Assembly (NCBI GenBank): GCA_027449025.1
Contig: DAIDMK010000016.1
Coordinates: 1 to 60,925 of the forward strand
Source of the DNA: Lutibacter sp.
GTDB lineage: Bacteria > Bacteroidota > Bacteroidia > Flavobacteriales > Flavobacteriaceae
Direction of reading: 5' to 3'
Length of the DNA: 60,925 bases
The notes under the pieces are model-generated. The model was given only the letters and a program-made list of their open reading frames with translations. It did no database searches and was not told where the DNA came from. Below are positions 1-60,925 of the stretch, piece by piece; position 1 is the first letter of the stretch; every line of letters begins with the position of its first letter. The position numbers and the translations under genes were made by a program.

Positions 1-21
1 AACACGATACAATCACTTATG

Positions 22-76
22 AAAATATGCGCATTACATATGACCAATAAAAAACAATAAATATTTACATATGAAA
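22..76 (+). promoter_or_regulatory. 55-nt leader around the pheT start, shared with ychF
   Basis: This stretch aligns without gaps to 31641-31695, which leads into ychF. The blocks AAAATATG, ATTACATATGACC and ACATATGAAA are conserved and an A/T-rich block of 21 nt lies between them. Both copies have an upstream ATG exactly 31 nt before the real start. Here it opens a six-codon ORF (M-T-N-K-K-Q-stop). What the leader does is not evident. Confidence 0.5.
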
Positions 77-2497
77 ATATCATACAATTGGTTAAAACAA
101 TTTTTGAAGATTGACTGGGAAGCCGAAAAAACAGGAGAATTGTTAACCGATTTAGGCCTTGAGGTAGAAGGAATAGAAACTGTTGAATCCATTAAAGGAA
201 GTTTGGCCGGTGTGGTGGTAGGTAAAGTTATTACCTGTATCCAGCATCCAAATGCCGATCGATTAAAGATTACTACCGTAGATATAGGAACTGGAGAGCT
301 GCTGCAAATTGTTTGTGGTGCACCCAATGTGGCAGTCGGACAAACAGTGCCAGTGGCTACTATAGGGACAATGTTGTATGATGATAAAGGCGAGGGTTTT
401 GTGATTAAAAAAGGGAAGATTAGAGGAGAGGAAAGTCACGGAATGATTTGTGCCGAAGACGAATTGGGCATTGGAACTGACCACGACGGAATCATGGTAT
501 TAGAAGACTCACTGGTAGCAGGAACTTCTGTGGCCAATGTGTTTAAGGTGGAATCGGATCAGGTATTTGAAATCGGATTGACGCCAAATAGGGCAGATGC
601 GATGAGCCATTTTGGGACCGCTAGGGATTTGCGTGCTGGTTTATTACAACAGCAGATTTCATTAGAGCTAATCTCACCTTCTGTAAGCAATTTTAGGGTT
701 GATGACAGGACTTTGAAAATTGATGTGGATGTAGAAGATGCTGAAAAAGCACCGCGATACGTTGGGTTGACAATTTCTAATATTACCATTAAAGAATCAC
801 CGTCTTGGATCCAAAATCGATTAAAAGCCATTGGAATAAAGCCCATCAATAATGTGGTGGATGTGACCAATTATGTACTTCATGAACTTGGTCAGCCCTT
901 GCACGCTTTTGATACTGCTGCAGTTAAAGGGAATAAGGTTATTGTGAAAACATTGCCAAAAGGCACCAAATTTACGACTTTGGATGGGGTGGAACGCGAA
1001 TTGCACGAAGAAGATTTAATGATTTGCAATGGCAATGAAGAACCGATGTGTATGGCTGGAGTTTTTGGCGGATTGCATTCGGGGGTATCGGAAAATACCA
1101 CGTCCATATTTTTGGAAAGCGCCTATTTTAATCCAGTTTCAATTCGTAAAACAGCAAAAAGACATGCTTTAAATACCGACGCTTCTTTTAGATTTGAAAG
1201 AGGAATCGACCCAAATATCACCAAATACGCCCTAAAACATGCGGCCAATTTAATTGTGGAAATTGCCGGAGGTAAAGTATCTTCTGAAATAGTGGATATG
1301 TATCCTGTTAAAAGGGAAGACTTCCAAGTTTTTTTGTCTTATGAAAAAATGGATCGATTGATTGGTGCAAAAATACCAAGTGAAACAGTTAAAAACATCC
1401 TGGCCTCTTTGGATATAAAATTTAATAGTGTAACAGAGGCAGGTCTCGGCTTAAGTATTCCTTCTTATAGGGTAGATGTGACTAGGGAAGCAGATGTGAT
1501 TGAAGAAATATTACGGGTGTATGGCTATAACAATGTAGCGTTTTCACACAAATTGAACACCTCAATTTCCTTTTCTGAATTTGAAGGGGTTAAAATTGAA
1601 AATGTGGTTGCCAATCAATTAACTTCTCTTGGATTTAATGAAACAATGGCCAATTCTTTGACCAAAGCAGACTATGCTTCGATGTCGGAAACGCTCAAGG
1701 AAGAACACAATGTGGTTATCTTAAATTCTTTAAGCAACGATTTAGGTGTGATGCGTCAATCATTGTTATTCAGTGGGTTAGAATCTGTTATTTATAATAT
1801 TAACAGAAAAAGCAACGCCTTAAAATTCTTCGAATTCGGAAAATCTTACCACCATTTTGAAAGTGGGTATGAAGAGCAAAAACACCTGACTTTATTCGTA
1901 ACCGGAAACAGGACTTCTGCCCATTGGAATATGGCGCAAAAACCTTCTGATTTCTTTTACCTGAAAGGTGTTGCACAGTTGCTGTTACAGCGTTTGGGCA
2001 TTCAAAATATTAAAATTGCACCAGTAAAAAGCGATGTGTTTTCCGAAGGAATTTCCTTAAATTCAGGCAAAGTCAAATTGGCGGAATTGGGTCTTGTAAA
2101 AAGGGCTGTTTTGAAAGAATTCGGTATCAAACAAGAAGTGTTATTTGCCGATTTTAGTTGGGAAAATGTATTGAAACTGTCTGGAAAATCACAAATTAAA
2201 GTGTCGGAATTGCCTAAATTTCCATCGGTAAAAAGGGATTTTGCCTTGTTACTCAATAAAGAAATCACTTTTTCAGAATTGTACAATCTGGCCTTTCAGG
2301 CAGAAAAAAGTTTATTGAAAGAAGTAGATTTGTTTGATGTGTATGAGGGCGAGAACTTGGAAGAAGGAAAAAAATCCTATGCGCTAAGCTTCTTGTTGCA
2401 AGATGAAACAAAAACACTGACCGATGTGCAAATAGACAAAACAATGCAAAAACTGCAAGCCACTTTCGAAAAAAATGTGGGAGCAACGCTTAGATAG
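71..2497 (+). CDS. pheT: Phenylalanine--tRNA ligase beta subunit
   Basis: This is the beta chain of the cytoplasmic (alpha-beta)2 enzyme that charges tRNA-Phe. The 808-residue length is typical. An EMAP-like tRNA-binding domain lies at about 40-150 (GKVITCIQHPNADRLKI), followed by the B3/B4 editing region (about 210-390), B5 (about 400-475) and the C-terminal ferredoxin-fold anticodon-binding domain (from about 715, PKFPSVKRDFALLLN). The start MKISYNWLKQFL is the conserved family N-terminus. The pheS gene for the alpha chain is not next to it downstream, and upstream lies outside the window. The gene stands alone, followed by a 624-nt spacer full of repeats. Confidence 0.97.
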   Translation: MKISYNWLKQFLKIDWEAEKTGELLTDLGLEVEGIETVESIKGSLAGVVVGKVITCIQHPNADRLKITTVDIGTGELLQIVCGAPNVAVGQTVPVATIGTMLYDDKGEGFVIKKGKIRGEESHGMICAEDELGIGTDHDGIMVLEDSLVAGTSVANVFKVESDQVFEIGLTPNRADAMSHFGTARDLRAGLLQQQISLELISPSVSNFRVDDRTLKIDVDVEDAEKAPRYVGLTISNITIKESPSWIQNRLKAIGIKPINNVVDVTNYVLHELGQPLHAFDTAAVKGNKVIVKTLPKGTKFTTLDGVERELHEEDLMICNGNEEPMCMAGVFGGLHSGVSENTTSIFLESAYFNPVSIRKTAKRHALNTDASFRFERGIDPNITKYALKHAANLIVEIAGGKVSSEIVDMYPVKREDFQVFLSYEKMDRLIGAKIPSETVKNILASLDIKFNSVTEAGLGLSIPSYRVDVTREADVIEEILRVYGYNNVAFSHKLNTSISFSEFEGVKIENVVANQLTSLGFNETMANSLTKADYASMSETLKEEHNVVILNSLSNDLGVMRQSLLFSGLESVIYNINRKSNALKFFEFGKSYHHFESGYEEQKHLTLFVTGNRTSAHWNMAQKPSDFFYLKGVAQLLLQRLGIQNIKIAPVKSDVFSEGISLNSGKVKLAELGLVKRAVLKEFGIKQEVLFADFSWENVLKLSGKSQIKVSELPKFPSVKRDFALLLNKEITFSELYNLAFQAEKSLLKEVDLFDVYEGENLEEGKKSYALSFLLQDETKTLTDVQIDKTMQKLQATFEKNVGATLR

Positions 2498-2498
2498 A

Positions 2499-2530
2499 GT
2501 TAAAAGTTGAGAGCTCAAAGTTGAAAGTTG
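2499..2530. repeat. Heptanucleotide tandem array
   Basis: The units are GTTAAAA, GTTGAGA, GCTCAAA and GTTGAAA plus a partial copy, starting two bases after the pheT stop codon. Confidence 0.7.
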
Positions 2531-2535
2531 TGCCT

Positions 2536-2582
2536 TGTACTCACCATTTTTTATTGTTTTTTTAGGAGTTCGTGAATCTTCG
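2536..2582 (-). repeat. Inverted fragment of the GT-associated stem-loop repeat
   Basis: The reverse complement contains GATTCACGAACTCCT followed by an AACAATAAAAAATGGTGAGT block. The same order occurs at 4393-4434 and, more diverged, at 7249-7292. Confidence 0.6.
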
Positions 2583-2632
2583 ATTTCAGCATCTGCCGAT
2601 ATTAATCTAATCATGATTGTACCTCTATTCAA

Positions 2633-2660
2633 CGTCATCCTGAACTTGTTTCAGGATCTC
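2633..2660. repeat. CGTCATCCTGAA...TTCAGGAT hairpin
   Basis: This is a short inverted repeat (TCCTGAAC/GTTTCAGGA). A related but diverged form occurs inside the palindromic element at 28602-28685. Confidence 0.5.
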
Positions 2661-2830
2661 ATGGGATGGAGTTTAAAACATATGGCTGATGTTGCAACCT
2701 AAAGAGCCTGGCGGCTAGAAAAAGCGTTGGAAAAAGGCGGTCTGGGTGATAGGATGGAGCGTAAAGAATACAGTTGGCAGCTATTTTTAGTGCACATAAC
2801 GATTGTAATGGGTGTGATGAAGCACGGAAA

Positions 2831-2853
2831 GCCCCCTAATCCCCGAAGGGGGA
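2831..2853 (+). repeat. CCCC-rich hairpin repeat, copy 1
   Basis: GCCCCCTAATCCCCGAAGGG followed by GG. On the opposite strand the loop reads C(TTCG)G, an unusually stable tetraloop when transcribed. It closes an unrecognised open frame. Confidence 0.7.
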
Positions 2854-3098
2854 ATTAAAAAAGTTCACCATTAAAACCATTATTGAGTAACTCTAAAACC
2901 CAATAGAACTGGGTCATTGCGATGATGGCGCGCGGATAATAGGTGGCGCCTCGACAAAAGCTTATGATGAAAATGTAAGAAACTATTACTCCCTTTAGGG
3001 CAGGGGAAAAAATAGTTGCGACTGCATGATAAATAAACTCATCCCTGCCACCACCCAACAAAAGGAGCCAATAATTTTTCTTAACATTTCTTTTTAGC

Positions 3099-3106
3099 TA
3101 TTTTTG
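3099..3106 (+). promoter_or_regulatory. -7 element of the pyrD promoter
   Basis: TATTTTTG matches the Bacteroidota TAnnTTTG consensus and lies 15 nt before the start codon. Confidence 0.5.
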
Positions 3107-3121
3107 TGCAAATAAACACCA

Positions 3122-4150
3122 ATGTATAAAAGCTTCATTCGTCCGTTATTTTTTCTTTTCGATCCTGAAAAAATCCACCATGTTACTTTTGCACTCATCA
3201 AAATAGCTTGTAAAATACCAGGAATCCCTTTTATTTTAAAGAGCTTGTATCAGGTAAACGACAAACGATTGGAACGAAAGGTATTCGGACTTACCTTTAA
3301 AAATCCGGTTGGCCTTGCGGCAGGTTTCGATAAAAATGCGGTGCTTTATAATGAACTGTCCAATTTCGGATTCGGTTTTATAGAAATTGGAACTGTTACA
3401 CCAAAAGCACAAACTGGAAATCCGAAAAAGCGATTGTTTCGATTGATAGAAGACAATGGCATTATCAACCGAATGGGATTTAACAACTTGGGCGTAGAAG
3501 CTGCAGTTGAACAGCTTAAAAGAAATAAATGTAGGGTTCTTATTGGTGGCAATATTGGCAAAAACACTGACACATTGCCCGAAAAAGTCATAGAGGATTA
3601 TAAATTAGCCTTTAAAGTACTGCATCCTTACGTAGATTATTTTGTGGTAAATGTGAGTTGTCCAAATGTGGGAACTTTTGCGAAATTACAGGACAAAGAT
3701 TATTTGCTGGAACTTTTAAACGAGCTTCAAAAAATTGATGGGGAATTTTCTGCTCAAAAACCGATTTTACTAAAAATTGCACCCGATTTGAATAGGATTC
3801 AATTGGATGAAGTGATAGAATTGGTGGCAGAAACAAAAATAGCTGGCGTAGTAGCTTCAAACACCTCCATTCACAGGGAAGGTTTGAAAGCCTCCGAAGC
3901 GCAATTGGCAGCAATTGGAAATGGCGGTTTAAGCGGAAAACCAATCAAAGATCGAAGCACTCAAGTTATTAAATATCTGGCCACAAAATCAAACAAAGCA
4001 TTTCCTATCATTGGTGTAGGCGGAATCCATTCCCCTGAAGATGCGCTGGAAAAATTAAACGCCGGTGCAGATCTGATCCAAATTTATACCGGATTTATTT
4101 ACGAAGGTCCCGCCTTGGTTAAGAGAATTAATAAGGCAATAGCCCCCTAA
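3122..4150 (+). CDS. pyrD: Dihydroorotate dehydrogenase (quinone), class 2
   Basis: This flavoenzyme oxidises dihydroorotate to orotate in pyrimidine synthesis, passes electrons to membrane quinone, and sits on the inner face of the membrane. The N-terminal amphipathic extension (residues 1-40) marks class 2. FMN-site sequences are visible ([35 protein letters not shown]), and the catalytic Ser is in NVSCPN (Ser179). The 342 residues are normal. The last codons and the stop (GCC CCC TAA) lie in a CCCC-rich repeat, so the protein ends in IAP, as ValS does. It is transcribed alone. Confidence 0.96.
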
Positions 4151-4164
4151 CCCCCAAAGGGGGA
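4141..4164 (+). repeat. CCCC-rich hairpin repeat, copy 2 (contains the pyrD stop)
   Basis: GCCCCCTAACCCCCAAAGGG followed by GG. The TAA inside it is the pyrD stop codon. Confidence 0.8.
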
Positions 4165-4611
4165 ACAAAAAAATTAAATTAATTGTGATTAATTTCTTTC
4201 TAAAGACCTATATTTCTTAGCTGAAACAGGGAGTTATCATAGCGTTCATTTTGAAATTTGAATTTAAATTTTATAAAAAAGTTACAATCTTAAAATTAGT
4301 TAAATCATAAACTCTTTATCGTAAGTATAATACCTGACGAGAAAGTGCCTTTTCTTTTGGTTCGTTTTCTTAGGCGAGCAAATCGACGTTGGAGATTCAC
4401 GAATACCTATAAAAAACAATAAAAATGGTGAGTAAAGAAAATGAACAAAAAACATGGAAGGAGTTTAAAACACTTTTATTAGTTAAAATAAAAAAATAAA
4501 ATCAATCCCTACATCTTTTTAATGCATAAACTGTAAATTTGAAATTAAAAAAGAATTAAAAATTTATCAACGTTAATTAAGCATCGACAATTCGTAAATC
4601 ATAAATCGTAA
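4151..4611. other. Spacer upstream of the polysaccharide cluster
   Basis: Apart from the hairpin repeat at its left end, the long stem-loop repeat (4331-4450) and a heptanucleotide array at its right edge, the spacer is A/T-rich. I see no gene in it and no clear TAnnTTTG promoter. Confidence 0.5.
4331..4450 (+). repeat. Stem-loop repeat before a GT4 gene, copy A
   Basis: The ends are inverted repeats (TTTTGGTTCGTTTTC against GAAAATGAACAAAA). Copy B at 7149-7309 has the same left end, middle (GGCGAGCAAATCGACGT, GGAGATTCACGAA) and right end. Weaker similarity continues to the following gene in both places. Confidence 0.75.
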
Positions 4612-4617
4612 ATCAAA
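4590..4617 (+). repeat. Heptanucleotide array abutting a gene start
   Basis: The units are ATTCGTA, AATCATA, AATCGTA and AATCAAA. The array runs into the first codons of the downstream glycosyltransferase. Confidence 0.75.
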
Positions 4618-5706
4618 AAAACTATCAAACCAATAAAAGTCATACAGCTCATAGATTCATTAAACCCCGGAGGTGCTGAAATGATGGCGGTTAACATTGC
4701 CAATGCCTTGGCCAAAAGCAATGTAGAATCGCATTTGTGTGCCACAAGGCAGGAGGGTGATTTAAAAGCAAAACTGACTTCCGATGTCGGTTATTTATTT
4801 TTGAATAAAAAAAGGGTAATTGATTTTACAGCGATGATAAAATTATATCAGTATCTTGTAAAGTATGAAATAGACATCATCCATGCGCATTCATCCTCTT
4901 ATTTTACGGCATTTTTGAGTAAATTAAGATTTTCAAACATAACCATCATCTGGCATAACCATTATGGAAACAGCAAAAATTTAAGAGTTGATAAAAAATT
5001 TATTTTAACGTTTGTTTCAAAAACTTTCAAATCAGTCTTATCTGTGAATAATGAGTTACATCATTGGGCAAGACAAAATCTAAAATCAAAATACTATAAA
5101 TATTTACCAAATTTCGCTTCATTCAATCCGAAAGATTTAAAAATAACGAATTTGCAAGGCGAAAATAAAAAACGCCTCCTATGTCTGGCCAATTTAAAAT
5201 CACCAAAAGACCATTTGAACCTGTTAAAAGCTTTTAAAATAGTGCGGGAAAAGCACAAAGACTGGAGTCTGCATTTGGTGGGAATGGATTTTAAGGATGC
5301 CTATGCGATAGAAATGAAAGCCTATATGGCTGCCAATAATTTAAATGCTTGTGTATTTTTGTATGGAAGTTGTGCAGACACACAATTTATTTTACAGCAA
5401 GCAACAATTGGCGTTTTGGCCTCAAAATCGGAAGGTTTGCCGGTGGCTTTGCTTGAATACGGTTTGGCTAAATTACCCGTAGTGGTAACTGATGTTGGAG
5501 AATGCAGCAAGGTGGTCAAAAACTTTGAAAATGGATTGGTAGTACCCCCAAATCATGCTAATAAATTGGCGGAAGCGCTTCTTTTTTTAATTGAAAATGA
5601 AAACCATCGGAAAGTATTTGGAGAAAACTTATTTAAAAATGTGAGCACAAATTACAGTCAAAATGCCTTTATGAAACAATTAATAGAAATATATCAGCTT
5701 GAATAA
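4612..5706 (+). CDS. Glycosyltransferase family 4 (GT-B fold), start codon unclear
   Basis: A retaining GT-B glycosyltransferase, probably adding a sugar to a lipid-linked surface glycan on the cytoplasmic face. The C-terminal half has the GT4 nucleotide-sugar site with the E-x7-E motif (EGLPVALLE). The first ATG in frame is at 4681, but the frame upstream still encodes the typical N-terminus (VIQLIDSLNPGGAE), so that ATG is internal. The frame is open only back to the TAA at 4609 and contains no ATG, GTG or TTG there. ATC at 4612 or an ATA further on would have to start it. A heptanucleotide array touches this exact point and may have replaced the original ATG. It overlaps the next gene by 8 nt. 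Confidence 0.85.
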   Translation: MKKTIKPIKVIQLIDSLNPGGAEMMAVNIANALAKSNVESHLCATRQEGDLKAKLTSDVGYLFLNKKRVIDFTAMIKLYQYLVKYEIDIIHAHSSSYFTAFLSKLRFSNITIIWHNHYGNSKNLRVDKKFILTFVSKTFKSVLSVNNELHHWARQNLKSKYYKYLPNFASFNPKDLKITNLQGENKKRLLCLANLKSPKDHLNLLKAFKIVREKHKDWSLHLVGMDFKDAYAIEMKAYMAANNLNACVFLYGSCADTQFILQQATIGVLASKSEGLPVALLEYGLAKLPVVVTDVGECSKVVKNFENGLVVPPNHANKLAEALLFLIENENHRKVFGENLFKNVSTNYSQNAFMKQLIEIYQLE

Positions 5707-7039
5707 CAGTGGCTCACATACCCGTTTAATTTTGGGAATTATACATCTTGTTTTGGGTGTGTTGCTGCTTTCTGGACTTGTCGCCAAGGCATATTCCTTA
5801 TTGATTGTGTTTTTTGGGGTATTGTATATCATAAAAAATAAAAATGAAAACAATGAAGCCATTCATTGGAGTGCTTATTTGGTGGGTGCAGAAGTATTAT
5901 TTAGAATGGCAGGTGGGATGATTTTTTATGAATTGCCCAAATATGCTGTATTGTTATTTCTTTTTGTGGGTTTAATTGTTGAAAAACGAAATCACCACAT
6001 TTCTAATAGCTATATTATTTATGTATTGTTATTGCTAATCGGAATCGCTTTTGTTGATATTCCTTTTAGCGAATCCATCAGAAAATCCATTGCGTTTAAT
6101 TTAAGCGGGCCTATATTATTGGGCGTTTCAGCCATTTATTTCTATAAGCGGCCTTTAGCGCTAACTACCCTAATGGAAATGCTGTTTTATATGGCGCTGC
6201 CCATTATTTCAGTAATGGCTTTGCTATATTTTGGAACGCCTGATGTTAGCGATATTTCATTTGGTGGAGATGCCAGTTTTGAGGCATCCGGAGGTTATGG
6301 ACCAAACCAAGTGGCTACCATTATTGGCGTGGGCGTATTTATTGTTGCTGTACACCTGTTTTTTAAAAGGCGTATTTTTGCGCTTTTCAGTGTTGACATG
6401 TTGCTGTTTACCTATTTGATATATAGGGGTTTATTAACATTTTCAAGAGGCGGGATGATAACGGCTTTTTTGGCAATAGCAGTATTCACCTATTATTACA
6501 TTCGCGCAAGAGAAAATAAAATCTTAAATTTAGCCAAATACTCGGGATTGGTGGTTCTGTTTGGCTTTGCTTTATTTATGTACACCTCTATTGCAACTGG
6601 TGGAATGCTTGAAAATAGGTATACCAATAAAAATGCGGCGGGAAACGAAAAATCAGATTTTACTACAGGTCGTGGTAAATTGCTGATGTCTGAGATAACA
6701 GCTTTTATGGAGCATCCTTTTTTTGGTGTTGGCGTTGGAGGAGGAAAATATTATAGGATGGATGAATTGGACATTCAGGCAGCTTCCCACAATGAAATGG
6801 GTAGGTTAATTGGAGAGCACGGACTTATAGGAATCATTGCATTAATAGTATTGATAGTGGTTCCCATGCGTCATATGTCTAAACAACCCTATCTGGCGCG
6901 TGCCTTTTTGGGATCATTTTTAGTGTTTTGGTTTTTAACCATCAACCACTCCGCCATGCGAATCGCTTTTCCGGGATTTATTTACGGATTAAGCGTAGTG
7001 GTTATTACATTTAAAAAGGAAGATTTGGAGGATTTTTGA
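5699..7039 (+). CDS. O-antigen ligase / Wzy-like polymerase, multi-pass membrane protein
   Basis: A 446-residue protein with about ten to eleven hydrophobic segments and a large extracytoplasmic loop near the C-terminus (about 290-370). The loop contains the short motif EHPFFGVGVGGGKY, followed by SHNEMGRLIGEHG, which is typical of the Wzy_C superfamily (O-antigen ligase or polymerase). Such proteins join lipid-linked glycan units at the periplasmic face. Sequence alone does not separate polymerase from ligase. The start is TTG, overlapping the end of the glycosyltransferase, so the two are probably translationally coupled. No flippase is visible in this part of the cluster. Confidence 0.85.
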   Translation: MNNSGSHTRLILGIIHLVLGVLLLSGLVAKAYSLLIVFFGVLYIIKNKNENNEAIHWSAYLVGAEVLFRMAGGMIFYELPKYAVLLFLFVGLIVEKRNHHISNSYIIYVLLLLIGIAFVDIPFSESIRKSIAFNLSGPILLGVSAIYFYKRPLALTTLMEMLFYMALPIISVMALLYFGTPDVSDISFGGDASFEASGGYGPNQVATIIGVGVFIVAVHLFFKRRIFALFSVDMLLFTYLIYRGLLTFSRGGMITAFLAIAVFTYYYIRARENKILNLAKYSGLVVLFGFALFMYTSIATGGMLENRYTNKNAAGNEKSDFTTGRGKLLMSEITAFMEHPFFGVGVGGGKYYRMDELDIQAASHNEMGRLIGEHGLIGIIALIVLIVVPMRHMSKQPYLARAFLGSFLVFWFLTINHSAMRIAFPGFIYGLSVVVITFKKEDLEDF

Positions 7040-7113
7040 ATTACGATTTACGAATTTTTTAACTTGCACATAAATTATGAATTTTGATTTACGATATACG
7101 ATTTATGATTTTT
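7038..7113 (-). repeat. Two heptanucleotide arrays (GATTTAC family)
   Basis: The first array (7038-7058) reads GAATTAC, GATTTAC, GAATTTT. The second (7079-7113) reads GAATTTT, GATTTAC, GATATAC, GATTTAT, GATTTTT. The units are the reverse complement of those at 4590-4617. The first array begins inside the TGA stop of the preceding gene. Confidence 0.75.
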
Positions 7114-7346
7114 ACCATAAAATTTAATATATTCCTTTAATGTTAAAAACCTGACAATAAAGTGCCTTTTCTTTTGGTTCGTTTTCGCTTGCCTTGAGCG
7201 GACCCGATAGATATCGGGTCGAAAGTTGGGCGAGCAAATCGACGTAGGAGATTCACGAACACCTATAATAATAGATAAAAAATGGTGCGTAAAGAAAATG
7301 AACAAAATGACGGATTTAAAACAAATGATAGTATTTAAAATAAAAT
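7040..7346. other. Spacer with heptanucleotide arrays and a stem-loop repeat
   Basis: The spacer splits the polysaccharide cluster. It holds two heptanucleotide arrays and copy B of the stem-loop repeat, and no gene or clear promoter. Confidence 0.5.
7149..7309 (+). repeat. Stem-loop repeat before a GT4 gene, copy B
   Basis: Homologous to 4331-4450 but with about 40 extra bases near the left end. These carry their own perfect hairpin, ACCCGATA-GA-TATCGGGT (7202-7219). Confidence 0.75.
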
Positions 7347-8366
7347 TTGAAAAAAATAATCTACATAGGAAATAACCTCTCCCAAAAAACAAACTACCAT
7401 TCCGCCATGGCTACCTTAACCAAGCAATTGGAAAGCGAAGGCTATGAGGTTATTTGTGCTTCTGACAAAATCAATAAAATAGCTCGTTTGTGTGAAATGT
7501 GTTTCACTATTCTAAAGCATAGAAATACCGCAGATGTGGTGCTGATTGACACATTCAGCACCTCAAACTTTTACTATGCACTGATTACTTCTCAATTGGC
7601 CAGAATTTTATCGTTAAAATACATTCCCATACTCCACGGCGGTAATTTACCAAACAGACTAAAAAATGCTGAACTTCTGTCAATATTGATTTTTAAATAT
7701 GCCTATAAAAATGTGTGTCCGTCTCAGTATCTGGCACACGAATTCAATAAATACAATTTTGAAACAGTTTATATTCCCAATAGCATTCCGATTGAGGGAC
7801 ATCCTTTTAAATTGCGCACAAAACTGGAACCAAAATTGTTGTGGGTAAGGGCTTTTGATAAAATATACAATCCGGTCATGGCTGTTAAAGTGCTTGCCAA
7901 ATTGAAAGCATCCTATAAAAATGCAAGTTTGTGTATGGTGGGACCTGATAAGGATGGTTCAATAAACAAAGTAAAAGATCTGGCAATACAGTTAGGTGTG
8001 GCAGACCATGTTATTTTTACAGGCGTTTTACCAAAAGAACAATGGCACCAGCTGGCTGAAAACTATGGCGTTTTTATCAATACGACCAATATAGACAATA
8101 TGCCAGTGAGCGTTATAGAAGCGATGGCCTTGGGCTTGCCGATTGTTTCAACAAATGCGGGCGGATTGCCTTATTTGATAGAAAATGGGGTGGACGGACT
8201 CTTAACTCCTATAAATGATGAAAATGCAATGGCTGAAGCAATTGTAAAATTACTGGAAAATCAGAATAAGGCAGAGGAATTGTCCAAAAGCGCACGCGAA
8301 AAAGCGAAAAAATTTGATGGGGATATGGTAAAAAAACAATGGACTAAATTATTGGAAAATGTTTAA
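7347..8366 (+). CDS. Glycosyltransferase family 4 (GT-B fold)
   Basis: A second GT-B enzyme of the cluster, 339 residues. The donor-binding half carries LLWVRAFDKIYNP, then the acidic E-x7-E motif within DNMPVSVIEAMALGLPIVST and a GGLPYLIE segment, all classical for GT4. The N-terminal half (IYIGNNLSQ...SAMATLTKQLESEGYEV) is an acceptor-binding Rossmann domain. The start is TTG, with MKKIIYIGNN as the natural N-terminus. It overlaps the following ligase-like gene by 8 nt. The donor and acceptor sugars cannot be told from sequence. Confidence 0.9.
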   Translation: MKKIIYIGNNLSQKTNYHSAMATLTKQLESEGYEVICASDKINKIARLCEMCFTILKHRNTADVVLIDTFSTSNFYYALITSQLARILSLKYIPILHGGNLPNRLKNAELLSILIFKYAYKNVCPSQYLAHEFNKYNFETVYIPNSIPIEGHPFKLRTKLEPKLLWVRAFDKIYNPVMAVKVLAKLKASYKNASLCMVGPDKDGSINKVKDLAIQLGVADHVIFTGVLPKEQWHQLAENYGVFINTTNIDNMPVSVIEAMALGLPIVSTNAGGLPYLIENGVDGLLTPINDENAMAEAIVKLLENQNKAEELSKSAREKAKKFDGDMVKKQWTKLLENV

Positions 8367-9642
8367 ATTTATTTATAAAACTGGCGAACGTTTACGGAAT
8401 CCTTCTCTGTCAAACTGGTTTTATTTTCTGAAAGAATCGGAAACCTGGTCTTTGGCTTCTTTGGAAGCATATCAATTGAAAAAATTGAAGGAATTGATAA
8501 CAGTTGCTTATTCAAAAACAGTTTATTATAAAAATATATTCGATTTATCAGGGCTGAAACCTGCCGACATCCAATCGCTTGAGGATCTCAAAAAACTTCC
8601 CATAATTACTAAAAATGAGCTGCTAAGTTTCAATAAAGAAATTCACACAAATCTAAAATTTAATAAGCTTTTTCAGGCAAATACTTCAGGGACTTCTGGG
8701 GAATCATTGAAATTTAACAGAGAAGAATCTGCCGATTCTTTTAACCGCGCGTCTATTTATAGAGGATATTCCTGGTACCAGGTAAATCCGTGGGAACGCA
8801 ATGGTTATTTTTGGGGTTATAATTTTTCAAGAATAGCGGTGCTTAAAATAAGGATGTTGGATGGTTTACAAAATCGTTTCAGGATATTCAATTATCGAAA
8901 AGAATCGATTGATTTTTTTATCAAAAAGCTTAAAAATGCCAAATTTTTACATGGCTATTCCTCTATGATTTACGAAACGGCTAAAATAATCAATACGCAT
9001 AATTTGGAAAAACCCTTAAATTTAAAAATGGTTAAGGGCACTTCAGAAAAAGTATTTGAAGCCTATCAGGAAGAGATTCAAAAAGCATTTGGACAAAGAA
9101 TCATCAGTGAATATGGTGCTGCTGAAACGGGAATTATTGCTTTTGAATGTAAAAGTGGCAATATGCACCTCAATATGGAGGGCGTGATTGTGGAAGAAAT
9201 TGACCAAGAGATTGTGGTAACCAATTTGCAAATGCAAGCTTTCCCTATTATTCGTTATAAATTGGGCGATTATATTAAATTGGCACCTAATACCAAAACC
9301 TGTGAATGTGGGATGCAACATTTAATCATTGAAGAGGTTACAGGGCGTATTGGGCAGGCTGTTTATGGAAAAAACAATACCTATCCCAGCTTGTATTTTT
9401 ATTATATTTTTAAAAATTTGGCATTAAAACAAGGCTTATTGCTAACTTATCAAGTGGTTCAGGAAGTGAAAGGTAAATTAACTTTTTTGATAGAACAACC
9501 TTTAGATAACAAGCAATTGACACATTTGGAAAATGAAATTGAGGTGTATTTTAAGAATGACATGGAATTTAGTATTGAATATTCGCAAAATTTAACACCT
9601 AATAATAAAAAACTGAAAAGTTTTATCTCTAATATTGTATAA
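8359..9642 (+). CDS. CapK / phenylacetate-CoA ligase-like protein (adenylate-forming family)
   Basis: 427 residues related to the CapK and PaaK branch of AMP-forming ligases. The phosphate-binding loop is clear (ANTSGTSGESLKF, about 110-122), and the adenylate-binding motif reads EYGAAETGII (about 249-258). A Cys pair (CECGMQH) lies near 315. Relatives sit in capsule and exopolysaccharide clusters, but their substrate is mostly unknown. Activation of an acyl or amino-acid substituent for the glycan is a reasonable inference only. It overlaps the upstream GT4 gene and ends directly against the GT2 start, so it belongs to one operon. Confidence 0.85.
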   Translation: MFKFIYKTGERLRNPSLSNWFYFLKESETWSLASLEAYQLKKLKELITVAYSKTVYYKNIFDLSGLKPADIQSLEDLKKLPIITKNELLSFNKEIHTNLKFNKLFQANTSGTSGESLKFNREESADSFNRASIYRGYSWYQVNPWERNGYFWGYNFSRIAVLKIRMLDGLQNRFRIFNYRKESIDFFIKKLKNAKFLHGYSSMIYETAKIINTHNLEKPLNLKMVKGTSEKVFEAYQEEIQKAFGQRIISEYGAAETGIIAFECKSGNMHLNMEGVIVEEIDQEIVVTNLQMQAFPIIRYKLGDYIKLAPNTKTCECGMQHLIIEEVTGRIGQAVYGKNNTYPSLYFYYIFKNLALKQGLLLTYQVVQEVKGKLTFLIEQPLDNKQLTHLENEIEVYFKNDMEFSIEYSQNLTPNNKKLKSFISNIV

Positions 9643-10395
9643 ATGAACCCATTGGTCTCCATAATTACGCCCTGTTATAATGCTGCAGCCTTTATTGCAG
9701 AAACCATTGCGTCTGTGCAAAATCAGACCTTTACAAATTGGGAATGGTTTATTATGGACGATTTTTCAAATGATGCATCCGTTTCCATTATCGAGGAATT
9801 TGCGCAAAATGATACCCGAATTAAATTGTTGCCGCTTAAAAAAAATGCTGGTGCGGCTATCGCCAGAAACATGGGAATTGCCTTGGCAAAAGGAAATTAT
9901 ATGACTTTTATTGATGCGGATGATGTGTGGAAACCAAAGTTTTTAGCAGAAAATGTTGAAAGAATAAAGCAATCTGAAGGTTTTCTTTGTGCCTCATATG
10001 AAATGTATGACGTTACCTTAAAACAAAAAAAAGGGGAGTTAATTGTCCCAGAATTTGCAACCTACGAGGCTATTTTAAAAACCAATACGGTCAGTTGTTT
10101 GACCGCATTTATAGATATTTCGCGCTTGGGGAAGGAGTTTATGCCCGAAATAAAATACCGGCAGGATATGGGGCTGTGGTTAAAATACCTTAAGAAAATA
10201 AATAGGGTGGAAGGCATTCAGCAAAGTTTGGCCATATACAGAATTCGAAAACAATCGCTTTCAAACAATAAAATAAACTTATTAAAACATCAGTGGACTT
10301 TTTACCGAGACGTGGAAAAATTATCTATTTTAATGTCGGGCTATTATTTTAGTATTTGGATGTATTATGGCGCAAAAAAATACTGGTTGCTGTAA
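9643..10395 (+). CDS. Glycosyltransferase family 2 (GT-A fold)
   Basis: An inverting GT-A enzyme of 250 residues. The N-terminus VSIITPCYNAAAFIAETIAS, the WEWFIMDDFSND segment and the metal-binding DADD motif (about 90-93) are the standard GT2 landmarks. A QDMGLWLKYL segment provides the expected acidic base region. The C-terminus has a hydrophobic stretch (SILMSGYYFSIWMYYGAKKYW) like those of WaaE/KdtX-type relatives, perhaps for membrane association. It starts directly after the stop codon of the CapK-like gene and is the last gene of that run. A heptanucleotide array begins directly after it. Confidence 0.92.
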   Translation: MNPLVSIITPCYNAAAFIAETIASVQNQTFTNWEWFIMDDFSNDASVSIIEEFAQNDTRIKLLPLKKNAGAAIARNMGIALAKGNYMTFIDADDVWKPKFLAENVERIKQSEGFLCASYEMYDVTLKQKKGELIVPEFATYEAILKTNTVSCLTAFIDISRLGKEFMPEIKYRQDMGLWLKYLKKINRVEGIQQSLAIYRIRKQSLSNNKINLLKHQWTFYRDVEKLSILMSGYYFSIWMYYGAKKYWLL

Positions 10396-10430
10396 AAAAG
10401 TCAAAAGTCAAAAGTCAAAAGCTCAAAGTT
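10396..10430 (+). repeat. Heptanucleotide tandem array
   Basis: Three perfect AAAAGTC units followed by AAAAGCT and CAAAGTT, beginning at the stop of the GT2 gene. The motif resembles 2499-2530. Confidence 0.8.
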
Positions 10431-10509
10431 CAGGCAGTTAATTCTCATCTGAATTAGCCTGTCCCGTTTTTCCGGTGTGAGGACAGAAAATAATTCATCA
10501 TCCAAATTT

Positions 10510-10534
10510 CAAAATCTAAAATTTGGGAAAGCAC
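10510..10534. other. Hairpin in the spacer before the sugar transferase
   Basis: CCAAATTT and AAATTTGG face each other across about nine bases. It lies between two genes on the same strand and has no T-run, so it may be structural only. Confidence 0.4.
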
Positions 10535-10584
10535 AGGCAATTATTTTACAAACCAATCGATAGAAAATTGTAAATAAAATTACA

Positions 10585-10592
10585 TAACTTTG
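10585..10592 (+). promoter_or_regulatory. -7 element of the sugar transferase promoter
   Basis: TAACTTTG, 36 nt before the start. It indicates that this gene is transcribed separately from the GT2 operon. Confidence 0.5.
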
Positions 10593-10628
10593 GCTGTTTG
10601 CTAAATTGAAAAGGTAAAGCGAATTTAA

Positions 10629-12014
10629 ATGAACACAAACAACTTTTATTTCAACATATCTGAGCGCCGACTATATTTACGTGCTCTTGATATTGGATTT
10701 ACCATAGTGGGTTTATATGTGCTCAATATTTATTCTAATTTCAACTATTTTGATTTTTCAAGTTCAAGCTACAATTTATGGGTTGCTACCTTAATAGTTT
10801 ACCTCTTGGTATTTGGGGAAATTTTTGAGATGTACGACCTAAAGATTGCCAGCGACAAGTACTTAACCTTAAAAAGTGCTATTATAACCGTATTTTTCGT
10901 CACTTTATTTTATGTGTTTACCCCTGTAATATCTCCGCCATTGCCTTCGAACAGGTTGCAGTTGGCCTATTTTTCACTAACCATGCTTTTTTCGATTCTT
11001 CTGAATAGATTTTTATACATTCAGTTGATATTCTCTCCCCGTTTCCTGAAAAATATATTGTTAATAGCCGACAGTGCCCAGCTAAAAAATTTGGTTTATG
11101 TCATTCAAAATAAGACTGCAAACCGTATTGTGGCCTATGTGTCAAATGGTGTTTTAAAAGGAAATGACACGTTAAATTATATTGCTATTGCTAATGCAAA
11201 TTTGGAAGAGATTGTTAAAAAAGAGGGGATCAATGAAATTGTAATTTCTTCTAATAATAGCCAATTTATAACGCCAGCCTTAAACAAACAGTTGATTGCA
11301 TTGTTTGAAAAAGGAATGGCCATCAGAAGTGAAGATAATTTTATTGAAGCTGAAAACCATCGCATTTCTGAGACAAAATTAACCTCAGATTTTTATAACT
11401 ATTTTACCTTCAGCAAAACCCATCAAAATAATTTATACATGGCATTTATGCGTGTTTTGGACGTATCTTTTTCACTTGTGGGAATTCTGTTTTTCTTTTT
11501 GTTAATTCCATTTGTTTTTATTGGTAATTTGTTCGCAAATAAAGGAAAATTGTTATACACGCAAAAAAGAGTGGGCAAAAGAGGCAAAATTTTTAAGATT
11601 ATTAAATTTCGTACCATGGTGGTAAATGCCGAAATAAACGGAGCAGAGTGGGCACAAAAAAATGATAGTCGGGTAACCATCTTTGGCAGAATTCTAAGGA
11701 AAACAAGAGTCGATGAAATTCCACAGTTTATCAATGTGTTAATAGGAGATATGAGTTTGATAGGACCCCGTCCTGAAAGGCCAGAATTTGTGTGGATGCT
11801 CGAGCAAGAACTCCCTTTCTATGCCATACGCCATGTTGTAAAACCTGGGTTAACTGGATGGGCGCAAGTCAAGTATCCCTATGCACATTCTGTAGATGAC
11901 CAGCATAAAAAATTAATGTATGATTTGTATTACATCAAAGAGCGAAATTTATTGTTGGATTTAAGAATCATCATCAAAACCATCAGCACCATTTTATTTT
12001 TCCGGGGAACCTAA
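10629..12014 (+). CDS. Undecaprenyl-phosphate sugar phosphotransferase (WcaJ/polyprenyl glycosylphosphotransferase type)
   Basis: This enzyme starts a surface polysaccharide by moving a sugar-1-phosphate onto undecaprenyl phosphate in the inner membrane. Of its 461 residues, the first 140 or so hold four hydrophobic segments. A soluble CoA-binding-like domain follows, then a hydrophobic segment at about 280-300 and the catalytic bacterial sugar transferase domain. Conserved catalytic-domain pieces are KRVGKRGKIFKIIKFRTM, RKTRVDEIPQFINVLIGDMS, LIGPRPERPEF and KPGLTGWAQV. It completes the polysaccharide cluster and probably acts first in it. The identity of the sugar cannot be read from sequence. 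Confidence 0.93.
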   Translation: MNTNNFYFNISERRLYLRALDIGFTIVGLYVLNIYSNFNYFDFSSSSYNLWVATLIVYLLVFGEIFEMYDLKIASDKYLTLKSAIITVFFVTLFYVFTPVISPPLPSNRLQLAYFSLTMLFSILLNRFLYIQLIFSPRFLKNILLIADSAQLKNLVYVIQNKTANRIVAYVSNGVLKGNDTLNYIAIANANLEEIVKKEGINEIVISSNNSQFITPALNKQLIALFEKGMAIRSEDNFIEAENHRISETKLTSDFYNYFTFSKTHQNNLYMAFMRVLDVSFSLVGILFFFLLIPFVFIGNLFANKGKLLYTQKRVGKRGKIFKIIKFRTMVVNAEINGAEWAQKNDSRVTIFGRILRKTRVDEIPQFINVLIGDMSLIGPRPERPEFVWMLEQELPFYAIRHVVKPGLTGWAQVKYPYAHSVDDQHKKLMYDLYYIKERNLLLDLRIIIKTISTILFFRGT

Positions 12015-12033
12015 ACTATTTGTAACTAATCAG

Positions 12034-12218
12034 TACTTAGAGCGCCTAAAGTTTGGCGTACTTAAAGTTAAAAAAGGAGTTATTATAAAAAAGTCTTAAT
12101 GATATTAGTAACCAACCTTTTTTTGAAAAAAGATTAAAAAAATGTAGCATTTTGAATGAGCTGTTATGTTGTAATTAATTTGCTTTAGGCAACTCTAAAC
12201 ACTCCAAACTTAAGGCAC
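12034..12218. repeat. Inverted pair of GCCTAAAGTTTGG-type repeats
   Basis: The left arm (12034-12072) contains GCGCCTAAAGTTTGGCGT. The right arm (12183-12218) reads GTGCCTTAAGTTTGGAGTG on the opposite strand. About 110 bases lie between. A third copy, in direct orientation, is at 57741-57779. The pair lies between convergent genes. Confidence 0.55.
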
Positions 12219-12268
12219 TACTTAATTACAATTATTTTCCCAAGTCAATTTCCACAATTAAAAATCAC

Positions 12269-13855
12269 CTAAAATTCGCTGGTAAAGTGCAGTTTTACAT
12301 TTGGATATTTCTCCTGAGTCATTTGGATGGAAAACGCAGAGTCGGCCAAAAATACCAGTTGTCCTTGTTTATCATGCGCTAAATAACGTTGTTTTACGCG
12401 TTTAAACTCTTTGAATTCCTCACTTTTTGGATCTTTAGGAGCTACCCAGCAGGCCTTGTGCACATGTAAATTTTCGTAACTGCATTTTGCTCCATATTCA
12501 TGTTCCAATCGGTATTGAATTACTTCATATTGTAAGGCACCAACGGTTCCTATAACTTTTCTGCCGTTTAGTTCTAAGGTAAATAACTGCGCAACGCCTT
12601 CATCCATCAATTGATCCAATCCTTTATACAACTGTTTCGATTTCAACGGATCGGCATTGTTTACGTAACGGAAATGTTCTGGCGAGAAGCTAGGAACGCC
12701 TTTAAAGTTCAATACTTCACCTTGGGTAAGCGTATCTCCAATTTTAAAGTTTCCTGTGTCTGGAAGCCCAACGATATCGCCCGGAAAAGACTCTTCAATA
12801 ATTTCTTTTTTTTCGGCAAAAAAGGCATTCGGACTCGAAAATTTGAATTTTTTGTTCAATCGCACATGTAAATAGGGCGCATTTCTTTTAAATGTCCCCG
12901 ATACAATTTTCACAAAAGCCAAGCGATTTCTATGATTTGGGTCCATATTGGCGTGTATTTTAAATACAAACCCGGTAAGCGTTTCCTCTTTAGAATCCAC
13001 CAAGCGCGTATCTGCCATTTTGGGCTGAGGCGATGGCGCAATATCAATAAAGCAGTCCAGCAATTCCTTAACCCCAAAATTGTTTAAGGCCGATCCAAAA
13101 AATACTGGTTGCAATTCACTGTTTAAATAGGCGTTTTTATCAAATTCAGGATATACTTCTGTTAAAATATTTAATTCTTCGCGTAAAACATTTGCCGATT
13201 TTTCACCTATAAATTTGTCAAGTTCCGGCGTAGAAATATCTGTCAATTCAATTCCCTTGGAAACGGTTAGCTTGTTGTCTCCAGAAAATAGGTTTATTTT
13301 CTTTTCGTAAATATTGTAAATCCCCTTAAAATCGTAGCCCATTCCAATAGGAAAGCTCAATGGTGTTACTGTCAAACCCAATTTTTGCTCTACTTCATCC
13401 AGCAAATCAAAAGCGTCTTTTCCCTCCCTGTCCATTTTATTGATAAAAACAATGATGGGAATTTTGCGCATTCTGCAAACTTCCACCAGTTTTTCGGTTT
13501 GTTCCTCAACCCCTTTTGCAACGTCTATCACAACAATAACACTGTCAACCGCCGTCAATGTCCTAAAAGTATCTTCGGCAAAATCCTTGTGACCGGGCGT
13601 GTCTAAAATATTAATTTTTTTTCCTTTATAGTTAAAAGCCAATACAGAAGTGGCCACCGAAATTCCCCTCTGACGTTCAATCTCCATAAAATCGGAAGTG
13701 GCACCTTTCTTTATCTTGTTGCTTTTAACGGCTCCAGCCTCTTGTATGGCGCCCCCAAACAGCAATAATTTTTCGGTCAAGGTGGTTTTTCCCGCATCGG
13801 GATGCGAAATAATTCCAAAAGTGCGTCTGCGTCGTATTTCTTCTAAAAAAGTCAT
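12269..13855 (-). CDS. prfC: Peptide chain release factor 3
   Basis: A translational GTPase that recycles RF1 and RF2 from the ribosome after termination. The G1 loop is SHPDAGKTT, G3 is DTPGH and G4 is NKMD. Domain II and a C-terminal RF3-type domain follow (VGALQYEVIQYRLEHEYGAKC is characteristic of RF3 rather than EF-G). I chose the ATG at 13855, giving MTFLEEIRRRRTFGIISHPDAGKT (528 residues), because the extension back to 13876 encodes only MHLKILL, overlaps the -7 box, and is not part of the family. It is a single gene convergent with the polysaccharide cluster. Confidence 0.96.
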   Translation of the reverse strand: MTFLEEIRRRRTFGIISHPDAGKTTLTEKLLLFGGAIQEAGAVKSNKIKKGATSDFMEIERQRGISVATSVLAFNYKGKKINILDTPGHKDFAEDTFRTLTAVDSVIVVIDVAKGVEEQTEKLVEVCRMRKIPIIVFINKMDREGKDAFDLLDEVEQKLGLTVTPLSFPIGMGYDFKGIYNIYEKKINLFSGDNKLTVSKGIELTDISTPELDKFIGEKSANVLREELNILTEVYPEFDKNAYLNSELQPVFFGSALNNFGVKELLDCFIDIAPSPQPKMADTRLVDSKEETLTGFVFKIHANMDPNHRNRLAFVKIVSGTFKRNAPYLHVRLNKKFKFSSPNAFFAEKKEIIEESFPGDIVGLPDTGNFKIGDTLTQGEVLNFKGVPSFSPEHFRYVNNADPLKSKQLYKGLDQLMDEGVAQLFTLELNGRKVIGTVGALQYEVIQYRLEHEYGAKCSYENLHVHKACWVAPKDPKSEEFKEFKRVKQRYLAHDKQGQLVFLADSAFSIQMTQEKYPNVKLHFTSEF

Positions 13856-13873
13856 TAATAAAATTTTGAGGTG

Positions 13874-13881
13874 CAAATATA
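13874..13881 (-). promoter_or_regulatory. -7 element of the prfC promoter
   Basis: TATATTTG on the minus strand. It lies 18 nt before the chosen ATG and supports that start. Confidence 0.5.
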
Positions 13882-13986
13882 TGGCTAATTAGACGATTTG
13901 GCAATTAGAATTTTCAGGCAATCAAGTCTGGAACTTCATCAAACTTAAATGATTAAAAAACTGCTTTATAATGCAGCTATTATTTT

Positions 13987-14139
13987 GGGCGCTCCCCGCC
14001 AAATGGCGTGGGCGGGCTTTATTCGTTATTTTTATTTTGTTGATAAGGAACTCATGAATACTGGTATTTCGTGGTTCGCTTTGTTTTGTTGCGAAAAGCA
14101 ACAAAAAAAGAGCTCATACAAACCACTTAATCCCTAACC
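13987..14139 (+). repeat. GGGCG...CCTAAC element, copy 1
   Basis: It begins GGGCGCTCCCCGCC...GGGCGGGCTTTATTC. It continues through a GTTGCGAAAAGCAAC hairpin and AAAAAAAGAGCTCA, and ends ATCCCTAACC. The order matches 59712-59812. Confidence 0.65.
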
Positions 14140-14144
14140 AAATT

Positions 14145-14165
14145 GATTTACGATTTAGGAATTTT
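14145..14165 (-). repeat. Heptanucleotide array
   Basis: GATTTAC, GATTTAG, GAATTTT. Same family as 7038-7113. Confidence 0.6.
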
Positions 14166-14249
14166 GTCTGGCGCAATCAAATGTTAACCAAAACAAAATT
14201 GCCATTTGCGGTTAAAATAGAGATTGTCCAATAATTGGTTTATTGCGAT

Positions 14250-14420
14250 TTAATACTTTGTGAATCTTTGTGTTTTTTCTTTGTGAATCTCCGTGTAATA
14301 GCTTTTTATTACGCGGAGTTTCTCGGAGAGCCACGAAGTTGCACAAAGAAGATTTTAGCCATCTAGCGAACTTAGCGTAAAACTTTGCCCTTTGCGTATT
14401 TTCTTTGCGTTTATTTATCA
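14250..14420. repeat. Palindromic region with a 12-bp hairpin
   Basis: CTCCGTGTAATA (14289-14300) pairs with TATTACGCGGAG (14307-14318) over a 6-nt loop. It is flanked by TTTGTG- and TTTGCG-rich sequence (CTAGCGAACTTAGCG, CCCTTTGCG). It looks like a dispersed non-coding repeat, but no second full copy is in the window. Confidence 0.45.
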
Positions 14421-14480
14421 GTTAAATGCAAAATTTAATTGAATTTATTTTTATGGTTTTTATCATAGAATACGCAGATC

Positions 14481-14508
14481 GAATTACGAATTACAATATT
14501 AGATTAAA
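14481..14508 (-). repeat. Heptanucleotide array
   Basis: GAATTAC, GAATTAC, AATATTA, GATTAAA. Confidence 0.6.
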
Positions 14509-14570
14509 AAAAACTTTAAATTACAAATCAAAATTGATAGTTGTTTGCGTATTCCCTTTATAAGTAATAA

Positions 14571-15074
14571 TTAATTTCTTATTTTGGAAGGGTAACTTTT
14601 AGGATCTATGGCAGTAGGGGACCAGCTGTTAAAAAACGCCAATACTTCTTTGGTTGAATAGCCTTTGTTTTCCTCTAAATAAACGCTGTTTTGGGTATGC
14701 AACCTATTTCCTTTTCCATCCAATACCACAAACACTGGAAAACCAAAACGTTGAGGATAACCCAATTCAGCCAAGATTTCCTCATTCCAGTTTTCTTTAG
14801 AATAATTAAGATGATAGGCGATATATTTCCCGGTTAAAACACTTTTTAACGTGTCGTTCTCCGTTGCTTTTTTATTAAACTTAATACACCAGCTGCACCA
14901 GTTTCCGCCAATTTGTAACAATACATGTTTTCCTTCAGCATTTGCTTTAGTAACCATGTTTTGAATATCAGTTTTGGCATCGGCTTCGGGATTGTATAAT
15001 TTTGTTTCTGATGTTTGAGCCCATAAATCAATCACCATTAACAAGGTAAAAACGACTAGAATTATTTTTTTCAT
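14571..15074 (-). CDS. Secreted thioredoxin-fold protein
   Basis: 167 residues with a signal peptide (MKKIILVVFTLLMVIDLWAQ), so it is periplasmic. The thioredoxin fold is shown by the active site GNWCSWCIKF (CxxC) and the cis-Pro region RFGFPVFVV. It resembles the thioredoxin_7 (DUF255-like) group, which reduces or isomerises envelope disulfides. The substrate is unknown. The ATG at 15074 is used because it opens the signal peptide, whereas the frame upstream adds only MHAKSYQ and overlaps the -7 box. It is monocistronic, with repeats downstream. Confidence 0.88.
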   Translation of the reverse strand: MKKIILVVFTLLMVIDLWAQTSETKLYNPEADAKTDIQNMVTKANAEGKHVLLQIGGNWCSWCIKFNKKATENDTLKSVLTGKYIAYHLNYSKENWNEEILAELGYPQRFGFPVFVVLDGKGNRLHTQNSVYLEENKGYSTKEVLAFFNSWSPTAIDPKSYPSKIRN

Positions 15075-15092
15075 TTGATAAGATTTAGCGTG

Positions 15093-15100
15093 CAAAAATA
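15093..15100 (-). promoter_or_regulatory. -7 element of the thioredoxin-like gene
   Basis: TATTTTTG on the minus strand, 18 nt before the ATG. Confidence 0.5.
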
Positions 15101-15402
15101 AGGCTTTTTTTTAAGGGAAAAACTTACTTATGTCATAGTTACCGTTAATTCCTGACCAATTACATAAATACAAGTTTGATTTACAACTGCAGAAATCACT
15201 GGATTTACTTTTCATAACATAATTGAAGCGTCTGATTGGTGCGGGTAAAACCAGAAAAATAAATATTTTTTTATAGAACAACAATGATTTTTTATTTTGC
15301 TCCTCAATATTGGCAATATTTTGTTACCTAATTCTGTTTCTGAACAACATTATTGTCATAACTTTGTTAAATAATTTTTGAAAAATCAATAAAAAGAGGA
15401 CT
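15101..15402. other. Spacer between divergent genes
   Basis: About 300 bases without a supported gene. I see only a weak AATATT hairpin near 15305-15320 and the -7 box of the Smr gene at its right end. Confidence 0.4.
15359..15366 (+). promoter_or_regulatory. -7 element of the Smr-domain gene
   Basis: TAACTTTG, 36 nt before the start codon. Confidence 0.5.
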
Positions 15403-15966
15403 ATGGATTTTAAAATTGGGGACAAAATTGCTGTTATTGATGATGTTATAAAAGGAAAAGTGACTGAAGTGCATCCTACTAAAATTGTAGTTGAGGATGA
15501 GGACGGATTTTCTTATGAATACGCGCCAAAAGAATTGGTAATCATTAGAGAAAGTCAGAAAGAACTTTCTAAATTCAGCGATATTGACAATGAATATTTG
15601 TCTGAAAAGATTAATGATACTTCTTCTAAGAAAAACAAGCCGCAGTTTAAAACAAATGTGAAGCCCGATAAGTTACCACCTATGGAAGTTGATTTGCACA
15701 TCAACCAGCTCATCGCTTCAACAAAGGGAATGGACAATTATGATATGCTTACCCTTCAGTTGGAGACGGCCAAATATAAATTGGAATTTGCGATTAAAAA
15801 CAGAATCCCTAAAATAGTTTTTATTCACGGAATGGGCGCCGGAGTTTTAAAAACAGAATTGGAATTTTTATTTAAAAAATACAATGTTTATTGGAACGAC
15901 GCTTCCTTTCAAAAGTACGGTTTAGGAGCAACAGAAGTTGGAATCTATCAAAATTTAAAAAATTAG
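15403..15966 (+). CDS. Smr-domain protein (MutS2-like C-terminal domain, stand-alone)
   Basis: 187 residues. The N-terminal 50 residues form a small beta-rich module (FKIGDKIAVIDDVIKGKVTEV). A charged linker follows, and the C-terminus is an Smr domain with the DLHINQL start and the IVFIHGMGAGVLKTEL signature (about 141-156). Smr domains act as nicking or RNA/DNA-binding endonucleases in MutS2 and in free-standing proteins. The role of this small flavobacterial form is unknown. Its TAG stop overlaps the TAA of the convergent lipoprotein gene in the four bases TTAG. Confidence 0.85.
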   Translation: MDFKIGDKIAVIDDVIKGKVTEVHPTKIVVEDEDGFSYEYAPKELVIIRESQKELSKFSDIDNEYLSEKINDTSSKKNKPQFKTNVKPDKLPPMEVDLHINQLIASTKGMDNYDMLTLQLETAKYKLEFAIKNRIPKIVFIHGMGAGVLKTELEFLFKKYNVYWNDASFQKYGLGATEVGIYQNLKN

Positions 15967-16451
15967 TTTTTTGTTTCTAATGTCCCAAAATAAAAATTTT
16001 CAAAGTAAATACGTTCCTTACCATCATTAAATAATAATTCTGAAATGGTGATTTCATGAGAATAGCCAGTAATTATACTGTCTTTCAATATTTCTGTTGT
16101 TGTAATATTTACAACTCCTCTTTCATCTGCTTTAAGTTCTTTTAAAATTTTTGGTTCTATGGGCGGAATGTCCTGACAAAAATAGTTTTCAGTAATGCCT
16201 TTATCAAAAATCCGATAGGTTGCTGTTACTGTTGATGAAATAGGAAGCACTCGTACTTTTACTATGGTATCAATCGCTGTTGACGGTAGTGTTAAAACCA
16301 ATACTTCTGTGCTTTTGGTATTTGAGATATATAAAACATATTCTCCGCATATATTCACTTCTTCGGTAAATTCAAAGTCAGGCACATCAAAATCCCCATC
16401 ATTGCAGGCATTTAGAGTGAACGCCAAAAAGAGTATCAATAGTTTTTTCAT
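15963..16451 (-). CDS. Hypothetical lipoprotein
   Basis: 162 residues beginning MKKLLILFLAFTLNACND, a clear lipoprotein signal with the lipidated Cys in LNAC. I start at the ATG at 16451. The longer frame upstream adds 20 residues without lipoprotein features and overlaps the -7 box. The mature part is acidic at its beginning and predicted beta-rich (VLVLTLPSTAIDTIVKVRVLPISSTVTATYRIF), with two isolated Cys residues. I recognise no family. It should sit in the outer membrane or periplasm. It is divergent from the cysteine desulfurase and convergent with the Smr gene. Confidence 0.75.
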   Translation of the reverse strand: MKKLLILFLAFTLNACNDGDFDVPDFEFTEEVNICGEYVLYISNTKSTEVLVLTLPSTAIDTIVKVRVLPISSTVTATYRIFDKGITENYFCQDIPPIEPKILKELKADERGVVNITTTEILKDSIITGYSHEITISELLFNDGKERIYFENFYFGTLETKN

Positions 16452-16468
16452 AAGAAATAATTTCAACA

Positions 16469-16476
16469 CAAAAATA
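16469..16476 (-). promoter_or_regulatory. -7 element of the lipoprotein gene
   Basis: TATTTTTG on the minus strand. Confidence 0.5.
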
Positions 16477-16521
16477 GAATTTTTAGCCAAGTCAGCACCA
16501 AATGAAACCAACTATTTTAAT

Positions 16522-16529
16522 TACTTTTG
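16522..16529 (+). promoter_or_regulatory. -7 element of the cysteine desulfurase/manA operon
   Basis: TACTTTTG ends only 6 nt before the ATG at 16536. The transcript would have almost no leader. Confidence 0.5.
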
Positions 16530-16535
16530 CTTTTA

Positions 16536-17672
16536 ATGAAAACGATATACTTAGACAACGCTGCCACTACACCCATATTGCCCGAAGTAATTGATACCAT
16601 TTCAAGTGCAATGGTCAATGTCTATGGGAATCCGTCCTCAATTCATCACTTTGGGCGAAAGGCGAAATCCATGGTTGAAACTGCCCGTAAAAATATTGCA
16701 AAACATTTCAATGCATCAGCCCAAGAAATAGTTTTTACTGCTGGCGGAAGCGAAGCGGATAATTTAATACTTCGAAATGCCATTACCAATTTAGGCGTTA
16801 CAACAATTATTTCATCTAAAATTGAACATCACGCCGTATTGCATACCTTAGAACAGCTGCGTAATGAATTTGATATAGTTGTAAAGTATGTTGATTTAGA
16901 TGAAAAAGCGAATGTTGATTATAGGCATTTAGAGCAGTTACTTCAAGCATCTGACGAGAAAAAATTGGTGAGTTTGATGTTTGTTAATAATGAAATTGGC
17001 AACATTTTAAATCTTAAAAAAGTATCGGAATTGTGCAGCGCCAACAATGCCTTGTTTCATTCTGATACCGTGCAAGGCATTGGTCATTTAAGTATTGATA
17101 TTAAACAAACACCAATTGATTTTTTTGTTGCAAGCGCCCATAAATTTCATGGTCCTAAAGGCGTTGGATTTGCCTATATAAAAAAAGGATTTGGTATTCA
17201 TCCAATTTTGTATGGAGGTGAGCAGGAGCGTGGTGCCAGAGCAGGAACAGAAAACATGCACAGTATTTTGGGAATGGAAAAAGCCCTGGAAATTTCTTGC
17301 ATGAGCATGCATGAGGAATCCACTTATATCCAACAACTCAAAAATTATTTTATTGGAGAATTGAGGCGAAATTTTGAAGGAATTGAGTTCAACGGACAAT
17401 CAGAAAGTATAACAGAAAGCAGTTATATTATTTTAAATGTTCGTTTTCCAAAAGCTTATGCAATGTTGCTTTTTAATTTAGACTTAAATGGTATTGCGGT
17501 TTCCGGGGGAAGCGCATGTCAAAGTGGAAGCAATATGGGGTCGCATGTTTTACATGAAATATTGCCCGAAAAAGAGGCGAAAAAAACCTCGGTTCGATTT
17601 TCTTTTTGTAAATTTAACACTTTTGAAGAATTAGACATTGTGATACAAACTTTAAAAAAACTATTAAATTAG
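16536..17672 (+). CDS. Cysteine desulfurase (NifS/IscS family)
   Basis: A PLP enzyme that takes sulfur from cysteine for Fe-S clusters and other thio-cofactors. MKTIYLDNAATTP is the standard N-terminus, so I start at the ATG at 16536 (378 residues) rather than the TTG three codons earlier. The PLP lysine is in SAHKFHGPKGVG. The persulfide Cys is on the mobile loop in GSACQSGS, as in group I enzymes. No iscU, iscA or regulator is adjacent. It abuts manA exactly (stop TAG, then ATG), so the pair is one transcript, which is an unusual partner for a sulfur donor. Confidence 0.93.
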   Translation: MKTIYLDNAATTPILPEVIDTISSAMVNVYGNPSSIHHFGRKAKSMVETARKNIAKHFNASAQEIVFTAGGSEADNLILRNAITNLGVTTIISSKIEHHAVLHTLEQLRNEFDIVVKYVDLDEKANVDYRHLEQLLQASDEKKLVSLMFVNNEIGNILNLKKVSELCSANNALFHSDTVQGIGHLSIDIKQTPIDFFVASAHKFHGPKGVGFAYIKKGFGIHPILYGGEQERGARAGTENMHSILGMEKALEISCMSMHEESTYIQQLKNYFIGELRRNFEGIEFNGQSESITESSYIILNVRFPKAYAMLLFNLDLNGIAVSGGSACQSGSNMGSHVLHEILPEKEAKKTSVRFSFCKFNTFEELDIVIQTLKKLLN

Positions 17673-18641
17673 ATGCTTAATTATCCTATTAAGTTTTATC
17701 CCATTTTAAAAGAAAAAATTTGGGGAGGAACAAAATTAATGACCCAACTTCATAAAAAATCTACCGCTAAAAATGTTGGTGAAAGTTGGGAATTATCTGA
17801 TGTCAACCAAAATGTCTCTGTGGTTTCAAATGGAAAATTAAAAGGAAAAACCTTAGGTGAATTGTTAGAAACCTATAAGGCAGAATTGATTGGAGAAAAT
17901 AATTATACGCATTTTGGAAACAATTTTCCGCTGCTGATTAAATATATTGATGCAAAAGAGGATTTGTCTGTTCAGGTGCATCCAAATGACACACTCGCTA
18001 AAAAACTGCACAATTCTTTTGGAAAGACTGAAATGTGGTATATTATGCAGGCTGATGCAGATTCAAAACTTGTTGTGGGATTTAGCAAAGAAATTACGCC
18101 AGTTCAATATCTAAATTATGTTGATGAAAAGAAAATACCTTCTATCTTAAATTATGAAAAAGTAAAAGCAGGCGATGCATTTTTAATTGAACCAGGAACT
18201 GTTCATACCATTGGCGCTGGAATTGTTTTGGCAGAGATTCAACAAACTTCTGACATTACCTATAGAATTTATGATTGGGACAGGGTTGATGACAGAGGAA
18301 ATTCGAGAGAATTACATACAGATCTTGCCATTGAAGCCATCAATTTTAGAGATAAAATTAAAGCAAAACACAAGTACTCCACCTTTATAAATTCATTAAA
18401 TACCATTGTAAAATGTGAGTATTTTACAACTAATTTTATTCATGTTGTTGGAGAAAAGGAATTGGATTATGAGGCAACGGATTCATTTGTGATTTTTATG
18501 TGCGTTCAGGGAAAAGCAATAATTTCAATTGATACGCATGCTGAAAAGCTTAACTTGGGAGAAACAGTGTTAATTCCGGCTACTGCCAATAAAGTAACGA
18601 TAGTCTCAAAAAATTGTAAGTTATTGGAAGTAAGCGTCTAA
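17673..18641 (+). CDS. manA: Mannose-6-phosphate isomerase, class I
   Basis: Zinc enzyme converting mannose-6-phosphate and fructose-6-phosphate, feeding GDP-mannose and surface glycan synthesis. The 322 residues match the short ManA type. Zinc ligands are visible in LSVQVHPND, TEMWYI and EPGTVHTIG, and the catalytic region continues through EIQQTSDITYRIYDWDR. It directly follows the desulfurase stop. Its TAA overlaps the TAG of murB on the other strand in the four bases CTAA. The polysaccharide cluster 6 kb upstream is a likely consumer, but this link is inference. Confidence 0.93.
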   Translation: MLNYPIKFYPILKEKIWGGTKLMTQLHKKSTAKNVGESWELSDVNQNVSVVSNGKLKGKTLGELLETYKAELIGENNYTHFGNNFPLLIKYIDAKEDLSVQVHPNDTLAKKLHNSFGKTEMWYIMQADADSKLVVGFSKEITPVQYLNYVDEKKIPSILNYEKVKAGDAFLIEPGTVHTIGAGIVLAEIQQTSDITYRIYDWDRVDDRGNSRELHTDLAIEAINFRDKIKAKHKYSTFINSLNTIVKCEYFTTNFIHVVGEKELDYEATDSFVIFMCVQGKAIISIDTHAEKLNLGETVLIPATANKVTIVSKNCKLLEVSV

Positions 18642-19636
18642 ATGATATTTACCTCAACTTCAAGCGCTATTTTGAAATTTTGCATCACTGATTGTTGAAT
18701 TTTTTGGGCTAAGTCGTAAATTTCTTTACCACTTGCGTTGTTGTAATTCACCAAAACCAATGCCTGTTTTTCGTGAACGCCGGCATCTCCAAAACGTTTT
18801 CCTTTAAATCCGCATTGTTCAATTAACCAACCTGCGGGAATTTTAATTTCGTTTTCGGAAATTATATAATGCGGAATTTCGGGATATTTCTTTGTTAATT
18901 CTTTAAATAATTCGACCTGTATTACTGGGTTTTTAAAAAAACTTCCGCTGTTTCCAATTTCTTTTGGGTCAGGAAGTTTACTTTGTCTGATCGCAATTAC
19001 AGCGTCTGCAATTTCTTTGATGGAAGGATTTTCTTTTTCAGTCAATAAATTTCTTATAGCTCCGTAAGAAATATTAACAGAATGATTTTTTTTGGTAAGT
19101 TTAAATGTAACATTGGTAATGATGTATTTTCCTTTTAATTCATTTTTGAAAACAGAATTCCGGTATCCAAAATTACAATCTTCATTTGTGAAAATTTTGG
19201 TTTTGCCTGTCGAAATTTCAATTGCTTCCAATTGCTGAAAAACATCTTTAATTTCAACACCATAAGCACCAATATTTTGAATAGGGGAAGTACCCACATT
19301 TCCCGGAATTAAAGCCAAATTTTCCAATCCGCCATAGTTTTGGGAAACGCACCAAAGCACCAATTCATGCCAATTTTCACCAGCTTCAGCAGTGACCAAA
19401 ACCTTATCATTAAAATCATTTACAATAATGCCTTTTGTGTTTAAGTGGACGACCAATTTTTCCACATCGGCGGTCAGTAAAATATTGCTTCCTCCGCCTA
19501 AAATAAAGATATTTTTTTCTGAAGCGATTAATTCCTTTAAGTCTTTAAGGGAATTTACGGAAATAAAACGTTTGGCATTTGTATGAATGCCAAACGTATT
19601 ATATGGTTTTAACGATATGTTTTGTTGAATTTTCAA
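18638..19636 (-). CDS. murB: UDP-N-acetylenolpyruvoylglucosamine reductase
   Basis: FAD-dependent reduction of the enolpyruvyl group to give UDP-MurNAc, a step of peptidoglycan synthesis in the cytoplasm. FAD-binding pieces are IFILGGGSNILL and IPGNVGTSPIQNIGAYG. The catalytic Ser is in GNSGSFFKNP and the C-terminal Glu in ALEVEVNII. The 332 residues fit the type I enzyme. The start is TTG, immediately after the TAG of the upstream aminotransferase with no gap, so it depends on that gene's transcription and probably on coupled translation. Confidence 0.95.
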   Translation of the reverse strand: MKIQQNISLKPYNTFGIHTNAKRFISVNSLKDLKELIASEKNIFILGGGSNILLTADVEKLVVHLNTKGIIVNDFNDKVLVTAEAGENWHELVLWCVSQNYGGLENLALIPGNVGTSPIQNIGAYGVEIKDVFQQLEAIEISTGKTKIFTNEDCNFGYRNSVFKNELKGKYIITNVTFKLTKKNHSVNISYGAIRNLLTEKENPSIKEIADAVIAIRQSKLPDPKEIGNSGSFFKNPVIQVELFKELTKKYPEIPHYIISENEIKIPAGWLIEQCGFKGKRFGDAGVHEKQALVLVNYNNASGKEIYDLAQKIQQSVMQNFKIALEVEVNII

Positions 19637-20830
19637 CTATTTTTTATTGTATTTTTTAAGCGCCGCTCTTAAAATTTCAACGGAGCGAACAAGATCCTCT
19701 TTTTTGAGTACATAAGCAATTCGGACTTGTTTTGTGCCAAATCCTTTGGTGGAATAAAATCCAGCTGCAGGAGCTACCATAACTGTTTGATTGTCCAAAT
19801 TGAAATCTTCTAACAACCATTGCGCAAATTTATCAGCATCATCCACAGGAAGTTCTGCAACACAATAGAAAGCACCTTTTGGGGTGGCAACTTTTATACC
19901 TTCAATTTTATTCAGCTCAGCAATTAAAATGTCTCTACGGGCTTTATACTCAACAATTACTTCATCAAAATAAGTTTGTGGGGTTTCCAAAGCGGCTTCA
20001 CTTGCAATTTGTTCAAAAGTAGGCGGACTTAACCTTGCTTGGGCGAATTTTAAAACAGTGCTGATGACTTGTTTGTTTTTGCTGACCAAACAGCCAATTC
20101 TGGCGCCACACATGCTATAACGTTTTGAAACGGAATCAATAATGATTGCGTTATCGTCTAAGCCAAAACCACTTAATACAGATTGGTACTCTTCATTGTC
20201 GTAAATAAATTCTCTATAAACCTCGTCGGCAATTAAAAATAAATCGTGTTTTTTAACAATATCAGCCAGTTTTTGAATTTCTTCTTTGGAATACAAATAG
20301 CCAGTTGGATTGTTGGGATTGCAAATTAAAATAGCCTTGGTTTTTGACGAAATTAATTTTTCAAATTCCTCCATTGGAGGCAATGCAAAGTTATCTTCAA
20401 TTTTTGAAATCACTGGAACAATTTTCACGCCTGATGCAGTAGAAAAACCTAAATAGTTTGCGTAAAATGGTTCAGGAATAATAATTTCATCGCCTGGATC
20501 TGTAATACTTCCCATGGCGAACAATAAGGCTTCAGAACCACCGGTAGTGACAATAATTTCATCAGCAGTTACGGGAATGTTTTTTTTGTTATAATAATTT
20601 GTGATTTTTTTTCGATATTCTTCAGAACCTTCAGAGCGGCTGTAAGCAAGTACTTCAACAGTATTATTTTTTACTGCATCAAGCGCAACTTTTGGAGTTT
20701 TAATATCTGGCTGCCCAATATTCAAATGAAAAACTTTAATTCCTCTTTTTTTAGCATTTTCAGCATAAGGAACTAATTTTCTAATCGGAGATTCAGGCAT
20801 AGTTGCACCTTTAATTGAGATTTTAGGCAT
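19637..20830 (-). CDS. Aspartate/aromatic-type aminotransferase, PLP class I
   Basis: 397 residues of fold type I aminotransferase. The AspC-like N-terminal segment (LVPYAENAKKRGIKVFHLNIGQPDI), the NPNNPTGYLYSKEE motif, the Asp in LIADEVYREF and the PLP lysine in SVSKRYSMCGARIG are present, with the substrate-binding Arg near the end (VRIAYVLKKEDL). Members of this subgroup act on aspartate, aromatic or branched-chain acids, and the substrate cannot be fixed here. It is the first gene of a two-gene operon with murB, which might connect it to cell-wall amino acid supply, but that is inference. Confidence 0.9.
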   Translation of the reverse strand: MPKISIKGATMPESPIRKLVPYAENAKKRGIKVFHLNIGQPDIKTPKVALDAVKNNTVEVLAYSRSEGSEEYRKKITNYYNKKNIPVTADEIIVTTGGSEALLFAMGSITDPGDEIIIPEPFYANYLGFSTASGVKIVPVISKIEDNFALPPMEEFEKLISSKTKAILICNPNNPTGYLYSKEEIQKLADIVKKHDLFLIADEVYREFIYDNEEYQSVLSGFGLDDNAIIIDSVSKRYSMCGARIGCLVSKNKQVISTVLKFAQARLSPPTFEQIASEAALETPQTYFDEVIVEYKARRDILIAELNKIEGIKVATPKGAFYCVAELPVDDADKFAQWLLEDFNLDNQTVMVAPAAGFYSTKGFGTKQVRIAYVLKKEDLVRSVEILRAALKKYNKK

Positions 20831-20985
20831 CGTATTTTATTTATAAATAATATACTGCAAAATTGCGAAATTAATTTTGAAATTCTTGTCTTTTAAGCGC
20901 ATTTGTTAATGGTTAAAATTTTCATAAAAGTTAGGCTATTATGATGTGTTTTTGTAGATTAACAAAAACTTAAAGGTAAAAATTA

Positions 20986-22329
20986 TTGAAATTCTATTTA
21001 AGAACGGTATTATTTTCGATTATTATATTATTTGTTGCAACGAAAACGAATGCACAAAGCAGGTTTCAACTTGAAAATGCTGGAAAAAGACAATCTATTT
21101 CGTTTAAACTTTCAAATAATTTAATCATATTTCCCATTGAAGTCAATGGCAGGTCGTTGAATTTTATTCTGGATTCAGGCGTTGGCGCAACTTTGTTGTT
21201 TAATTTGCATAGCAAGGATTCTGTTATGCTTCATAACAAGGAGAAAATTAGGTTGCAAGGATTGGGTAGTGAAGAATCGGTTGAGGCAGTTTTGTCTAAG
21301 GGCAACCTTTTTACCTTTGGAAATATCACAGGTTACAATCAAAGTTTATATCTGATTTTAGATGACAGTTTCGATTTGTCTTCAAAGCTTGGAATTACCA
21401 TTCATGGAATTATCGGATACGAACTCTTAAAAGATTTTATTGTTGACATTAATTATGGCAAAAAACGCATCAATTTTTACAATCCCGATAAATACAAGCA
21501 TAAAGTTTGTAAAAAATGCGAGACGTTTGATTTGTCTTTTTTTAAATTGAAGCCATATATTAACGTGGGAATTAAAGTAAACCCTGTTTCAACCAACATT
21601 ATTCCCGTTAAACTATTAATTGATTCTGGAGGAAGTGATGCCCTATGGCTGTTTGAAAATAGTCATCCTGAGATTTTGGCGCCAACAAAGTTTTTTAATG
21701 ATTTTTTAGGTGAAGGGTTAAGCGGTACTGTTTACGGAAAAAGAACTTATATTGGGGCATTGGTGATTGGAAAATTTGAATTAAAGGAACCGACGGTGTC
21801 TTTTCCAGACTCCTTATCCATTTCACATGCGCGCCAGTTTGAAGAAAGAAACGGGAGCTTGGGCGCTTCTGTTCTGAAGCGATTTAATTTGATATTTGAT
21901 TATCAGAACAATAAAATTTCCTTTAAAAAGGGCAGTTTTTTTAAGGAGCCATTTAGGTATAATATGAGTGGTATTGAGCTTGTTTATAACGGAAAGCAAT
22001 TGGTAAAAGAACAAGATAATGTTTCAATTGGGTTGGCAAAAGTCAATGCCAATGATAAAAATACCGTTATTTTGGACTATAACTATAAATATACATTTAA
22101 GCCGTCCTATAAAATTCATAATTTGCGTGAAGGTTCTCCAGCATTTGATGCCGGATTGTTAGCAGGAGATATTGTAATTAAAATTAACGGAAAGTTTACT
22201 TATGAAATGGAATTGGATGAAATAGTTGGAAAATTTTTTCAAAAGGAAAATACCAAGATTTCATTGGTTGTAGAAAGAAACGGAAAAGATTATGAATATT
22301 ATTTCTTATTAAAGGATATACTTAAATAA
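20986..22329 (+). CDS. Secreted protein with two retropepsin-like domains and a C-terminal PDZ domain
   Basis: 447 residues from a TTG start. A signal peptide (about 1-24, ending TNAQS) directs it to the periplasm. Two aspartyl-protease-like repeats follow, each with a DSG motif in place of the usual DTG: NFILDSGVGATLLF (about 62-75) and KLLIDSGGSDALWLF (about 207-221). The C-terminal 100 residues are a PDZ domain (SPAFDAGLLAGDIVIKINGK). Two half-active sites in one chain could form a pepsin-like pseudo-dimer. Proteins of this layout are common in Flavobacteriaceae, but their targets are unknown. It is monocistronic. Confidence 0.85.
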   Translation: MKFYLRTVLFSIIILFVATKTNAQSRFQLENAGKRQSISFKLSNNLIIFPIEVNGRSLNFILDSGVGATLLFNLHSKDSVMLHNKEKIRLQGLGSEESVEAVLSKGNLFTFGNITGYNQSLYLILDDSFDLSSKLGITIHGIIGYELLKDFIVDINYGKKRINFYNPDKYKHKVCKKCETFDLSFFKLKPYINVGIKVNPVSTNIIPVKLLIDSGGSDALWLFENSHPEILAPTKFFNDFLGEGLSGTVYGKRTYIGALVIGKFELKEPTVSFPDSLSISHARQFEERNGSLGASVLKRFNLIFDYQNNKISFKKGSFFKEPFRYNMSGIELVYNGKQLVKEQDNVSIGLAKVNANDKNTVILDYNYKYTFKPSYKIHNLREGSPAFDAGLLAGDIVIKINGKFTYEMELDEIVGKFFQKENTKISLVVERNGKDYEYYFLLKDILK

Positions 22330-22336
22330 AAACGAC

Positions 22337-22356
22337 CCTCATTGCTGAAGGTCATT
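22337..22356. terminator. Weak hairpin between convergent genes
   Basis: An imperfect stem (GACC to GGTC with an interrupted helix) followed by a run of A on the plus strand, that is, T on the minus strand. It would suit the DUF1573 gene if it works at all. Confidence 0.3.
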
Positions 22357-22380
22357 TTAAAAAAAAAAACTAATTTAAAC

Positions 22381-22788
22381 TTACTCTTTTAAAACGATTC
22401 CTTTTATTTGTAGGCTTTTAACAGGTTCATTTGCATTAGAAGAAACCGTAATTGATTTTGAAAATCCACCAGGTCTATTGGTGTCATATTTAACCTCAAT
22501 TTCTCCGCTGTCACCAGGCATAATTGGACCATCTGGTTTTTTTGGTACGGTACAACCACAACTTGATTTGATGTCGTTGATTACTAAAGGAGATTTTCCG
22601 ACATTTTTAAATTTAAAGGTGCGAACACCATTAGAATTCAATGCAATTTTGCCGTAATCTATAACTTCAGTAACAAACTCAAATGAAGGTGAATTTGGAT
22701 CCTTTGGCTTTTCAGTTACTTGTTTTTCTTGGGCATTCATTGTGAATGTTAAAAATCCCAGAACGAATAAAGTGATTATTTTTTTCAT
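22381..22788 (-). CDS. DUF1573 domain secreted protein
   Basis: 135 residues with a signal peptide (MKKIITLFVLGFLTFTMNAQ). The rest is one DUF1573 domain, an immunoglobulin-like (ASPM/SPD-2/hydin-type) fold. It is recognised by FKFKNVGKSPLVINDIKSSCGC, the central GDSGEIEVKYDTNRPGGF, and SITVSSNANEP. The function is not known, though these proteins are abundant in Bacteroidota envelopes. A TAACTTTA element on the minus strand at 22808-22815 may be its -7 box. It is monocistronic and convergent with the PDZ protein gene. Confidence 0.9.
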   Translation of the reverse strand: MKKIITLFVLGFLTFTMNAQEKQVTEKPKDPNSPSFEFVTEVIDYGKIALNSNGVRTFKFKNVGKSPLVINDIKSSCGCTVPKKPDGPIMPGDSGEIEVKYDTNRPGGFSKSITVSSNANEPVKSLQIKGIVLKE

Positions 22789-22861
22789 AATTTCTATTTA
22801 AAATGTAAAGTTAGTATTTTTTTTAAGTTTTCAAAATTTTTTATGATATGTCATATAATTG

Positions 22862-22869
22862 TACATTTG
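22862..22869 (+). promoter_or_regulatory. -7 element of the valS promoter
   Basis: TACATTTG, 28 nt before the start codon. Confidence 0.5.
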
Positions 22870-22897
22870 CGAATTCTATTACAAATAATATACCAAA

Positions 22898-25531
22898 ATG
22901 AGTTTAGCAACAAAATATAGCCCTAAAGAAATAGAAGATAAATGGTACGAGTACTGGATGAAGAATAACTATTTTCATTCTACACCCAATGAAAAAGAGC
23001 CGTACACTATTGTAATTCCACCCCCTAACGTTACAGGCGTTTTACATATGGGGCACATGTTGAACAATACCATTCAGGATATATTAATCAGAAGAGCCAG
23101 GCTAAAAGGATTTAACGCTTGTTGGGTTCCGGGAACAGACCACGCGTCTATTGCAACTGAGGCAAAAGTTGTCGCTAAATTGAAAGAACAAGGGATTCAG
23201 AAATCGGAGCTGACAAGAGATGAATTTTTGAAACACGCTTGGAATTGGACAGATGAGCACGGTGGAATTATTTTGGAACAGCTTAAAAAATTGGGTGCTT
23301 CCTGCGATTGGGATCGCACAAAGTTCACGATGGATACTGATTTAAGTGAATCTGTCATCAGTGTTTTTATCGATTTATATAAAAAAGGGTTGATTTATCG
23401 CGGTTATAGGATGGTGAACTGGGATCCTTCCGCAAAAACAACCTTGTCTGATGAAGAAGTGATTTATGAAGAAAAAGCAGGCAATCTTTATTATCTAAAA
23501 TACAAAATAGAAGGCAGTAATGAATTTTTAACCATTGCAACAACGCGCCCTGAAACAATTTTTGGTGATACTGCTATTTGTATCAATCCAAATGATCCGC
23601 GTTTTTCGCATTTAAAAGGTAAAAAAGCGATTGTTCCAATTGCCAACAGGGTAATCCCAATTATTGAGGATGAATATGTTGATATTGAGTTTGGAACAGG
23701 TTGTTTAAAGGTAACACCTGCACACGATCCAAATGATAAAGTTTTGGGGGAAAAACACCAGTTGGAAGTGGTGGATATTTTTAATGATGATGCCACGTTA
23801 AATTCCTTCGGATTTCATTACGAAGGAAAGGATAGATTTGTTGTTCGCAAAGAAATTACCAAAGAATTGGAAAATTTAGAGACTTTGACCAAAGTTGAAT
23901 CTTATGTTCATAAAGTGGGAACTTCCGAAAGAACCAAAGAGGTTATTGAACCAAAAATTTCTGCCCAATGGTTTTTAAAAATGGATACCCTTGTGAAACC
24001 GGCTTTAAAAGCAGTTTTGGAAGATGAGGAAATTCACTTTTTCCCTAAACATTATAACAATACCTATAAACATTGGCTAGAAAATATCAGGGACTGGAAT
24101 ATCTCGCGTCAACTATGGTGGGGACACCGGATACCCGCTTATTTTTATGGGGATGGCGTAAACGATTTTGTGGTGGCTTCAACAATAGAGGAAGCTGTAA
24201 AATTGGCTTCGGAAAAAGTTGGGAAAAAGTTAACTTCAGACGACATTAAACAAGATCCAGATGCATTAGACACTTGGTTTTCGTCTTGGTTATGGCCAAT
24301 CTCGGTTTTCGACGGAATTAGATATCCTGACAATAAAGAAATTAATTACTATTATCCTACCAACGATTTGGTAACAGGACCGGATATTATTTTCTTTTGG
24401 GTTGCACGGATGATTTTTGCAGGTTATGAATTCAGAAATGAAAAACCTTTTACCAATGTTTATTTTACGGGAATTGTACGCGATAAACAAGGTCGGAAAA
24501 TGTCTAAGTCCCTAGGAAATTCTCCAGATCCCATCGAATTGATTGAAAAATTTGGCGCAGATGGCGTTCGTGTAGGAATGTTATTGTGTTCCGCAGCTGG
24601 TAACGATTTGTTGTTTGATGAAGATTTGGTGGCGCAAGGGCGTAATTTCTCCAATAAAATTTGGAATTCCTTCCGTTTAATTAAAGGATGGGAAGTTTCA
24701 GAAACCTTAGAACAGCCAATAGCTGCCAAAGTGGCAATCGAATGGTACAATTCAAAATTTCAGCAAGCCTTAAGTGAACTTGAAAAATCGTTTGAACAAT
24801 ACCGTATTAGTGAAGCTTTAATGATTACCTATAAACTAATTTGGAACGATTTTTCTTCCTGGTTTTTAGAAATGGTAAAACCTGGGTATCAGATGCCAAT
24901 TGATGCCAAAACCTACAATGCAACAATTAATTTTTTGGAAGATAACTTAAAAATATTACATCCATTTATGCCGTTTTTATCGGAAGAAATATGGCAAGAT
25001 ATTACAGATAGAACGCCAAATGAGGCGTTGATTATTGCGGAATATCCAAAAGCAACAGCAATAAATGAAACTTTAATAAATGATTTTAAATTTGCCTCGG
25101 AAGTGATTTCAGGAGTTAGAACCATCAGAAAAGACAGAAATATTGCATTTAAGAATACGATTGAACTTTCGGTAATCAACAATGAAAATACTACAAATTA
25201 TTTTGACTCGGTTATTGAAAAACTGGGGAATATAAGCTCTCTAACCTATGTTTCAGAAAAAGTGGAAGGGGCTTTGAGTTACAGGGTAAAATCCAATGAG
25301 TATTTTATCCCGATGGAAGCTGACATCAATACAGAAGAGGAAAAAGCCAAATTACTCGAAGAACTAAAGTATATTGAAGGTTTTTTGCAGTCGGTTCAAA
25401 AGAAATTAAGCAATGAACGTTTTGTAAACAGTGCCCCAGAACAAGTTATCGCAAACGAACGCAACAAAGAAGCAGATGCTTTGGCGAAAATAGAAACGAT
25501 AAAAGCGAGTTTGAGAAGCATAGCCCCCTAA
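22898..25531 (+). CDS. valS: Valine--tRNA ligase
   Basis: Class I synthetase that charges tRNA-Val and edits mischarged threonine. The HIGH motif appears in PPPNVTGVLHMGHML, the editing domain in TTRPETIFGDTAI, and the KMSKS loop in GRKMSKSLGNSPDP. The anticodon-binding domain and a C-terminal coiled coil (EEKAKLLEELKYIEGFLQSV) complete 877 residues, the normal length. The stop codon lies within a CCCC-rich repeat (GCC CCC TAA), so the chain ends ...SIAP. A strong bidirectional terminator follows. Confidence 0.97.
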   Translation: MSLATKYSPKEIEDKWYEYWMKNNYFHSTPNEKEPYTIVIPPPNVTGVLHMGHMLNNTIQDILIRRARLKGFNACWVPGTDHASIATEAKVVAKLKEQGIQKSELTRDEFLKHAWNWTDEHGGIILEQLKKLGASCDWDRTKFTMDTDLSESVISVFIDLYKKGLIYRGYRMVNWDPSAKTTLSDEEVIYEEKAGNLYYLKYKIEGSNEFLTIATTRPETIFGDTAICINPNDPRFSHLKGKKAIVPIANRVIPIIEDEYVDIEFGTGCLKVTPAHDPNDKVLGEKHQLEVVDIFNDDATLNSFGFHYEGKDRFVVRKEITKELENLETLTKVESYVHKVGTSERTKEVIEPKISAQWFLKMDTLVKPALKAVLEDEEIHFFPKHYNNTYKHWLENIRDWNISRQLWWGHRIPAYFYGDGVNDFVVASTIEEAVKLASEKVGKKLTSDDIKQDPDALDTWFSSWLWPISVFDGIRYPDNKEINYYYPTNDLVTGPDIIFFWVARMIFAGYEFRNEKPFTNVYFTGIVRDKQGRKMSKSLGNSPDPIELIEKFGADGVRVGMLLCSAAGNDLLFDEDLVAQGRNFSNKIWNSFRLIKGWEVSETLEQPIAAKVAIEWYNSKFQQALSELEKSFEQYRISEALMITYKLIWNDFSSWFLEMVKPGYQMPIDAKTYNATINFLEDNLKILHPFMPFLSEEIWQDITDRTPNEALIIAEYPKATAINETLINDFKFASEVISGVRTIRKDRNIAFKNTIELSVINNENTTNYFDSVIEKLGNISSLTYVSEKVEGALSYRVKSNEYFIPMEADINTEEEKAKLLEELKYIEGFLQSVQKKLSNERFVNSAPEQVIANERNKEADALAKIETIKASLRSIAP

Positions 25532-25544
25532 CCCCCGAAGGGAG
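25522..25544 (+). repeat. CCCC-rich hairpin repeat, copy 3 (contains the valS stop)
   Basis: GCCCCCTAACCCCCGAAGGG. The TAA is the valS stop codon. Confidence 0.8.
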
Positions 25545-25587
25545 AACTATTATTATACCGGAAAAAAGAATTTAGGAAATCCACAAA

Positions 25588-25630
25588 AAAAGGTTAAAAT
25601 TAAACTTCAGCAGTTTAATTTTAACCTTTT
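25588..25630. terminator. Bidirectional terminator between valS and ftcD
   Basis: A perfect 19-bp stem (AAAAGGTTAAAATTAAACT) closes a 5-nt loop and is flanked by A- and T-runs on the proper sides for both strands. Inverted copies of the CCCC-rich repeat stand on either side of it. Confidence 0.85.
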
Positions 25631-25660
25631 TCTTTTATCTTTCAGCTTTCAACTTTTTTA

Positions 25661-25685
25661 TTCCCCCTTCGGGGACTAGGGGGCT
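25661..25685 (-). repeat. CCCC-rich hairpin repeat, copy 4 (follows the ftcD stop)
   Basis: Inverted copy with TTCCCCCTTCGGGG on the plus strand. It starts directly at the ftcD stop codon on the minus strand. Confidence 0.8.
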
Positions 25686-27373
25686 TAAACCTTCGACATC
25701 ACAAATTCTATCACCTCTTTTTCAATGGCAAGTGCTTTTTGGTAGATGACTTCACTTTTCGCTATAATTTCTTCGGCAAAAACCCTGTCTTTGATGTCTT
25801 TAGCATTAATTTTAACATTAAAGTAAGCACCTACAACAGCAGTTCTTGCGCACAAAGCGCCAACACCGGCATCGGAAATGGAACTTTGCATACCTTCTTT
25901 TATCATAGCCTGCATCACTTCCATAGAATTATAGGCGGTTTCCATTACCAGAAACGGAATTTCAGTTGCATAAATAGTCGCTTCTTCTATGGCTTGTTTG
26001 CGTGCTTCTTTTTCTTCCTCGGTCGATTTTGGCATCCTAAATCCATCGATAATTTTACCAAAAGCAATGGTGTCTTCATCCACCAAATGCAATAATTTAT
26101 TTTTATAGGCCTGACCTTTTACAGCCCAATCGGAATAGAATTCCCATTTGTCATCCCAACCAGCTTTATGCGACGATAAATTGGCAACCATAGTTCCCAA
26201 GGAGACTCCTAAAGCGCCAACATAAGCCGAAATTGAACCACCTCCTGGCGCAACAGATTCCGCAGCTGTTTCTTCGGCAAAGCCGCTTACCGTTAAATCG
26301 ATCAATTTTTTTGTAGCGTCTTTAAGCAAATATTCGATAATTTTTTCATTTGGGTTGAAGGGTTTTAAATCATCCAAGCCAAGTGATTTTACAGCGATTT
26401 TAATTTTCTCTGCTTCTGAAATTCCTAAAGAACGTTGTTGTTTACGCAAAAAATAATCACCTGCTTCTAACATCGCTTTTAATGGAATCAATCCAATTAA
26501 TTCCGAACCCGTAACTCTCAAACCTCTTTCAATGGCGCATTTTTCGGTTTCGTCAAAAGCGATATGCATTGGTGTTATATTGATATTGGTTAGGTTGTAA
26601 GAGATTTGCGCTATTCCATACTCTTCAATATACCAGCCAATTCCTTTTACGGCTTTTAATTTTCCCGGAATACGAATTGGTTCCCCATTTTTATCCAACA
26701 TCACTTTTCCTGAAGTGCCGTTTTCATGTTTTATCCTTCCTGCTTCCCGAATATCGAAAGCGATGGCATTTGCTCTTCTGGTTGAAGTGGTATTTAAATT
26801 GATATTGTAGGCTATTAAAAAATCGCGTGCTGATATTGCTACAGCACCTGTTCTCGCAACAGTTTCGTTAAATTGGGCCGGGCCAAAATCGGGTTTCCAA
26901 GTTGGATTTACCAATTTATCTTTCAATCCTTCATATTCTCCAGCACGACAGTTGGCTAAATTTTTGCGGATTTCACTGGTGGCGGCTTTCTCGTAATAAT
27001 AACCGGGAATTCCTAATTCCTTGCCAACGCGTTCCCCTAATTTATGGGCATAAACTGCGGCTTCATCTAAAGTAATTCCTGATATTGGAACGAGCGGACA
27101 AACGTCTGTTGCACCAAAGCGCGGATGCTCACCTGAATGTTTGCTCATATCTATTAATTCTGCAGCTTTTTTAATCAGTCTAAATGCAGCCTCAATCACA
27201 TTTTTTGGTTCACCAACAAAAGTAATCACCGTTCTGTTGGTTGCTTTCCCAGGGTCCACCTCCAGTAATTTTACACCTTCAACAGTTTCAACTACAGCAG
27301 CAATGGCGTTTATTTTGGCAATATCGCGTCCTTCACTAATATTTGGAACGCATTCTATTAATTGTTTGTTCAT
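25685..27373 (-). CDS. ftcD: Bifunctional glutamate formimidoyltransferase / formimidoyl-THF cyclodeaminase
   Basis: Two fused enzymes of histidine breakdown. The N-terminal half (about 1-320) moves the formimino group from formiminoglutamate to tetrahydrofolate; it has the typical start QLIECVPNISEGRD, the SGEHPRFGATDVCPL motif and GKLKAVKGIGWYIEEY. The C-terminal half (about 350-560) is the helical cyclodeaminase with SVAPGGGSISAYVGALG. I start at MNKQLIECVPN (27373); the upstream extension MTFKIEK is not conserved-looking and runs toward the -7 box. No other hut genes are nearby. Confidence 0.94.
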   Translation of the reverse strand: MNKQLIECVPNISEGRDIAKINAIAAVVETVEGVKLLEVDPGKATNRTVITFVGEPKNVIEAAFRLIKKAAELIDMSKHSGEHPRFGATDVCPLVPISGITLDEAAVYAHKLGERVGKELGIPGYYYEKAATSEIRKNLANCRAGEYEGLKDKLVNPTWKPDFGPAQFNETVARTGAVAISARDFLIAYNINLNTTSTRRANAIAFDIREAGRIKHENGTSGKVMLDKNGEPIRIPGKLKAVKGIGWYIEEYGIAQISYNLTNINITPMHIAFDETEKCAIERGLRVTGSELIGLIPLKAMLEAGDYFLRKQQRSLGISEAEKIKIAVKSLGLDDLKPFNPNEKIIEYLLKDATKKLIDLTVSGFAEETAAESVAPGGGSISAYVGALGVSLGTMVANLSSHKAGWDDKWEFYSDWAVKGQAYKNKLLHLVDEDTIAFGKIIDGFRMPKSTEEEKEARKQAIEEATIYATEIPFLVMETAYNSMEVMQAMIKEGMQSSISDAGVGALCARTAVVGAYFNVKINAKDIKDRVFAEEIIAKSEVIYQKALAIEKEVIEFVMSKV

Positions 27374-27391
27374 TTTTTCTATTTTAAAGGT

Positions 27392-27399
27392 CAAATTTA
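27392..27399 (-). promoter_or_regulatory. -7 element of the ftcD promoter
   Basis: TAAATTTG on the minus strand, 18 nt before the chosen ATG. Confidence 0.5.
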
Positions 27400-27474
27400 G
27401 GCAGTATATTTCAATTTTTTAGTATTCTTTCTGAAATAAATTGGAAGGATTTAAGTGATTTGGCTAATTAGTTT

Positions 27475-27482
27475 TATTTTTG
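27475..27482 (+). promoter_or_regulatory. -7 element of the epimerase promoter
   Basis: TATTTTTG, 27 nt before the start codon. Confidence 0.5.
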
Positions 27483-27509
27483 TCTGAATTATAAATCCAA
27501 TCTCTATAT

Positions 27510-28556
27510 ATGAAAAAAGTGTTAATTACCGGAATGGCTGGTTTTATTGGCCATCATTTGGCAAAATTGTTAGTGAAATCGAATTATGAAGTGGTTGGAT
27601 TGGACAATATTAATGATTATTACGATCCTCAACTAAAATATGCGCGTTTAAAAGATTTGGGTTTTGAAACTGATGCTGTCGAATATAATAAGTTGCAAAA
27701 GTTGGTAGGCATTTCTTTTATAAAATTAGACCTAACGGACTTATCATCGCTTAAAAATCTTTTTAAAGAACAGCAATTTGATTATGTGGTAAACTTGGCA
27801 GCACAGGCAGGTGTAAGATATTCATTAGAAAATCCGCACGCTTATGTGGATAGCAATATTACCGGATTTTTAAATATTTTGGAAAGTTGCAGGGATTTTC
27901 CGGTGGAGCATTTATTGTTCGCTTCTTCAAGTTCTGTTTACGGGTTAAGTGAAGAAATTCCTTTTCAAGAGGACAATTGTACCGACCATCCTTTGGCGAT
28001 GTATGCAGCAAGTAAAAAAGCCAATGAAATGATGGCGCATTCTTATGCCAATTTGTACAATATCCCTTCAACTGGATTGCGATTTTTTACGGTATATGGT
28101 CCCTGGGGAAGACCCGATATGGCGCTGCATATTTTCACTAAAGCCATTGTGGAAGACAAGGAATTTGAAGTGTTCAACAACGGAAATATGAGCCGCGATT
28201 TCACTTATGTTGACGATATTGTTGAAAGCATCAAACGATTATTGCCATTGGCGCCAAAAGAAAATAATCCGAAGTTTAATCCAGCAAAACCAACTTCTTC
28301 AAAAAGCACAAAACCATATCAGTTATTTAATATTGGAAATAACAGTCCGGTTGCTTTAATGGACTTTATAACAGCCATTGAAAAAGCCTTAGGTAAAAAA
28401 GGAAAAATGGTGTTTAAGCCAATGCAGCCGGGTGATGTGCAAAGTACTTACGCCAATGTTGAAAGTTTATTCAATTATATTAATTTTAAACCGGAAACCA
28501 ATTTAGAAGATGGGATTAAGGCTTTTGTAAAGAAGTATTTAGAGTTGCATTCTTAG
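27510..28556 (+). CDS. NAD-dependent UDP-sugar epimerase (UDP-glucuronate 4-epimerase type)
   Basis: Extended short-chain dehydrogenase of 348 residues. The NAD-binding glycine motif is GMAGFIGHHLAKLL, the catalytic pair is in YAASKKANE (YxxxK), and SSSSVYG supplies the catalytic Ser region. The DNINDYYDPQLKYARL insert and the RFFTVYGPWGRPDMALH segment are typical of UDP-glucuronate 4-epimerases (CapI/LpsL type), which make UDP-galacturonate for surface glycans. A lysine/proline-rich insertion near 250-270 (NPAKPTSSKSTKPY) is unusual. The gene is alone, 15 kb from the polysaccharide cluster it may serve. Confidence 0.88.
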   Translation: MKKVLITGMAGFIGHHLAKLLVKSNYEVVGLDNINDYYDPQLKYARLKDLGFETDAVEYNKLQKLVGISFIKLDLTDLSSLKNLFKEQQFDYVVNLAAQAGVRYSLENPHAYVDSNITGFLNILESCRDFPVEHLLFASSSSVYGLSEEIPFQEDNCTDHPLAMYAASKKANEMMAHSYANLYNIPSTGLRFFTVYGPWGRPDMALHIFTKAIVEDKEFEVFNNGNMSRDFTYVDDIVESIKRLLPLAPKENNPKFNPAKPTSSKSTKPYQLFNIGNNSPVALMDFITAIEKALGKKGKMVFKPMQPGDVQSTYANVESLFNYINFKPETNLEDGIKAFVKKYLELHS

Positions 28557-28572
28557 TTCTAGACTATTTCAG

Positions 28573-28710
28573 AAAAAAAACTGTCTAAAAAGTAATTAAA
28601 TTCGTCATTCTGAATTTATTTCAGAATCTTACCATATTGAATATTAATCATTATGGGAACCTGAACCAAGTTCAGGTTGACGAAATTTTCATTTTTCAGA
28701 CAGTCTCTTT
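28573..28710. repeat. Nested palindromic element with GACTGTCT ends, copy 1
   Basis: The outer arms are AAAACTGTCTAAAAA on the left and TTTTTCAGACAGTCTC on the right. The inner arms are AATTCGTCATTCTGAA and TTCAGGTTGACGAAATT. It fills the gap between two convergent genes and could end transcription from both. Confidence 0.65.
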
Positions 28711-28733
28711 ATTAAGTATATTGTAAATAAATC

Positions 28734-31418
28734 TTACAGTTTAAAACCAATTCTTCCGAAGAAATAAGCGCCGTCAGAACCCATTTGAACAGAATCCATC
28801 AATCCGCCTTGATCAGTCCAACCATCAAATTGAGGCGTTGCATAAGTGTTAAAAATGTTATTTCCACCAACGGTAAAAGTAAGTGATTTAGAAATTTCAT
28901 AAGAGAAATTTAAATCAACAACCATTTTTGCTTTGTAGGTATCGGTTGCAACATCATACAAGGCATTAGCTTCCGCAAGCGTAGTTGCCGGGGTGTCTAC
29001 CCACTGAAAATCTTGCAATTTTACTTCGCTAAACTGTGTTAAATTAATATTTGCATTGAATTTCTTATGTGTAAAGCCCATATTCAGCCCAAATTTATAA
29101 TCAGGGGCGGCAGCTTCAAGATATGCTCTTGAAAAAGGACTAAAGAAAGTATATTCATTTAGACTTCCATTGTGAATTTTATCAATTTTAAGGTCATTAA
29201 TATTTCCAGTTAATCCCAAATTAAAAGAGTTATTGCTGTTAATGGATGCATTGTAAGTAAAAACCATATCAAGACCTTGTGTTCTTGTGTCAACGCCATT
29301 GGCAAAAAACTGTGCAGCTTCAACACCTGGGATTCCAAGTCCGGTAGCATCAAAATTGTCAGTTAACACAATTCTGTCATCAACACTAATTGAATAAGCA
29401 TCTACAGTTGCAGTAAATCCGCCTTTTTTATAGGTAAATCCAATACTGCCATTTAATGCTTTTTCCTCTGTTAATTGATTGATTCCAAAACCTTTTGTAA
29501 CGGTACTGTTATTGGCGGAAAGCAAGGAGGTTAATGATTGACCGTTCACAATATTTGTGAATATTAAATTGTAGTAAAGTTGTGCCAATGAAGGTGCCCT
29601 AAAACCTGTGGATAAGGAACCGCGTAACGATAAGTTTTCATTCACCTTAAACCTGCTGGCCAATTTGTAGTTAAAGGTACTTCCAAAATCGCTGTAATCT
29701 TCGTAACGCAAAGCCACTGCAACCAAAAAATTATCGCTTAAATTGAATTCAGAATCAACATAAAGACCTAGGTTACTTCTGCTCCTGTCAACTTCATTGT
29801 CAGGGCTGTAACCAGGAAATCCCTGAGAACCGCCAGGAAGATCATCCCCATTTGAGTCAAAAGCCACAGTTTGTATGGCTGGATTAGTCACTGGCAATCC
29901 GTCTACATCATATAAAGCATAAGATGATTCTTCACCAGAGAAAATAATAAAATTTTCCGTTCTGTATTCCATACCAAAAGCAAGGTTGATTCCGCTTGCT
30001 GCTTCTTCAAAATATTTATTGAAATCTACCCCAGTGGTATTTTGAGAAAGGCTATGTCCGCCAGCATCAAAATCGGTAGGGGAGGCATCTTTCAAAGAAG
30101 CGTTATTTGAATTTTTGATATAATAATGAAAACTGTTTTTCCCATAAGTATTGTTAAAATCAAGATTCCACCCGTTTTCCATGGTATGTCTTACGCCAGC
30201 CGAAACAGAAGCATCTATAATATTAGACGTAATTTGTGGCGTAAATCCATTAGGATATAAACTTGGTACAGAACGGTTATCTCCATTTGCATAACTATCT
30301 CTAGAAAAAGCATTGGCATTGGTGTCTCTATAATTTCTGCCTCCAAAAGCATAGATTTCAGTATTTTCAGAAACAGGAATCATCGTGTTAATCATAAAAT
30401 TGAATGCGTCAACAGCAGCACTTCCATATCCCTTTCTCCAATCAAAACCTGGACGCAATGTTTTTTCTTTTGAAAGTAATTCAGTCGTGAAATTTATAAA
30501 TCCATTTTCACCAACTTTTACGCCATAGTTTAGGTCTAATTTTGTGGTTTCCCCATCAAAATTTTTGTCTTTTCCGTCCAGCCTGTTTTTTCCTTCCACA
30601 TTGTGCAAAGTTTCTCCAGTTGCTTCTTCCCAGCCATCTCCAATGGCGGTACTATAAGCACCATAAGTAATTCCTCCAGTAACACCATCGGTATTATCTT
30701 TTAATACAATATTTATAACACCGGCAATAGCATCAGAACCATATTGCGCGGAAGCGCCGTCTCTTAAAACTTCTATTCTTTTTATAGCAGCAACCGGAAT
30801 TGCATTTAAGTCAGTTCCCGAATTTCCTCTTCCTCTAGTTCCAAAAATATTTACAAGCGAAGATTGGTGTCTTCTTTTTCCATTGATTAAAACCAAAGTT
30901 TGGTCAGGACCAAGCCCCCTTAACGATGCAGGAACGATATGGTCGGCGCCATCAGAGCCAGATTGTTTTGTGGCATTAAATGAAGGTGCCGCATATTGCA
31001 GAATTTGTGTAATTTCAATATTTCCGTTTTTGGTGGCAATTTCACTCACATCAATTACATCAACTGGAACAGGCGTGTCCATGGCAGTTCTTTTGGTACT
31101 TCTTGAGCCCACAATTTGAACTTCCTTTAATTGTTCTCCACTTTCTAACTTAACATTTATAACGTTTTTTGTCACTATGATTTCCTGTGACTGGTAGCCA
31201 ATAAAACTAAAAATAAGTGTAGCGCCTTTTTTTGCGGATATTTTATAATTTCCATCAAAATCGGCAACGGTACCATTTGAAGTACCTTTTTCTTGTACGC
31301 TGGCGCCTGGCAAAGACTCACCTGAAGCGTCTTTAATAATCCCTGAAATAACATCTTGTGCAACTACAAAATTTGCAAAGAAACAGAGCAATACTAATAG
31401 AATATTTAATTTTTTCAT
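28734..31418 (-). CDS. TonB-dependent outer-membrane receptor with CarboxypepD_reg-like domain
   Basis: 894 residues. The signal peptide (MKKLNILLVLLCFFANFVVA) is followed by a carboxypeptidase-regulatory-like domain (about 22-100, GIIKDASGESLPGASVQEKG). The plug domain has LVLINGKRRHQ and RIEVLRDGASAQYGSDAIAGVINI, and a 22-strand barrel ends in FFGRIGFKL. It imports a ligand across the outer membrane using TonB energy. No SusD partner is adjacent, so a glycan utilisation role is not supported. The plug and barrel features resemble siderophore or general receptors, but the ligand is unknown. A TATATTCG element on the minus strand (31444-31451) may be the -7 box. Confidence 0.93.
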   Translation of the reverse strand: MKKLNILLVLLCFFANFVVAQDVISGIIKDASGESLPGASVQEKGTSNGTVADFDGNYKISAKKGATLIFSFIGYQSQEIIVTKNVINVKLESGEQLKEVQIVGSRSTKRTAMDTPVPVDVIDVSEIATKNGNIEITQILQYAAPSFNATKQSGSDGADHIVPASLRGLGPDQTLVLINGKRRHQSSLVNIFGTRGRGNSGTDLNAIPVAAIKRIEVLRDGASAQYGSDAIAGVINIVLKDNTDGVTGGITYGAYSTAIGDGWEEATGETLHNVEGKNRLDGKDKNFDGETTKLDLNYGVKVGENGFINFTTELLSKEKTLRPGFDWRKGYGSAAVDAFNFMINTMIPVSENTEIYAFGGRNYRDTNANAFSRDSYANGDNRSVPSLYPNGFTPQITSNIIDASVSAGVRHTMENGWNLDFNNTYGKNSFHYYIKNSNNASLKDASPTDFDAGGHSLSQNTTGVDFNKYFEEAASGINLAFGMEYRTENFIIFSGEESSYALYDVDGLPVTNPAIQTVAFDSNGDDLPGGSQGFPGYSPDNEVDRSRSNLGLYVDSEFNLSDNFLVAVALRYEDYSDFGSTFNYKLASRFKVNENLSLRGSLSTGFRAPSLAQLYYNLIFTNIVNGQSLTSLLSANNSTVTKGFGINQLTEEKALNGSIGFTYKKGGFTATVDAYSISVDDRIVLTDNFDATGLGIPGVEAAQFFANGVDTRTQGLDMVFTYNASINSNNSFNLGLTGNINDLKIDKIHNGSLNEYTFFSPFSRAYLEAAAPDYKFGLNMGFTHKKFNANINLTQFSEVKLQDFQWVDTPATTLAEANALYDVATDTYKAKMVVDLNFSYEISKSLTFTVGGNNIFNTYATPQFDGWTDQGGLMDSVQMGSDGAYFFGRIGFKL

Positions 31419-31539
31419 TATTATTTTGGTTAATGTTCAAGGCGAATATAGTAATTATAATTATAAATGAAAATTTTAGATAATAACTTTTTGCTAATAT
31501 TTTAACTGAGATATCCTAAATTTATATAATTGAAAACAG

Positions 31540-31547
31540 TATATTTG
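31540..31547 (+). promoter_or_regulatory. -7 element of the ychF promoter
   Basis: TATATTTG. The transcript would carry a leader of about 135 nt containing the palindrome at 31557-31573 and the pheT-like leader. Confidence 0.5.
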
Positions 31548-31556
31548 CACGCTTGT

Positions 31557-31573
31557 AAAAAGACTGTCTTTTT
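31557..31573. other. Perfect palindrome AAAAAGAC-T-GTCTTTTT
   Basis: A 17-nt palindrome just downstream of the ychF -7 box. Its centre, GACTGTCT, is also the end sequence of the palindromic elements at 28573 and 44666. It could act as an early terminator or be an element relic. Confidence 0.45.
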
Positions 31574-31640
31574 AGCATAAAAAAATAAAAAATATCAGTA
31601 TGAAATGAGCATAACGGAAATAAAATATTATTTCCGTTAA

Positions 31641-31695
31641 AAAATATGTGAATTACATATGACCTAAAAAATAAAACAATTATTAACATATGAAA
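31641..31695 (+). promoter_or_regulatory. 55-nt leader around the ychF start, shared with pheT
   Basis: Ungapped counterpart of 22-76. The upstream ATG here opens a two-codon ORF (ATG ACC TAA). It is preceded by a GGAAATA...TATTTCC hairpin (31617-31638). Confidence 0.5.
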
Positions 31696-32784
31696 GCTGG
31701 GATTGTAGGATTGCCAAATGTAGGAAAATCGACATTATTTAATTGTTTGTCCAATGCGAAAGCGCAAAGCGCAAACTTTCCGTTTTGTACCATTGAACCA
31801 AATATTGGCGTTGTAAATGTACCTGACAGCCGATTGACGAAATTGGAAGAATTGGTAAAACCTGTGCGTGTACAAACTGCAACAGTTGATATTGTTGACA
31901 TAGCAGGTCTGGTTCGCGGTGCAAGCAAAGGTGAAGGCTTGGGAAATCAATTTTTAGCAAATATAAGGGAAACGGATGCAATCATTCATGTGATACGTTG
32001 TTTTGACAATGACAATATTGTTCACGTTGACACAACTATTGATCCATTAAGAGATAAAGAAACTATCGATTTTGAATTGCAGTTAAAAGATTTAGAAACC
32101 TTAGATAAGAAACTTGATAAGGTAAAAAAAGCAGCCAGAACAGGCAATAAAGAAGCTCAAAAAGAATTGGATGCTTTAGAAAAAGTTAAAAAAGGATTGG
32201 AGGCTGCTAAATCTGTAAGATCGATTGATTTAACAGCCAAAGAACGTGAGGAATATATAAAACCAATGCAATTTATTACAGACAAACCTGTACTATATGT
32301 TTGTAATGTGGATGAAAATGCTGCTGTAAATGGAAATGAGTATGTAAATATCATAAAGGAAGCTGTAAAAGATGAAAACGCAGAAGTGATTATTTTAGCA
32401 GTGGGAACAGAAGCTGATATTACGGAATTGGAATCCTTTGAAGAGCGCCAACTTTTTTTGGAGGATTTAGGGTTAAAAGAACCAGGCGCTTCTGTTTTAA
32501 TTAGAACTGCCTACAAACTATTAAATCAACAAACTTATTTTACTGCTGGGGTTAAAGAAGTGCGTGCGTGGACAATCAATATTGGAGACACCGCACCACA
32601 AGCAGCCGGAGTGATTCATACCGATTTTGAAAAGGGATTTATTAGGGCAGAAGTAATAAGTTATGATGACTTTGTGAAGTATGGAAGTGAAGCCAAAGTA
32701 AAAGAAGCTGGAAAAATGCGCGTTGAGGGTAAAGAATATATTGTGCAAGACGGTGATGTGATGCATTTTAGGTTTAATGTTTAA
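31690..32784 (+). CDS. ychF: Redox-regulated ATPase YchF (OLA1/Obg-like)
   Basis: A universally conserved P-loop NTPase that prefers ATP over GTP and binds ribosomes. It is involved in stress and translation control. The 364 residues are standard. The G1 loop is GLPNVGKST at the very N-terminus, and the switch regions include DIAGLVRGASKGEGLGNQFL. The helical coiled insertion lies around 130-200 and the C-terminal TGS domain from about 280 (FTAGVKEVRAWTI...GKEYIVQDGDVMHFRF). It is a single gene with a strong terminator directly behind it. Confidence 0.97.
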   Translation: MKAGIVGLPNVGKSTLFNCLSNAKAQSANFPFCTIEPNIGVVNVPDSRLTKLEELVKPVRVQTATVDIVDIAGLVRGASKGEGLGNQFLANIRETDAIIHVIRCFDNDNIVHVDTTIDPLRDKETIDFELQLKDLETLDKKLDKVKKAARTGNKEAQKELDALEKVKKGLEAAKSVRSIDLTAKEREEYIKPMQFITDKPVLYVCNVDENAAVNGNEYVNIIKEAVKDENAEVIILAVGTEADITELESFEERQLFLEDLGLKEPGASVLIRTAYKLLNQQTYFTAGVKEVRAWTINIGDTAPQAAGVIHTDFEKGFIRAEVISYDDFVKYGSEAKVKEAGKMRVEGKEYIVQDGDVMHFRFNV

Positions 32785-32805
32785 GCATTTTGTATTAAAA
32801 TATAA

Positions 32806-32838
32806 AAAAATCGCCCTATTTAAGGCGATTTTTTTTTT
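32806..32838 (+). terminator. Rho-independent terminator of ychF
   Basis: AAAAATCGCC and GGCGATTTTT pair over an 8-nt loop, followed by a long T-run. Confidence 0.85.
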
Positions 32839-32851
32839 GGAAACCCAAAAA

Positions 32852-33079
32852 TTAATTATTTCCGTTACTTTTTAAACCAACATAATAATTGCCTGATATT
32901 GTTGCATCTGAAATACTCATTGAAGCAATCGAAGAAACACTACTGCGACTATCAACAGTATAAAAATTGGTATCAATATTTGCTGAACGAATTGAAATAA
33001 AGTAGGTGTCTTCGTCACAACTTAAAAATGGCACACTTAATAAAAGGACTGCTGATCTTCTAATAATTGAATTTTTCAT
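32852..33079 (-). CDS. Small hypothetical lipoprotein
   Basis: 75 residues. MKNSIIRRSAVLLLSVPFLSCDED is a lipoprotein signal with Cys in LLSVPFLSC followed by acidic residues, a pattern compatible with surface export in Bacteroidota. The 50-residue mature part is rich in Ser, Ile and Thr (SSVSSIASMSISDATISG) and has no family I recognise. The frame has no internal stop and sits alone, opposite to its neighbours, between the ychF terminator and parE. It may be a real small gene, but without homologues it could be a chance frame. Confidence 0.5.
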   Translation of the reverse strand: MKNSIIRRSAVLLLSVPFLSCDEDTYFISIRSANIDTNFYTVDSRSSVSSIASMSISDATISGNYYVGLKSNGNN

Positions 33080-33244
33080 AATAAATGATTTAGTTTATAG
33101 CGACATATACCAGAAGTTAGTTTTTGTTACCCTATTTGTCCATATTATTTTATTGAAAAGTCTGTTGATAATTTTAACATACTTTTTTTTATTTCTTAAA
33201 GCAAAATAGTACTTTAGCACCTCTTCAAAAGTTTACATATATAA

Positions 33245-35104
33245 ATGGCAGATCAAATAGCATATACCGAGGATAATATTCGATCACTCGACTGGAAAGA
33301 ACACATTAGACTTCGTCCCGGAATGTATATCGGAAAATTAGGCGATGGTTCATCACCCGATGACGGTATTTATATTCTGATTAAGGAAGTTATAGACAAT
33401 TCCATTGATGAATATGTAATGGGTGCTGGCAAAACTATTGAAGTCTTGGTAAAAGAAGATACAGTTACCATTCGCGATTACGGACGCGGTATTCCGTTGG
33501 GGAAAGTGGTGGATGTGGTTTCTAAAATGAATACCGGTGGAAAATATGATTCTCTGGCTTTTAAAAAATCAGTTGGTCTAAATGGCGTTGGAACCAAAGC
33601 CGTAAACGCTTTGTCATCTTATTTTAAAGTCCAGTCTTTTAGAGACGGAAAAACGGTTTTCGCTGAGTTTGAAAAAGGAAATATCACCCTCGTTGAAAAG
33701 CCTGAAGAAACTACGCATCGCAAAGGAACCAAAGTGACCTTTGTTCCCGATAAAAGCATTTTTACAAAATTCAAATACAGAAATGAGTATATTGAAAAAA
33801 TGATTAAAAATTATGTGTACTTAAACACAGGTTTAACAATCATTTTTAACGGAGAAAAATATTTTTCAGAAAACGGGTTGAAAGATTTGTTGGAAGAAAA
33901 CATTTCTGAAGATTCGATGTTGTTTCCGGTTATTCATTTGAAGGGCAATGATATTGAAACCGCAATAACCTACAGCAAAGCACAATACAGTGAAGAATAC
34001 CATACTTTTGTAAACGGACAACACACAACCCAAGGAGGAACCCATCAAAATGCTTTTAGAGAGGCCATTGTAAAAACAATACGAGAGTTTTTTGGTAAAA
34101 ACTATGAAGCTTCTGATATTCGAAAATCCATTGTTTCTGCCATTAGCATAAAAGTAATGGAACCGGTTTTTGAAAGCCAGACCAAAACGAAATTAGGTTC
34201 TACGGAAATGGGCGACGGATTGCCTACGGTACGGACATATATTACCGATTTTGTAAAGACCAACCTAGACAACTACCTTCATAAAAATCCGATTACTGCA
34301 GAAAGAATCCAGAAGAAGATATTACAGGCTGAAAAAGAGCGAAACGATTTGTCGGGTATTCGAAAATTGGCTCGTGAACGTGCAAAAACAGCTGGTTTAC
34401 ACAATAAAAAATTACGCGATTGCCGAGTTCATTTAAATGATTTAAAGAAAGAAAATCGTTTGGAAAGCACCTTGTTTATTACCGAAGGTGATTCAGCAAG
34501 CGGATCTATCACCAAATCCAGAAATGTAAATACGCAAGCCGTATTCAGTTTGCGTGGGAAACCATTGAATTCCTATGGAATGAGTAAAAAAATTGTGTAT
34601 GAAAATGAAGAGTTTAATTTGTTGCAGGCAGCTTTAAATATTGAAGAATCCATAGAAGAGTTAAGGTATAATAATATAGTAATTGCAACAGATGCCGATG
34701 TGGATGGAATGCATATTCGCTTGCTGTTAATCACTTTCTTTTTGCAGTTTTTTCCTGAACTCATCAAAGAAGGTCATTTATATATTTTAGATACGCCGCT
34801 ATTTAGGGTACGAGATAAAAAACAAACTTTCTATTGCTATTCCGCAGAAGAAAAGCAAAATGCCATTGATTCTTTAAGAGGAAAACCAGAAATTACACGA
34901 TTTAAAGGGCTTGGAGAAATTTCACCCGATGAATTCGCCAATTTTATAGGCGATGACATTCGTTTAGATCCCGTAATGCTTGATAAAGAAATGTCTATCG
35001 ATAAATTATTGGAATTTTATATGGGAAAAAATACGCCAGATAGACAAAAATTTATCATAGAAAATTTGAAATTTGAATTGGATATCGTTGAAGAAAATTT
35101 TTGA
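33245..35104 (+). CDS. parE: DNA topoisomerase IV subunit B
   Basis: ATPase subunit of the type IIA enzyme that unlinks daughter chromosomes. Sequence landmarks are the GHKL ATPase motifs ([41 protein letters not shown]), the transducer, and the TOPRIM domain with [12 protein letters not shown] and the metal-binding [13 protein letters not shown]. The 619 residues are typical of ParE rather than longer GyrB chains. It forms an operon with parC 122 nt downstream. The pairing itself (B then A, adjacent) favours topoisomerase IV over gyrase in this group. Confidence 0.92.
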
Positions 35105-35189
35105 TTTACGATTTTAGATATAAAAATACAATAATGAGGTGTTTATAAGATTTTGAACTTTTAATATTTAATATTTAACTTCTAATATC
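35103..35189 (+). repeat. Heptanucleotide arrays between parE and parC
   Basis: GATTTAC and GATTTTA directly at the parE stop. Then, at 35155-35189, GAACTTT, TAATATT, TAATATT, TAACTTC, TAATATC. Confidence 0.7.
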
Positions 35190-35226
35190 AAAAAAACAAC
35201 TTTTAATATTTTTTAAAGGACAAAGG

Positions 35227-37872
35227 ATGGGAAATATGGAAGAAGAAAATAACGAAAACGAACATTTAGAAGAACATCTAAACGAGGAGTTTGGAAATAA
35301 GGAAACCATTACCAAGGTTACAGGAATGTATAAAGACTGGTTTTTGGACTATGCCTCATATGTTATTTTAGAGCGTGCGGTTCCTGCTTTAAAAGATGGT
35401 TTCAAACCGGTTCAGCGTAGAATAATGCATTCTATGAAGGATTTGGATGACGGACGTTACAACAAAGTAGCAAACGTTGTTGGGCATACTATGCAGTACC
35501 ATCCACACGGTGACGCTTCTATTTCTGATGCCTTGGTGCAACTGGGTCAAAAGGAATTGCTGATCGATATGCAGGGAAACTGGGGGAATATTTTAACCGG
35601 TGACCGAGCTGCTGCAGCTCGTTATATTGAAGCGCGTTTGTCTAAATTTGCGCTGGATGTTGTTTTTAATCCGAAAACGACAGAATGGCAATCCTCCTAC
35701 GACGGGAGAAAGAAAGAACCAATAGATTTACCCGTTAAGTTTCCATTGTTACTGGCTCAAGGTGCCGAGGGAATTGCTGTTGGACTATCAACAAAAATTT
35801 TGCCTCATAATTTTAATGAACTGATTGATGCTTCCATAAAACATCTAAAAGGGAAACCTTTTACCTTGATTCCAGATTTTTTGACTGGCGGAATTGCGGA
35901 TGCATCAGCATATCAGGATGGAAAAAGGGGAGGGAAAATCAGAGTAAGGGCAAAAATTGGTCAGCTTGATAAAAAAACATTGGTTATTACCGAAATTCCT
36001 TTCGGAACAACGACATCCACTTTAATCGATTCCATTTTAAAAGCCAATGAAAAAGGAACCATTAAAATTAGACAAATAGAAGACAATACCGCCGCCAATG
36101 TTGAAATTTTGGTGCATTTGCCAAACGGCATTTCACCCGATAAAACCATTGACGCATTATATGCTTTCACCAGTTGTGAAAATCCAATTTCACCTTTATG
36201 TTGTGTGATTGACGATAACAAGCCGGTATTTATTGGGGTTTCTGAAATTTTAATTCGCTCCACAAACCATACTATTGAATTGTTGAAGCTAGAACTTGAA
36301 ATCCAATTAAATGAATTGGATGAGCAATGGCATTTTGCTTCCTTAGAACGCATTTTTATTGAAAATAGAATTTACCGAGATATTGAGGAGCAGGCTACTT
36401 GGGAAGGTGTAATTAAAGCGATAGATGAAGGTTTAAAACCGCATATAAAACATTTAAAACGACCGATTACGGAAGAAGATATTGTGCGACTTACAGAAAT
36501 TCGCATCAAGAAAATATCAAAATTTGATATTGACAAAGCCAAACAATTTATTGAAAGTTTGGAAGAAAAAATTGAAGAAGTAAAAAGGCATTTGGCCAAT
36601 ATTATTGAATTTGCCATTGACTATTTTAAAAACTTAAAATCAAAATACGGGAAAGGAAAAGAGCGATTAACCGAAATCCGTTTGTTTGATGATATTATTG
36701 CCACTAAAGTTGTAATGCGAAATACAAAATTGTATGTAAATAGGGAAGAAGGTTTTGTGGGAACTTCACTAAAAAAGGACGAATATATTGATGATTGTGC
36801 CGATATTGATGATGTGATAATTTTTAGAAGAGATGGGGTAATGATGGTTACAAAAGTAGATTCCAAAACCTTTGTAGGAAAAGATATTATTCATGTGGCA
36901 GTGTTTAAAAAGAATGATACGCGTACCGTTTACAATATGATTTATAGAGACGGCAAAAATGGTCCAAGCTATATAAAACGTTTCAATGTTACCGGTGTTA
37001 CGCGTGATAAAGAATATGATTTAAGCTCTGGAAATAAAGGGTCGCAGGTGCTTTATTTTACGGAAAACCCAAATGGCGAGGCCGAAACAATCACTATTAA
37101 TTTACGTGCTTCAGGCAGTATTAAAAAATTAAAATGGGATATTGATTTTTCAGACTTGGCTATAAAAGGGCGAGGTTCTAAAGGAAACATCGTTACCAAA
37201 CATGCCATTAGAAAAATTGAATTAAAATCGGAAGGCGTTTCAACCCTAAAACCTCGAAAAATTTGGTTTGATGAAACTGTCCAACGTTTAAATGTTGATA
37301 AAAGAGGTGAATTGTTGGGTGAATTTAAACCAGAAGATCGATTGTTAATTATCAACCAGAAAGGAATCATTAAAACCATTAAACCAGAACTTACCACGCA
37401 TTTTGATAGTGATATGATAGTGCTTGAAAAATGGATTCCTGAAAAACCAATTTCTGCAATTTATTATGATGGTGATAAAGAAAAATACTTTGTGAAACGA
37501 TTTATGATCGACAATCCGAACAAAGAAGAAGTTTTTATTTCTGAACATCCAAAGTCGCATTTGGAAATTGTAGCTACAGATTTTAGACCAATGGCTGAAG
37601 TGCAGTTTTCTAAACGAAATTTAGAGCCTATCTCACTTAATTTTGAAGAATTTATTGCAATTAAAGGAATAAAAGCACAAGGAAATCAATTGACTGCCGA
37701 TAAAATTAAGCAAGTGAATATCCTGGAACCATTACCATACGAACCTCCTGTTTTAGAAGAGGTGGAAGTTAATGATGAAGAGATAATTGATAATAGTATG
37801 GATTCTTCTGACGATAGTTCCAATTTAGAAAATGACAAACCTGATGGAGCAGGGCAAACTAAATTGTTTTAA
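35227..37872 (+). CDS. parC: DNA topoisomerase IV subunit A
   Basis: DNA-cleaving subunit of topoisomerase IV. The quinolone-resistance region (VVGHTMQYHPHGDASISDAL) and the catalytic Tyr in AAAARYIEARLS are present, followed by the tower and coiled-coil regions and a C-terminal beta-pinwheel (from about 530). The last 45 residues are strongly acidic (VNDEEIIDNSMDSSDDSSNLEND). The 881 residues fit flavobacterial ParC. An acidic N-terminal leader (MGNMEEENNENEHLEEHL) precedes the conserved start, and the ATG three codons later is an alternative start. It is the second gene of the parE operon. Confidence 0.92.
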   Translation: MGNMEEENNENEHLEEHLNEEFGNKETITKVTGMYKDWFLDYASYVILERAVPALKDGFKPVQRRIMHSMKDLDDGRYNKVANVVGHTMQYHPHGDASISDALVQLGQKELLIDMQGNWGNILTGDRAAAARYIEARLSKFALDVVFNPKTTEWQSSYDGRKKEPIDLPVKFPLLLAQGAEGIAVGLSTKILPHNFNELIDASIKHLKGKPFTLIPDFLTGGIADASAYQDGKRGGKIRVRAKIGQLDKKTLVITEIPFGTTTSTLIDSILKANEKGTIKIRQIEDNTAANVEILVHLPNGISPDKTIDALYAFTSCENPISPLCCVIDDNKPVFIGVSEILIRSTNHTIELLKLELEIQLNELDEQWHFASLERIFIENRIYRDIEEQATWEGVIKAIDEGLKPHIKHLKRPITEEDIVRLTEIRIKKISKFDIDKAKQFIESLEEKIEEVKRHLANIIEFAIDYFKNLKSKYGKGKERLTEIRLFDDIIATKVVMRNTKLYVNREEGFVGTSLKKDEYIDDCADIDDVIIFRRDGVMMVTKVDSKTFVGKDIIHVAVFKKNDTRTVYNMIYRDGKNGPSYIKRFNVTGVTRDKEYDLSSGNKGSQVLYFTENPNGEAETITINLRASGSIKKLKWDIDFSDLAIKGRGSKGNIVTKHAIRKIELKSEGVSTLKPRKIWFDETVQRLNVDKRGELLGEFKPEDRLLIINQKGIIKTIKPELTTHFDSDMIVLEKWIPEKPISAIYYDGDKEKYFVKRFMIDNPNKEEVFISEHPKSHLEIVATDFRPMAEVQFSKRNLEPISLNFEEFIAIKGIKAQGNQLTADKIKQVNILEPLPYEPPVLEEVEVNDEEIIDNSMDSSDDSSNLENDKPDGAGQTKLF

Positions 37873-37890
37873 AGCACCCTAACCCCGGAG
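37872..37890 (+). repeat. CCCC-rich hairpin repeat, degenerate copy 5
   Basis: AAAGCACCCTAACCCCGGAG begins in the parC stop codon. The stem is damaged. Confidence 0.5.
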
Positions 37891-38312
37891 AGTTAAGTTT
37901 AGGCTTTGGCGTCTTTTTTGTCATCCGAGGAATAATTTTTATACTAAAAAATTAATATAAAATGACCTTAACTTTGTATGAAACCAGAATATGCAACTTG
38001 TTGATATATAATAATATAATTAAAAATGTTATTGGTAACTGAGTTGAAGGGAGGGCTGGGGCAAAACAAAAAATCGGATAACAAAACTCACGTCACTTCC
38101 AGTTTTTTTGGCTAAGAAAACAGTAAGTATTTAAGCAAAATAATATAAGCCAAAAAAGTATCGAGAAGCGTTCTCGATACTTTTTTGGTTTCATATGGGT
38201 ATTGCCTGGAAGTTGTGAATGATTAAAACCAAAAACACTCGAACTGACGGTAGTAGGAAATAAATTTAAAAAGTCAAATTAAGAAAGAGGACAGCCTTGT
38301 AGCTTTGAAACT
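37873..38312. other. Spacer between convergent parC and the B12-binding lipoprotein gene
   Basis: 440 bases without a supported gene. It holds the degenerate hairpin repeat on the left, a strong terminator at 38152-38186, and otherwise unremarkable A/T-rich sequence. Confidence 0.5.
38152..38186. terminator. Bidirectional terminator
   Basis: A perfect 16-bp stem (AAAAAAGTATCGAGAA and its complement) over a 3-nt loop, with A- and T-runs at the ends. It lies between convergent genes, 280 nt from the parC stop and 126 nt from the other. Confidence 0.85.
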
Positions 38313-39443
38313 TTACTTCAGCCTTTCATAAAAGGTTAATTCATAGTTTTTTAGCAATTTTGGATGTGCAATTTTAATCAAATCTTTTAATACCAAATCC
38401 GGTCGGGCAGGAGCCAGTTCAAAATAAATAACACCGCCTAATTCTCCTTGTTTATTCACAAAAGAGAAGATGTTTTTGTGTTGAAAGGCATTGAATTTTG
38501 AGTATATATCATTTGCGTTTTTAAGTTGCTCAAAGGTTTTATAATAACTTGGCGATATCCACAAATCGGCATCTTTTCCTTTTTCGAAAACATTTTCAAT
38601 ATTTAAAGAAAGGCTTCCTTTTCCTTCAGAATCTTTCCATAGGTAATTTGTATTTGCATCTTTCAAAAAAGTAGCTTCAAAACTTTCTCCCGCAGGCAAA
38701 TTCCACACATCTTTAAAAAGTCCGCCCGAAATTACCGTAGGTTTTTGACTTGCTTTTGAGGCAATATTTTTTGCATCCAAATAATTTTTTTCTATATCAT
38801 TAAAAATACTGTCTGCCACTTTTTCTTTGTCAAACAATGCTCCAAAAAACTTAATCCATTCGGCACGCCCAAGTGGTGTTTCTTCCAGCCAGTCGCCATT
38901 TAAAAGCACAGGAATTCCTAATTTTTCAATAACCGAAAACATTTTATTGTTGCTGTTTAAAGAAAAACCAACCACCAAATCGGGTTTTAAATCGAGCAAT
39001 AATTCCGTGTTAATACTTTCCTCGTGACCAAGTTCTTTTACAAAACCATTGGCAATTAAACTTCTTGTTTTTGATGAGGAAATGTAATCGGTATTTGGAA
39101 AACCTATCAATTTATCTTCCACATTCAACAGTTCAAGCATTGGAATATGTGTGGTACTGGTAACTACAATGGAATTGATTGGAATTAGAATGGTATTTAA
39201 ATCATTGTTTGATTTATGGGCCACAAGTATAAACTCAAAAATTTCTGTTGAATTTTGATAAGGTGCTTTTATACTAAGTTTTGTGTAGTTTTTAAAATGC
39301 TGAATGTCAAACCCTTTTGCGTATTTAATAGTGCTTTCTCTAGCGGTATTCTCATTAAGTACTTCATTTTTTTTATCATTTTTACAGGAAAACAATAGTG
39401 TTAAGAGTGTAAATGCTAAAATTTTTGAGATTGACAACTTCAT
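38313..39443 (-). CDS. Periplasmic substrate-binding lipoprotein, TroA/BtuF fold (probable cobalamin)
   Basis: 376 residues. The lipoprotein signal is MKLSISKILAFTLLTLLFSCKND. The remainder is a helical-backbone periplasmic binding domain of the FecB/BtuF group: IVVTSTTHIPMLELLNVEDKLIGFP is the usual first strand and ELLLDLKPDLVVGF the second. A BtuF role is inferred from its place back to back with the cobalamin riboswitch and BtuB-like receptor. No permease or ATPase gene is next to it. The gene itself has its own promoter on the minus strand and is not behind the riboswitch. Confidence 0.85.
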   Translation of the reverse strand: MKLSISKILAFTLLTLLFSCKNDKKNEVLNENTARESTIKYAKGFDIQHFKNYTKLSIKAPYQNSTEIFEFILVAHKSNNDLNTILIPINSIVVTSTTHIPMLELLNVEDKLIGFPNTDYISSSKTRSLIANGFVKELGHEESINTELLLDLKPDLVVGFSLNSNNKMFSVIEKLGIPVLLNGDWLEETPLGRAEWIKFFGALFDKEKVADSIFNDIEKNYLDAKNIASKASQKPTVISGGLFKDVWNLPAGESFEATFLKDANTNYLWKDSEGKGSLSLNIENVFEKGKDADLWISPSYYKTFEQLKNANDIYSKFNAFQHKNIFSFVNKQGELGGVIYFELAPARPDLVLKDLIKIAHPKLLKNYELTFYERLK

Positions 39444-39459
39444 TAAAATTAAATTTTCG

Positions 39460-39467
39460 CAAAGGTA
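39460..39467 (-). promoter_or_regulatory. -7 element of the binding-protein gene
   Basis: TACCTTTG on the minus strand, 16 nt before the ATG. Confidence 0.5.
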
Positions 39468-39507
39468 ATATTTTCAAATTTTAATAGTCCAGTTGGCTTG
39501 AATTAAT

Positions 39508-39515
39508 TACTTTTG
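39508..39515 (+). promoter_or_regulatory. -7 element driving the cobalamin riboswitch transcript
   Basis: TACTTTTG, just upstream of the predicted riboswitch 5' end. Confidence 0.55.
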
Positions 39516-39525
39516 CCTCAGATTA

Positions 39526-39745
39526 TGGTTCTTGTTTATATTTCTGTATAACCAAGTGAAAAGGGAATTCGGTATAAGTCCGAAGCTGTTCCCGCAACTG
39601 TAAGCTTAGCCAAAAAATTGGTGGTTGTTATTAGCTTTAAGCCACTGTTCGTTCAGGACGGGAAGGTGAATAACAATACGCAAGCCAGGAGACCTGCCAA
39701 AATCTGTATAGTTCAAACTTTCGGGAGAATTGTTTGAGTATGGTT
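39526..39745 (+). ncRNA. Cobalamin riboswitch
   Basis: The conserved core is easy to read: GGAATTCGGTATAAGTCCG followed by AAGCTGTTCCCGCAACTGTAA around 39562-39602, and the B12 box AGCCAGGAGACCTGCC at 39683-39698, in the correct order and spacing. After the box, CAAACTTTCGGGAGAATTGTTTG and an AGTAT...ATACT hairpin could form the expression platform. It sits in the 5' leader of the BtuB-like receptor, so B12 binding should shut down that gene. The exact 5' and 3' limits are estimated. Confidence 0.92.
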
Positions 39746-39801
39746 TTTTCTATACTTAAAATAAACACCTGATTTATTTATTAATTTATTAAATCAATAA
39801 A

Positions 39802-41709
39802 ATGAAAAAACAGTCATTTCATGCAAGTGCGTTTTGCTTATTTTTTGCAATAACAACCTTAACGGCTCAACAAAAAAAAGACAGTATTGAGCACCTGAAC
39901 GAAGTTGTGGTGACCGCCACAAAATTTGCCATTAAAAAAGAATTGGTAGGTAAAATAATTTACCAAATAACCCCGGAAGAAATTGAAAATTTGAAAGGGA
40001 AATCTGTTGCGGATATTCTCGACAATATTGCAGGAATTACCATAAACGGAGCCAACAGCTCAGCTGGAAAAGACAAAAGCATTTTTATTAGAGGCGGGCG
40101 CGACCGTCACGTGATTGTGCTTATTGATGGAGTTTCCGTAAGCGATCCATCGGGCGTAAATGCCACATTCGACTTGCGTTTGCTTTCACTAAACCAAATT
40201 GAATCTATTGAAGTGATGAATGGTGCAGCAAGTACTTTGTATGGTTCTGGCGCCGCAACGGGAGTGATTAATATCAAATTAAAACGACCTGTAGATAAAC
40301 CAATTTCAATGGATTATGAAATCACAGCCGGAACCAACAATTCCCAAAACGATTCAAAATTAAATTTAAACGACTTCAACCAGAATATTTCCATCAATGG
40401 AATTGTAAAGAAATTCAGTTATTTGGCTTCTGGAAATTTTTCCAATATTGATGGATTGTCTGAAGCCAGTGATGAAAATAGCTCAGTGAAATTTGAAAGT
40501 GACAAATTTGAGGCAACAAACACTTTTGTGCATTTAGGCTACAAATTTAACGAAAAAATCAGGGTTCAGTTATCTGGCAATTACGACAAAGATGTGTACG
40601 ATTTTGATGCTGGGGCATTTTCAGATTCAGACAGTAACAATGGAGAAAATGAGCAGCTTCGATTTGGTTTTTCTTCAAGCTTTAATTATGAGAAAGGAAT
40701 GTTGTCTGCAAGCCTATCTTTCAACAAAAATGATAGGCTGTTAAACATATTTAACAGCTGGACCAATGCCACAGACTATTTTGAATACACGGGAAAAACA
40801 TCTGTGGCTGAGGTAATAAATGATTTTAAATTTTCAGATAAATTTCAATTAATTACGGGGTTAAATTACCAGAAACAAAGCAACCAAACCAACAGTACTT
40901 ATGGTGATATAAGCGATGACTTAGCGAATTATAATAACATAGATTCTTATTTTACAGTGGTTTACAATGCCTTATCTGGTTTTAACATCAATGCGGGCGC
41001 GCGCTTAAATAATCACAGTGAATACGGAAATCATTGGGTTTATAATGTGAATCCTTCTTATAATTTCTCGAAAGAATTCAGACTTATATCCTCTCTAAGC
41101 ACCGCTTTTATTGCGCCAAGCACTTACCAATTATTCTCTCAATATGGAAATGTGGATTTAGAGCCCGAAGAAGATAAAAGTGTGGAATTCGGATTTATTT
41201 ATTCCTTAAAAAAGAAGATTGAATTCAACTCGGTATTCTTTTATAGAGAAGAAGAAAATGCCATTATTTTACCCGATTTTGTAACCTATTCAAATTCTGA
41301 TGAAAAATTAAACGCAAGAGGTGTTGAGACAGAAATTAAAACAGAAATTTTTAAAGGCATCACCGCCAAATTTGGACATACTTACATTACAAAAAATTCC
41401 GATACTGATTACATTCCCAAAAATAAGTTTACGGCATTAATTGAAAGCAACAGCCTAAAAAACACCTATTTATCGGTTCGTTTTAAAAATATTTCCAAAA
41501 GAACTTATTTTGACGAATGGGGAACTGGCAAAAATATCAATTTAAAAGCTTATAGTTTGGTCGATTTATTTGCGAGCCATCAATTGATAAAAGACCGTTT
41601 TTTGATATTCATCAGTGCGAATAATATCTTTAATGAAAACTATGTTGAAGTCATTGGTTACACCACCAAAGGCAGAAACCTTAAATTGGGATTGAATTTT
41701 AAATTTTAA
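39802..41709 (+). CDS. TonB-dependent receptor, BtuB-like (vitamin B12)
   Basis: Outer-membrane receptor of 635 residues, the size of BtuB. A signal peptide (to about 22, TLTAQ) and a TonB-box-like region (EHLNEVVVTATKF) are followed by a plug domain (SIFIRGGRDRHVIVLIDGVSVSDPSG, IESIEVMNGAASTLYGSGAATGVINI) and a barrel ending GRNLKLGLNFKF. It lacks the carboxypeptidase-like N-domain of the other receptor in this window. The cobalamin riboswitch in its leader and the divergent binding-protein gene make B12 or a related corrinoid the likely cargo. Confidence 0.92.
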   Translation: MKKQSFHASAFCLFFAITTLTAQQKKDSIEHLNEVVVTATKFAIKKELVGKIIYQITPEEIENLKGKSVADILDNIAGITINGANSSAGKDKSIFIRGGRDRHVIVLIDGVSVSDPSGVNATFDLRLLSLNQIESIEVMNGAASTLYGSGAATGVINIKLKRPVDKPISMDYEITAGTNNSQNDSKLNLNDFNQNISINGIVKKFSYLASGNFSNIDGLSEASDENSSVKFESDKFEATNTFVHLGYKFNEKIRVQLSGNYDKDVYDFDAGAFSDSDSNNGENEQLRFGFSSSFNYEKGMLSASLSFNKNDRLLNIFNSWTNATDYFEYTGKTSVAEVINDFKFSDKFQLITGLNYQKQSNQTNSTYGDISDDLANYNNIDSYFTVVYNALSGFNINAGARLNNHSEYGNHWVYNVNPSYNFSKEFRLISSLSTAFIAPSTYQLFSQYGNVDLEPEEDKSVEFGFIYSLKKKIEFNSVFFYREEENAIILPDFVTYSNSDEKLNARGVETEIKTEIFKGITAKFGHTYITKNSDTDYIPKNKFTALIESNSLKNTYLSVRFKNISKRTYFDEWGTGKNINLKAYSLVDLFASHQLIKDRFLIFISANNIFNENYVEVIGYTTKGRNLKLGLNFKF

Positions 41710-41736
41710 TAGGGTTCTGTAAAAAAGGTTATTGGT

Positions 41737-41801
41737 AAAAACTTGTTTCGATATTTTTAATGGTTGGCTTGACTATTTTAAGATACAGAAACAAGTTTTT
41801 T
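41737..41801 (+). terminator. Terminator after the BtuB-like gene
   Basis: AAAAACTTGTTTC and GAAACAAGTTTTT form a 13-bp stem around a 38-nt interior, ending in a T-run. Confidence 0.55.
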
Positions 41802-41817
41802 GTTTGCTAAAAAACAA

Positions 41818-41825
41818 TAACTTTG
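41818..41825 (+). promoter_or_regulatory. -7 element of the LysE/HMG-CoA lyase operon
   Basis: TAACTTTG, 18 nt before the LysE start codon. Confidence 0.5.
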
Positions 41826-41843
41826 GAATCGTAAAAAATTTAA

Positions 41844-42461
41844 ATGAATTACGAAATATTAGGATCGTTTTTAGTTGCTTCTATGTTGCTCACCCTTATG
41901 CCGGGACCAGACATTATTTATGTGTTGGTGCAGAGTATGACCAATGGCAAAAAATACGGAATTGTTACCTCGCTCGGACTGGTTTCGGGGGTTGTTATTC
42001 ATACCTCATTGGTTGCTTTTGGCGTTTCGGCACTGATAAAACAATCGGAAAACATATATTTTTCCATCAAATTATTTGGGGCAATGTACCTGTTATATTT
42101 GGCTTATTTAACATTTAAGTCTGGTGATGAGTTGGTGTTTAATAAGAAAGCTGACAGGAAAAGTTTTAAAAAACTTTTTAAACAAGGGTTTTTTATGAAT
42201 GTATTAAATCCGAAAGTTTCCATTTTCTTTTTGGCATTTTTCCCCGGATTTTTATACAGTTCAAGCCAAAATACCATCGTGCAATTTTATGTGCTGGGAA
42301 TCATATTCATCGTTCAATCCCTTATAATTTTTACATTAGTTTCCGTATTGTCGGGAAAATTTGCTTTCTACTTAAATAACAATCCAACATTTAATAAAAA
42401 AATAAAGTGGGTTAAAATTTTGGTTTTTGTTGGAATGGCTTTTTTCATACTCTTTTTTTAA
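41844..42461 (+). CDS. LysE/RhtB family exporter
   Basis: Inner-membrane exporter of 205 residues with six hydrophobic segments. Family landmarks are the LTLMPGPDIIYVLVQSMTNGKKYGIVTSLGLVSG segment in TM1-TM2, KLFGAMYLLYLAYLTFKSG, and the loop FKQGFFMNVLNPKVSIFFLAF. Members export amino acids or their derivatives. The substrate here is open. It is 25 nt upstream of the HMG-CoA lyase gene and shares its promoter, which hints at a link with leucine or branched-chain metabolism. Confidence 0.92.
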   Translation: MNYEILGSFLVASMLLTLMPGPDIIYVLVQSMTNGKKYGIVTSLGLVSGVVIHTSLVAFGVSALIKQSENIYFSIKLFGAMYLLYLAYLTFKSGDELVFNKKADRKSFKKLFKQGFFMNVLNPKVSIFFLAFFPGFLYSSSQNTIVQFYVLGIIFIVQSLIIFTLVSVLSGKFAFYLNNNPTFNKKIKWVKILVFVGMAFFILFF

Positions 42462-42486
42462 TAGGATATTGTATATTTGAAAACCC

Positions 42487-43344
42487 ATGAAAAAAGTAAA
42501 ACTCATAGAATGTCCTAGAGATGCCATGCAAGGTATAAAATCGCATTTTATTCCTACAGAAGCCAAAGCGCAATATATAAATGCCTTGCTTCGGGTTGGT
42601 TTTGATACTATTGATTTTGGGAGTTTTGTTTCTCCAAAAGCCATACCTCAAATGCAGGATACCGCTGATGTGCTTTCAAAACTTGATCTGCGTAATACAG
42701 AAAGTAAATTATTGGCAATTGTAGCCAATGTACGCGGGGCAGAGGATGCTTCTCAATTTGAGGAAATTAATTATTTAGGATATCCTTTTTCAATTTCCGA
42801 AAATTTTCAAATGCGAAATACCAGTAAAACAATTGTTGAATCGGTTGAAATTTTGAATGAAATTTTAAACATTGCTGCCAAAACCAATAAAGAAGTTGTT
42901 GCGTATTTGTCCATGGGTTTTGGAAATCCATACGGAGACCCTTGGAATGTTGAAATTGTCTCTAATTGGACAAAAAAACTTTCGGAAATGGGTGTTAAAA
43001 TTTTATCCTTATCAGATACAGTCGGGAGTTCAACACCAGAAATTATCGATTATCTTTTTTCGAATTTAATTCCGGAATACCCCACAATAGAATTTGGTGC
43101 ACATTTACATACAACACCAACAACTTGGTTTGAAAAAGTGGACGCTGCCTACAAGGCAGGATGCAATCGTTTTGATGGAGCCATTATGGGCTACGGCGGT
43201 TGTCCAATGGCAAAGGATGATCTTACAGGAAATATGCCTACCGAAAAACTAGTTTCTTATTTTAATCAACAAAAAGTTGCTGCAAATATCAATGCAATGA
43301 GCTTTGAGAGCGCTTTTAATGAGGCTTTGAAAATTTTTAGCTAA
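42487..43344 (+). CDS. Hydroxymethylglutaryl-CoA lyase
   Basis: Cleaves HMG-CoA to acetoacetate and acetyl-CoA, the last step of leucine degradation. 285 residues of TIM barrel: KLIECPRDAMQG carries the catalytic Arg-Asp near the N-terminus, GAHLHTTPTTW the metal-binding His-x-His, and GAIMGYGGCPMAKDDLTGN the signature with the active-site Cys. It is the second gene of an operon with LysE. Other leucine-pathway genes (AibH, MCC) are not in the window. Confidence 0.92.
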   Translation: MKKVKLIECPRDAMQGIKSHFIPTEAKAQYINALLRVGFDTIDFGSFVSPKAIPQMQDTADVLSKLDLRNTESKLLAIVANVRGAEDASQFEEINYLGYPFSISENFQMRNTSKTIVESVEILNEILNIAAKTNKEVVAYLSMGFGNPYGDPWNVEIVSNWTKKLSEMGVKILSLSDTVGSSTPEIIDYLFSNLIPEYPTIEFGAHLHTTPTTWFEKVDAAYKAGCNRFDGAIMGYGGCPMAKDDLTGNMPTEKLVSYFNQQKVAANINAMSFESAFNEALKIFS

Positions 43345-43410
43345 TATTTAACCTGCTCTAAATCACACACATATTTTTTTTCATTTTTCTAAAATATGAT
43401 TTAAGTCAGC

Positions 43411-43433
43411 TTATTTATAATTATTCTAAATAA
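43411..43433. promoter_or_regulatory. Palindrome resembling a Fur/iron box upstream of the porin
   Basis: TTATTTA-N9-TAAATAA. The full 23-nt site is symmetric except near positions 8 and 16 and at its centre. The arrangement resembles Fur-family operators, but the match is by eye and binding is not shown. It lies about 27 nt upstream of the -7 box. Confidence 0.45.
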
Positions 43434-43459
43434 ATCTTTTTTGTTCTTTTAATCTTATA

Positions 43460-43467
43460 TATTTTTG
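43460..43467 (+). promoter_or_regulatory. -7 element of the porin promoter
   Basis: TATTTTTG, with TTTG at 43440-43443 as a possible -33 element. The leader is about 55 nt. Confidence 0.5.
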
Positions 43468-43523
43468 TCGTGTTATTTGTAACAAGTCTAAATAAAAATA
43501 ATTAATTAATCTAAATTACATAA

Positions 43524-44651
43524 ATGAAAAATATAGGAGTAGCAGTAGTGGCATTGATAACGGGTTTCATAGGATTTGCACAAGAAAACCCAGAAGATAA
43601 CGCTCAAAATTTAGGAACAAAAATTTCAGAAGGCGTATCAATTGGTGGGTATGCCCAAATAGATTATAATGAACCTGATGGGGCAACACCAGGAGAGTTA
43701 GATATTCACAGATTGGTCATGTTTTTAGGATACAAATTTAATGAAAAAGTAAGTTTTGTATCAGAGATTGAATATGAACATGTGTCAGAGGTTTATATTG
43801 AGCAAGCGTATTTAAAGTACAAAGCAAGCGAAAATTTAAATGTTTTGGCTGGTTTAATGTTAGTGCCAATGGGAATTATTAACGAGTTTCATGAGCCAAC
43901 AACCTTTTATGGTGTTGAGCGTCCGAATGTTGATTCTTACATTGTACCAACAACTTGGAGGGAAATTGGAATCGGCATCTCAGGAAATATGGTCAATGCA
44001 TCGCTAAAATATCAAGCCTATGTATTTAACGGATTTAAATCTTATGCTGATGGAGCAGGGATTTTGCGTGGAACGGATGGATTGCGAAAAGGTCGTCAAA
44101 AAGGTGCTGAATCTGTGGTGAATTCACCAAATTTATCAACTAAATTGGACTATTATGGTATTGCCGGACTTCGCGTTGGTCTCTCTGGTTATTTTGGAAA
44201 AACCCAAACGGATGACCCTTCAATTGATGCATCAACAGTTGGTATTTCAATGATTGGATTGGATGCGCGTTACAAATACAATAATTTAGAATTGAGAGGA
44301 CAATACATTCATACAAATTTAACGGATACAGAAGATTATAATTTGTTAACAGGCAAGGATTTAGGCTCTGAAATGTACGGATTATACGGTGAGGTGGCTT
44401 ACAGTTTCAATTTAAAAGGCGTAGAAAAATTAACCCCGTTTTTACGTTATGAAAAACACAATACCCACGCAGATACAGCAGGAAATTTAGTTGCCAATGA
44501 TGCTTATGACAGAGATGAGCTCATTTTCGGATTGAATTATAAAGTAGCAAATGGTGCTGCTTTTAAAATGGATTATCAGTTAATGAACAATGCAGTTGCA
44601 GGCAGCGATACAGCAAAACAGTTTAATGCTGGCGTTGCGGTTTCATTCTAA
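43524..44651 (+). CDS. Outer-membrane porin (phosphate-selective porin-like fold)
   Basis: 375 residues with a signal peptide (MKNIGVAVVALITGFIGFAQ). The mature chain is a beta-barrel of about 16 strands with alternating patterns (GGYAQIDYNEPDG, RLVMFLGYKFNEKVSFVSEIEYEHV, YIEQAYLKYKASENLNVLAGLMLVPMG) and a terminal Phe (NAGVAVSF), as required for outer-membrane insertion. It resembles OprO/OprP-type porins by layout only, and ion specificity cannot be inferred. A possible iron-box palindrome stands upstream. The FMN-protein and membrane-protein genes follow after a 370-nt spacer. Confidence 0.85.
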   Translation: MKNIGVAVVALITGFIGFAQENPEDNAQNLGTKISEGVSIGGYAQIDYNEPDGATPGELDIHRLVMFLGYKFNEKVSFVSEIEYEHVSEVYIEQAYLKYKASENLNVLAGLMLVPMGIINEFHEPTTFYGVERPNVDSYIVPTTWREIGIGISGNMVNASLKYQAYVFNGFKSYADGAGILRGTDGLRKGRQKGAESVVNSPNLSTKLDYYGIAGLRVGLSGYFGKTQTDDPSIDASTVGISMIGLDARYKYNNLELRGQYIHTNLTDTEDYNLLTGKDLGSEMYGLYGEVAYSFNLKGVEKLTPFLRYEKHNTHADTAGNLVANDAYDRDELIFGLNYKVANGAAFKMDYQLMNNAVAGSDTAKQFNAGVAVSF

Positions 44652-44665
44652 AAATATAATTTAAT

Positions 44666-44808
44666 GAGGCTGTCTAAAAATACTGCATTATTTAACCGCG
44701 AAGAACGTTAGGTTTTTGCAAGGAACGTAAAGAACTGATTCAAAGGATTTAACACTTCGAGAACATTATGCCTTCTTTGCGGTTAAGCCAACTTTTCAGA
44801 TGGTCTCA
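44666..44808. repeat. Nested palindromic element with GAGGCTGTCT ends, copy 2
   Basis: The outer arms are GAGGCTGTCTAAAAA and TTTTCAGATGGTCTC. The inner arms are TTAACCGCGAAGAA and TTCTTTGCGGTTAA. The outer arms match those of 28573-28710, but the interior is unrelated. Confidence 0.65.
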
Positions 44809-44844
44809 TTTTTATCACTATGATTAATAAATCTCACATATAAA

Positions 44845-45021
44845 ATGAAACGAGCATATCAAATTTTGATACACAAAGCAATGATTAATAGCGAACAGCA
44901 TCTGTTACCGCTAAAAAATAAAATTTAAACAGATGAAACGAGCCATAACAAATTTTGACACACAGAGAAATGATTAATGGCGAACAGCAGCTGTACCAAC
45001 AAAAAAATAAAAATTGAACAG
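44845..45021 (+). repeat. Tandem duplication in the leader of the FMN-protein gene
   Basis: The units are 44845-44932 and 44933-45021 (88 and 89 nt). Both begin ATGAAACGAGC, share CAAATTTTGA, AATGATTAAT and GCGAACAGCA, and end in ACAG directly before the next ATGAAA; the third ATGAAA is the gene's own start. Unit 1 encodes a 27-codon upstream ORF and unit 2 a 14-codon one. Confidence 0.75.
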
Positions 45022-45546
45022 ATGAAAAAAATAGCCTTTTTAACAATTTTAGTTCTCATTATTTCAAGCTTCACAACCAATAAAAGGACCGAAGCTTTAA
45101 TTGAAAAGGAAATTAAAACGGTGTTTAATATTGTAAAGTATTCAAAACAGCCAATTTCCGTTTCTGCTGATGTAAATGAAACGCTTCCGCTAAAAATTGA
45201 TGACACCAATTTTTTCAAAATAAAGAATGAAGAAAAAATAGTGGGTTATTATTATTTGGGACAAGCTTATGGAAAGGCTGATTATTTTGATTTTATTGTT
45301 ATTTTTGACAAAGACCTTATTGTTTCTAAAGTAAAAATCTTGATTTACAGGGAAGATCACGGCTCAGAAGTAGGAAGCAAGCGATGGCTAAATCAGTTTA
45401 ACGGTAAAACAACAAATGAAATTTTAATTTACCAAAAAGATATTGCAGCAATTTCCGGAGCCACAATTTCAGCGAAATCGATGACCAACGAGGTAAATAA
45501 ATTGTTGAAAACAGTCACAATTTTACACAATAAAAAACAATTATAA
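45022..45546 (+). CDS. Secreted FMN-binding domain protein (covalent flavin, SGAT motif)
   Basis: 174 residues from the ATG at 45022. The longer frame starts in the duplicated leader and adds non-conserved residues. A signal-like hydrophobic N-terminus (MKKIAFLTILVLIISSFT) exports it. The C-terminal half is an FMN-binding domain: VSKVKILIYREDHGSEVGSKRWLNQF precedes ISGATISAKSMT (about 144-155). Thr148 is in the position where ApbE attaches FMN through phosphoester in NqrC and RnfG. It should carry electrons in the periplasm. It overlaps the next gene by one base (TAATG). No apbE, nqr or rnf genes are adjacent. Confidence 0.87.
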   Translation: MKKIAFLTILVLIISSFTTNKRTEALIEKEIKTVFNIVKYSKQPISVSADVNETLPLKIDDTNFFKIKNEEKIVGYYYLGQAYGKADYFDFIVIFDKDLIVSKVKILIYREDHGSEVGSKRWLNQFNGKTTNEILIYQKDIAAISGATISAKSMTNEVNKLLKTVTILHNKKQL

Positions 45547-46040
45547 TGCAACTACACGGACTCATACATCAATTTCCTAAAGAAATAAAATCACTCATTT
45601 TTGTTTTTATTATTGTACTTAGTGTGGGTTTTTATGGTGGATTGAGTTTTGTAAACAATACAACTTCCATGCAACCAGCAGGTATTGAATCGAATTATTT
45701 AGGAAATGAGAATGATGAAGAAGCAACGGTGATGAAATTCAAAAAAAGCGAGACAGAAATTCTAACCATTGTGCATAATCACATTTTATCCTTGTCGGTA
45801 ATTTTCTTTTTGCTTTCATTAATTCTCTCCACAACATCCATCAATAAAAAGTTTAAATATTTTTTAATGATAGAACCTTTTTTCTCTATCATCTTAACTT
45901 TTGGTGGCATTTATCTGCTCTGGAGAGGCGTTTCATGGTTTAAATATTTGGTGATATTTTCAGGGATATTAATGACTTTTAGTTTTGTATCGGCAACTAT
46001 AGCAATAGGATATCAAATTTTATTTTCAAAAAAGTCATAA
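45546..46040 (+). CDS. Four-helix inner-membrane protein, unrecognised
   Basis: 164 residues with hydrophobic segments at about 15-37, 80-97, 105-126 and 132-158. A 40-residue polar, acidic loop (SNYLGNENDEEAT) lies between the first two. His77 and His79 (IVHNHILSL) sit at the start of segment 2 and could bind a metal or heme, which is inference only. I recognise no named family. It is translationally coupled to the FMN protein (TAATG), so the two probably work together, for instance as membrane partner and flavin electron carrier. Confidence 0.7.
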   Translation: MQLHGLIHQFPKEIKSLIFVFIIVLSVGFYGGLSFVNNTTSMQPAGIESNYLGNENDEEATVMKFKKSETEILTIVHNHILSLSVIFFLLSLILSTTSINKKFKYFLMIEPFFSIILTFGGIYLLWRGVSWFKYLVIFSGILMTFSFVSATIAIGYQILFSKKS

Positions 46041-46065
46041 ATAGCGCTATTTAAATTAAATAGTC

Positions 46066-46073
46066 TAAATTTG
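46066..46073 (+). promoter_or_regulatory. -7 element of the guaB promoter
   Basis: TAAATTTG, 30 nt before the start codon. Confidence 0.5.
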
Positions 46074-46091
46074 CACGCAATTAATTTATAA

Positions 46092-47573
<1,482 letters not shown>

Positions 47574-47601
47574 TTTTTAGGAATAATATAAAGTAAATTT
47601 T

Positions 47602-47651
47602 TTGCGGTAATTAATGGCTGGATAAGCTTTTAACTACCGCAATTTTTTTTC
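47602..47651. terminator. Terminator after guaB, possibly bidirectional
   Basis: TTGCGGTA (47602-47609) pairs with TACCGCAA (47635-47642) over a 25-nt interior. T-runs flank it, and it separates convergent genes. Confidence 0.65.
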
Positions 47652-47676
47652 ATTTAAGCAGAAAATCAAATTAAAT

Positions 47677-49068
47677 TTAGGAAAAGTTGAGCTCGAAAGG
47701 TTTGGGGACATAATCTAACGGAACAATACTTGTGCTATTTTTACCTACATAACTATTTAAAATTCGGCGTACGTCATTATTTTCTTTTTGAGCGTTTAGC
47801 AAATCAAAATAATCTTCAACGGATGTAATCTTTTTTTTCTTGCTTGCATATCCAAATCCTTTATAAATACCATTAAGAACCAAAACATACGCATATTCAT
47901 TGGTGGTTCTGCCAGTTTCTTTTATGATAAAGTTTTCCGTATTAAATTTTAAGGAATCAATAGCCTTTTGTACCCTTAAATTATACAATTCTACAGGTTC
48001 TTCTTCTTTACAAACGCCTTTGCATTTCTTTATTTGGTAATGAAAACAGGTGGAGACATTGGTTTGTAAATGACAATATTTTGGACATAATTCAAATTCT
48101 TCACATAATTTTTCCATAAAAATTCGGCATTCCGTAACATTGGAAAATTTCATTAAAGGAGATGTAATTAATTTCAATCGGTTATAAGCCAAGTGCATGA
48201 TGCCATCTCGGTCTTCATAAGTAAACATTCCGATACTTTCCTGCACCCTTCTTTGTGCCCGGTTGTATTTGGGGTATATTTTTTTTATTTCCGAAGATTC
48301 CAATAGCAAGGCGAGCAATTCACTGCCGGTTTCAATATAAGAAACGTTGCTGGTTTCCAGGCACATGGTAATTTCTTTTTTGGTCTTGTCGTAAAAATGG
48401 CTCAGCACGCGTTGCTTTATATTTTTAGCTTTTCCAACATAAATAACTTCATTTTTTTCATTTTTAAAATAGTAAACCCCCGAATTTTCTGAAAGTTCAT
48501 CAACCGTTTTTTTCGGCAACAAAGGCGGCAAGGTGGATTGTTTTGAGCGCGGATTTAAAAAGGAATTGAATACCGTTTGATTGGTATCTAAAAACAACAG
48601 TTTTTCGAATAAAATCACAGTGGCTTCCGCGTCTCCTTTTGCTCGGTGCCTATCTTTAATTACAATATTTTGCGTAACGCAAAGTGCGCCCAAGCTGTAC
48701 GATCTTAAATTTGGAATTAAATTTCGTGATAACCGTACCGTGCACAGTTTTTTTCGTTTAAATTCAAATCCTAAATCTTTAAATTCTTTTTGTATGATGT
48801 TGTAATCAAAGTTTACGTTGTGCGCCACAAAGATGGTGTCCTTAGTAATTTCGGCTACTTTTTTGGCAATTTCATAAAATTTAGGGGCATTGCTCACCAT
48901 CGCATTGGTAATTCCCGTTAAATTGGTAATAAAAGGAGGGATGCTGCATTCCGGATTTACAAGTGACGTAAACTCATCAATTACTTTTTCTCCATCATAC
49001 ACAAAAATGGAAATTTCTGTTATTTTGGAGCTGTGTCCGGTGGTTTCTATATCAACTATTGTGTACAT
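47677..49068 (-). CDS. DEDDh exonuclease fused to a GIY-YIG nuclease domain (UvrC/Cho-like)
   Basis: 463 residues. The N-terminal 165 form a DnaQ-type 3'-5' exonuclease: DIETTG (Asp6, Glu8), HNVNFDYN (Asp88) and HRAKGDAEAT (His141, Asp146). From about 195 a GIY-YIG domain follows, as in UvrC and Cho (GVYYF, IYVGKAKNIKQRV, then LLLESSEIKKIYPKYN). The remainder contains a Cys-rich patch (CPKYCHLQ, CFHYQIKKCKGVC). The fusion suggests incision plus end trimming at DNA damage. It lies 2 nt behind the LexA-like repressor gene and is surely co-transcribed, which puts it under the same damage control. Confidence 0.9.
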   Translation of the reverse strand: MYTIVDIETTGHSSKITEISIFVYDGEKVIDEFTSLVNPECSIPPFITNLTGITNAMVSNAPKFYEIAKKVAEITKDTIFVAHNVNFDYNIIQKEFKDLGFEFKRKKLCTVRLSRNLIPNLRSYSLGALCVTQNIVIKDRHRAKGDAEATVILFEKLLFLDTNQTVFNSFLNPRSKQSTLPPLLPKKTVDELSENSGVYYFKNEKNEVIYVGKAKNIKQRVLSHFYDKTKKEITMCLETSNVSYIETGSELLALLLESSEIKKIYPKYNRAQRRVQESIGMFTYEDRDGIMHLAYNRLKLITSPLMKFSNVTECRIFMEKLCEEFELCPKYCHLQTNVSTCFHYQIKKCKGVCKEEEPVELYNLRVQKAIDSLKFNTENFIIKETGRTTNEYAYVLVLNGIYKGFGYASKKKKITSVEDYFDLLNAQKENNDVRRILNSYVGKNSTSIVPLDYVPKPFELNFS

Positions 49069-49070
49069 TT

Positions 49071-49844
49071 TTATTTGATCGATTTTTCCAGTGCCTTTAA
49101 TTCAATACCCAACTGATTTAACATAGAGGCAATGCTGCTTATTTTTAATTCGTGTTCCTCGTATTCCTGTGTATTGATGCTGCAGGTAAACTCCCACAAT
49201 TCCAGCACTTCATCAACAGGCACATAATAAGGGTCGTATTTTTTGTTGTCGGAAGCCAGCAAAAGCATATTGTTTTCTGCTATTTTATTAAAAACCCGCT
49301 TGTAAACAATGCCATCATTCAACGTGAGCACAATATACGTTTTACCGTCTTTTAAGTTGCTAATTTCTTCAACAAAACGTGCCACAATATAAGAACCGCT
49401 TTTCACCGGCAGCATAGAATCTCCTTTTATGGGAAATGCCCGGTGTGTTCCAGTTGGTAAAAATGGCAATTTAATTTTTTCTAAATGTTCAATATATTCC
49501 GGGTCGGCATAGCCTCTTAAATAACCTGCGGAAGCTTCAACCGGAATAATTTCTATCAAATCTTCGTTGGTGCCATCGACGGTAATGGGAAATAAAACCC
49601 TTCTGTTTCCAATTTCGATAAACGAAACATCTTTTGCACCCGACAAATCATTTTTGATTAAAATATCAATGGGAATCTTAAAATAATTGGATAAATCAAT
49701 TAAAAATTCAATAGGAGGAATGGCCCTGTTTTCTTCATAAGAGCTTATTCTTGAGCGAGAAACTTTTAAATCTTCCGCAAATTGTTCCTGCGTCAAACCT
49801 TTTAAAGTTCTCATGTGTTTGATGTTTTGTGATAAATAATTCAT
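49071..49844 (-). CDS. LexA-like repressor: XRE helix-turn-helix with S24 autoprotease domain
   Basis: 257 residues. The HTH at about 5-62 is of cro/C1 type (LKGLTQEQFAEDLKVSRSRISSYEENRA), unlike the winged helix of true LexA. The S24 domain has the scissile Ala106-Gly107 in EASAGYLRG, the nucleophile Ser143 in KGDSMLP and the general base Lys182 in VYKRV, so self-cleavage on DNA damage is expected. The last 35 residues are helical and charged. It is divergent from the polymerase genes, and two operators lie in the shared promoter, one only 3 nt from its own start. It probably represses both directions. Confidence 0.9.
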   Translation of the reverse strand: MNYLSQNIKHMRTLKGLTQEQFAEDLKVSRSRISSYEENRAIPPIEFLIDLSNYFKIPIDILIKNDLSGAKDVSFIEIGNRRVLFPITVDGTNEDLIEIIPVEASAGYLRGYADPEYIEHLEKIKLPFLPTGTHRAFPIKGDSMLPVKSGSYIVARFVEEISNLKDGKTYIVLTLNDGIVYKRVFNKIAENNMLLLASDNKKYDPYYVPVDEVLELWEFTCSINTQEYEEHELKISSIASMLNQLGIELKALEKSIK

Positions 49845-49846
49845 AA

Positions 49847-49893
49847 TGCTAAATTTATGAGCAACAATTGCTAATATTTTGAGCTAATTTAGC
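49847..49893. promoter_or_regulatory. Divergent operator region, GCTAA-N5-TGAGC boxes
   Basis: Site 1 (49848-49862) is GCTAA-ATTTA-TGAGC and site 2 (49870-49884) is GCTAA-TATTT-TGAGC: same half-sites, same spacing, 22 bp apart, which is about two helix turns. A third box, GCTAA-T-TTAGC (49883-49893), is a perfect short palindrome overlapping the end of site 2. A TATTTTG close to the -7 consensus lies inside site 2, and TAAATTTA inside site 1 on the other strand, so binding would block both promoters. Confidence 0.7.
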
Positions 49894-49928
49894 AAAAAAA
49901 AGAATACCGCCTAATCTTTTCAGAAGAA

Positions 49929-52898
49929 ATGTATTTGAACACGCACTCATATTATAGTTTAAAATATGGTACAATAGCGCTGGAAGCCTTGTTGCAGTTG
50001 GCATTTCAGTACAATATTACGGCGATGGCTTTGACCGATATTAACAACACTTCTGCCAACTTGGATTTTGTGCGTTTGGCTTCAAAATACCATATAAAAC
50101 CTGTTTTGGGGGTGGATTTCAGAAATGGTGCGCAACAACAATTTGTGATGCTAGCGAAAAATAATGAGGCGCTGCAGCAACTGAATAAATACCTGTCAGA
50201 ATTTTTGCATTCCAATAAAATAGAGATCCCCAAACGCGCAAAATACATTCCGGATACGTATGTAATTTATCCGTATCAAAATACGCTTATGGAACTTGAA
50301 GAAAATGAGTTTATGGGCGTAAAACCTTCTGATTTAAATCTGCTGAAGTTTTCAGAATGGCGATTTTACCAGGAGAAATTGGTGGTGTTGAAAACGGTTT
50401 CATTTCAGCATAAAAAAGGATTTAACACGCACAGATTACTGCGAGCCATTGACAACAATGTTTTGCTCAGTAAACTGCCAAAATCGGAGCAGGGAGAAGC
50501 ATCGGATATGATGATTTCTGAAAAGGCATTGAAAAATATGTTTGAGGAATACCCGCAAATTATTGAAAATACACAACGTATTTTAGACAATTGCCACATC
50601 GATTTTGATTTTTCCAAAAATGCGCCTAAAAATCAGAAAACTTATAGCAACAATTCAGCACTGGATTTTAAACTACTGAAAAAACTGGCTTATGACGGCT
50701 TAAACTATCGTTACAAAAAATTGGGAAAACGCGTGTTTGTCCGATTGGAAAAAGAGCTTGAAATGATTCAGCAAAAGCAATTTGTTTCCTATTTTTTAAT
50801 CAATTGGAAAATATTGAAATATGCCCGAAGCAAAAAATATTACTATGTTGGCAGGGGAAGTGGCGCCAACAGTCTTGTGGCGTATTTGCTGCGAATTACC
50901 GATGTTGATCCCATTGAACTGGATTTATATTTTGAACGTTTTATCAATTTATACAGAATAAATCCGCCCGATTTCGATCTGGATTTTTCCTGGCGCGACC
51001 GGGATGATGTGATGAATTTTATTTTTAATCGATTTAAAAACACCTCGTTGATTGCTGTTTACAACACGTTTAAATACAGGGCTTCGGTTCGGGAATTGGG
51101 GAAAGTTTTCGGACTTCCGAAAGAAGAAATAGACAAGCTTTCTATAGGAAATTTCAATCCAAATGAATTGGACGACTTATCGAAATTGGTGTTGGTTTAC
51201 AGCAAATACATTCAGGGATTTCCAAATTATTTGGGCATTCATCCTGGGGGAATTTTAATTTCAGAAAAGCCAATTGACTATTATACCGCTACGTATTTAC
51301 CTCCAAAAGGATTTTCAACCACCATGTTTGATATGGTTGTGGCAGAGGATATTGGCTTGTATAAATTTGATATTTTGAGTCAGCGCGGTTTGGGAAAAAT
51401 AAGGGAAGCCGTTGACATTGTAAAATACAACCATCCAAATCATCCTGATATAGACATTCACGATATCAAGCGTTTTAAGGAAGATTCAAAAATTAAATAC
51501 CTGTTGAAAAACGCCAAGGCCATTGCTTGTTTTTATGTGGAATCTCCCGCGATGCGGATGTTGCTAAAAAAATTGCAGGTGGATAATTATTTGGGATTGG
51601 TGGCGGCAAGTTCGGTTATACGACCTGGCGTGGCAAAATCGGGGATGATGCGGGAATATATTTTGCGCTACAGAAATCCGGAACGCAGAAAAGAAGCGAA
51701 TCCGATATTGCTTAAAATAATGCCGGAAACTTTCGGCGTGATGGTTTATCAGGAAGATGTTATAAAAGTGGCGCATCATTTTGGTGGATTAAGTTTGGGG
51801 GAAGCGGATATGTTACGGCGCGGAATGAGCGGCAAATTCAGATCAAGAGAGGAATTTTTAAAAGTGAAAAGCCAGTTTTTCGAAAATTGTAAAAATCAAG
51901 GACATAGCTATGAACTGACTTCAGAAATTTGGCGGCAAATTGAGAGTTTTGCCGGTTACGCTTTTGCCAAAGGGCATTCGGCTTCCTATGCCGTTGAAAG
52001 CTACCAAAGCCTATTTTTAAAAGCCTATTATCCGCTGGAATATTTGGTGGCAACGCTTAACAATTTCGGCGGATTTTACCAGCCGGAATATTATGTGCAC
52101 GAAGCGCGGATGAACGGTGGAATTATTCATCCGCCAACCATTAACAAGTCTTATTATCAGAATCATATAGAAGGGAATGCCATTTATTTGGGTTTTATGA
52201 TGCTGGAAAGTTTTGAAATAAAAAATGCGACAAAAATTGTAAATGAGCGAAATAAAAACGGTTTGTTTTTAGATTTGGACGATTTTATTGAACGCGTTGC
52301 CATTTCGTTGGAACAGCTTTCAATTTTAATTAAAATAAATGCCTTTCGGTTTACGGGGAGAAATAAACGGGAATTGTTATGGGAAGCTTATATGAAAGTG
52401 AATAAAGTATGTTTGGAAACCCATGTTTCCACACTTTTTAAATCGGAGAAAATTGTGTACAACACGCCACAACTCAGTTGCAGCCAATTTGAAGATGCCT
52501 TTGACGAAATCCAATACCTGGGTTTCCCCTTGTGCAGTCCGTTTGATTTATTGATACAACCAATTCATCAACAATTGCTTGCAAATGATTTGGTACATTA
52601 TATTGGAAAAATGGTAAGGGTTTACGGATATTATGTGACGACAAAAAGAGTAAGCACTTCCAAAGGCGATTTCATGTATTTCGGAAATTTTGTGGATGTA
52701 AAAGGAGCTCATCTTGATACCGTACATTTTCCGCCAGCTGCTAAAAAATATCCCTTTAAAGGAAGAGGCGTGTATGAATTAACGGGGAAAGTTGTGGAAG
52801 AATTTGATTGCATCACGGTTGAAATAGAAAAAATGGAAAAATTGGCAATTATCCAGGATCCGAGGTATGCTGATATCCCTAAAAAAGTAATGGTATGA
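49929..52898 (+). CDS. DnaE-type DNA polymerase III alpha subunit, short (DnaE2-like, error-prone)
   Basis: 989 residues, shorter than replicative DnaE. The N-terminal PHP domain is degenerate (THSYYSLKYGT, and ALTDINN where metal-binding forms have TDH). The C-family polymerase core is intact: YVGRGSGANSLVAYL, then PPDFDLDF with catalytic Asp350 and Asp352, and YKFDILSQRGLGKI with the third Asp. The C-terminus has the helix-hairpin-helix and an OB fold (GKMVRVYGYYVTTKRV). Its place behind the S24 repressor and its ATGA overlap with DNA polymerase IV suggest a damage-tolerance enzyme rather than the replicase. No imuA gene is present. Confidence 0.9.
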   Translation: MYLNTHSYYSLKYGTIALEALLQLAFQYNITAMALTDINNTSANLDFVRLASKYHIKPVLGVDFRNGAQQQFVMLAKNNEALQQLNKYLSEFLHSNKIEIPKRAKYIPDTYVIYPYQNTLMELEENEFMGVKPSDLNLLKFSEWRFYQEKLVVLKTVSFQHKKGFNTHRLLRAIDNNVLLSKLPKSEQGEASDMMISEKALKNMFEEYPQIIENTQRILDNCHIDFDFSKNAPKNQKTYSNNSALDFKLLKKLAYDGLNYRYKKLGKRVFVRLEKELEMIQQKQFVSYFLINWKILKYARSKKYYYVGRGSGANSLVAYLLRITDVDPIELDLYFERFINLYRINPPDFDLDFSWRDRDDVMNFIFNRFKNTSLIAVYNTFKYRASVRELGKVFGLPKEEIDKLSIGNFNPNELDDLSKLVLVYSKYIQGFPNYLGIHPGGILISEKPIDYYTATYLPPKGFSTTMFDMVVAEDIGLYKFDILSQRGLGKIREAVDIVKYNHPNHPDIDIHDIKRFKEDSKIKYLLKNAKAIACFYVESPAMRMLLKKLQVDNYLGLVAASSVIRPGVAKSGMMREYILRYRNPERRKEANPILLKIMPETFGVMVYQEDVIKVAHHFGGLSLGEADMLRRGMSGKFRSREEFLKVKSQFFENCKNQGHSYELTSEIWRQIESFAGYAFAKGHSASYAVESYQSLFLKAYYPLEYLVATLNNFGGFYQPEYYVHEARMNGGIIHPPTINKSYYQNHIEGNAIYLGFMMLESFEIKNATKIVNERNKNGLFLDLDDFIERVAISLEQLSILIKINAFRFTGRNKRELLWEAYMKVNKVCLETHVSTLFKSEKIVYNTPQLSCSQFEDAFDEIQYLGFPLCSPFDLLIQPIHQQLLANDLVHYIGKMVRVYGYYVTTKRVSTSKGDFMYFGNFVDVKGAHLDTVHFPPAAKKYPFKGRGVYELTGKVVEEFDCITVEIEKMEKLAIIQDPRYADIPKKVMV

Positions 52899-54079
52899 GC
52901 ACGCTGGAACGTTCTATTGTACATATGGATTTGGATACTTTTTTTGTGTCCTGCGAACGATTGATGGACAGCCAACTGGAAGGAAAACCCATTTTAATTG
53001 GCGGAACTTCCGATAGGGGCGTGGTGGCTTCCTGCAGTTATGAAGCCCGGAAATTTGGCGTTCATTCGGCCATGCCTATGCGCATGGCAAAACAATTATG
53101 TCCGGAAGCCATTGTATTGCGTGGAAATTCGGGAATTTATACCAAATTTTCAAAACAAGTAACCGATGTTGTCAATGAATCCGTTCCTTTATATGAAAAG
53201 TCGTCGATAGATGAATTTTATATCGATTTAACGGGAACGGACAAGTTTTTTGGCTGCCATCAATTGGCTTCGGAATTGCGCAAAAAAATAATGAAAGAAA
53301 CCGGATTGCCCATTTCTTTTGGCTTGTCTGTTAACAAAACCGTCTCAAAAATCGCCACAGGGGAAGCAAAACCCAACAATGAAATGAAAATAAACAGCGG
53401 CACCGAAAAGTTTTTCCTGGCGCCGTTATCTGTCCGTAAAATCCCTATGGTGGGCGAAAAAACCTATAATATATTGTGCGACTTGGGCATTAAACGCATA
53501 AAAACCGTTCAGGAAATGCCGATTGACATGATGACCAAAGTTTTTGGAAAACAGGGCAGCGGCATTTGGAAAAAGGCAAATGGTATTGATAATTCTCCAG
53601 TTGTAAAATACCACGAGCGAAAATCTATTTCAACAGAAAACACCTTTGAGAAAGACACCACGGATCTTGAAAAACTAAAAAGCAATATTGTTGCCATGAC
53701 AGAAAGTTTGATTTTTCAATTGCGCAGAAGCAATAAATTAACTGCGTGCATTACTTTTAAAATCCGCTATTCCGATTTTCAAACCTATACAAAACAAAAA
53801 AAAATAGCGTATAGTTCTGCAGACCATGCCATTTTGCCGGTTGTTATGGAACTCTATAAGAGCTTGTACCAAAGGCGGTTATTGGTTAGGTTAATAGGTA
53901 TAAAGTTTAGTGATTTGGTAGGTGGCGGACAGCAAATTAATTTGTTTGAAGACAATGCCAAAATGATAAATTTATATCACGCCATGGATAAAATGCGGGA
54001 ACGTTATGGGGATAAGGCAGTTGTGAGGGCAGTTACAATGCCTCCTAAGCCCCCTAACCCCCAAAGGGGGAACCCCTGA
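52895..54079 (+). CDS. dinB: DNA polymerase IV (Y family)
   Basis: Translesion polymerase of 394 residues. The catalytic acids are Asp12 in VHMDLDTFF and Asp106-Glu107 in SSIDEFYIDLTG, so it is not an inactive ImuB-type chain. The steric-gate region, thumb (VGEKTYNILCDLGI) and little finger follow. QINLF at about 347-351 is a plausible beta-clamp binding motif near the C-terminus. The last dozen residues ([12 protein letters not shown]) are encoded by a CCCC-rich repeat and are probably an accidental tail. The start overlaps the stop of the upstream polymerase (ATGA), so expression is coupled. Confidence 0.93.
   Translation: MSTLERSIVHMDLDTFFVSCERLMDSQLEGKPILIGGTSDRGVVASCSYEARKFGVHSAMPMRMAKQLCPEAIVLRGNSGIYTKFSKQVTDVVNESVPLYEKSSIDEFYIDLTGTDKFFGCHQLASELRKKIMKETGLPISFGLSVNKTVSKIATGEAKPNNEMKINSGTEKFFLAPLSVRKIPMVGEKTYNILCDLGIKRIKTVQEMPIDMMTKVFGKQGSGIWKKANGIDNSPVVKYHERKSISTENTFEKDTTDLEKLKSNIVAMTESLIFQLRRSNKLTACITFKIRYSDFQTYTKQKKIAYSSADHAILPVVMELYKSLYQRRLLVRLIGIKFSDLVGGGQQINLFEDNAKMINLYHAMDKMRERYGDKAVVRAVTMPPKPPNPQRGNP
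54048..54072 (+). repeat. CCCC-rich hairpin repeat, copy 6 (inside the dinB 3' end)
   Basis: AGCCCCCTAACCCCCAAAGG followed by GGGAA. It is read in a frame without a stop, so dinB continues through it. Confidence 0.8.
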
Positions 54080-54420
54080 TGTCGCGGATTTGTAATCCGT
54101 GCGTAAGTAAATATTAATTTTTGACCAAAATCGAAAAAGTTCCTAATCAAAAATCGTACATCGTAAATCAAAAATCGTACACCTGATGTCGCGGATTTGT
54201 AATCCGTGCCCTGATGTCGCGGATTTGTAATCCGTGCCCTGATGTCGCGGATTTGTAATCCGTGCGTAAGGTAAATATTAATTTTTGACCAAAATCGAAA
54301 AAGTTCCTAATTAAAAATCGTACATCGTAAATCAAAAATCGTACATCGTAAATCAAAAATCGTACATCGTACATCGTAAATCAAAAATCGTACATCGTAA
54401 ATCAAAATTGTAATTCGATT
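54076..54420 (+). repeat. Tandem array of a 28-bp hairpin unit inside a larger duplication
   Basis: Four units beginning CTGATGTCGCGGATTTGTAA start at 54076, 54183, 54211 and 54239. The last three are spaced exactly 28 bp. Each contains the hairpin CGGATT-TGT-AATCCG. Units 1 and 4 are each followed by the same sequence of about 80 nt (TAAATATTAATTTTTGACC...) and a heptanucleotide array, so the whole block is duplicated with a 163-bp period. Confidence 0.85.
54149..54412 (+). repeat. Heptanucleotide arrays, AATCGTA-CATCGTA-AATCAAA
   Basis: Two arrays (54149-54180 and about 54315-54412) of the units AATCGTA, CATCGTA and AATCAAA. This is the longest heptanucleotide tract in the window. Confidence 0.8.
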
Positions 54421-54426
54421 TGCGTT

Positions 54427-54528
54427 AGCGATAGCAGCGGTATCCTTTTTTGAAATGAAATGGAAAAAAAGATTTAGCGGATAGCGCGACCGCGCCTTTT
54501 CGGCGGGGGAACGCCCAGAATAGTAAAA
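54427..54528 (-). repeat. GGGCG...CTAACGC element, copy 2
   Basis: On the minus strand it runs GGGCGTTCCCCCGCCG...GGTCGCGCTATCCGC to GATACCGCTGCTATCGCTAACG. It has the same order of parts as 13987-14139 and 59712-59812. Confidence 0.6.
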
Positions 54529-54637
54529 AATTGGCTTTTAAAATCCAAAATTCAATAGTTAAAAACACGTGATATCTATTCTTTTTACAGTGTGTAAGAT
54601 AGTTAGGTAATTATAAAAAAGATTAGAATTATTTTTC

Positions 54638-54645
54638 TACATTTG
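54638..54645 (+). promoter_or_regulatory. -7 element of the RRM gene
   Basis: TACATTTG. The transcript would have a leader of about 90 nt, long enough for structural control. Confidence 0.5.
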
Positions 54646-54739
54646 CGCATTCAATAAAAATTCTAGTATTGCTTTATTCAGTCGATTTTGCTTACTCCAA
54701 TTTTTTTAACTTTAAATTATATAACATTTTATTTAAAAC

Positions 54740-55030
54740 ATGAACATTTTCGTAGCAAAATTAAGTTCTTCTACCACTAGTGAGGACTTACAGGGATTAT
54801 TTGAAGAGTATGGAGAGGTAATTTCTGCAAAAGTTATTACTGACAAAGAAACAGGCGAATCTAAAAGATTTGGCTTCGTGGAAATGAAGAACGCCGACGA
54901 TGCTTTAAAAGCAATTGAAGAGCTTGATGAGTGTCAATACGACAACAGCACTATTGTTGTGAGTAAAGCAAAACCAAAAACTGATGCGCCAAAGCGTGAC
55001 AACAAATTTGGTGGGAAAAAAAGATATTAA
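54740..55030 (+). CDS. RNA-binding protein with one RRM domain
   Basis: 96 residues: a single RRM fold with RNP2 (IFVAKL, 3-8) and RNP1 (KRFGFVEM, about 42-49), followed by a short basic tail (KPKTDAPKRDNKFGGKKRY). Such bacterial RRM proteins bind single-stranded RNA and are often cold-induced. It is convergent with the DEAD-box helicase gene, with a terminator between them. A cold-shock protein gene lies 1.6 kb away. A shared role in RNA remodelling is inferred from family and place. Confidence 0.93.
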   Translation: MNIFVAKLSSSTTSEDLQGLFEEYGEVISAKVITDKETGESKRFGFVEMKNADDALKAIEELDECQYDNSTIVVSKAKPKTDAPKRDNKFGGKKRY

Positions 55031-55058
55031 TCTTTATATAATCCAAAAAAAAACAAAA

Positions 55059-55082
55059 AAGGCTGTCATTTCTGATAGCCTT
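55059..55082. terminator. Terminator between the RRM and helicase genes
   Basis: AAGGCTGTCA and TGATAGCCTT form a 10-bp stem over TTTC, with A-runs before and T-rich sequence after. Confidence 0.75.
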
Positions 55083-55109
55083 CTTCGTTTTTATACTTGC
55101 TGTGTTTTG

Positions 55110-56378
55110 CTAGCCTTGTTTTTTTGCTGCAGGTTTGCGGTGTTTCCAGCCATTATTTCTTCCGCCACCGTTACCCGATTTTTTGGGACGGGATTTTTTT
55201 TGTGATTTTTCAACATCTACCGGCGCATCATCAATGCTATCAGCAATAAAAGGATGCTCTGTTACCACAGGAATTTTTTGGTCGATTAATTTTTGAATAT
55301 CGCGTAAAAATGCTCTTTCCTCTGCATCGCAAAACGAAATGGCAATTCCGCTGGCGCTTGCGCGTCCGGTTCTTCCAATACGGTGAACATAAGTTTCGGG
55401 AATATTTGGCAAATCGTAGTTTATTACAAGTGACAATTCATCAATGTCTATGCCTCGGGCGGCAATATCCGTGGCAACCAAAACGCTTGTTTCACCACTT
55501 TTAAAATCGCCCAAAGCCCGTTGTCGCGCACCTTGAGATTTATTGCCGTGAATGGCGGCGGCACTTATGTCGGCTTTCTGCAAAAACCGCACAATTTTAT
55601 CAGCCCCGTGTTTCGTTCTCGAAAAGACAAGTGTAGATTCCACTGCTTGGTTTTCCAACAAATGCACCAATAGTTTAGGTTTGCTTTTTTTACTTACAAA
55701 ATAAATGGCCTGTTCCACCTTTTCGGCAGTTGCCTGCTCTGGTTTTACGGTCACTCTTTGTGGGTTACCCAATATTTTTCGGGATAAATCCACGATATCT
55801 GCAGGCATTGTTGCTGAAAAAAACAAGGATTGTCGTTTTGTAGGTAATTTGGCAATAATTTTTTTAATGTCGTGAATAAAACCCATATCCAACATATGGT
55901 CGGCTTCATCCAGCACAAAATATTCCACATCTTTTAATGAAATGTAGCCCTGATTCATCAAGTCGAGCAATCTTCCTGGTGTTGCAACAAGCACGTCAAC
56001 GCCTCTACGAAGCGTATCTGTTTGTCCGCCCTGCTTAACACCGCCAAAAATAACGGTATTTTTAATTCCGGTAAATTTTCCATAAGCCGTAAAACTGTCC
56101 GAAATTTGGATAGCCAATTCTCGTGTAGGCGTAATAATTAACGCTCTAATTTTACGCTGATTTTTGCTGGTGCTTTTATGGTCAAGGAATAAGTGTTGTA
56201 ATATAGGAACGGCGAATGCTGCCGTTTTTCCGGTGCCTGTTTGCGCACAACCCAAAAGGTCGTTACGATTAAGCAAAATTGGAATTGATTGTTCTTGGAT
56301 TGGAGTGGGGTGAGTGTAACCTTCAGCACTTAAGGCTTTCAGGATAGGTTCAATAATTTCTAAATCTTTAAATGTCAT
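55110..56378 (-). CDS. DEAD-box ATP-dependent RNA helicase (RhlE-like)
   Basis: 422 residues of helicase core: Q-motif region (THPTPIQEQSIPILL), motif I AQTGTGKTAAF, Ia PTRELAIQ, II DEAD (VLDEADHMLDMGF), III SAT, V ATDIAARGID and VI HRIGRTGR. The C-terminus is a 60-residue basic, Gly/Lys-rich tail (KKSRPKKSGNGGGRNNGWKHRK), as in RhlE-type helicases, for unspecific RNA binding. It unwinds short RNA duplexes in ribosome assembly or RNA decay. The start is ATG 56378. Confidence 0.95.
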   Translation of the reverse strand: MTFKDLEIIEPILKALSAEGYTHPTPIQEQSIPILLNRNDLLGCAQTGTGKTAAFAVPILQHLFLDHKSTSKNQRKIRALIITPTRELAIQISDSFTAYGKFTGIKNTVIFGGVKQGGQTDTLRRGVDVLVATPGRLLDLMNQGYISLKDVEYFVLDEADHMLDMGFIHDIKKIIAKLPTKRQSLFFSATMPADIVDLSRKILGNPQRVTVKPEQATAEKVEQAIYFVSKKSKPKLLVHLLENQAVESTLVFSRTKHGADKIVRFLQKADISAAAIHGNKSQGARQRALGDFKSGETSVLVATDIAARGIDIDELSLVINYDLPNIPETYVHRIGRTGRASASGIAISFCDAEERAFLRDIQKLIDQKIPVVTEHPFIADSIDDAPVDVEKSQKKSRPKKSGNGGGRNNGWKHRKPAAKKQG

Positions 56379-56397
56379 GTATTTTATTTAACGGGTG

Positions 56398-56405
56398 CAA
56401 AGGTA
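56398..56405 (-). promoter_or_regulatory. -7 element of the helicase gene
   Basis: TACCTTTG on the minus strand, 19 nt before the ATG. Confidence 0.5.
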
Positions 56406-56558
56406 GGTGAATTGATTGGATTTATGTTGTTTTGGTTAAATCATTGGAAATGAAGCAATTTTAATTTCTGCCAATACTATCTGAGTCTCCAATTTTCACA
56501 AATTACCCTTGTTATTTTGTTTTATATTTTAGTATGATTTTGTTATTGCTAAAAAAAA

Positions 56559-56580
56559 AGCCTGTCAAAAATGACAGGCT
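56559..56580 (-). terminator. Terminator of the cold-shock gene
   Basis: AGCCTGTCA and TGACAGGCT pair over a 4-nt loop, followed by nine T on the minus strand. Confidence 0.85.
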
Positions 56581-56606
56581 CTACTTTGTAAAAAGGTAAG
56601 TATATA

Positions 56607-56798
56607 TTAAATAACTTTTACATTCACTGCGTTTAATCCTTTTTTACCTTCCTGTAAATCGAATTCAACTTCGTCACCTTCGCGTACTTCGTCGATTAAT
56701 CCAGAAATGTGTACAAAATGTTCTTTGTTTGAACCTTCTTCACTAATAAAACCAAATCCTTTTGCTTCATTGAAGAATTTTACTGTTCCTTTACTCAT
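56607..56798 (-). CDS. Cold-shock protein (CspA family)
   Basis: 63-residue single cold-shock domain, the usual size. RNP1 is KGFGFIS and RNP2 is EHFVHIS. It binds single-stranded nucleic acid and acts as an RNA chaperone. I start at MSKGTVKFFNEAKGFGF (56798). The longer frame upstream (MRLILYLKFLT) reads through the leader and the -7 box region. It is monocistronic with a strong terminator, upstream of the helicase gene on the same strand. Confidence 0.96.
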   Translation of the reverse strand: MSKGTVKFFNEAKGFGFISEEGSNKEHFVHISGLIDEVREGDEVEFDLQEGKKGLNAVNVKVI

Positions 56799-56828
56799 TG
56801 TTAAAAATTTTAAATATAATATTAGCCG

Positions 56829-56836
56829 CAAAGGTA
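56829..56836 (-). promoter_or_regulatory. -7 element of the cold-shock gene
   Basis: TACCTTTG on the minus strand, 30 nt before the ATG. Confidence 0.5.
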
Positions 56837-57011
56837 CGGTTTTATAATTGGGTTTAACTAATTTAGCGATATATTAATTTTTTTTTATTTTGAAACCTGT
56901 TAGTTTTTTACTTTGATTTCTTTGAATTATCTTTATATAATTCTCGAAATAAAATAGGTAAATTGTTGATTATAAGTATAATAGAATAAAAATAGCAAAT
57001 AATTTCATATA

Positions 57012-57740
57012 ATGGTAAAAGACATAAAATTAGCTGTTTTAATTGATGGAGATAACGTCCCATCAAAATATATTAAGGAAATGATGGAGGAAATTGCCCT
57101 GTATGGCACACCAACCATTAAAAGAATTTATGGAGACTGGACAAAGCCTCAATTGGGTAAATGGAAAACAATTTTGCTGGAAAATGCCATTACGCCCATA
57201 CAGCAATATGGCTATACCACAGGAAAAAATGCCACAGATTCTGCAATGATTATAGATGCCATGGATATTTTATATTCTAATAATGTTAATGGTTTTTGTT
57301 TGGTTTCATCCGACAGCGATTTTACGCGATTGGCAACAAGACTCAGGGAATCGGGAATGCAGGTTTACGGAATTGGGGAAAAGAAAACGCCCGACCCCTT
57401 TATTGTGGCTTGCGATAAATTTATATATCTGGAAATTTTGGAACCTTACAGTGAAACTAAAGATGAAAAAGGGGCGTTAAAGAAACCAAATTTAGACAAA
57501 ATAACGCCAAAAGTAATAAAGTTCCTTAAACAAGTTGTTTCGGATACTGCAGATGAAGACGGATGGGCTTTTTTGGGCGATGTGGGTTCATTGATTCTGA
57601 AAAAACAACCCAATTTCGACTCCAGAAATTTTGGTTTTGAAAAACTGACACCTTTGTTTAAGTCTCTCAACCAATTTGAAATTGACCAACGCGTGCAAAG
57701 TGGTGTGCGATTTAAATTGATTTATGTCCGGAATAAATAA
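57012..57740 (+). CDS. NYN-domain nuclease with C-terminal LOTUS/OST-HTH domain
   Basis: 242 residues. The N-terminal 145 form a NYN (PIN-like) domain with the acidic set IDGDNV, NATDSAM and SSDSDFTRL, expected to cut RNA with a bound metal. The C-terminal 85 (ITPKVIKFLKQVVSDTADEDGWAFLGDVGSLI...) form a winged-helix LOTUS domain known to bind RNA, including G-rich structures. Relatives with this layout are widespread in bacteria, but their targets are mostly unknown. Its neighbours to the left are other RNA-handling genes. It is a single gene with no clear -7 box. Confidence 0.9.
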   Translation: MVKDIKLAVLIDGDNVPSKYIKEMMEEIALYGTPTIKRIYGDWTKPQLGKWKTILLENAITPIQQYGYTTGKNATDSAMIIDAMDILYSNNVNGFCLVSSDSDFTRLATRLRESGMQVYGIGEKKTPDPFIVACDKFIYLEILEPYSETKDEKGALKKPNLDKITPKVIKFLKQVVSDTADEDGWAFLGDVGSLILKKQPNFDSRNFGFEKLTPLFKSLNQFEIDQRVQSGVRFKLIYVRNK

Positions 57741-57779
57741 GTGCCTAAAGTTTGGAGTGCCTAAAATACCTAAAGTTAA
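57741..57779 (+). repeat. GCCTAAAGTTTGG-type repeat
   Basis: GTGCCTAAAGTTTGGAGTG followed by a shorter copy (ATACCTAAAGTT), directly after the NYN stop codon. Same family as 12034-12218. Confidence 0.55.
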
Positions 57780-57870
57780 TTTTTCTTTAGTATCATGCTT
57801 AGACACAGTTGTTTAAAAAAATTGCTTAAAAGAATATTACTGAAAAAATTCAAAATTGATATTAAATGAT

Positions 57871-58218
57871 ATGGCATTAGAATTTGAAAACGAAATAGAA
57901 ATTATTGAAGTAATGGAAGGTTACTTAATCAATGCGCGTCCTCCAGAAGAAATTAGAGACGAATTAGATATTAATTACAAAATTGAAGGTCAAAATATTG
58001 TCGTTTTTGAAATTCGCCCAGTTTGGAACAATCCAAATATAAAAATGGAATGTAATATTGCAAAAACAACATTTGTAAAAAATGAAAATACTTGGAAAAT
58101 CTTTTGGTTTATGTCTGATATGAAATGGCATGGTTACAAGCCAACACCAAAAGTAAACAGCCTAAAAGAATTCGTAAAAATCATAGAAGAGGATAAACAT
58201 GGCTGCTTTTGGGGTTAA
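57871..58218 (+). CDS. DUF3024 domain protein
   Basis: 115 residues of unknown function, recognised as the DUF3024 family by the pattern ELDINYKIEGQNIVVFEIRP, KTTFVKNENTWKIFWFMSDMKWHGY and the terminal segment VNSLKEFVKIIEEDKHGCFWG. There is no signal peptide or membrane segment, so it is cytoplasmic. I use the ATG at 57871 because the preceding five codons from a TTG are not typical. It lies between the NYN gene and the convergent xerD, with no clear operon partner. Confidence 0.8.
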   Translation: MALEFENEIEIIEVMEGYLINARPPEEIRDELDINYKIEGQNIVVFEIRPVWNNPNIKMECNIAKTTFVKNENTWKIFWFMSDMKWHGYKPTPKVNSLKEFVKIIEEDKHGCFWG

Positions 58219-58281
58219 ACAAGCACATCTACGTTAAAAAGTAAAGGTCATCAAAAAACTTGTAAACGCTCACAAAACGGC

Positions 58282-59178
58282 TTATTTTCTTGGATGAAAA
58301 TTATTGATTACTTGTTTTAAAAAACTTTTGTCCAAGTGCATATAAATTTCAGTGGTGGTAATGCTTTCGTGTCCCAACATTTGCTGTATTGCCCTTAAAT
58401 CAGCACCGCGTTCTAACAAATGTGTGGCAAATGAATGGCGAAAAGTATGCGGACTTATTTTCTTTTTGATGCCGGCTTTAATTGCCAGATTTTTGATAAT
58501 CGTAAAAATCATCACACGGGTTAATTTTTTTCCTCTTCTGTTTAAAAAAACTGTGTCTTCAAAACCTTTTTGAACGGTAATATGGGTTCTGATTGAGTTG
58601 ATATAAAACGAAATATACTTTTCAGTTTGTGCATTGATGGGCACAAAACGCTGTTTATTGCCTTTTCCAATAACCCTTATAAAATCTTCTTCAAAAAATA
58701 AATCGGAAATCTTCAAATCTGTGAGTTCAGAAACGCGCAAACCGCAACTGTATAAAGTTTCTAAAATGGTGCGGTTTCTCTCGCCTTGCGGCTCGCTTAA
58801 ATCGATGGCGCCAATGAGCAAATCTATTTCTTTTAAAGCCAAAGTATCTGGCAGTTTCCTGCCAATTTTAGGCGTTTCAATCAATTCGGTCGGATTGTCT
58901 TTTCGGTATTCTTCAAAAATCAAATAATTGAAAAAATTTCGAATGCCCGAAATTAAACGTGCTTGTGATCGCGCATTGATAAGTTTCGAAGTTTCATAAA
59001 TAAATTGCTTAAAATCCTCCTGATTTATGGAAATGGGCGAAATAATCATCTCATTTTCCTCCAAATACAACATCAACTTTTTTACGTCGCGCGAATAGCT
59101 GTCGATGGTATTTTGCGACAAGCCTTTTTCTATTTTTAAATAAAACTGATAATCGTGTAAAGCGTTATTCCATTTCAT
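58282..59178 (-). CDS. xerD: Site-specific tyrosine recombinase XerD-like
   Basis: 298 residues. The N-terminal SAM-like core-binding domain (DYQFYLKIEKGLSQNTIDSYSRDVKKL) is followed by the catalytic domain with Arg in LYSCGLRVSEL, Lys in IGKGNKQRFVP, His-x-x-Arg in SPHTFRHSFATHLLERGADL, a second His in MLGHESITTTEIY and the nucleophile Tyr there. It resolves chromosome dimers at dif together with a partner. Size and sequence fit XerD better than a mobile-element integrase, and no element or attachment sites are seen nearby. XerC remains an alternative name. Confidence 0.9.
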   Translation of the reverse strand: MKWNNALHDYQFYLKIEKGLSQNTIDSYSRDVKKLMLYLEENEMIISPISINQEDFKQFIYETSKLINARSQARLISGIRNFFNYLIFEEYRKDNPTELIETPKIGRKLPDTLALKEIDLLIGAIDLSEPQGERNRTILETLYSCGLRVSELTDLKISDLFFEEDFIRVIGKGNKQRFVPINAQTEKYISFYINSIRTHITVQKGFEDTVFLNRRGKKLTRVMIFTIIKNLAIKAGIKKKISPHTFRHSFATHLLERGADLRAIQQMLGHESITTTEIYMHLDKSFLKQVINNFHPRK

Positions 59179-59295
59179 TCCGAAACAATTATTGTTTTAA
59201 TTCGCATATTATTATTGATGTTTATGATATGTTTGGGTTATGTGCATTTCATTTGTTAAAATTAAGTAATATATTTACACTTCAATAATTAAAAA

Positions 59296-59709
59296 ATGAA
59301 AATACTAATTCTAAATGGACCAAACTTAAATTTATTAGGCAGACGTGAGCCTTTAATATATGGGAATATAACGTTCGACCAATTTTTTGAAACTTTAAAA
59401 AAGAAATATTCGGATGTTGAATTGCACTATTTTCAAAGTAATATTGAAGGTGAAATTATCAATAAATTGCACGAAGTTGGCTTTAGTTTTAACGGTATTA
59501 TTTTAAACGCCGGTGCTTATACCCACACTTCCGTTGCTATTGGCGATGCTGTTAAAGGTATTGAAACTCAGGTGGTTGAAGTGCACATTTCCAATGTTTA
59601 CACGCGCGAGGAATTTCGCCACGTTTCCTATATTGCGCCCAATGCAAAGGGCGTTATTGCCGGTTTCGGATTGCAAAGTTACGAGTTGGCTTTAGAAAGT
59701 TTTTTATAA
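59296..59709 (+). CDS. aroQ: 3-dehydroquinate dehydratase, type II
   Basis: Shikimate pathway dehydratase of 137 residues, forming a dodecamer. MKILILNGPNLNLLGRREP is the type II N-terminus with the flexible-lid Arg. The catalytic Tyr follows in EPLIYG, the Asn-Ala-Gly site in IILNAGAYTHTSVA, and the catalytic His in VEVHISNVYTREEFRHVS. It is divergent from xerD. TATATTTA at 59268-59275 is a near-consensus -7 element. Confidence 0.96.
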   Translation: MKILILNGPNLNLLGRREPLIYGNITFDQFFETLKKKYSDVELHYFQSNIEGEIINKLHEVGFSFNGIILNAGAYTHTSVAIGDAVKGIETQVVEVHISNVYTREEFRHVSYIAPNAKGVIAGFGLQSYELALESFL

Positions 59710-60064
59710 TATTTGGGCGTTACCCCTTGGGTCAGGCTATCACTACTCGCTTTTTTTCGTTGTGAAAAGCAACAAAAAAAGAGCTCAAACAAGCAGTTCT
59801 ATCCTTAACGCAGGTTGAATTATCAATTAAAATAAATCAATGCTTAATTCTGTTAATAGTTTTGTTTTTAAAAAGTTAAGAGATAAAATTCATATATAAA
59901 CACTTATAAATTGGCTAAATAATTTTAATTTATTTTCATAATTGCAAGCGCTAAAAAAATAAAAGTATAAAGTTTTAAACTTTTTTGATTTTTAAAGGTC
60001 TAATAAAATTATGATGTTATCATAAATAAATTAAGGTTGTTTTATTAACTAAACAAAAGGGAGT
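59710..60064. other. Spacer between aroQ and the sigma factor gene
   Basis: 355 bases with a GGGCG-type element at the left and A/T-rich sequence with small hairpins (for example ATGAT-GTT-ATCAT near 60011-60023). No gene or TAnnTTTG box is evident. Confidence 0.45.
59712..59812 (+). repeat. GGGCG...CCTTAACGC element, copy 3
   Basis: GGGCGTTACCCCTTGGGTC, AGGCTATCACTACTCGC, a GTTGTGAAAAGCAAC hairpin, AAAAAAAGAGCTCAAACA and TATCCTTAACGC, in the same order as at 13987-14139. Confidence 0.65.
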
Positions 60065-60631
60065 TTGACTAGCGAAGGCGAATTCATAAAAAATTTATTG
60101 GATAATAAAGAAAAAGATAAAGCTTTTAAAAAATTATTGGATCTTTATCAGGAGCGTTTGTATTGGCATATCAGAAAATTGGTAATTACCCACGAAAACG
60201 CTGATGATGTGCTTCAAAATACCTTTTTAAGAATTTACAAAAGTCTTCCCAATTTTCAGCAAAAAAGCACCTTGCATACCTGGATGTATCGTATTGCATA
60301 CAATGAATCACTCAGGTTTTTAGAAGAAAATAAAAAAAAGTATCACTTATCGTTAGATGAAGTTGGTTCTAAATATTTAAATAATCTAGAGGAAGACGCA
60401 TTTTTTGAGGGTGATGAAATTCAATTAAAACTACAGCGAATTTTGTCTGAAATTCCTGAAAAAGAACGGATTATATTTCAAATGAAATATTATGACGATT
60501 TAAAATTTCGAGAAATGGCAGCTATTTTAGAAATAAAAGAAGGCACTTTAAAATCTTCGTATTACAATACAGTAAAATATATTGAAAAAAATATGCTGGC
60601 TGTTGAACTATTGACAAAAAATAAGGTCTAA
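60065..60631 (+). CDS. RNA polymerase ECF sigma factor
   Basis: 188 residues from a TTG start. Region 2 is clear (YWHIRKLVITHENADDVLQNTFLRIYKSLPNF, binding the -10 element and core), and region 4 is the helix-turn-helix PEKERIIFQMKYYDDLKFREMAAILEIKEGTLKSSYYNTVKYIEK. It is a group 4 sigma factor of the type paired with a membrane anti-sigma in Flavobacteriaceae. The expected partner appears only as an inverted, truncated fragment just downstream. Part of region 4 (60503-60579) is repeated exactly at the window end, so the 3' neighbourhood should be treated with care. Confidence 0.9.
   Translation: MTSEGEFIKNLLDNKEKDKAFKKLLDLYQERLYWHIRKLVITHENADDVLQNTFLRIYKSLPNFQQKSTLHTWMYRIAYNESLRFLEENKKKYHLSLDEVGSKYLNNLEEDAFFEGDEIQLKLQRILSEIPEKERIIFQMKYYDDLKFREMAAILEIKEGTLKSSYYNTVKYIEKNMLAVELLTKNKV
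60503..60579 (+). repeat. 77-bp exact duplication, copy 1
   Basis: Part of sigma region 4, identical to 60849-60925. The bases just before the two copies differ. Confidence 0.9.
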
Positions 60632-60815
60632 CTATATACCATGATAAAATTATTGCAATACTCGCCGCAACAGACCATAAAATTCTTTCTCTGGAAAAAA
60701 TAGTAAATTTCGATTTTTTTTGATTTGCAACTTTTTCTAAAATTTCTATTTTAGATTTAGAGAAATAATCTTTAGGAATATTGAGACCTAATTCTTCTGA
60801 ATGCATTTTATGCAT
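60632..60815 (-). pseudogene. Truncated, inverted fragment of a probable anti-sigma/membrane protein
   Basis: On the minus strand the frame reads KTDNQISFDGKMHKMHSEEL, then GLNIPKDYFSKSKIEILEKV and WSVAASIAIILSWYIV, a soluble N-terminus followed by one membrane segment, as in the proteins usually encoded directly after such sigma factors. The frame is open upstream of 60815 to about 60848, where the 77-nt duplication begins. Downstream it runs into the reverse strand of the sigma gene, so its end is lost. Orientation and truncation are abnormal. An assembly or amplification artefact is more likely than a real gene here. Confidence 0.55.
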
Positions 60816-60848
60816 TTTGCCGTCAAATGAAATTTGATTATCGGTTTT

Positions 60849-60925
60849 AAATTTCGAGAAATGGCAGCTATTTTAGAAATAAAAGAAGGCACTTTAAAAT
60901 CTTCGTATTACAATACAGTAAAATA
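60849..60925 (+). repeat. 77-bp exact duplication, copy 2, at the window end
   Basis: Identical to 60503-60579 and ending exactly with the window. The length equals a common assembler k-mer, which fits a graph-end overlap. Confidence 0.9.

Follow-up and report, generated by a model that had tools for sequence, protein, structure and literature searches.

A probable compact SOS-type locus with paired candidate operators in Lutibacter sp.

Four genes in two divergent pairs, found in the window (the whole stretch of Lutibacter sp. DNA that was analysed, 60,925 nt), quite probably form a compact SOS locus of the kind built around non-canonical LexA in the Bacteroidetes, working by the mechanism proposed below. 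Layout, residues, motifs, operator architecture and co-occurrence were observed here; binding and mitomycin C induction are published for relatives. The locus is a clear new example, not a new system, parts of its design having already been described in related bacteria.

Non-canonical LexA proteins of the Bacteroidetes (COG2932; Sanchez-Osuna et al., 2021, PMC8565304), in the parts of that report drawn on here, bind operators and have targets induced by mitomycin C, including the Elizabethkingia repressor and the polymerase gene divergent from it; their predicted regulon includes a GIY-YIG exonuclease and dinB-dnaE operons, and their operator dyads, with an N5 spacer, are of the types CTAA-N5-TTAG and GGA-N5-TCC. 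A Bacteroidetes module of DnaE2 with active PolY (and RecA) but no ImuA also appears in the sections used of two further sources (PMC6511836, PMC12926913). Since operator binding and damage induction in this family are already published, the general picture is unchanged; what is added here is a 22-bp operator tandem, an apparently local regulon, a gene order that is not fixed, and split loci with an HTH-only repressor copy. The first-pass annotation had proposed an independent SOS-like mutasome. The damage-response anatomy (XRE-type repressor, complete PolY, no ImuA at the locus) makes the SOS-like mutasome reading well supported, but it is not a new or independent kind, its parts having been published in Bacteroidetes.

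Four genes and their products

The ORF list of the window has four intact ORFs, with the expected domains, at the positions previously proposed, two on each strand and divergent (Pfam matches given are over cut-offs). On the minus strand, the repressor gene (49071..49844; 257 aa; HTH_3 and Peptidase_S24) is followed by the Exo/GIY-YIG nuclease gene (47677..49068; 463 aa; RNase_T and GIY-YIG), which starts 2 nt after the repressor stop. On the plus strand, the short DnaE gene (49929..52898; 989 aa; DNA_pol3_alpha, finger, HHH_6 and PHP) and the Y-family polymerase (PolY) gene (52895..54079; 394 aa; IMS and IMS_C) overlap by ATGA. The tight coupling claimed for both pairs is borne out, and the 84-nt divergent stretch between the repressor and dnaE starts, which they were said to share as a promoter region, is real.

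The repressor has, as claimed, an XRE-type HTH in place of the LexA winged helix (HTH_3 is present, and PF01726 is not among its Pfam matches), and all the residues named for self-cleavage were found: A106-G107, S143 and K182. Across 92 aligned repressor sequences, S and K are kept in all 92, A in 86 and G in 90, the cleavage-site Ala being replaced in 6 and the Gly in 2; a further repressor alignment comprises 41 rows. Because a phmmer search of the PDB gave HTH matches only and no S24 match, the S24 fold was checked with AlphaFold and Foldseek, which with the repressor model returned lambda CI, the 186 repressor and LexA. Mean pLDDT of the model is 71, falling below 50 at residues 93-109, which include the cleavage site, so no claim is made on cleavage geometry. 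By its conserved residues the repressor is probably cleavable. It resembles the non-canonical LexA proteins as described in the cited part of PMC8565304 in its HTH_3 and S24 domains with Ala-Gly, Ser and Lys, in having operators in its own promoter with a 5-bp dyad spacer, in its divergence from error-prone polymerase genes, and in the presence of a GIY-YIG exonuclease in the predicted regulon.

Both polymerase chains have intact catalytic acids, as had been noted: D348, D350, D352 and D481 in DnaE (invariant in 48 aligned sequences, window included) and D12, D106 and E107 in PolY (invariant in 47, window included). The PHP metal site of DnaE is degenerate, with I38 in 46 of the 48 sequences. 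In a tree with long branches, a 34-row Bacteroidota clade of DnaE stands apart from DnaE1, one Bacillota DnaE3 and two DnaE2A rows; by gene association, the short DnaE is DnaE2B-like. PolY carries a QINLF motif (residues 347-351; 53933..53947, plus strand), of a type presumably involved in clamp binding, and, just behind it, a RecA-NT-like motif (residues 355-378; 53957..54028, plus strand), found by local alignment to the N-terminus of the genome's own RecA. The local score is 36, against 17.3 +/- 3.4 for shuffles, of which the largest reached 37 and 2 of 5000 were as high. Other RecA windows score up to 30 against PolY, those listed overlapping the same motif and hence giving no independent control; the tails of 60 other PolY proteins have RecA-NT scores from 20 to a median of 30.5.

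In these respects the pair is like the putative DnaE2B-PolY-RecA mutasome (PMC12926913; Cellulophaga algicola, PMC6511836), as far as the passages cited describe it: a DnaE2-like polymerase with an active PolY bearing a RecA-NT motif, and no ImuA or ImuB. It differs in having a repressor and nuclease attached and in its gene order, dnaE-dinB, which is a derived swap. Like the ImuA-ImuB-DnaE2 cassette (Ensifer and Agrobacterium plasmid examples), it joins a DnaE-type polymerase and a Y-family protein in one operon. The distinction previously drawn from that cassette holds: the locus lacks ImuA, and the Y-family acids are intact. Its DnaE also branches separately, on a long branch. PolY is the single IMS-family protein recognised, no other (ImuB, UmuC) having been found in the genome, an assembly of 136 contigs whose gaps could hide one.

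The nuclease joins a DEDDh 3'-5' exonuclease to a GIY-YIG nuclease of the UvrC/Cho type and has a cysteine-rich stretch (C322-C353) whose six Cys are invariant in 24 rows. The DEDDh residues D6, E8, D88, H141 and D146 are present and, apart from one unread residue at E8, invariant in 57 sequences, as are the GIY-YIG residues Y199, Y210, R220, E257 and N269, without exception. A Foldseek search returned the DinG and PolC exonuclease domains and the UvrC GIY-YIG domain (1yd6). Its similarity to Cho and the N-terminal half of UvrC covers the GIY-YIG region and the sequence that follows; unlike these, the protein is fused to a DEDDh exonuclease, and it scores below both NCBIfam cut-offs (Cho, 89.6 bits over residues 186-380, cut-off 367; UvrC, 81.1 bits over residues 187-377). 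Membership in the Cho family was rejected on its score; the proposal that the nuclease works like Cho was kept.

Candidate operators and the extent of the regulon

The first-pass annotation missed two candidate operators within the 84-nt divergent region. Both are 15 bp long and read GCTAA-N5-TGAGC: operator 1, GCTAAATTTATGAGC (49848..49862, plus strand), lies 3 nt from the repressor start codon, and operator 2, GCTAATATTTTGAGC (49870..49884, plus strand), has its first base 22 bp beyond that of operator 1. The core CTAA-N5-TGAG, present twice in the repressor's own promoter, is CTAA-N5-TTAG but for one base, and is a variant rather than an exact copy of the published motif. A palindrome read directly from the letters, GCTAATTTAGC (49883..49893, no strand assigned), overlaps operator 2 on the polymerase side and may possibly be an extra half-site.

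The tandem recurs in related repressor promoters. At least one operator-like site was found in 68 of 78 promoters (from 80 loci, two being dropped for too short an upstream region) and two sites in 36, always spaced exactly 22 bp apart; in 200 rounds of dinucleotide shuffling, the mean number of promoters was 1.2 for one site and 0 for two, the pattern having been derived from these same 78 promoters, many of them from close relatives. No operator-like site was found in the other 10 (L100, from Lutibacter; L107-L110; L112; L133; L137; L154; L156). In the window, the single-site pattern with one mismatch has 2 matches against 4.4 expected and the tandem pattern 1 against 0.13. With single-site matches below expectation, only the perfect paired form stands out.

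The operators also adjoin TAnnTTTG, which we take to be the Bacteroidota-type -7 box consensus. On the repressor side it lies inside operator 1, with its end 7 nt ahead of the ATG, in 34 of the 78 promoters; on the polymerase side it is directly beside operator 2, with its end 4 nt ahead of the ATG, in 22 of 28 dinB-first loci. Both starts in the window have an imperfect version. No TAnnTTTG was found within 60 nt of the start in 9 of 16 dnaE-first loci, one such locus with no start codon in reach being left out of the count.

This arrangement suggests a mechanism. In an undamaged cell, repressor dimers would sit on both operators, whose 22-bp spacing corresponds to roughly two turns of the helix, and keep the genes on both sides silent. 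RecA filaments formed on single-stranded DNA would then stimulate self-cleavage at Ala106-Gly107 by the Ser143/Lys182 dyad; the HTH half would leave the DNA, and both transcripts would rise, the repressor's own included. The two polymerases, held to RecA by the RecA-NT-like motif of PolY and also docked on the clamp, could carry out lesion bypass and gap filling, and the Exo/GIY-YIG protein, by a Cho/UvrC-like nick and 3' end trimming, could create or clean gaps for the polymerases. Of these steps, we infer the stimulation of cleavage by RecA, the complex of the polymerases with RecA and, most of all, what the nuclease does.

The repressor might instead be a genome-wide SOS master regulator, with this locus one of many targets, bound at sites that are weaker or single. 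No other S24 protein was found in the genome (neither LexA nor UmuD was recognised in the 136 contigs, between which one could be hidden), the regulons of the repressor's relatives are large in the account consulted (PMC8565304), and strict patterns miss single imperfect sites. A search of the whole genome nevertheless makes this rather unlikely. The pattern GCTWM-N5-KWAGC has 32 sites against 18 for a reversed control, but 29 of these are inside ORFs, and none of the other three precedes a recognised repair gene. With up to 3 mismatches allowed, the tandem pattern occurs at 8 places against 2 in the control; only that of the module has 0 mismatches, the next best, inside an ORF, having 2. Of the 7 matches other than the module's, 3 were looked at individually. 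There is no operator before recA, and no second perfect 22-bp tandem elsewhere in the genome, so that a global regulon by exact operator matches was rejected.

The preferred reading is that of a compact locus. With no second perfect tandem, one RecA, and one S24 and one Y-family protein in the genome, the regulon, judged by its sites, looks local and limited to one locus; as there is no recA operator and no sign of a wide regulon, the locus need not represent a full SOS response. It would be a clean, minimal Bacteroidetes SOS, with a single, probably cleavable repressor and one each of operator pair, polymerase pair and nuclease, and since no other S24 or Y-family protein was found, the link between repressor, mutagenesis and nuclease can be tested with little background. 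Compared by description with the non-canonical LexA systems in the text used of PMC8565304, it differs in its GCTAA-N5-TGAGC sites, the fixed 22-bp tandem and the seemingly single locus.

Gene order and split loci in relatives

Repressor orthologs at 67-98% identity were present in all 80 returned loci, which are titled as Flavobacteriaceae genera or as unplaced Flavobacteriia/Bacteroidetes MAGs. This distribution, with operators in most of the loci, argues against a mobile or phage-derived module, in which the repressor would mainly control a portable mutagenesis cassette and any host SOS role would be incidental; no integrase was recognised among the ORFs at 44.5-57.5 kb of the window. The idea draws on repressor homologs on named Bacteroidota plasmids (40-44% identity, the only homologs of that kind compared), with divergent dinB-dnaE on conjugative plasmid pEMTOL01 (44%, beside an SRAP gene) and on a Chryseobacterium plasmid (40%), on a best phage match of 31% to an Elizabethkingia phage protein, and on the patchiness of the polymerase pair within the genus; we consider it improbable.

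Conserved gene order had been set as a test of the module. Among 68 informative loci (12 of the 80, limited by contig edges, being dropped), all four genes occur together in 27, and 17 have them in this order, which bears the test out in part; a fixed four-gene order was rejected. Of the 68, 18 lack a nuclease gene immediately following the repressor, these being outside the genus. The 37 genomes of the same genus comprise 23 with repressor and dnaE2, 9 with the repressor alone, 5 with neither and 0 with dnaE2 alone (Fisher p 0.0046, kinship ignored); G011, whose weak match (E 4e-4) covers the HTH alone, was scored as lacking the repressor. All 32 genus genomes that have the repressor carry the nuclease beside it, and no nuclease ortholog was found in the 5 without the repressor: nuclease and repressor are the tighter pair.

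These counts also bear on whether the Exo/GIY-YIG protein is a proofreader for the PHP-degenerate DnaE and not an incision nuclease. The lost PHP metal site (I38 in 46 of 48 sequences), the DnaQ/PolC-like exonuclease domain and the position of both genes behind the same candidate operators would suit such a role. However, 22 of the 68 informative loci have the nuclease without polymerases at the site, and 9 genus genomes keep it with dnaE2 absent or only a remnant; DnaE2 does not conserve the epsilon-binding surface, according to the part cited of PMC3919608, and the GIY-YIG half would be left unexplained. Proofreading is thus quite improbable, and a role in nicking and end trimming is preferred.

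Six sister genomes show, as a natural experiment would, where to look for the important parts of the promoter and for the behaviour of an S24-less repressor copy. Their polymerase pair is at a second locus, behind an HTH-only repressor copy of exactly 72 aa in all five complete copies, and the full S24 repressor remains beside the nuclease. Among the matches listed, which do not extend to G010 and G020, for example, the operators at these second loci are retained in whole or for the most part; only matches with at most 2 mismatches were used, because at 3 mismatches control counts are as high as forward counts in many genomes (a match of some kind occurs in 58 of 60). The dN/dS pairs exclude the mini-repressor L177, which is truncated at a contig end, and dS is saturated in 1 of the 10. 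Tentatively, the module may in part of Lutibacter have become a two-repressor switch: a 72-aa paralog that RecA, for want of an S24 domain to act on, could not remove might, in a Cro-like manner, compete for the operators, limiting polymerase dose or re-silencing after damage. In 4 of the 5 complete copies, an SRAP gene follows the locus of the HTH-only copy.

Genes, active sites and a known scheme

The four genes placed here by the first-pass annotation are all intact, by ORF calls and domain matches: an Exo/GIY-YIG nuclease (47677-49068) and a repressor with HTH_3 and Peptidase_S24 domains (49071-49844), both on the reverse strand, and, divergent from these, a short dnaE (49929-52898) and a Y-family polymerase gene (PolY, or dinB; 52895-54079). 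Two nt separate the repressor stop from the nuclease start, and the proposed ATGA overlap does join the two polymerase genes. The repressor residues singled out earlier for self-cleavage, Ala106-Gly107, Ser143 and Lys182, are likewise found in the window protein, and are widely kept in a 92-sequence alignment that includes it (Ala in 86, Gly in 90, Ser and Lys in all 92). The best-supported reading is that the locus represents the published Bacteroidetes SOS scheme in a one-locus form; in that paper a GIY-YIG exonuclease is predicted within the regulon, and an Elizabethkingia repressor and its divergent polymerase are reported to be induced by mitomycin C (PMC8565304). The locus is filed as a member of an already known kind of system, with no report on it in Lutibacter found among the titles and abstract openings searched.

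The catalytic acids are intact in both polymerases, as claimed, and invariant across 48 (DnaE) and 47 (PolY) sequences. DnaE matches DNA polymerase III alpha models in domain and profile searches. Intact PHP domains carry His at the position of its I38, which is Ile in 46 of 48 aligned sequences; the PHP metal site thus looks lost, and in E. coli DnaE this position is Phe. In a DnaE tree, long branches set the window protein apart from DnaE1 (that of E. coli and that of its own genome), from a Bacillota DnaE3 and from two DnaE2A sequences, so that the label DnaE2B-like rests on gene association and not on the tree. PolY carries QINLF followed by a stretch aligning to the N-terminus of the same genome's RecA with a score of 36, reached by 2 of 5000 shuffles (mean 17.3, sd 3.4, largest 37); two papers predict such an arrangement of polymerase pair and RecA-NT in Bacteroidetes (PMC12926913, PMC6511836). 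Downstream of the PolY gene are tandem repeats (54182-54265 and 54309-54407), which consist of 28-bp units (three, all perfect) and an array rich in ATCGTA.

The nuclease has both of its active sites complete, and these are invariant in 57 sequences except for one unread residue. Its N-terminal DEDDh domain most resembles the exonuclease domains of DinG and PolC, and the middle part is a GIY-YIG domain of UvrC/Cho type. Six cysteines in residues 322-353, invariant in 24 aligned sequences, presumably resemble the iron-sulphur region of UvrC, and perhaps form a metal or iron-sulphur site. In Caulobacter, DnaE2 fills gaps made by NER (PMC8102061), so co-regulating an incision nuclease with DnaE/PolY would be sensible; this putative role of the nuclease is the least certain step of the account.

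Operators and extent of the regulon

The divergent region (84 nt) contains GCTAA-N5-TGAGC twice, 22 bp apart, as putative operators at 49848-49862 and 49870-49884, which the first-pass annotation had not mentioned. The one-mismatch single-site pattern is not enriched in the window (2 matches, both perfect, vs 4.4 expected); for the tandem pattern with up to 3 mismatches, the operator pair is the sole match there, vs 0.13 expected. The 80 named loci provided 78 repressor promoters; 68 of these carry at least one operator-like site and 36 carry two, all at exactly 22 bp. In dinucleotide shuffles (200 rounds), a site turned up in 1.2 promoters on average and two sites in none, a figure that overstates independence because the pattern was derived from these same promoters, many of them related. 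More telling is that the 22 bp spacing stays constant while the site sequence varies (GCTAA..TGAGC, GCTAC..TAAGC, ACTAC..TAAGC).

TAnnTTTG is the -7 element of Bacteroidota promoters. On the repressor side, 34 of 78 promoters have such a box within operator 1, its end 7 nt upstream of the ATG; on the polymerase side, 22 of 28 dinB-first loci have one immediately next to operator 2, its end 4 nt upstream of the ATG. These positions suggest that bound repressor should block transcription both ways. Nine of 16 dnaE-first loci, the window's type, lack a box near the polymerase start, making the promoter on that side less clear.

In the window genome assembly (rated 100% complete; 136 contigs, 3.34 Mb scanned), one Peptidase_S24 protein, one IMS-domain protein and one RecA were found. 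The strict operator occurs 7 times, vs 3 for a reversed control: two sites are the module pair, four are in ORFs, and the last is intergenic, next to an ORF of doubtful status. Relaxing the pattern raises the number of sites to 32 (control, 18); 29 of these are inside ORFs, and none of the other three is upstream of a recognisable repair gene. Searched as a tandem, with 3 mismatches allowed, the operator appears at 8 places (control, 2): with 0 mismatches at the module, 2 at one place and 3 at the others. No site was found upstream of recA by these scans. From such patterns, which single weak sites would escape, the regulon looks limited to the module locus.

A stable core and patchy polymerases

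The 80 named loci are best repressor matches, and so biased towards close kin; 12 are cut by contig ends, leaving 68 informative. The four genes proposed as a unit do occur together in 27 of these, but their order is not fixed: 17 have the window's order (nuclease-repressor-dnaE-dinB) and 10 have dinB ahead of dnaE. In another 17 the order is repressor-dinB-dnaE and no nuclease adjoins the repressor (L119, L135 and L149 have one further off); 22 have nuclease and repressor without polymerases at the site (six from split-locus species, discussed below), one has a dnaE remnant, and one the repressor alone.

A tree of 42 DnaE proteins groups the dnaE-first loci as a single clade (100/100), and the fork joining it with 12 of 18 dinB-first loci also has 100/100. 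Rooted on non-Bacteroidota rows, the clade falls among dinB-first loci, so that the dnaE-first order would most simply be a derived swap, though with long branches to the outgroup. Loci of the dinB-first form that include a repressor homolog are also found on Emticicia plasmid pEMTOL01 (L204), typed by PLSDB as conjugative, and on a Chryseobacterium plasmid (L211), typed as mobilizable.

Of 37 same-genus genomes (some of the assemblies are 62-89% complete), 23 have dnaE2 and repressor, nine the repressor only (one with a dnaE remnant), five neither, and none dnaE2 without repressor (Fisher p 0.0046, uncorrected for kinship). A nuclease ortholog adjoins the repressor in 32 of 32 genomes (broken or truncated in G017, G021 and G023) and is absent from all five without one. 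Nuclease and repressor are thus the stable core, while the polymerases are variably present. Elsewhere in genomes, the five module-less ones included, there is a second Exo/GIY-YIG paralog with 43-49% identity across some 270 residues; one example is G000:C24:2902-3714 (49% over residues 1-271).

Split loci and an HTH-only paralog

In 7 of the 23 genomes with both, the polymerase pair lies away from the full repressor, a lead worth following. At six of these loci (L175-L180, in G030, G032, G020, G010, G024 and G022), dnaE-dinB stands behind a divergent HTH-only repressor paralog, or mini-repressor, exactly 72 aa long in all five complete copies; the seventh (L181, in G026) has a short HTH remnant only. 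No description of this paralog or of the 22-bp tandem was found in the parts of the related literature that were covered.

Operators at the mini-repressor/dnaE promoter are perfect in some loci, while other loci show as many as 2 mismatches. Four split-locus genomes (G022, G024, G030, G032) have the tandem operator (2 mismatches allowed) at exactly two places, this promoter and that of repressor-nuclease. Pairwise dN/dS of mini-repressors is 0.12-0.33 in 9 of 10 pairs (one is saturated), vs about 0.04-0.20 for the same part of full repressors; the low values suggest that mini-repressors are held by selection, which appears somewhat less tight than on full repressors.

Split loci are not united in the DnaE tree, which would fit either one old split followed by losses or repeated splitting. 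Some MAGs may contain mixed strains. Contigs break within the repressor gene in three assemblies (G002, G023, G029), a pattern that a mixture of strains, some split and some not, might explain.

A gene for SRAP (SOS-associated peptidase) follows the mini-repressor in four of the five complete loci (L176, L178, L179, L180); a search of the window genome yielded none. It follows the nuclease or mini-repressor in several relatives, as at G025:C88:25925-26485, G016:C106:16806-17366 and G017:C23:19087-19569, the last two with a stop.
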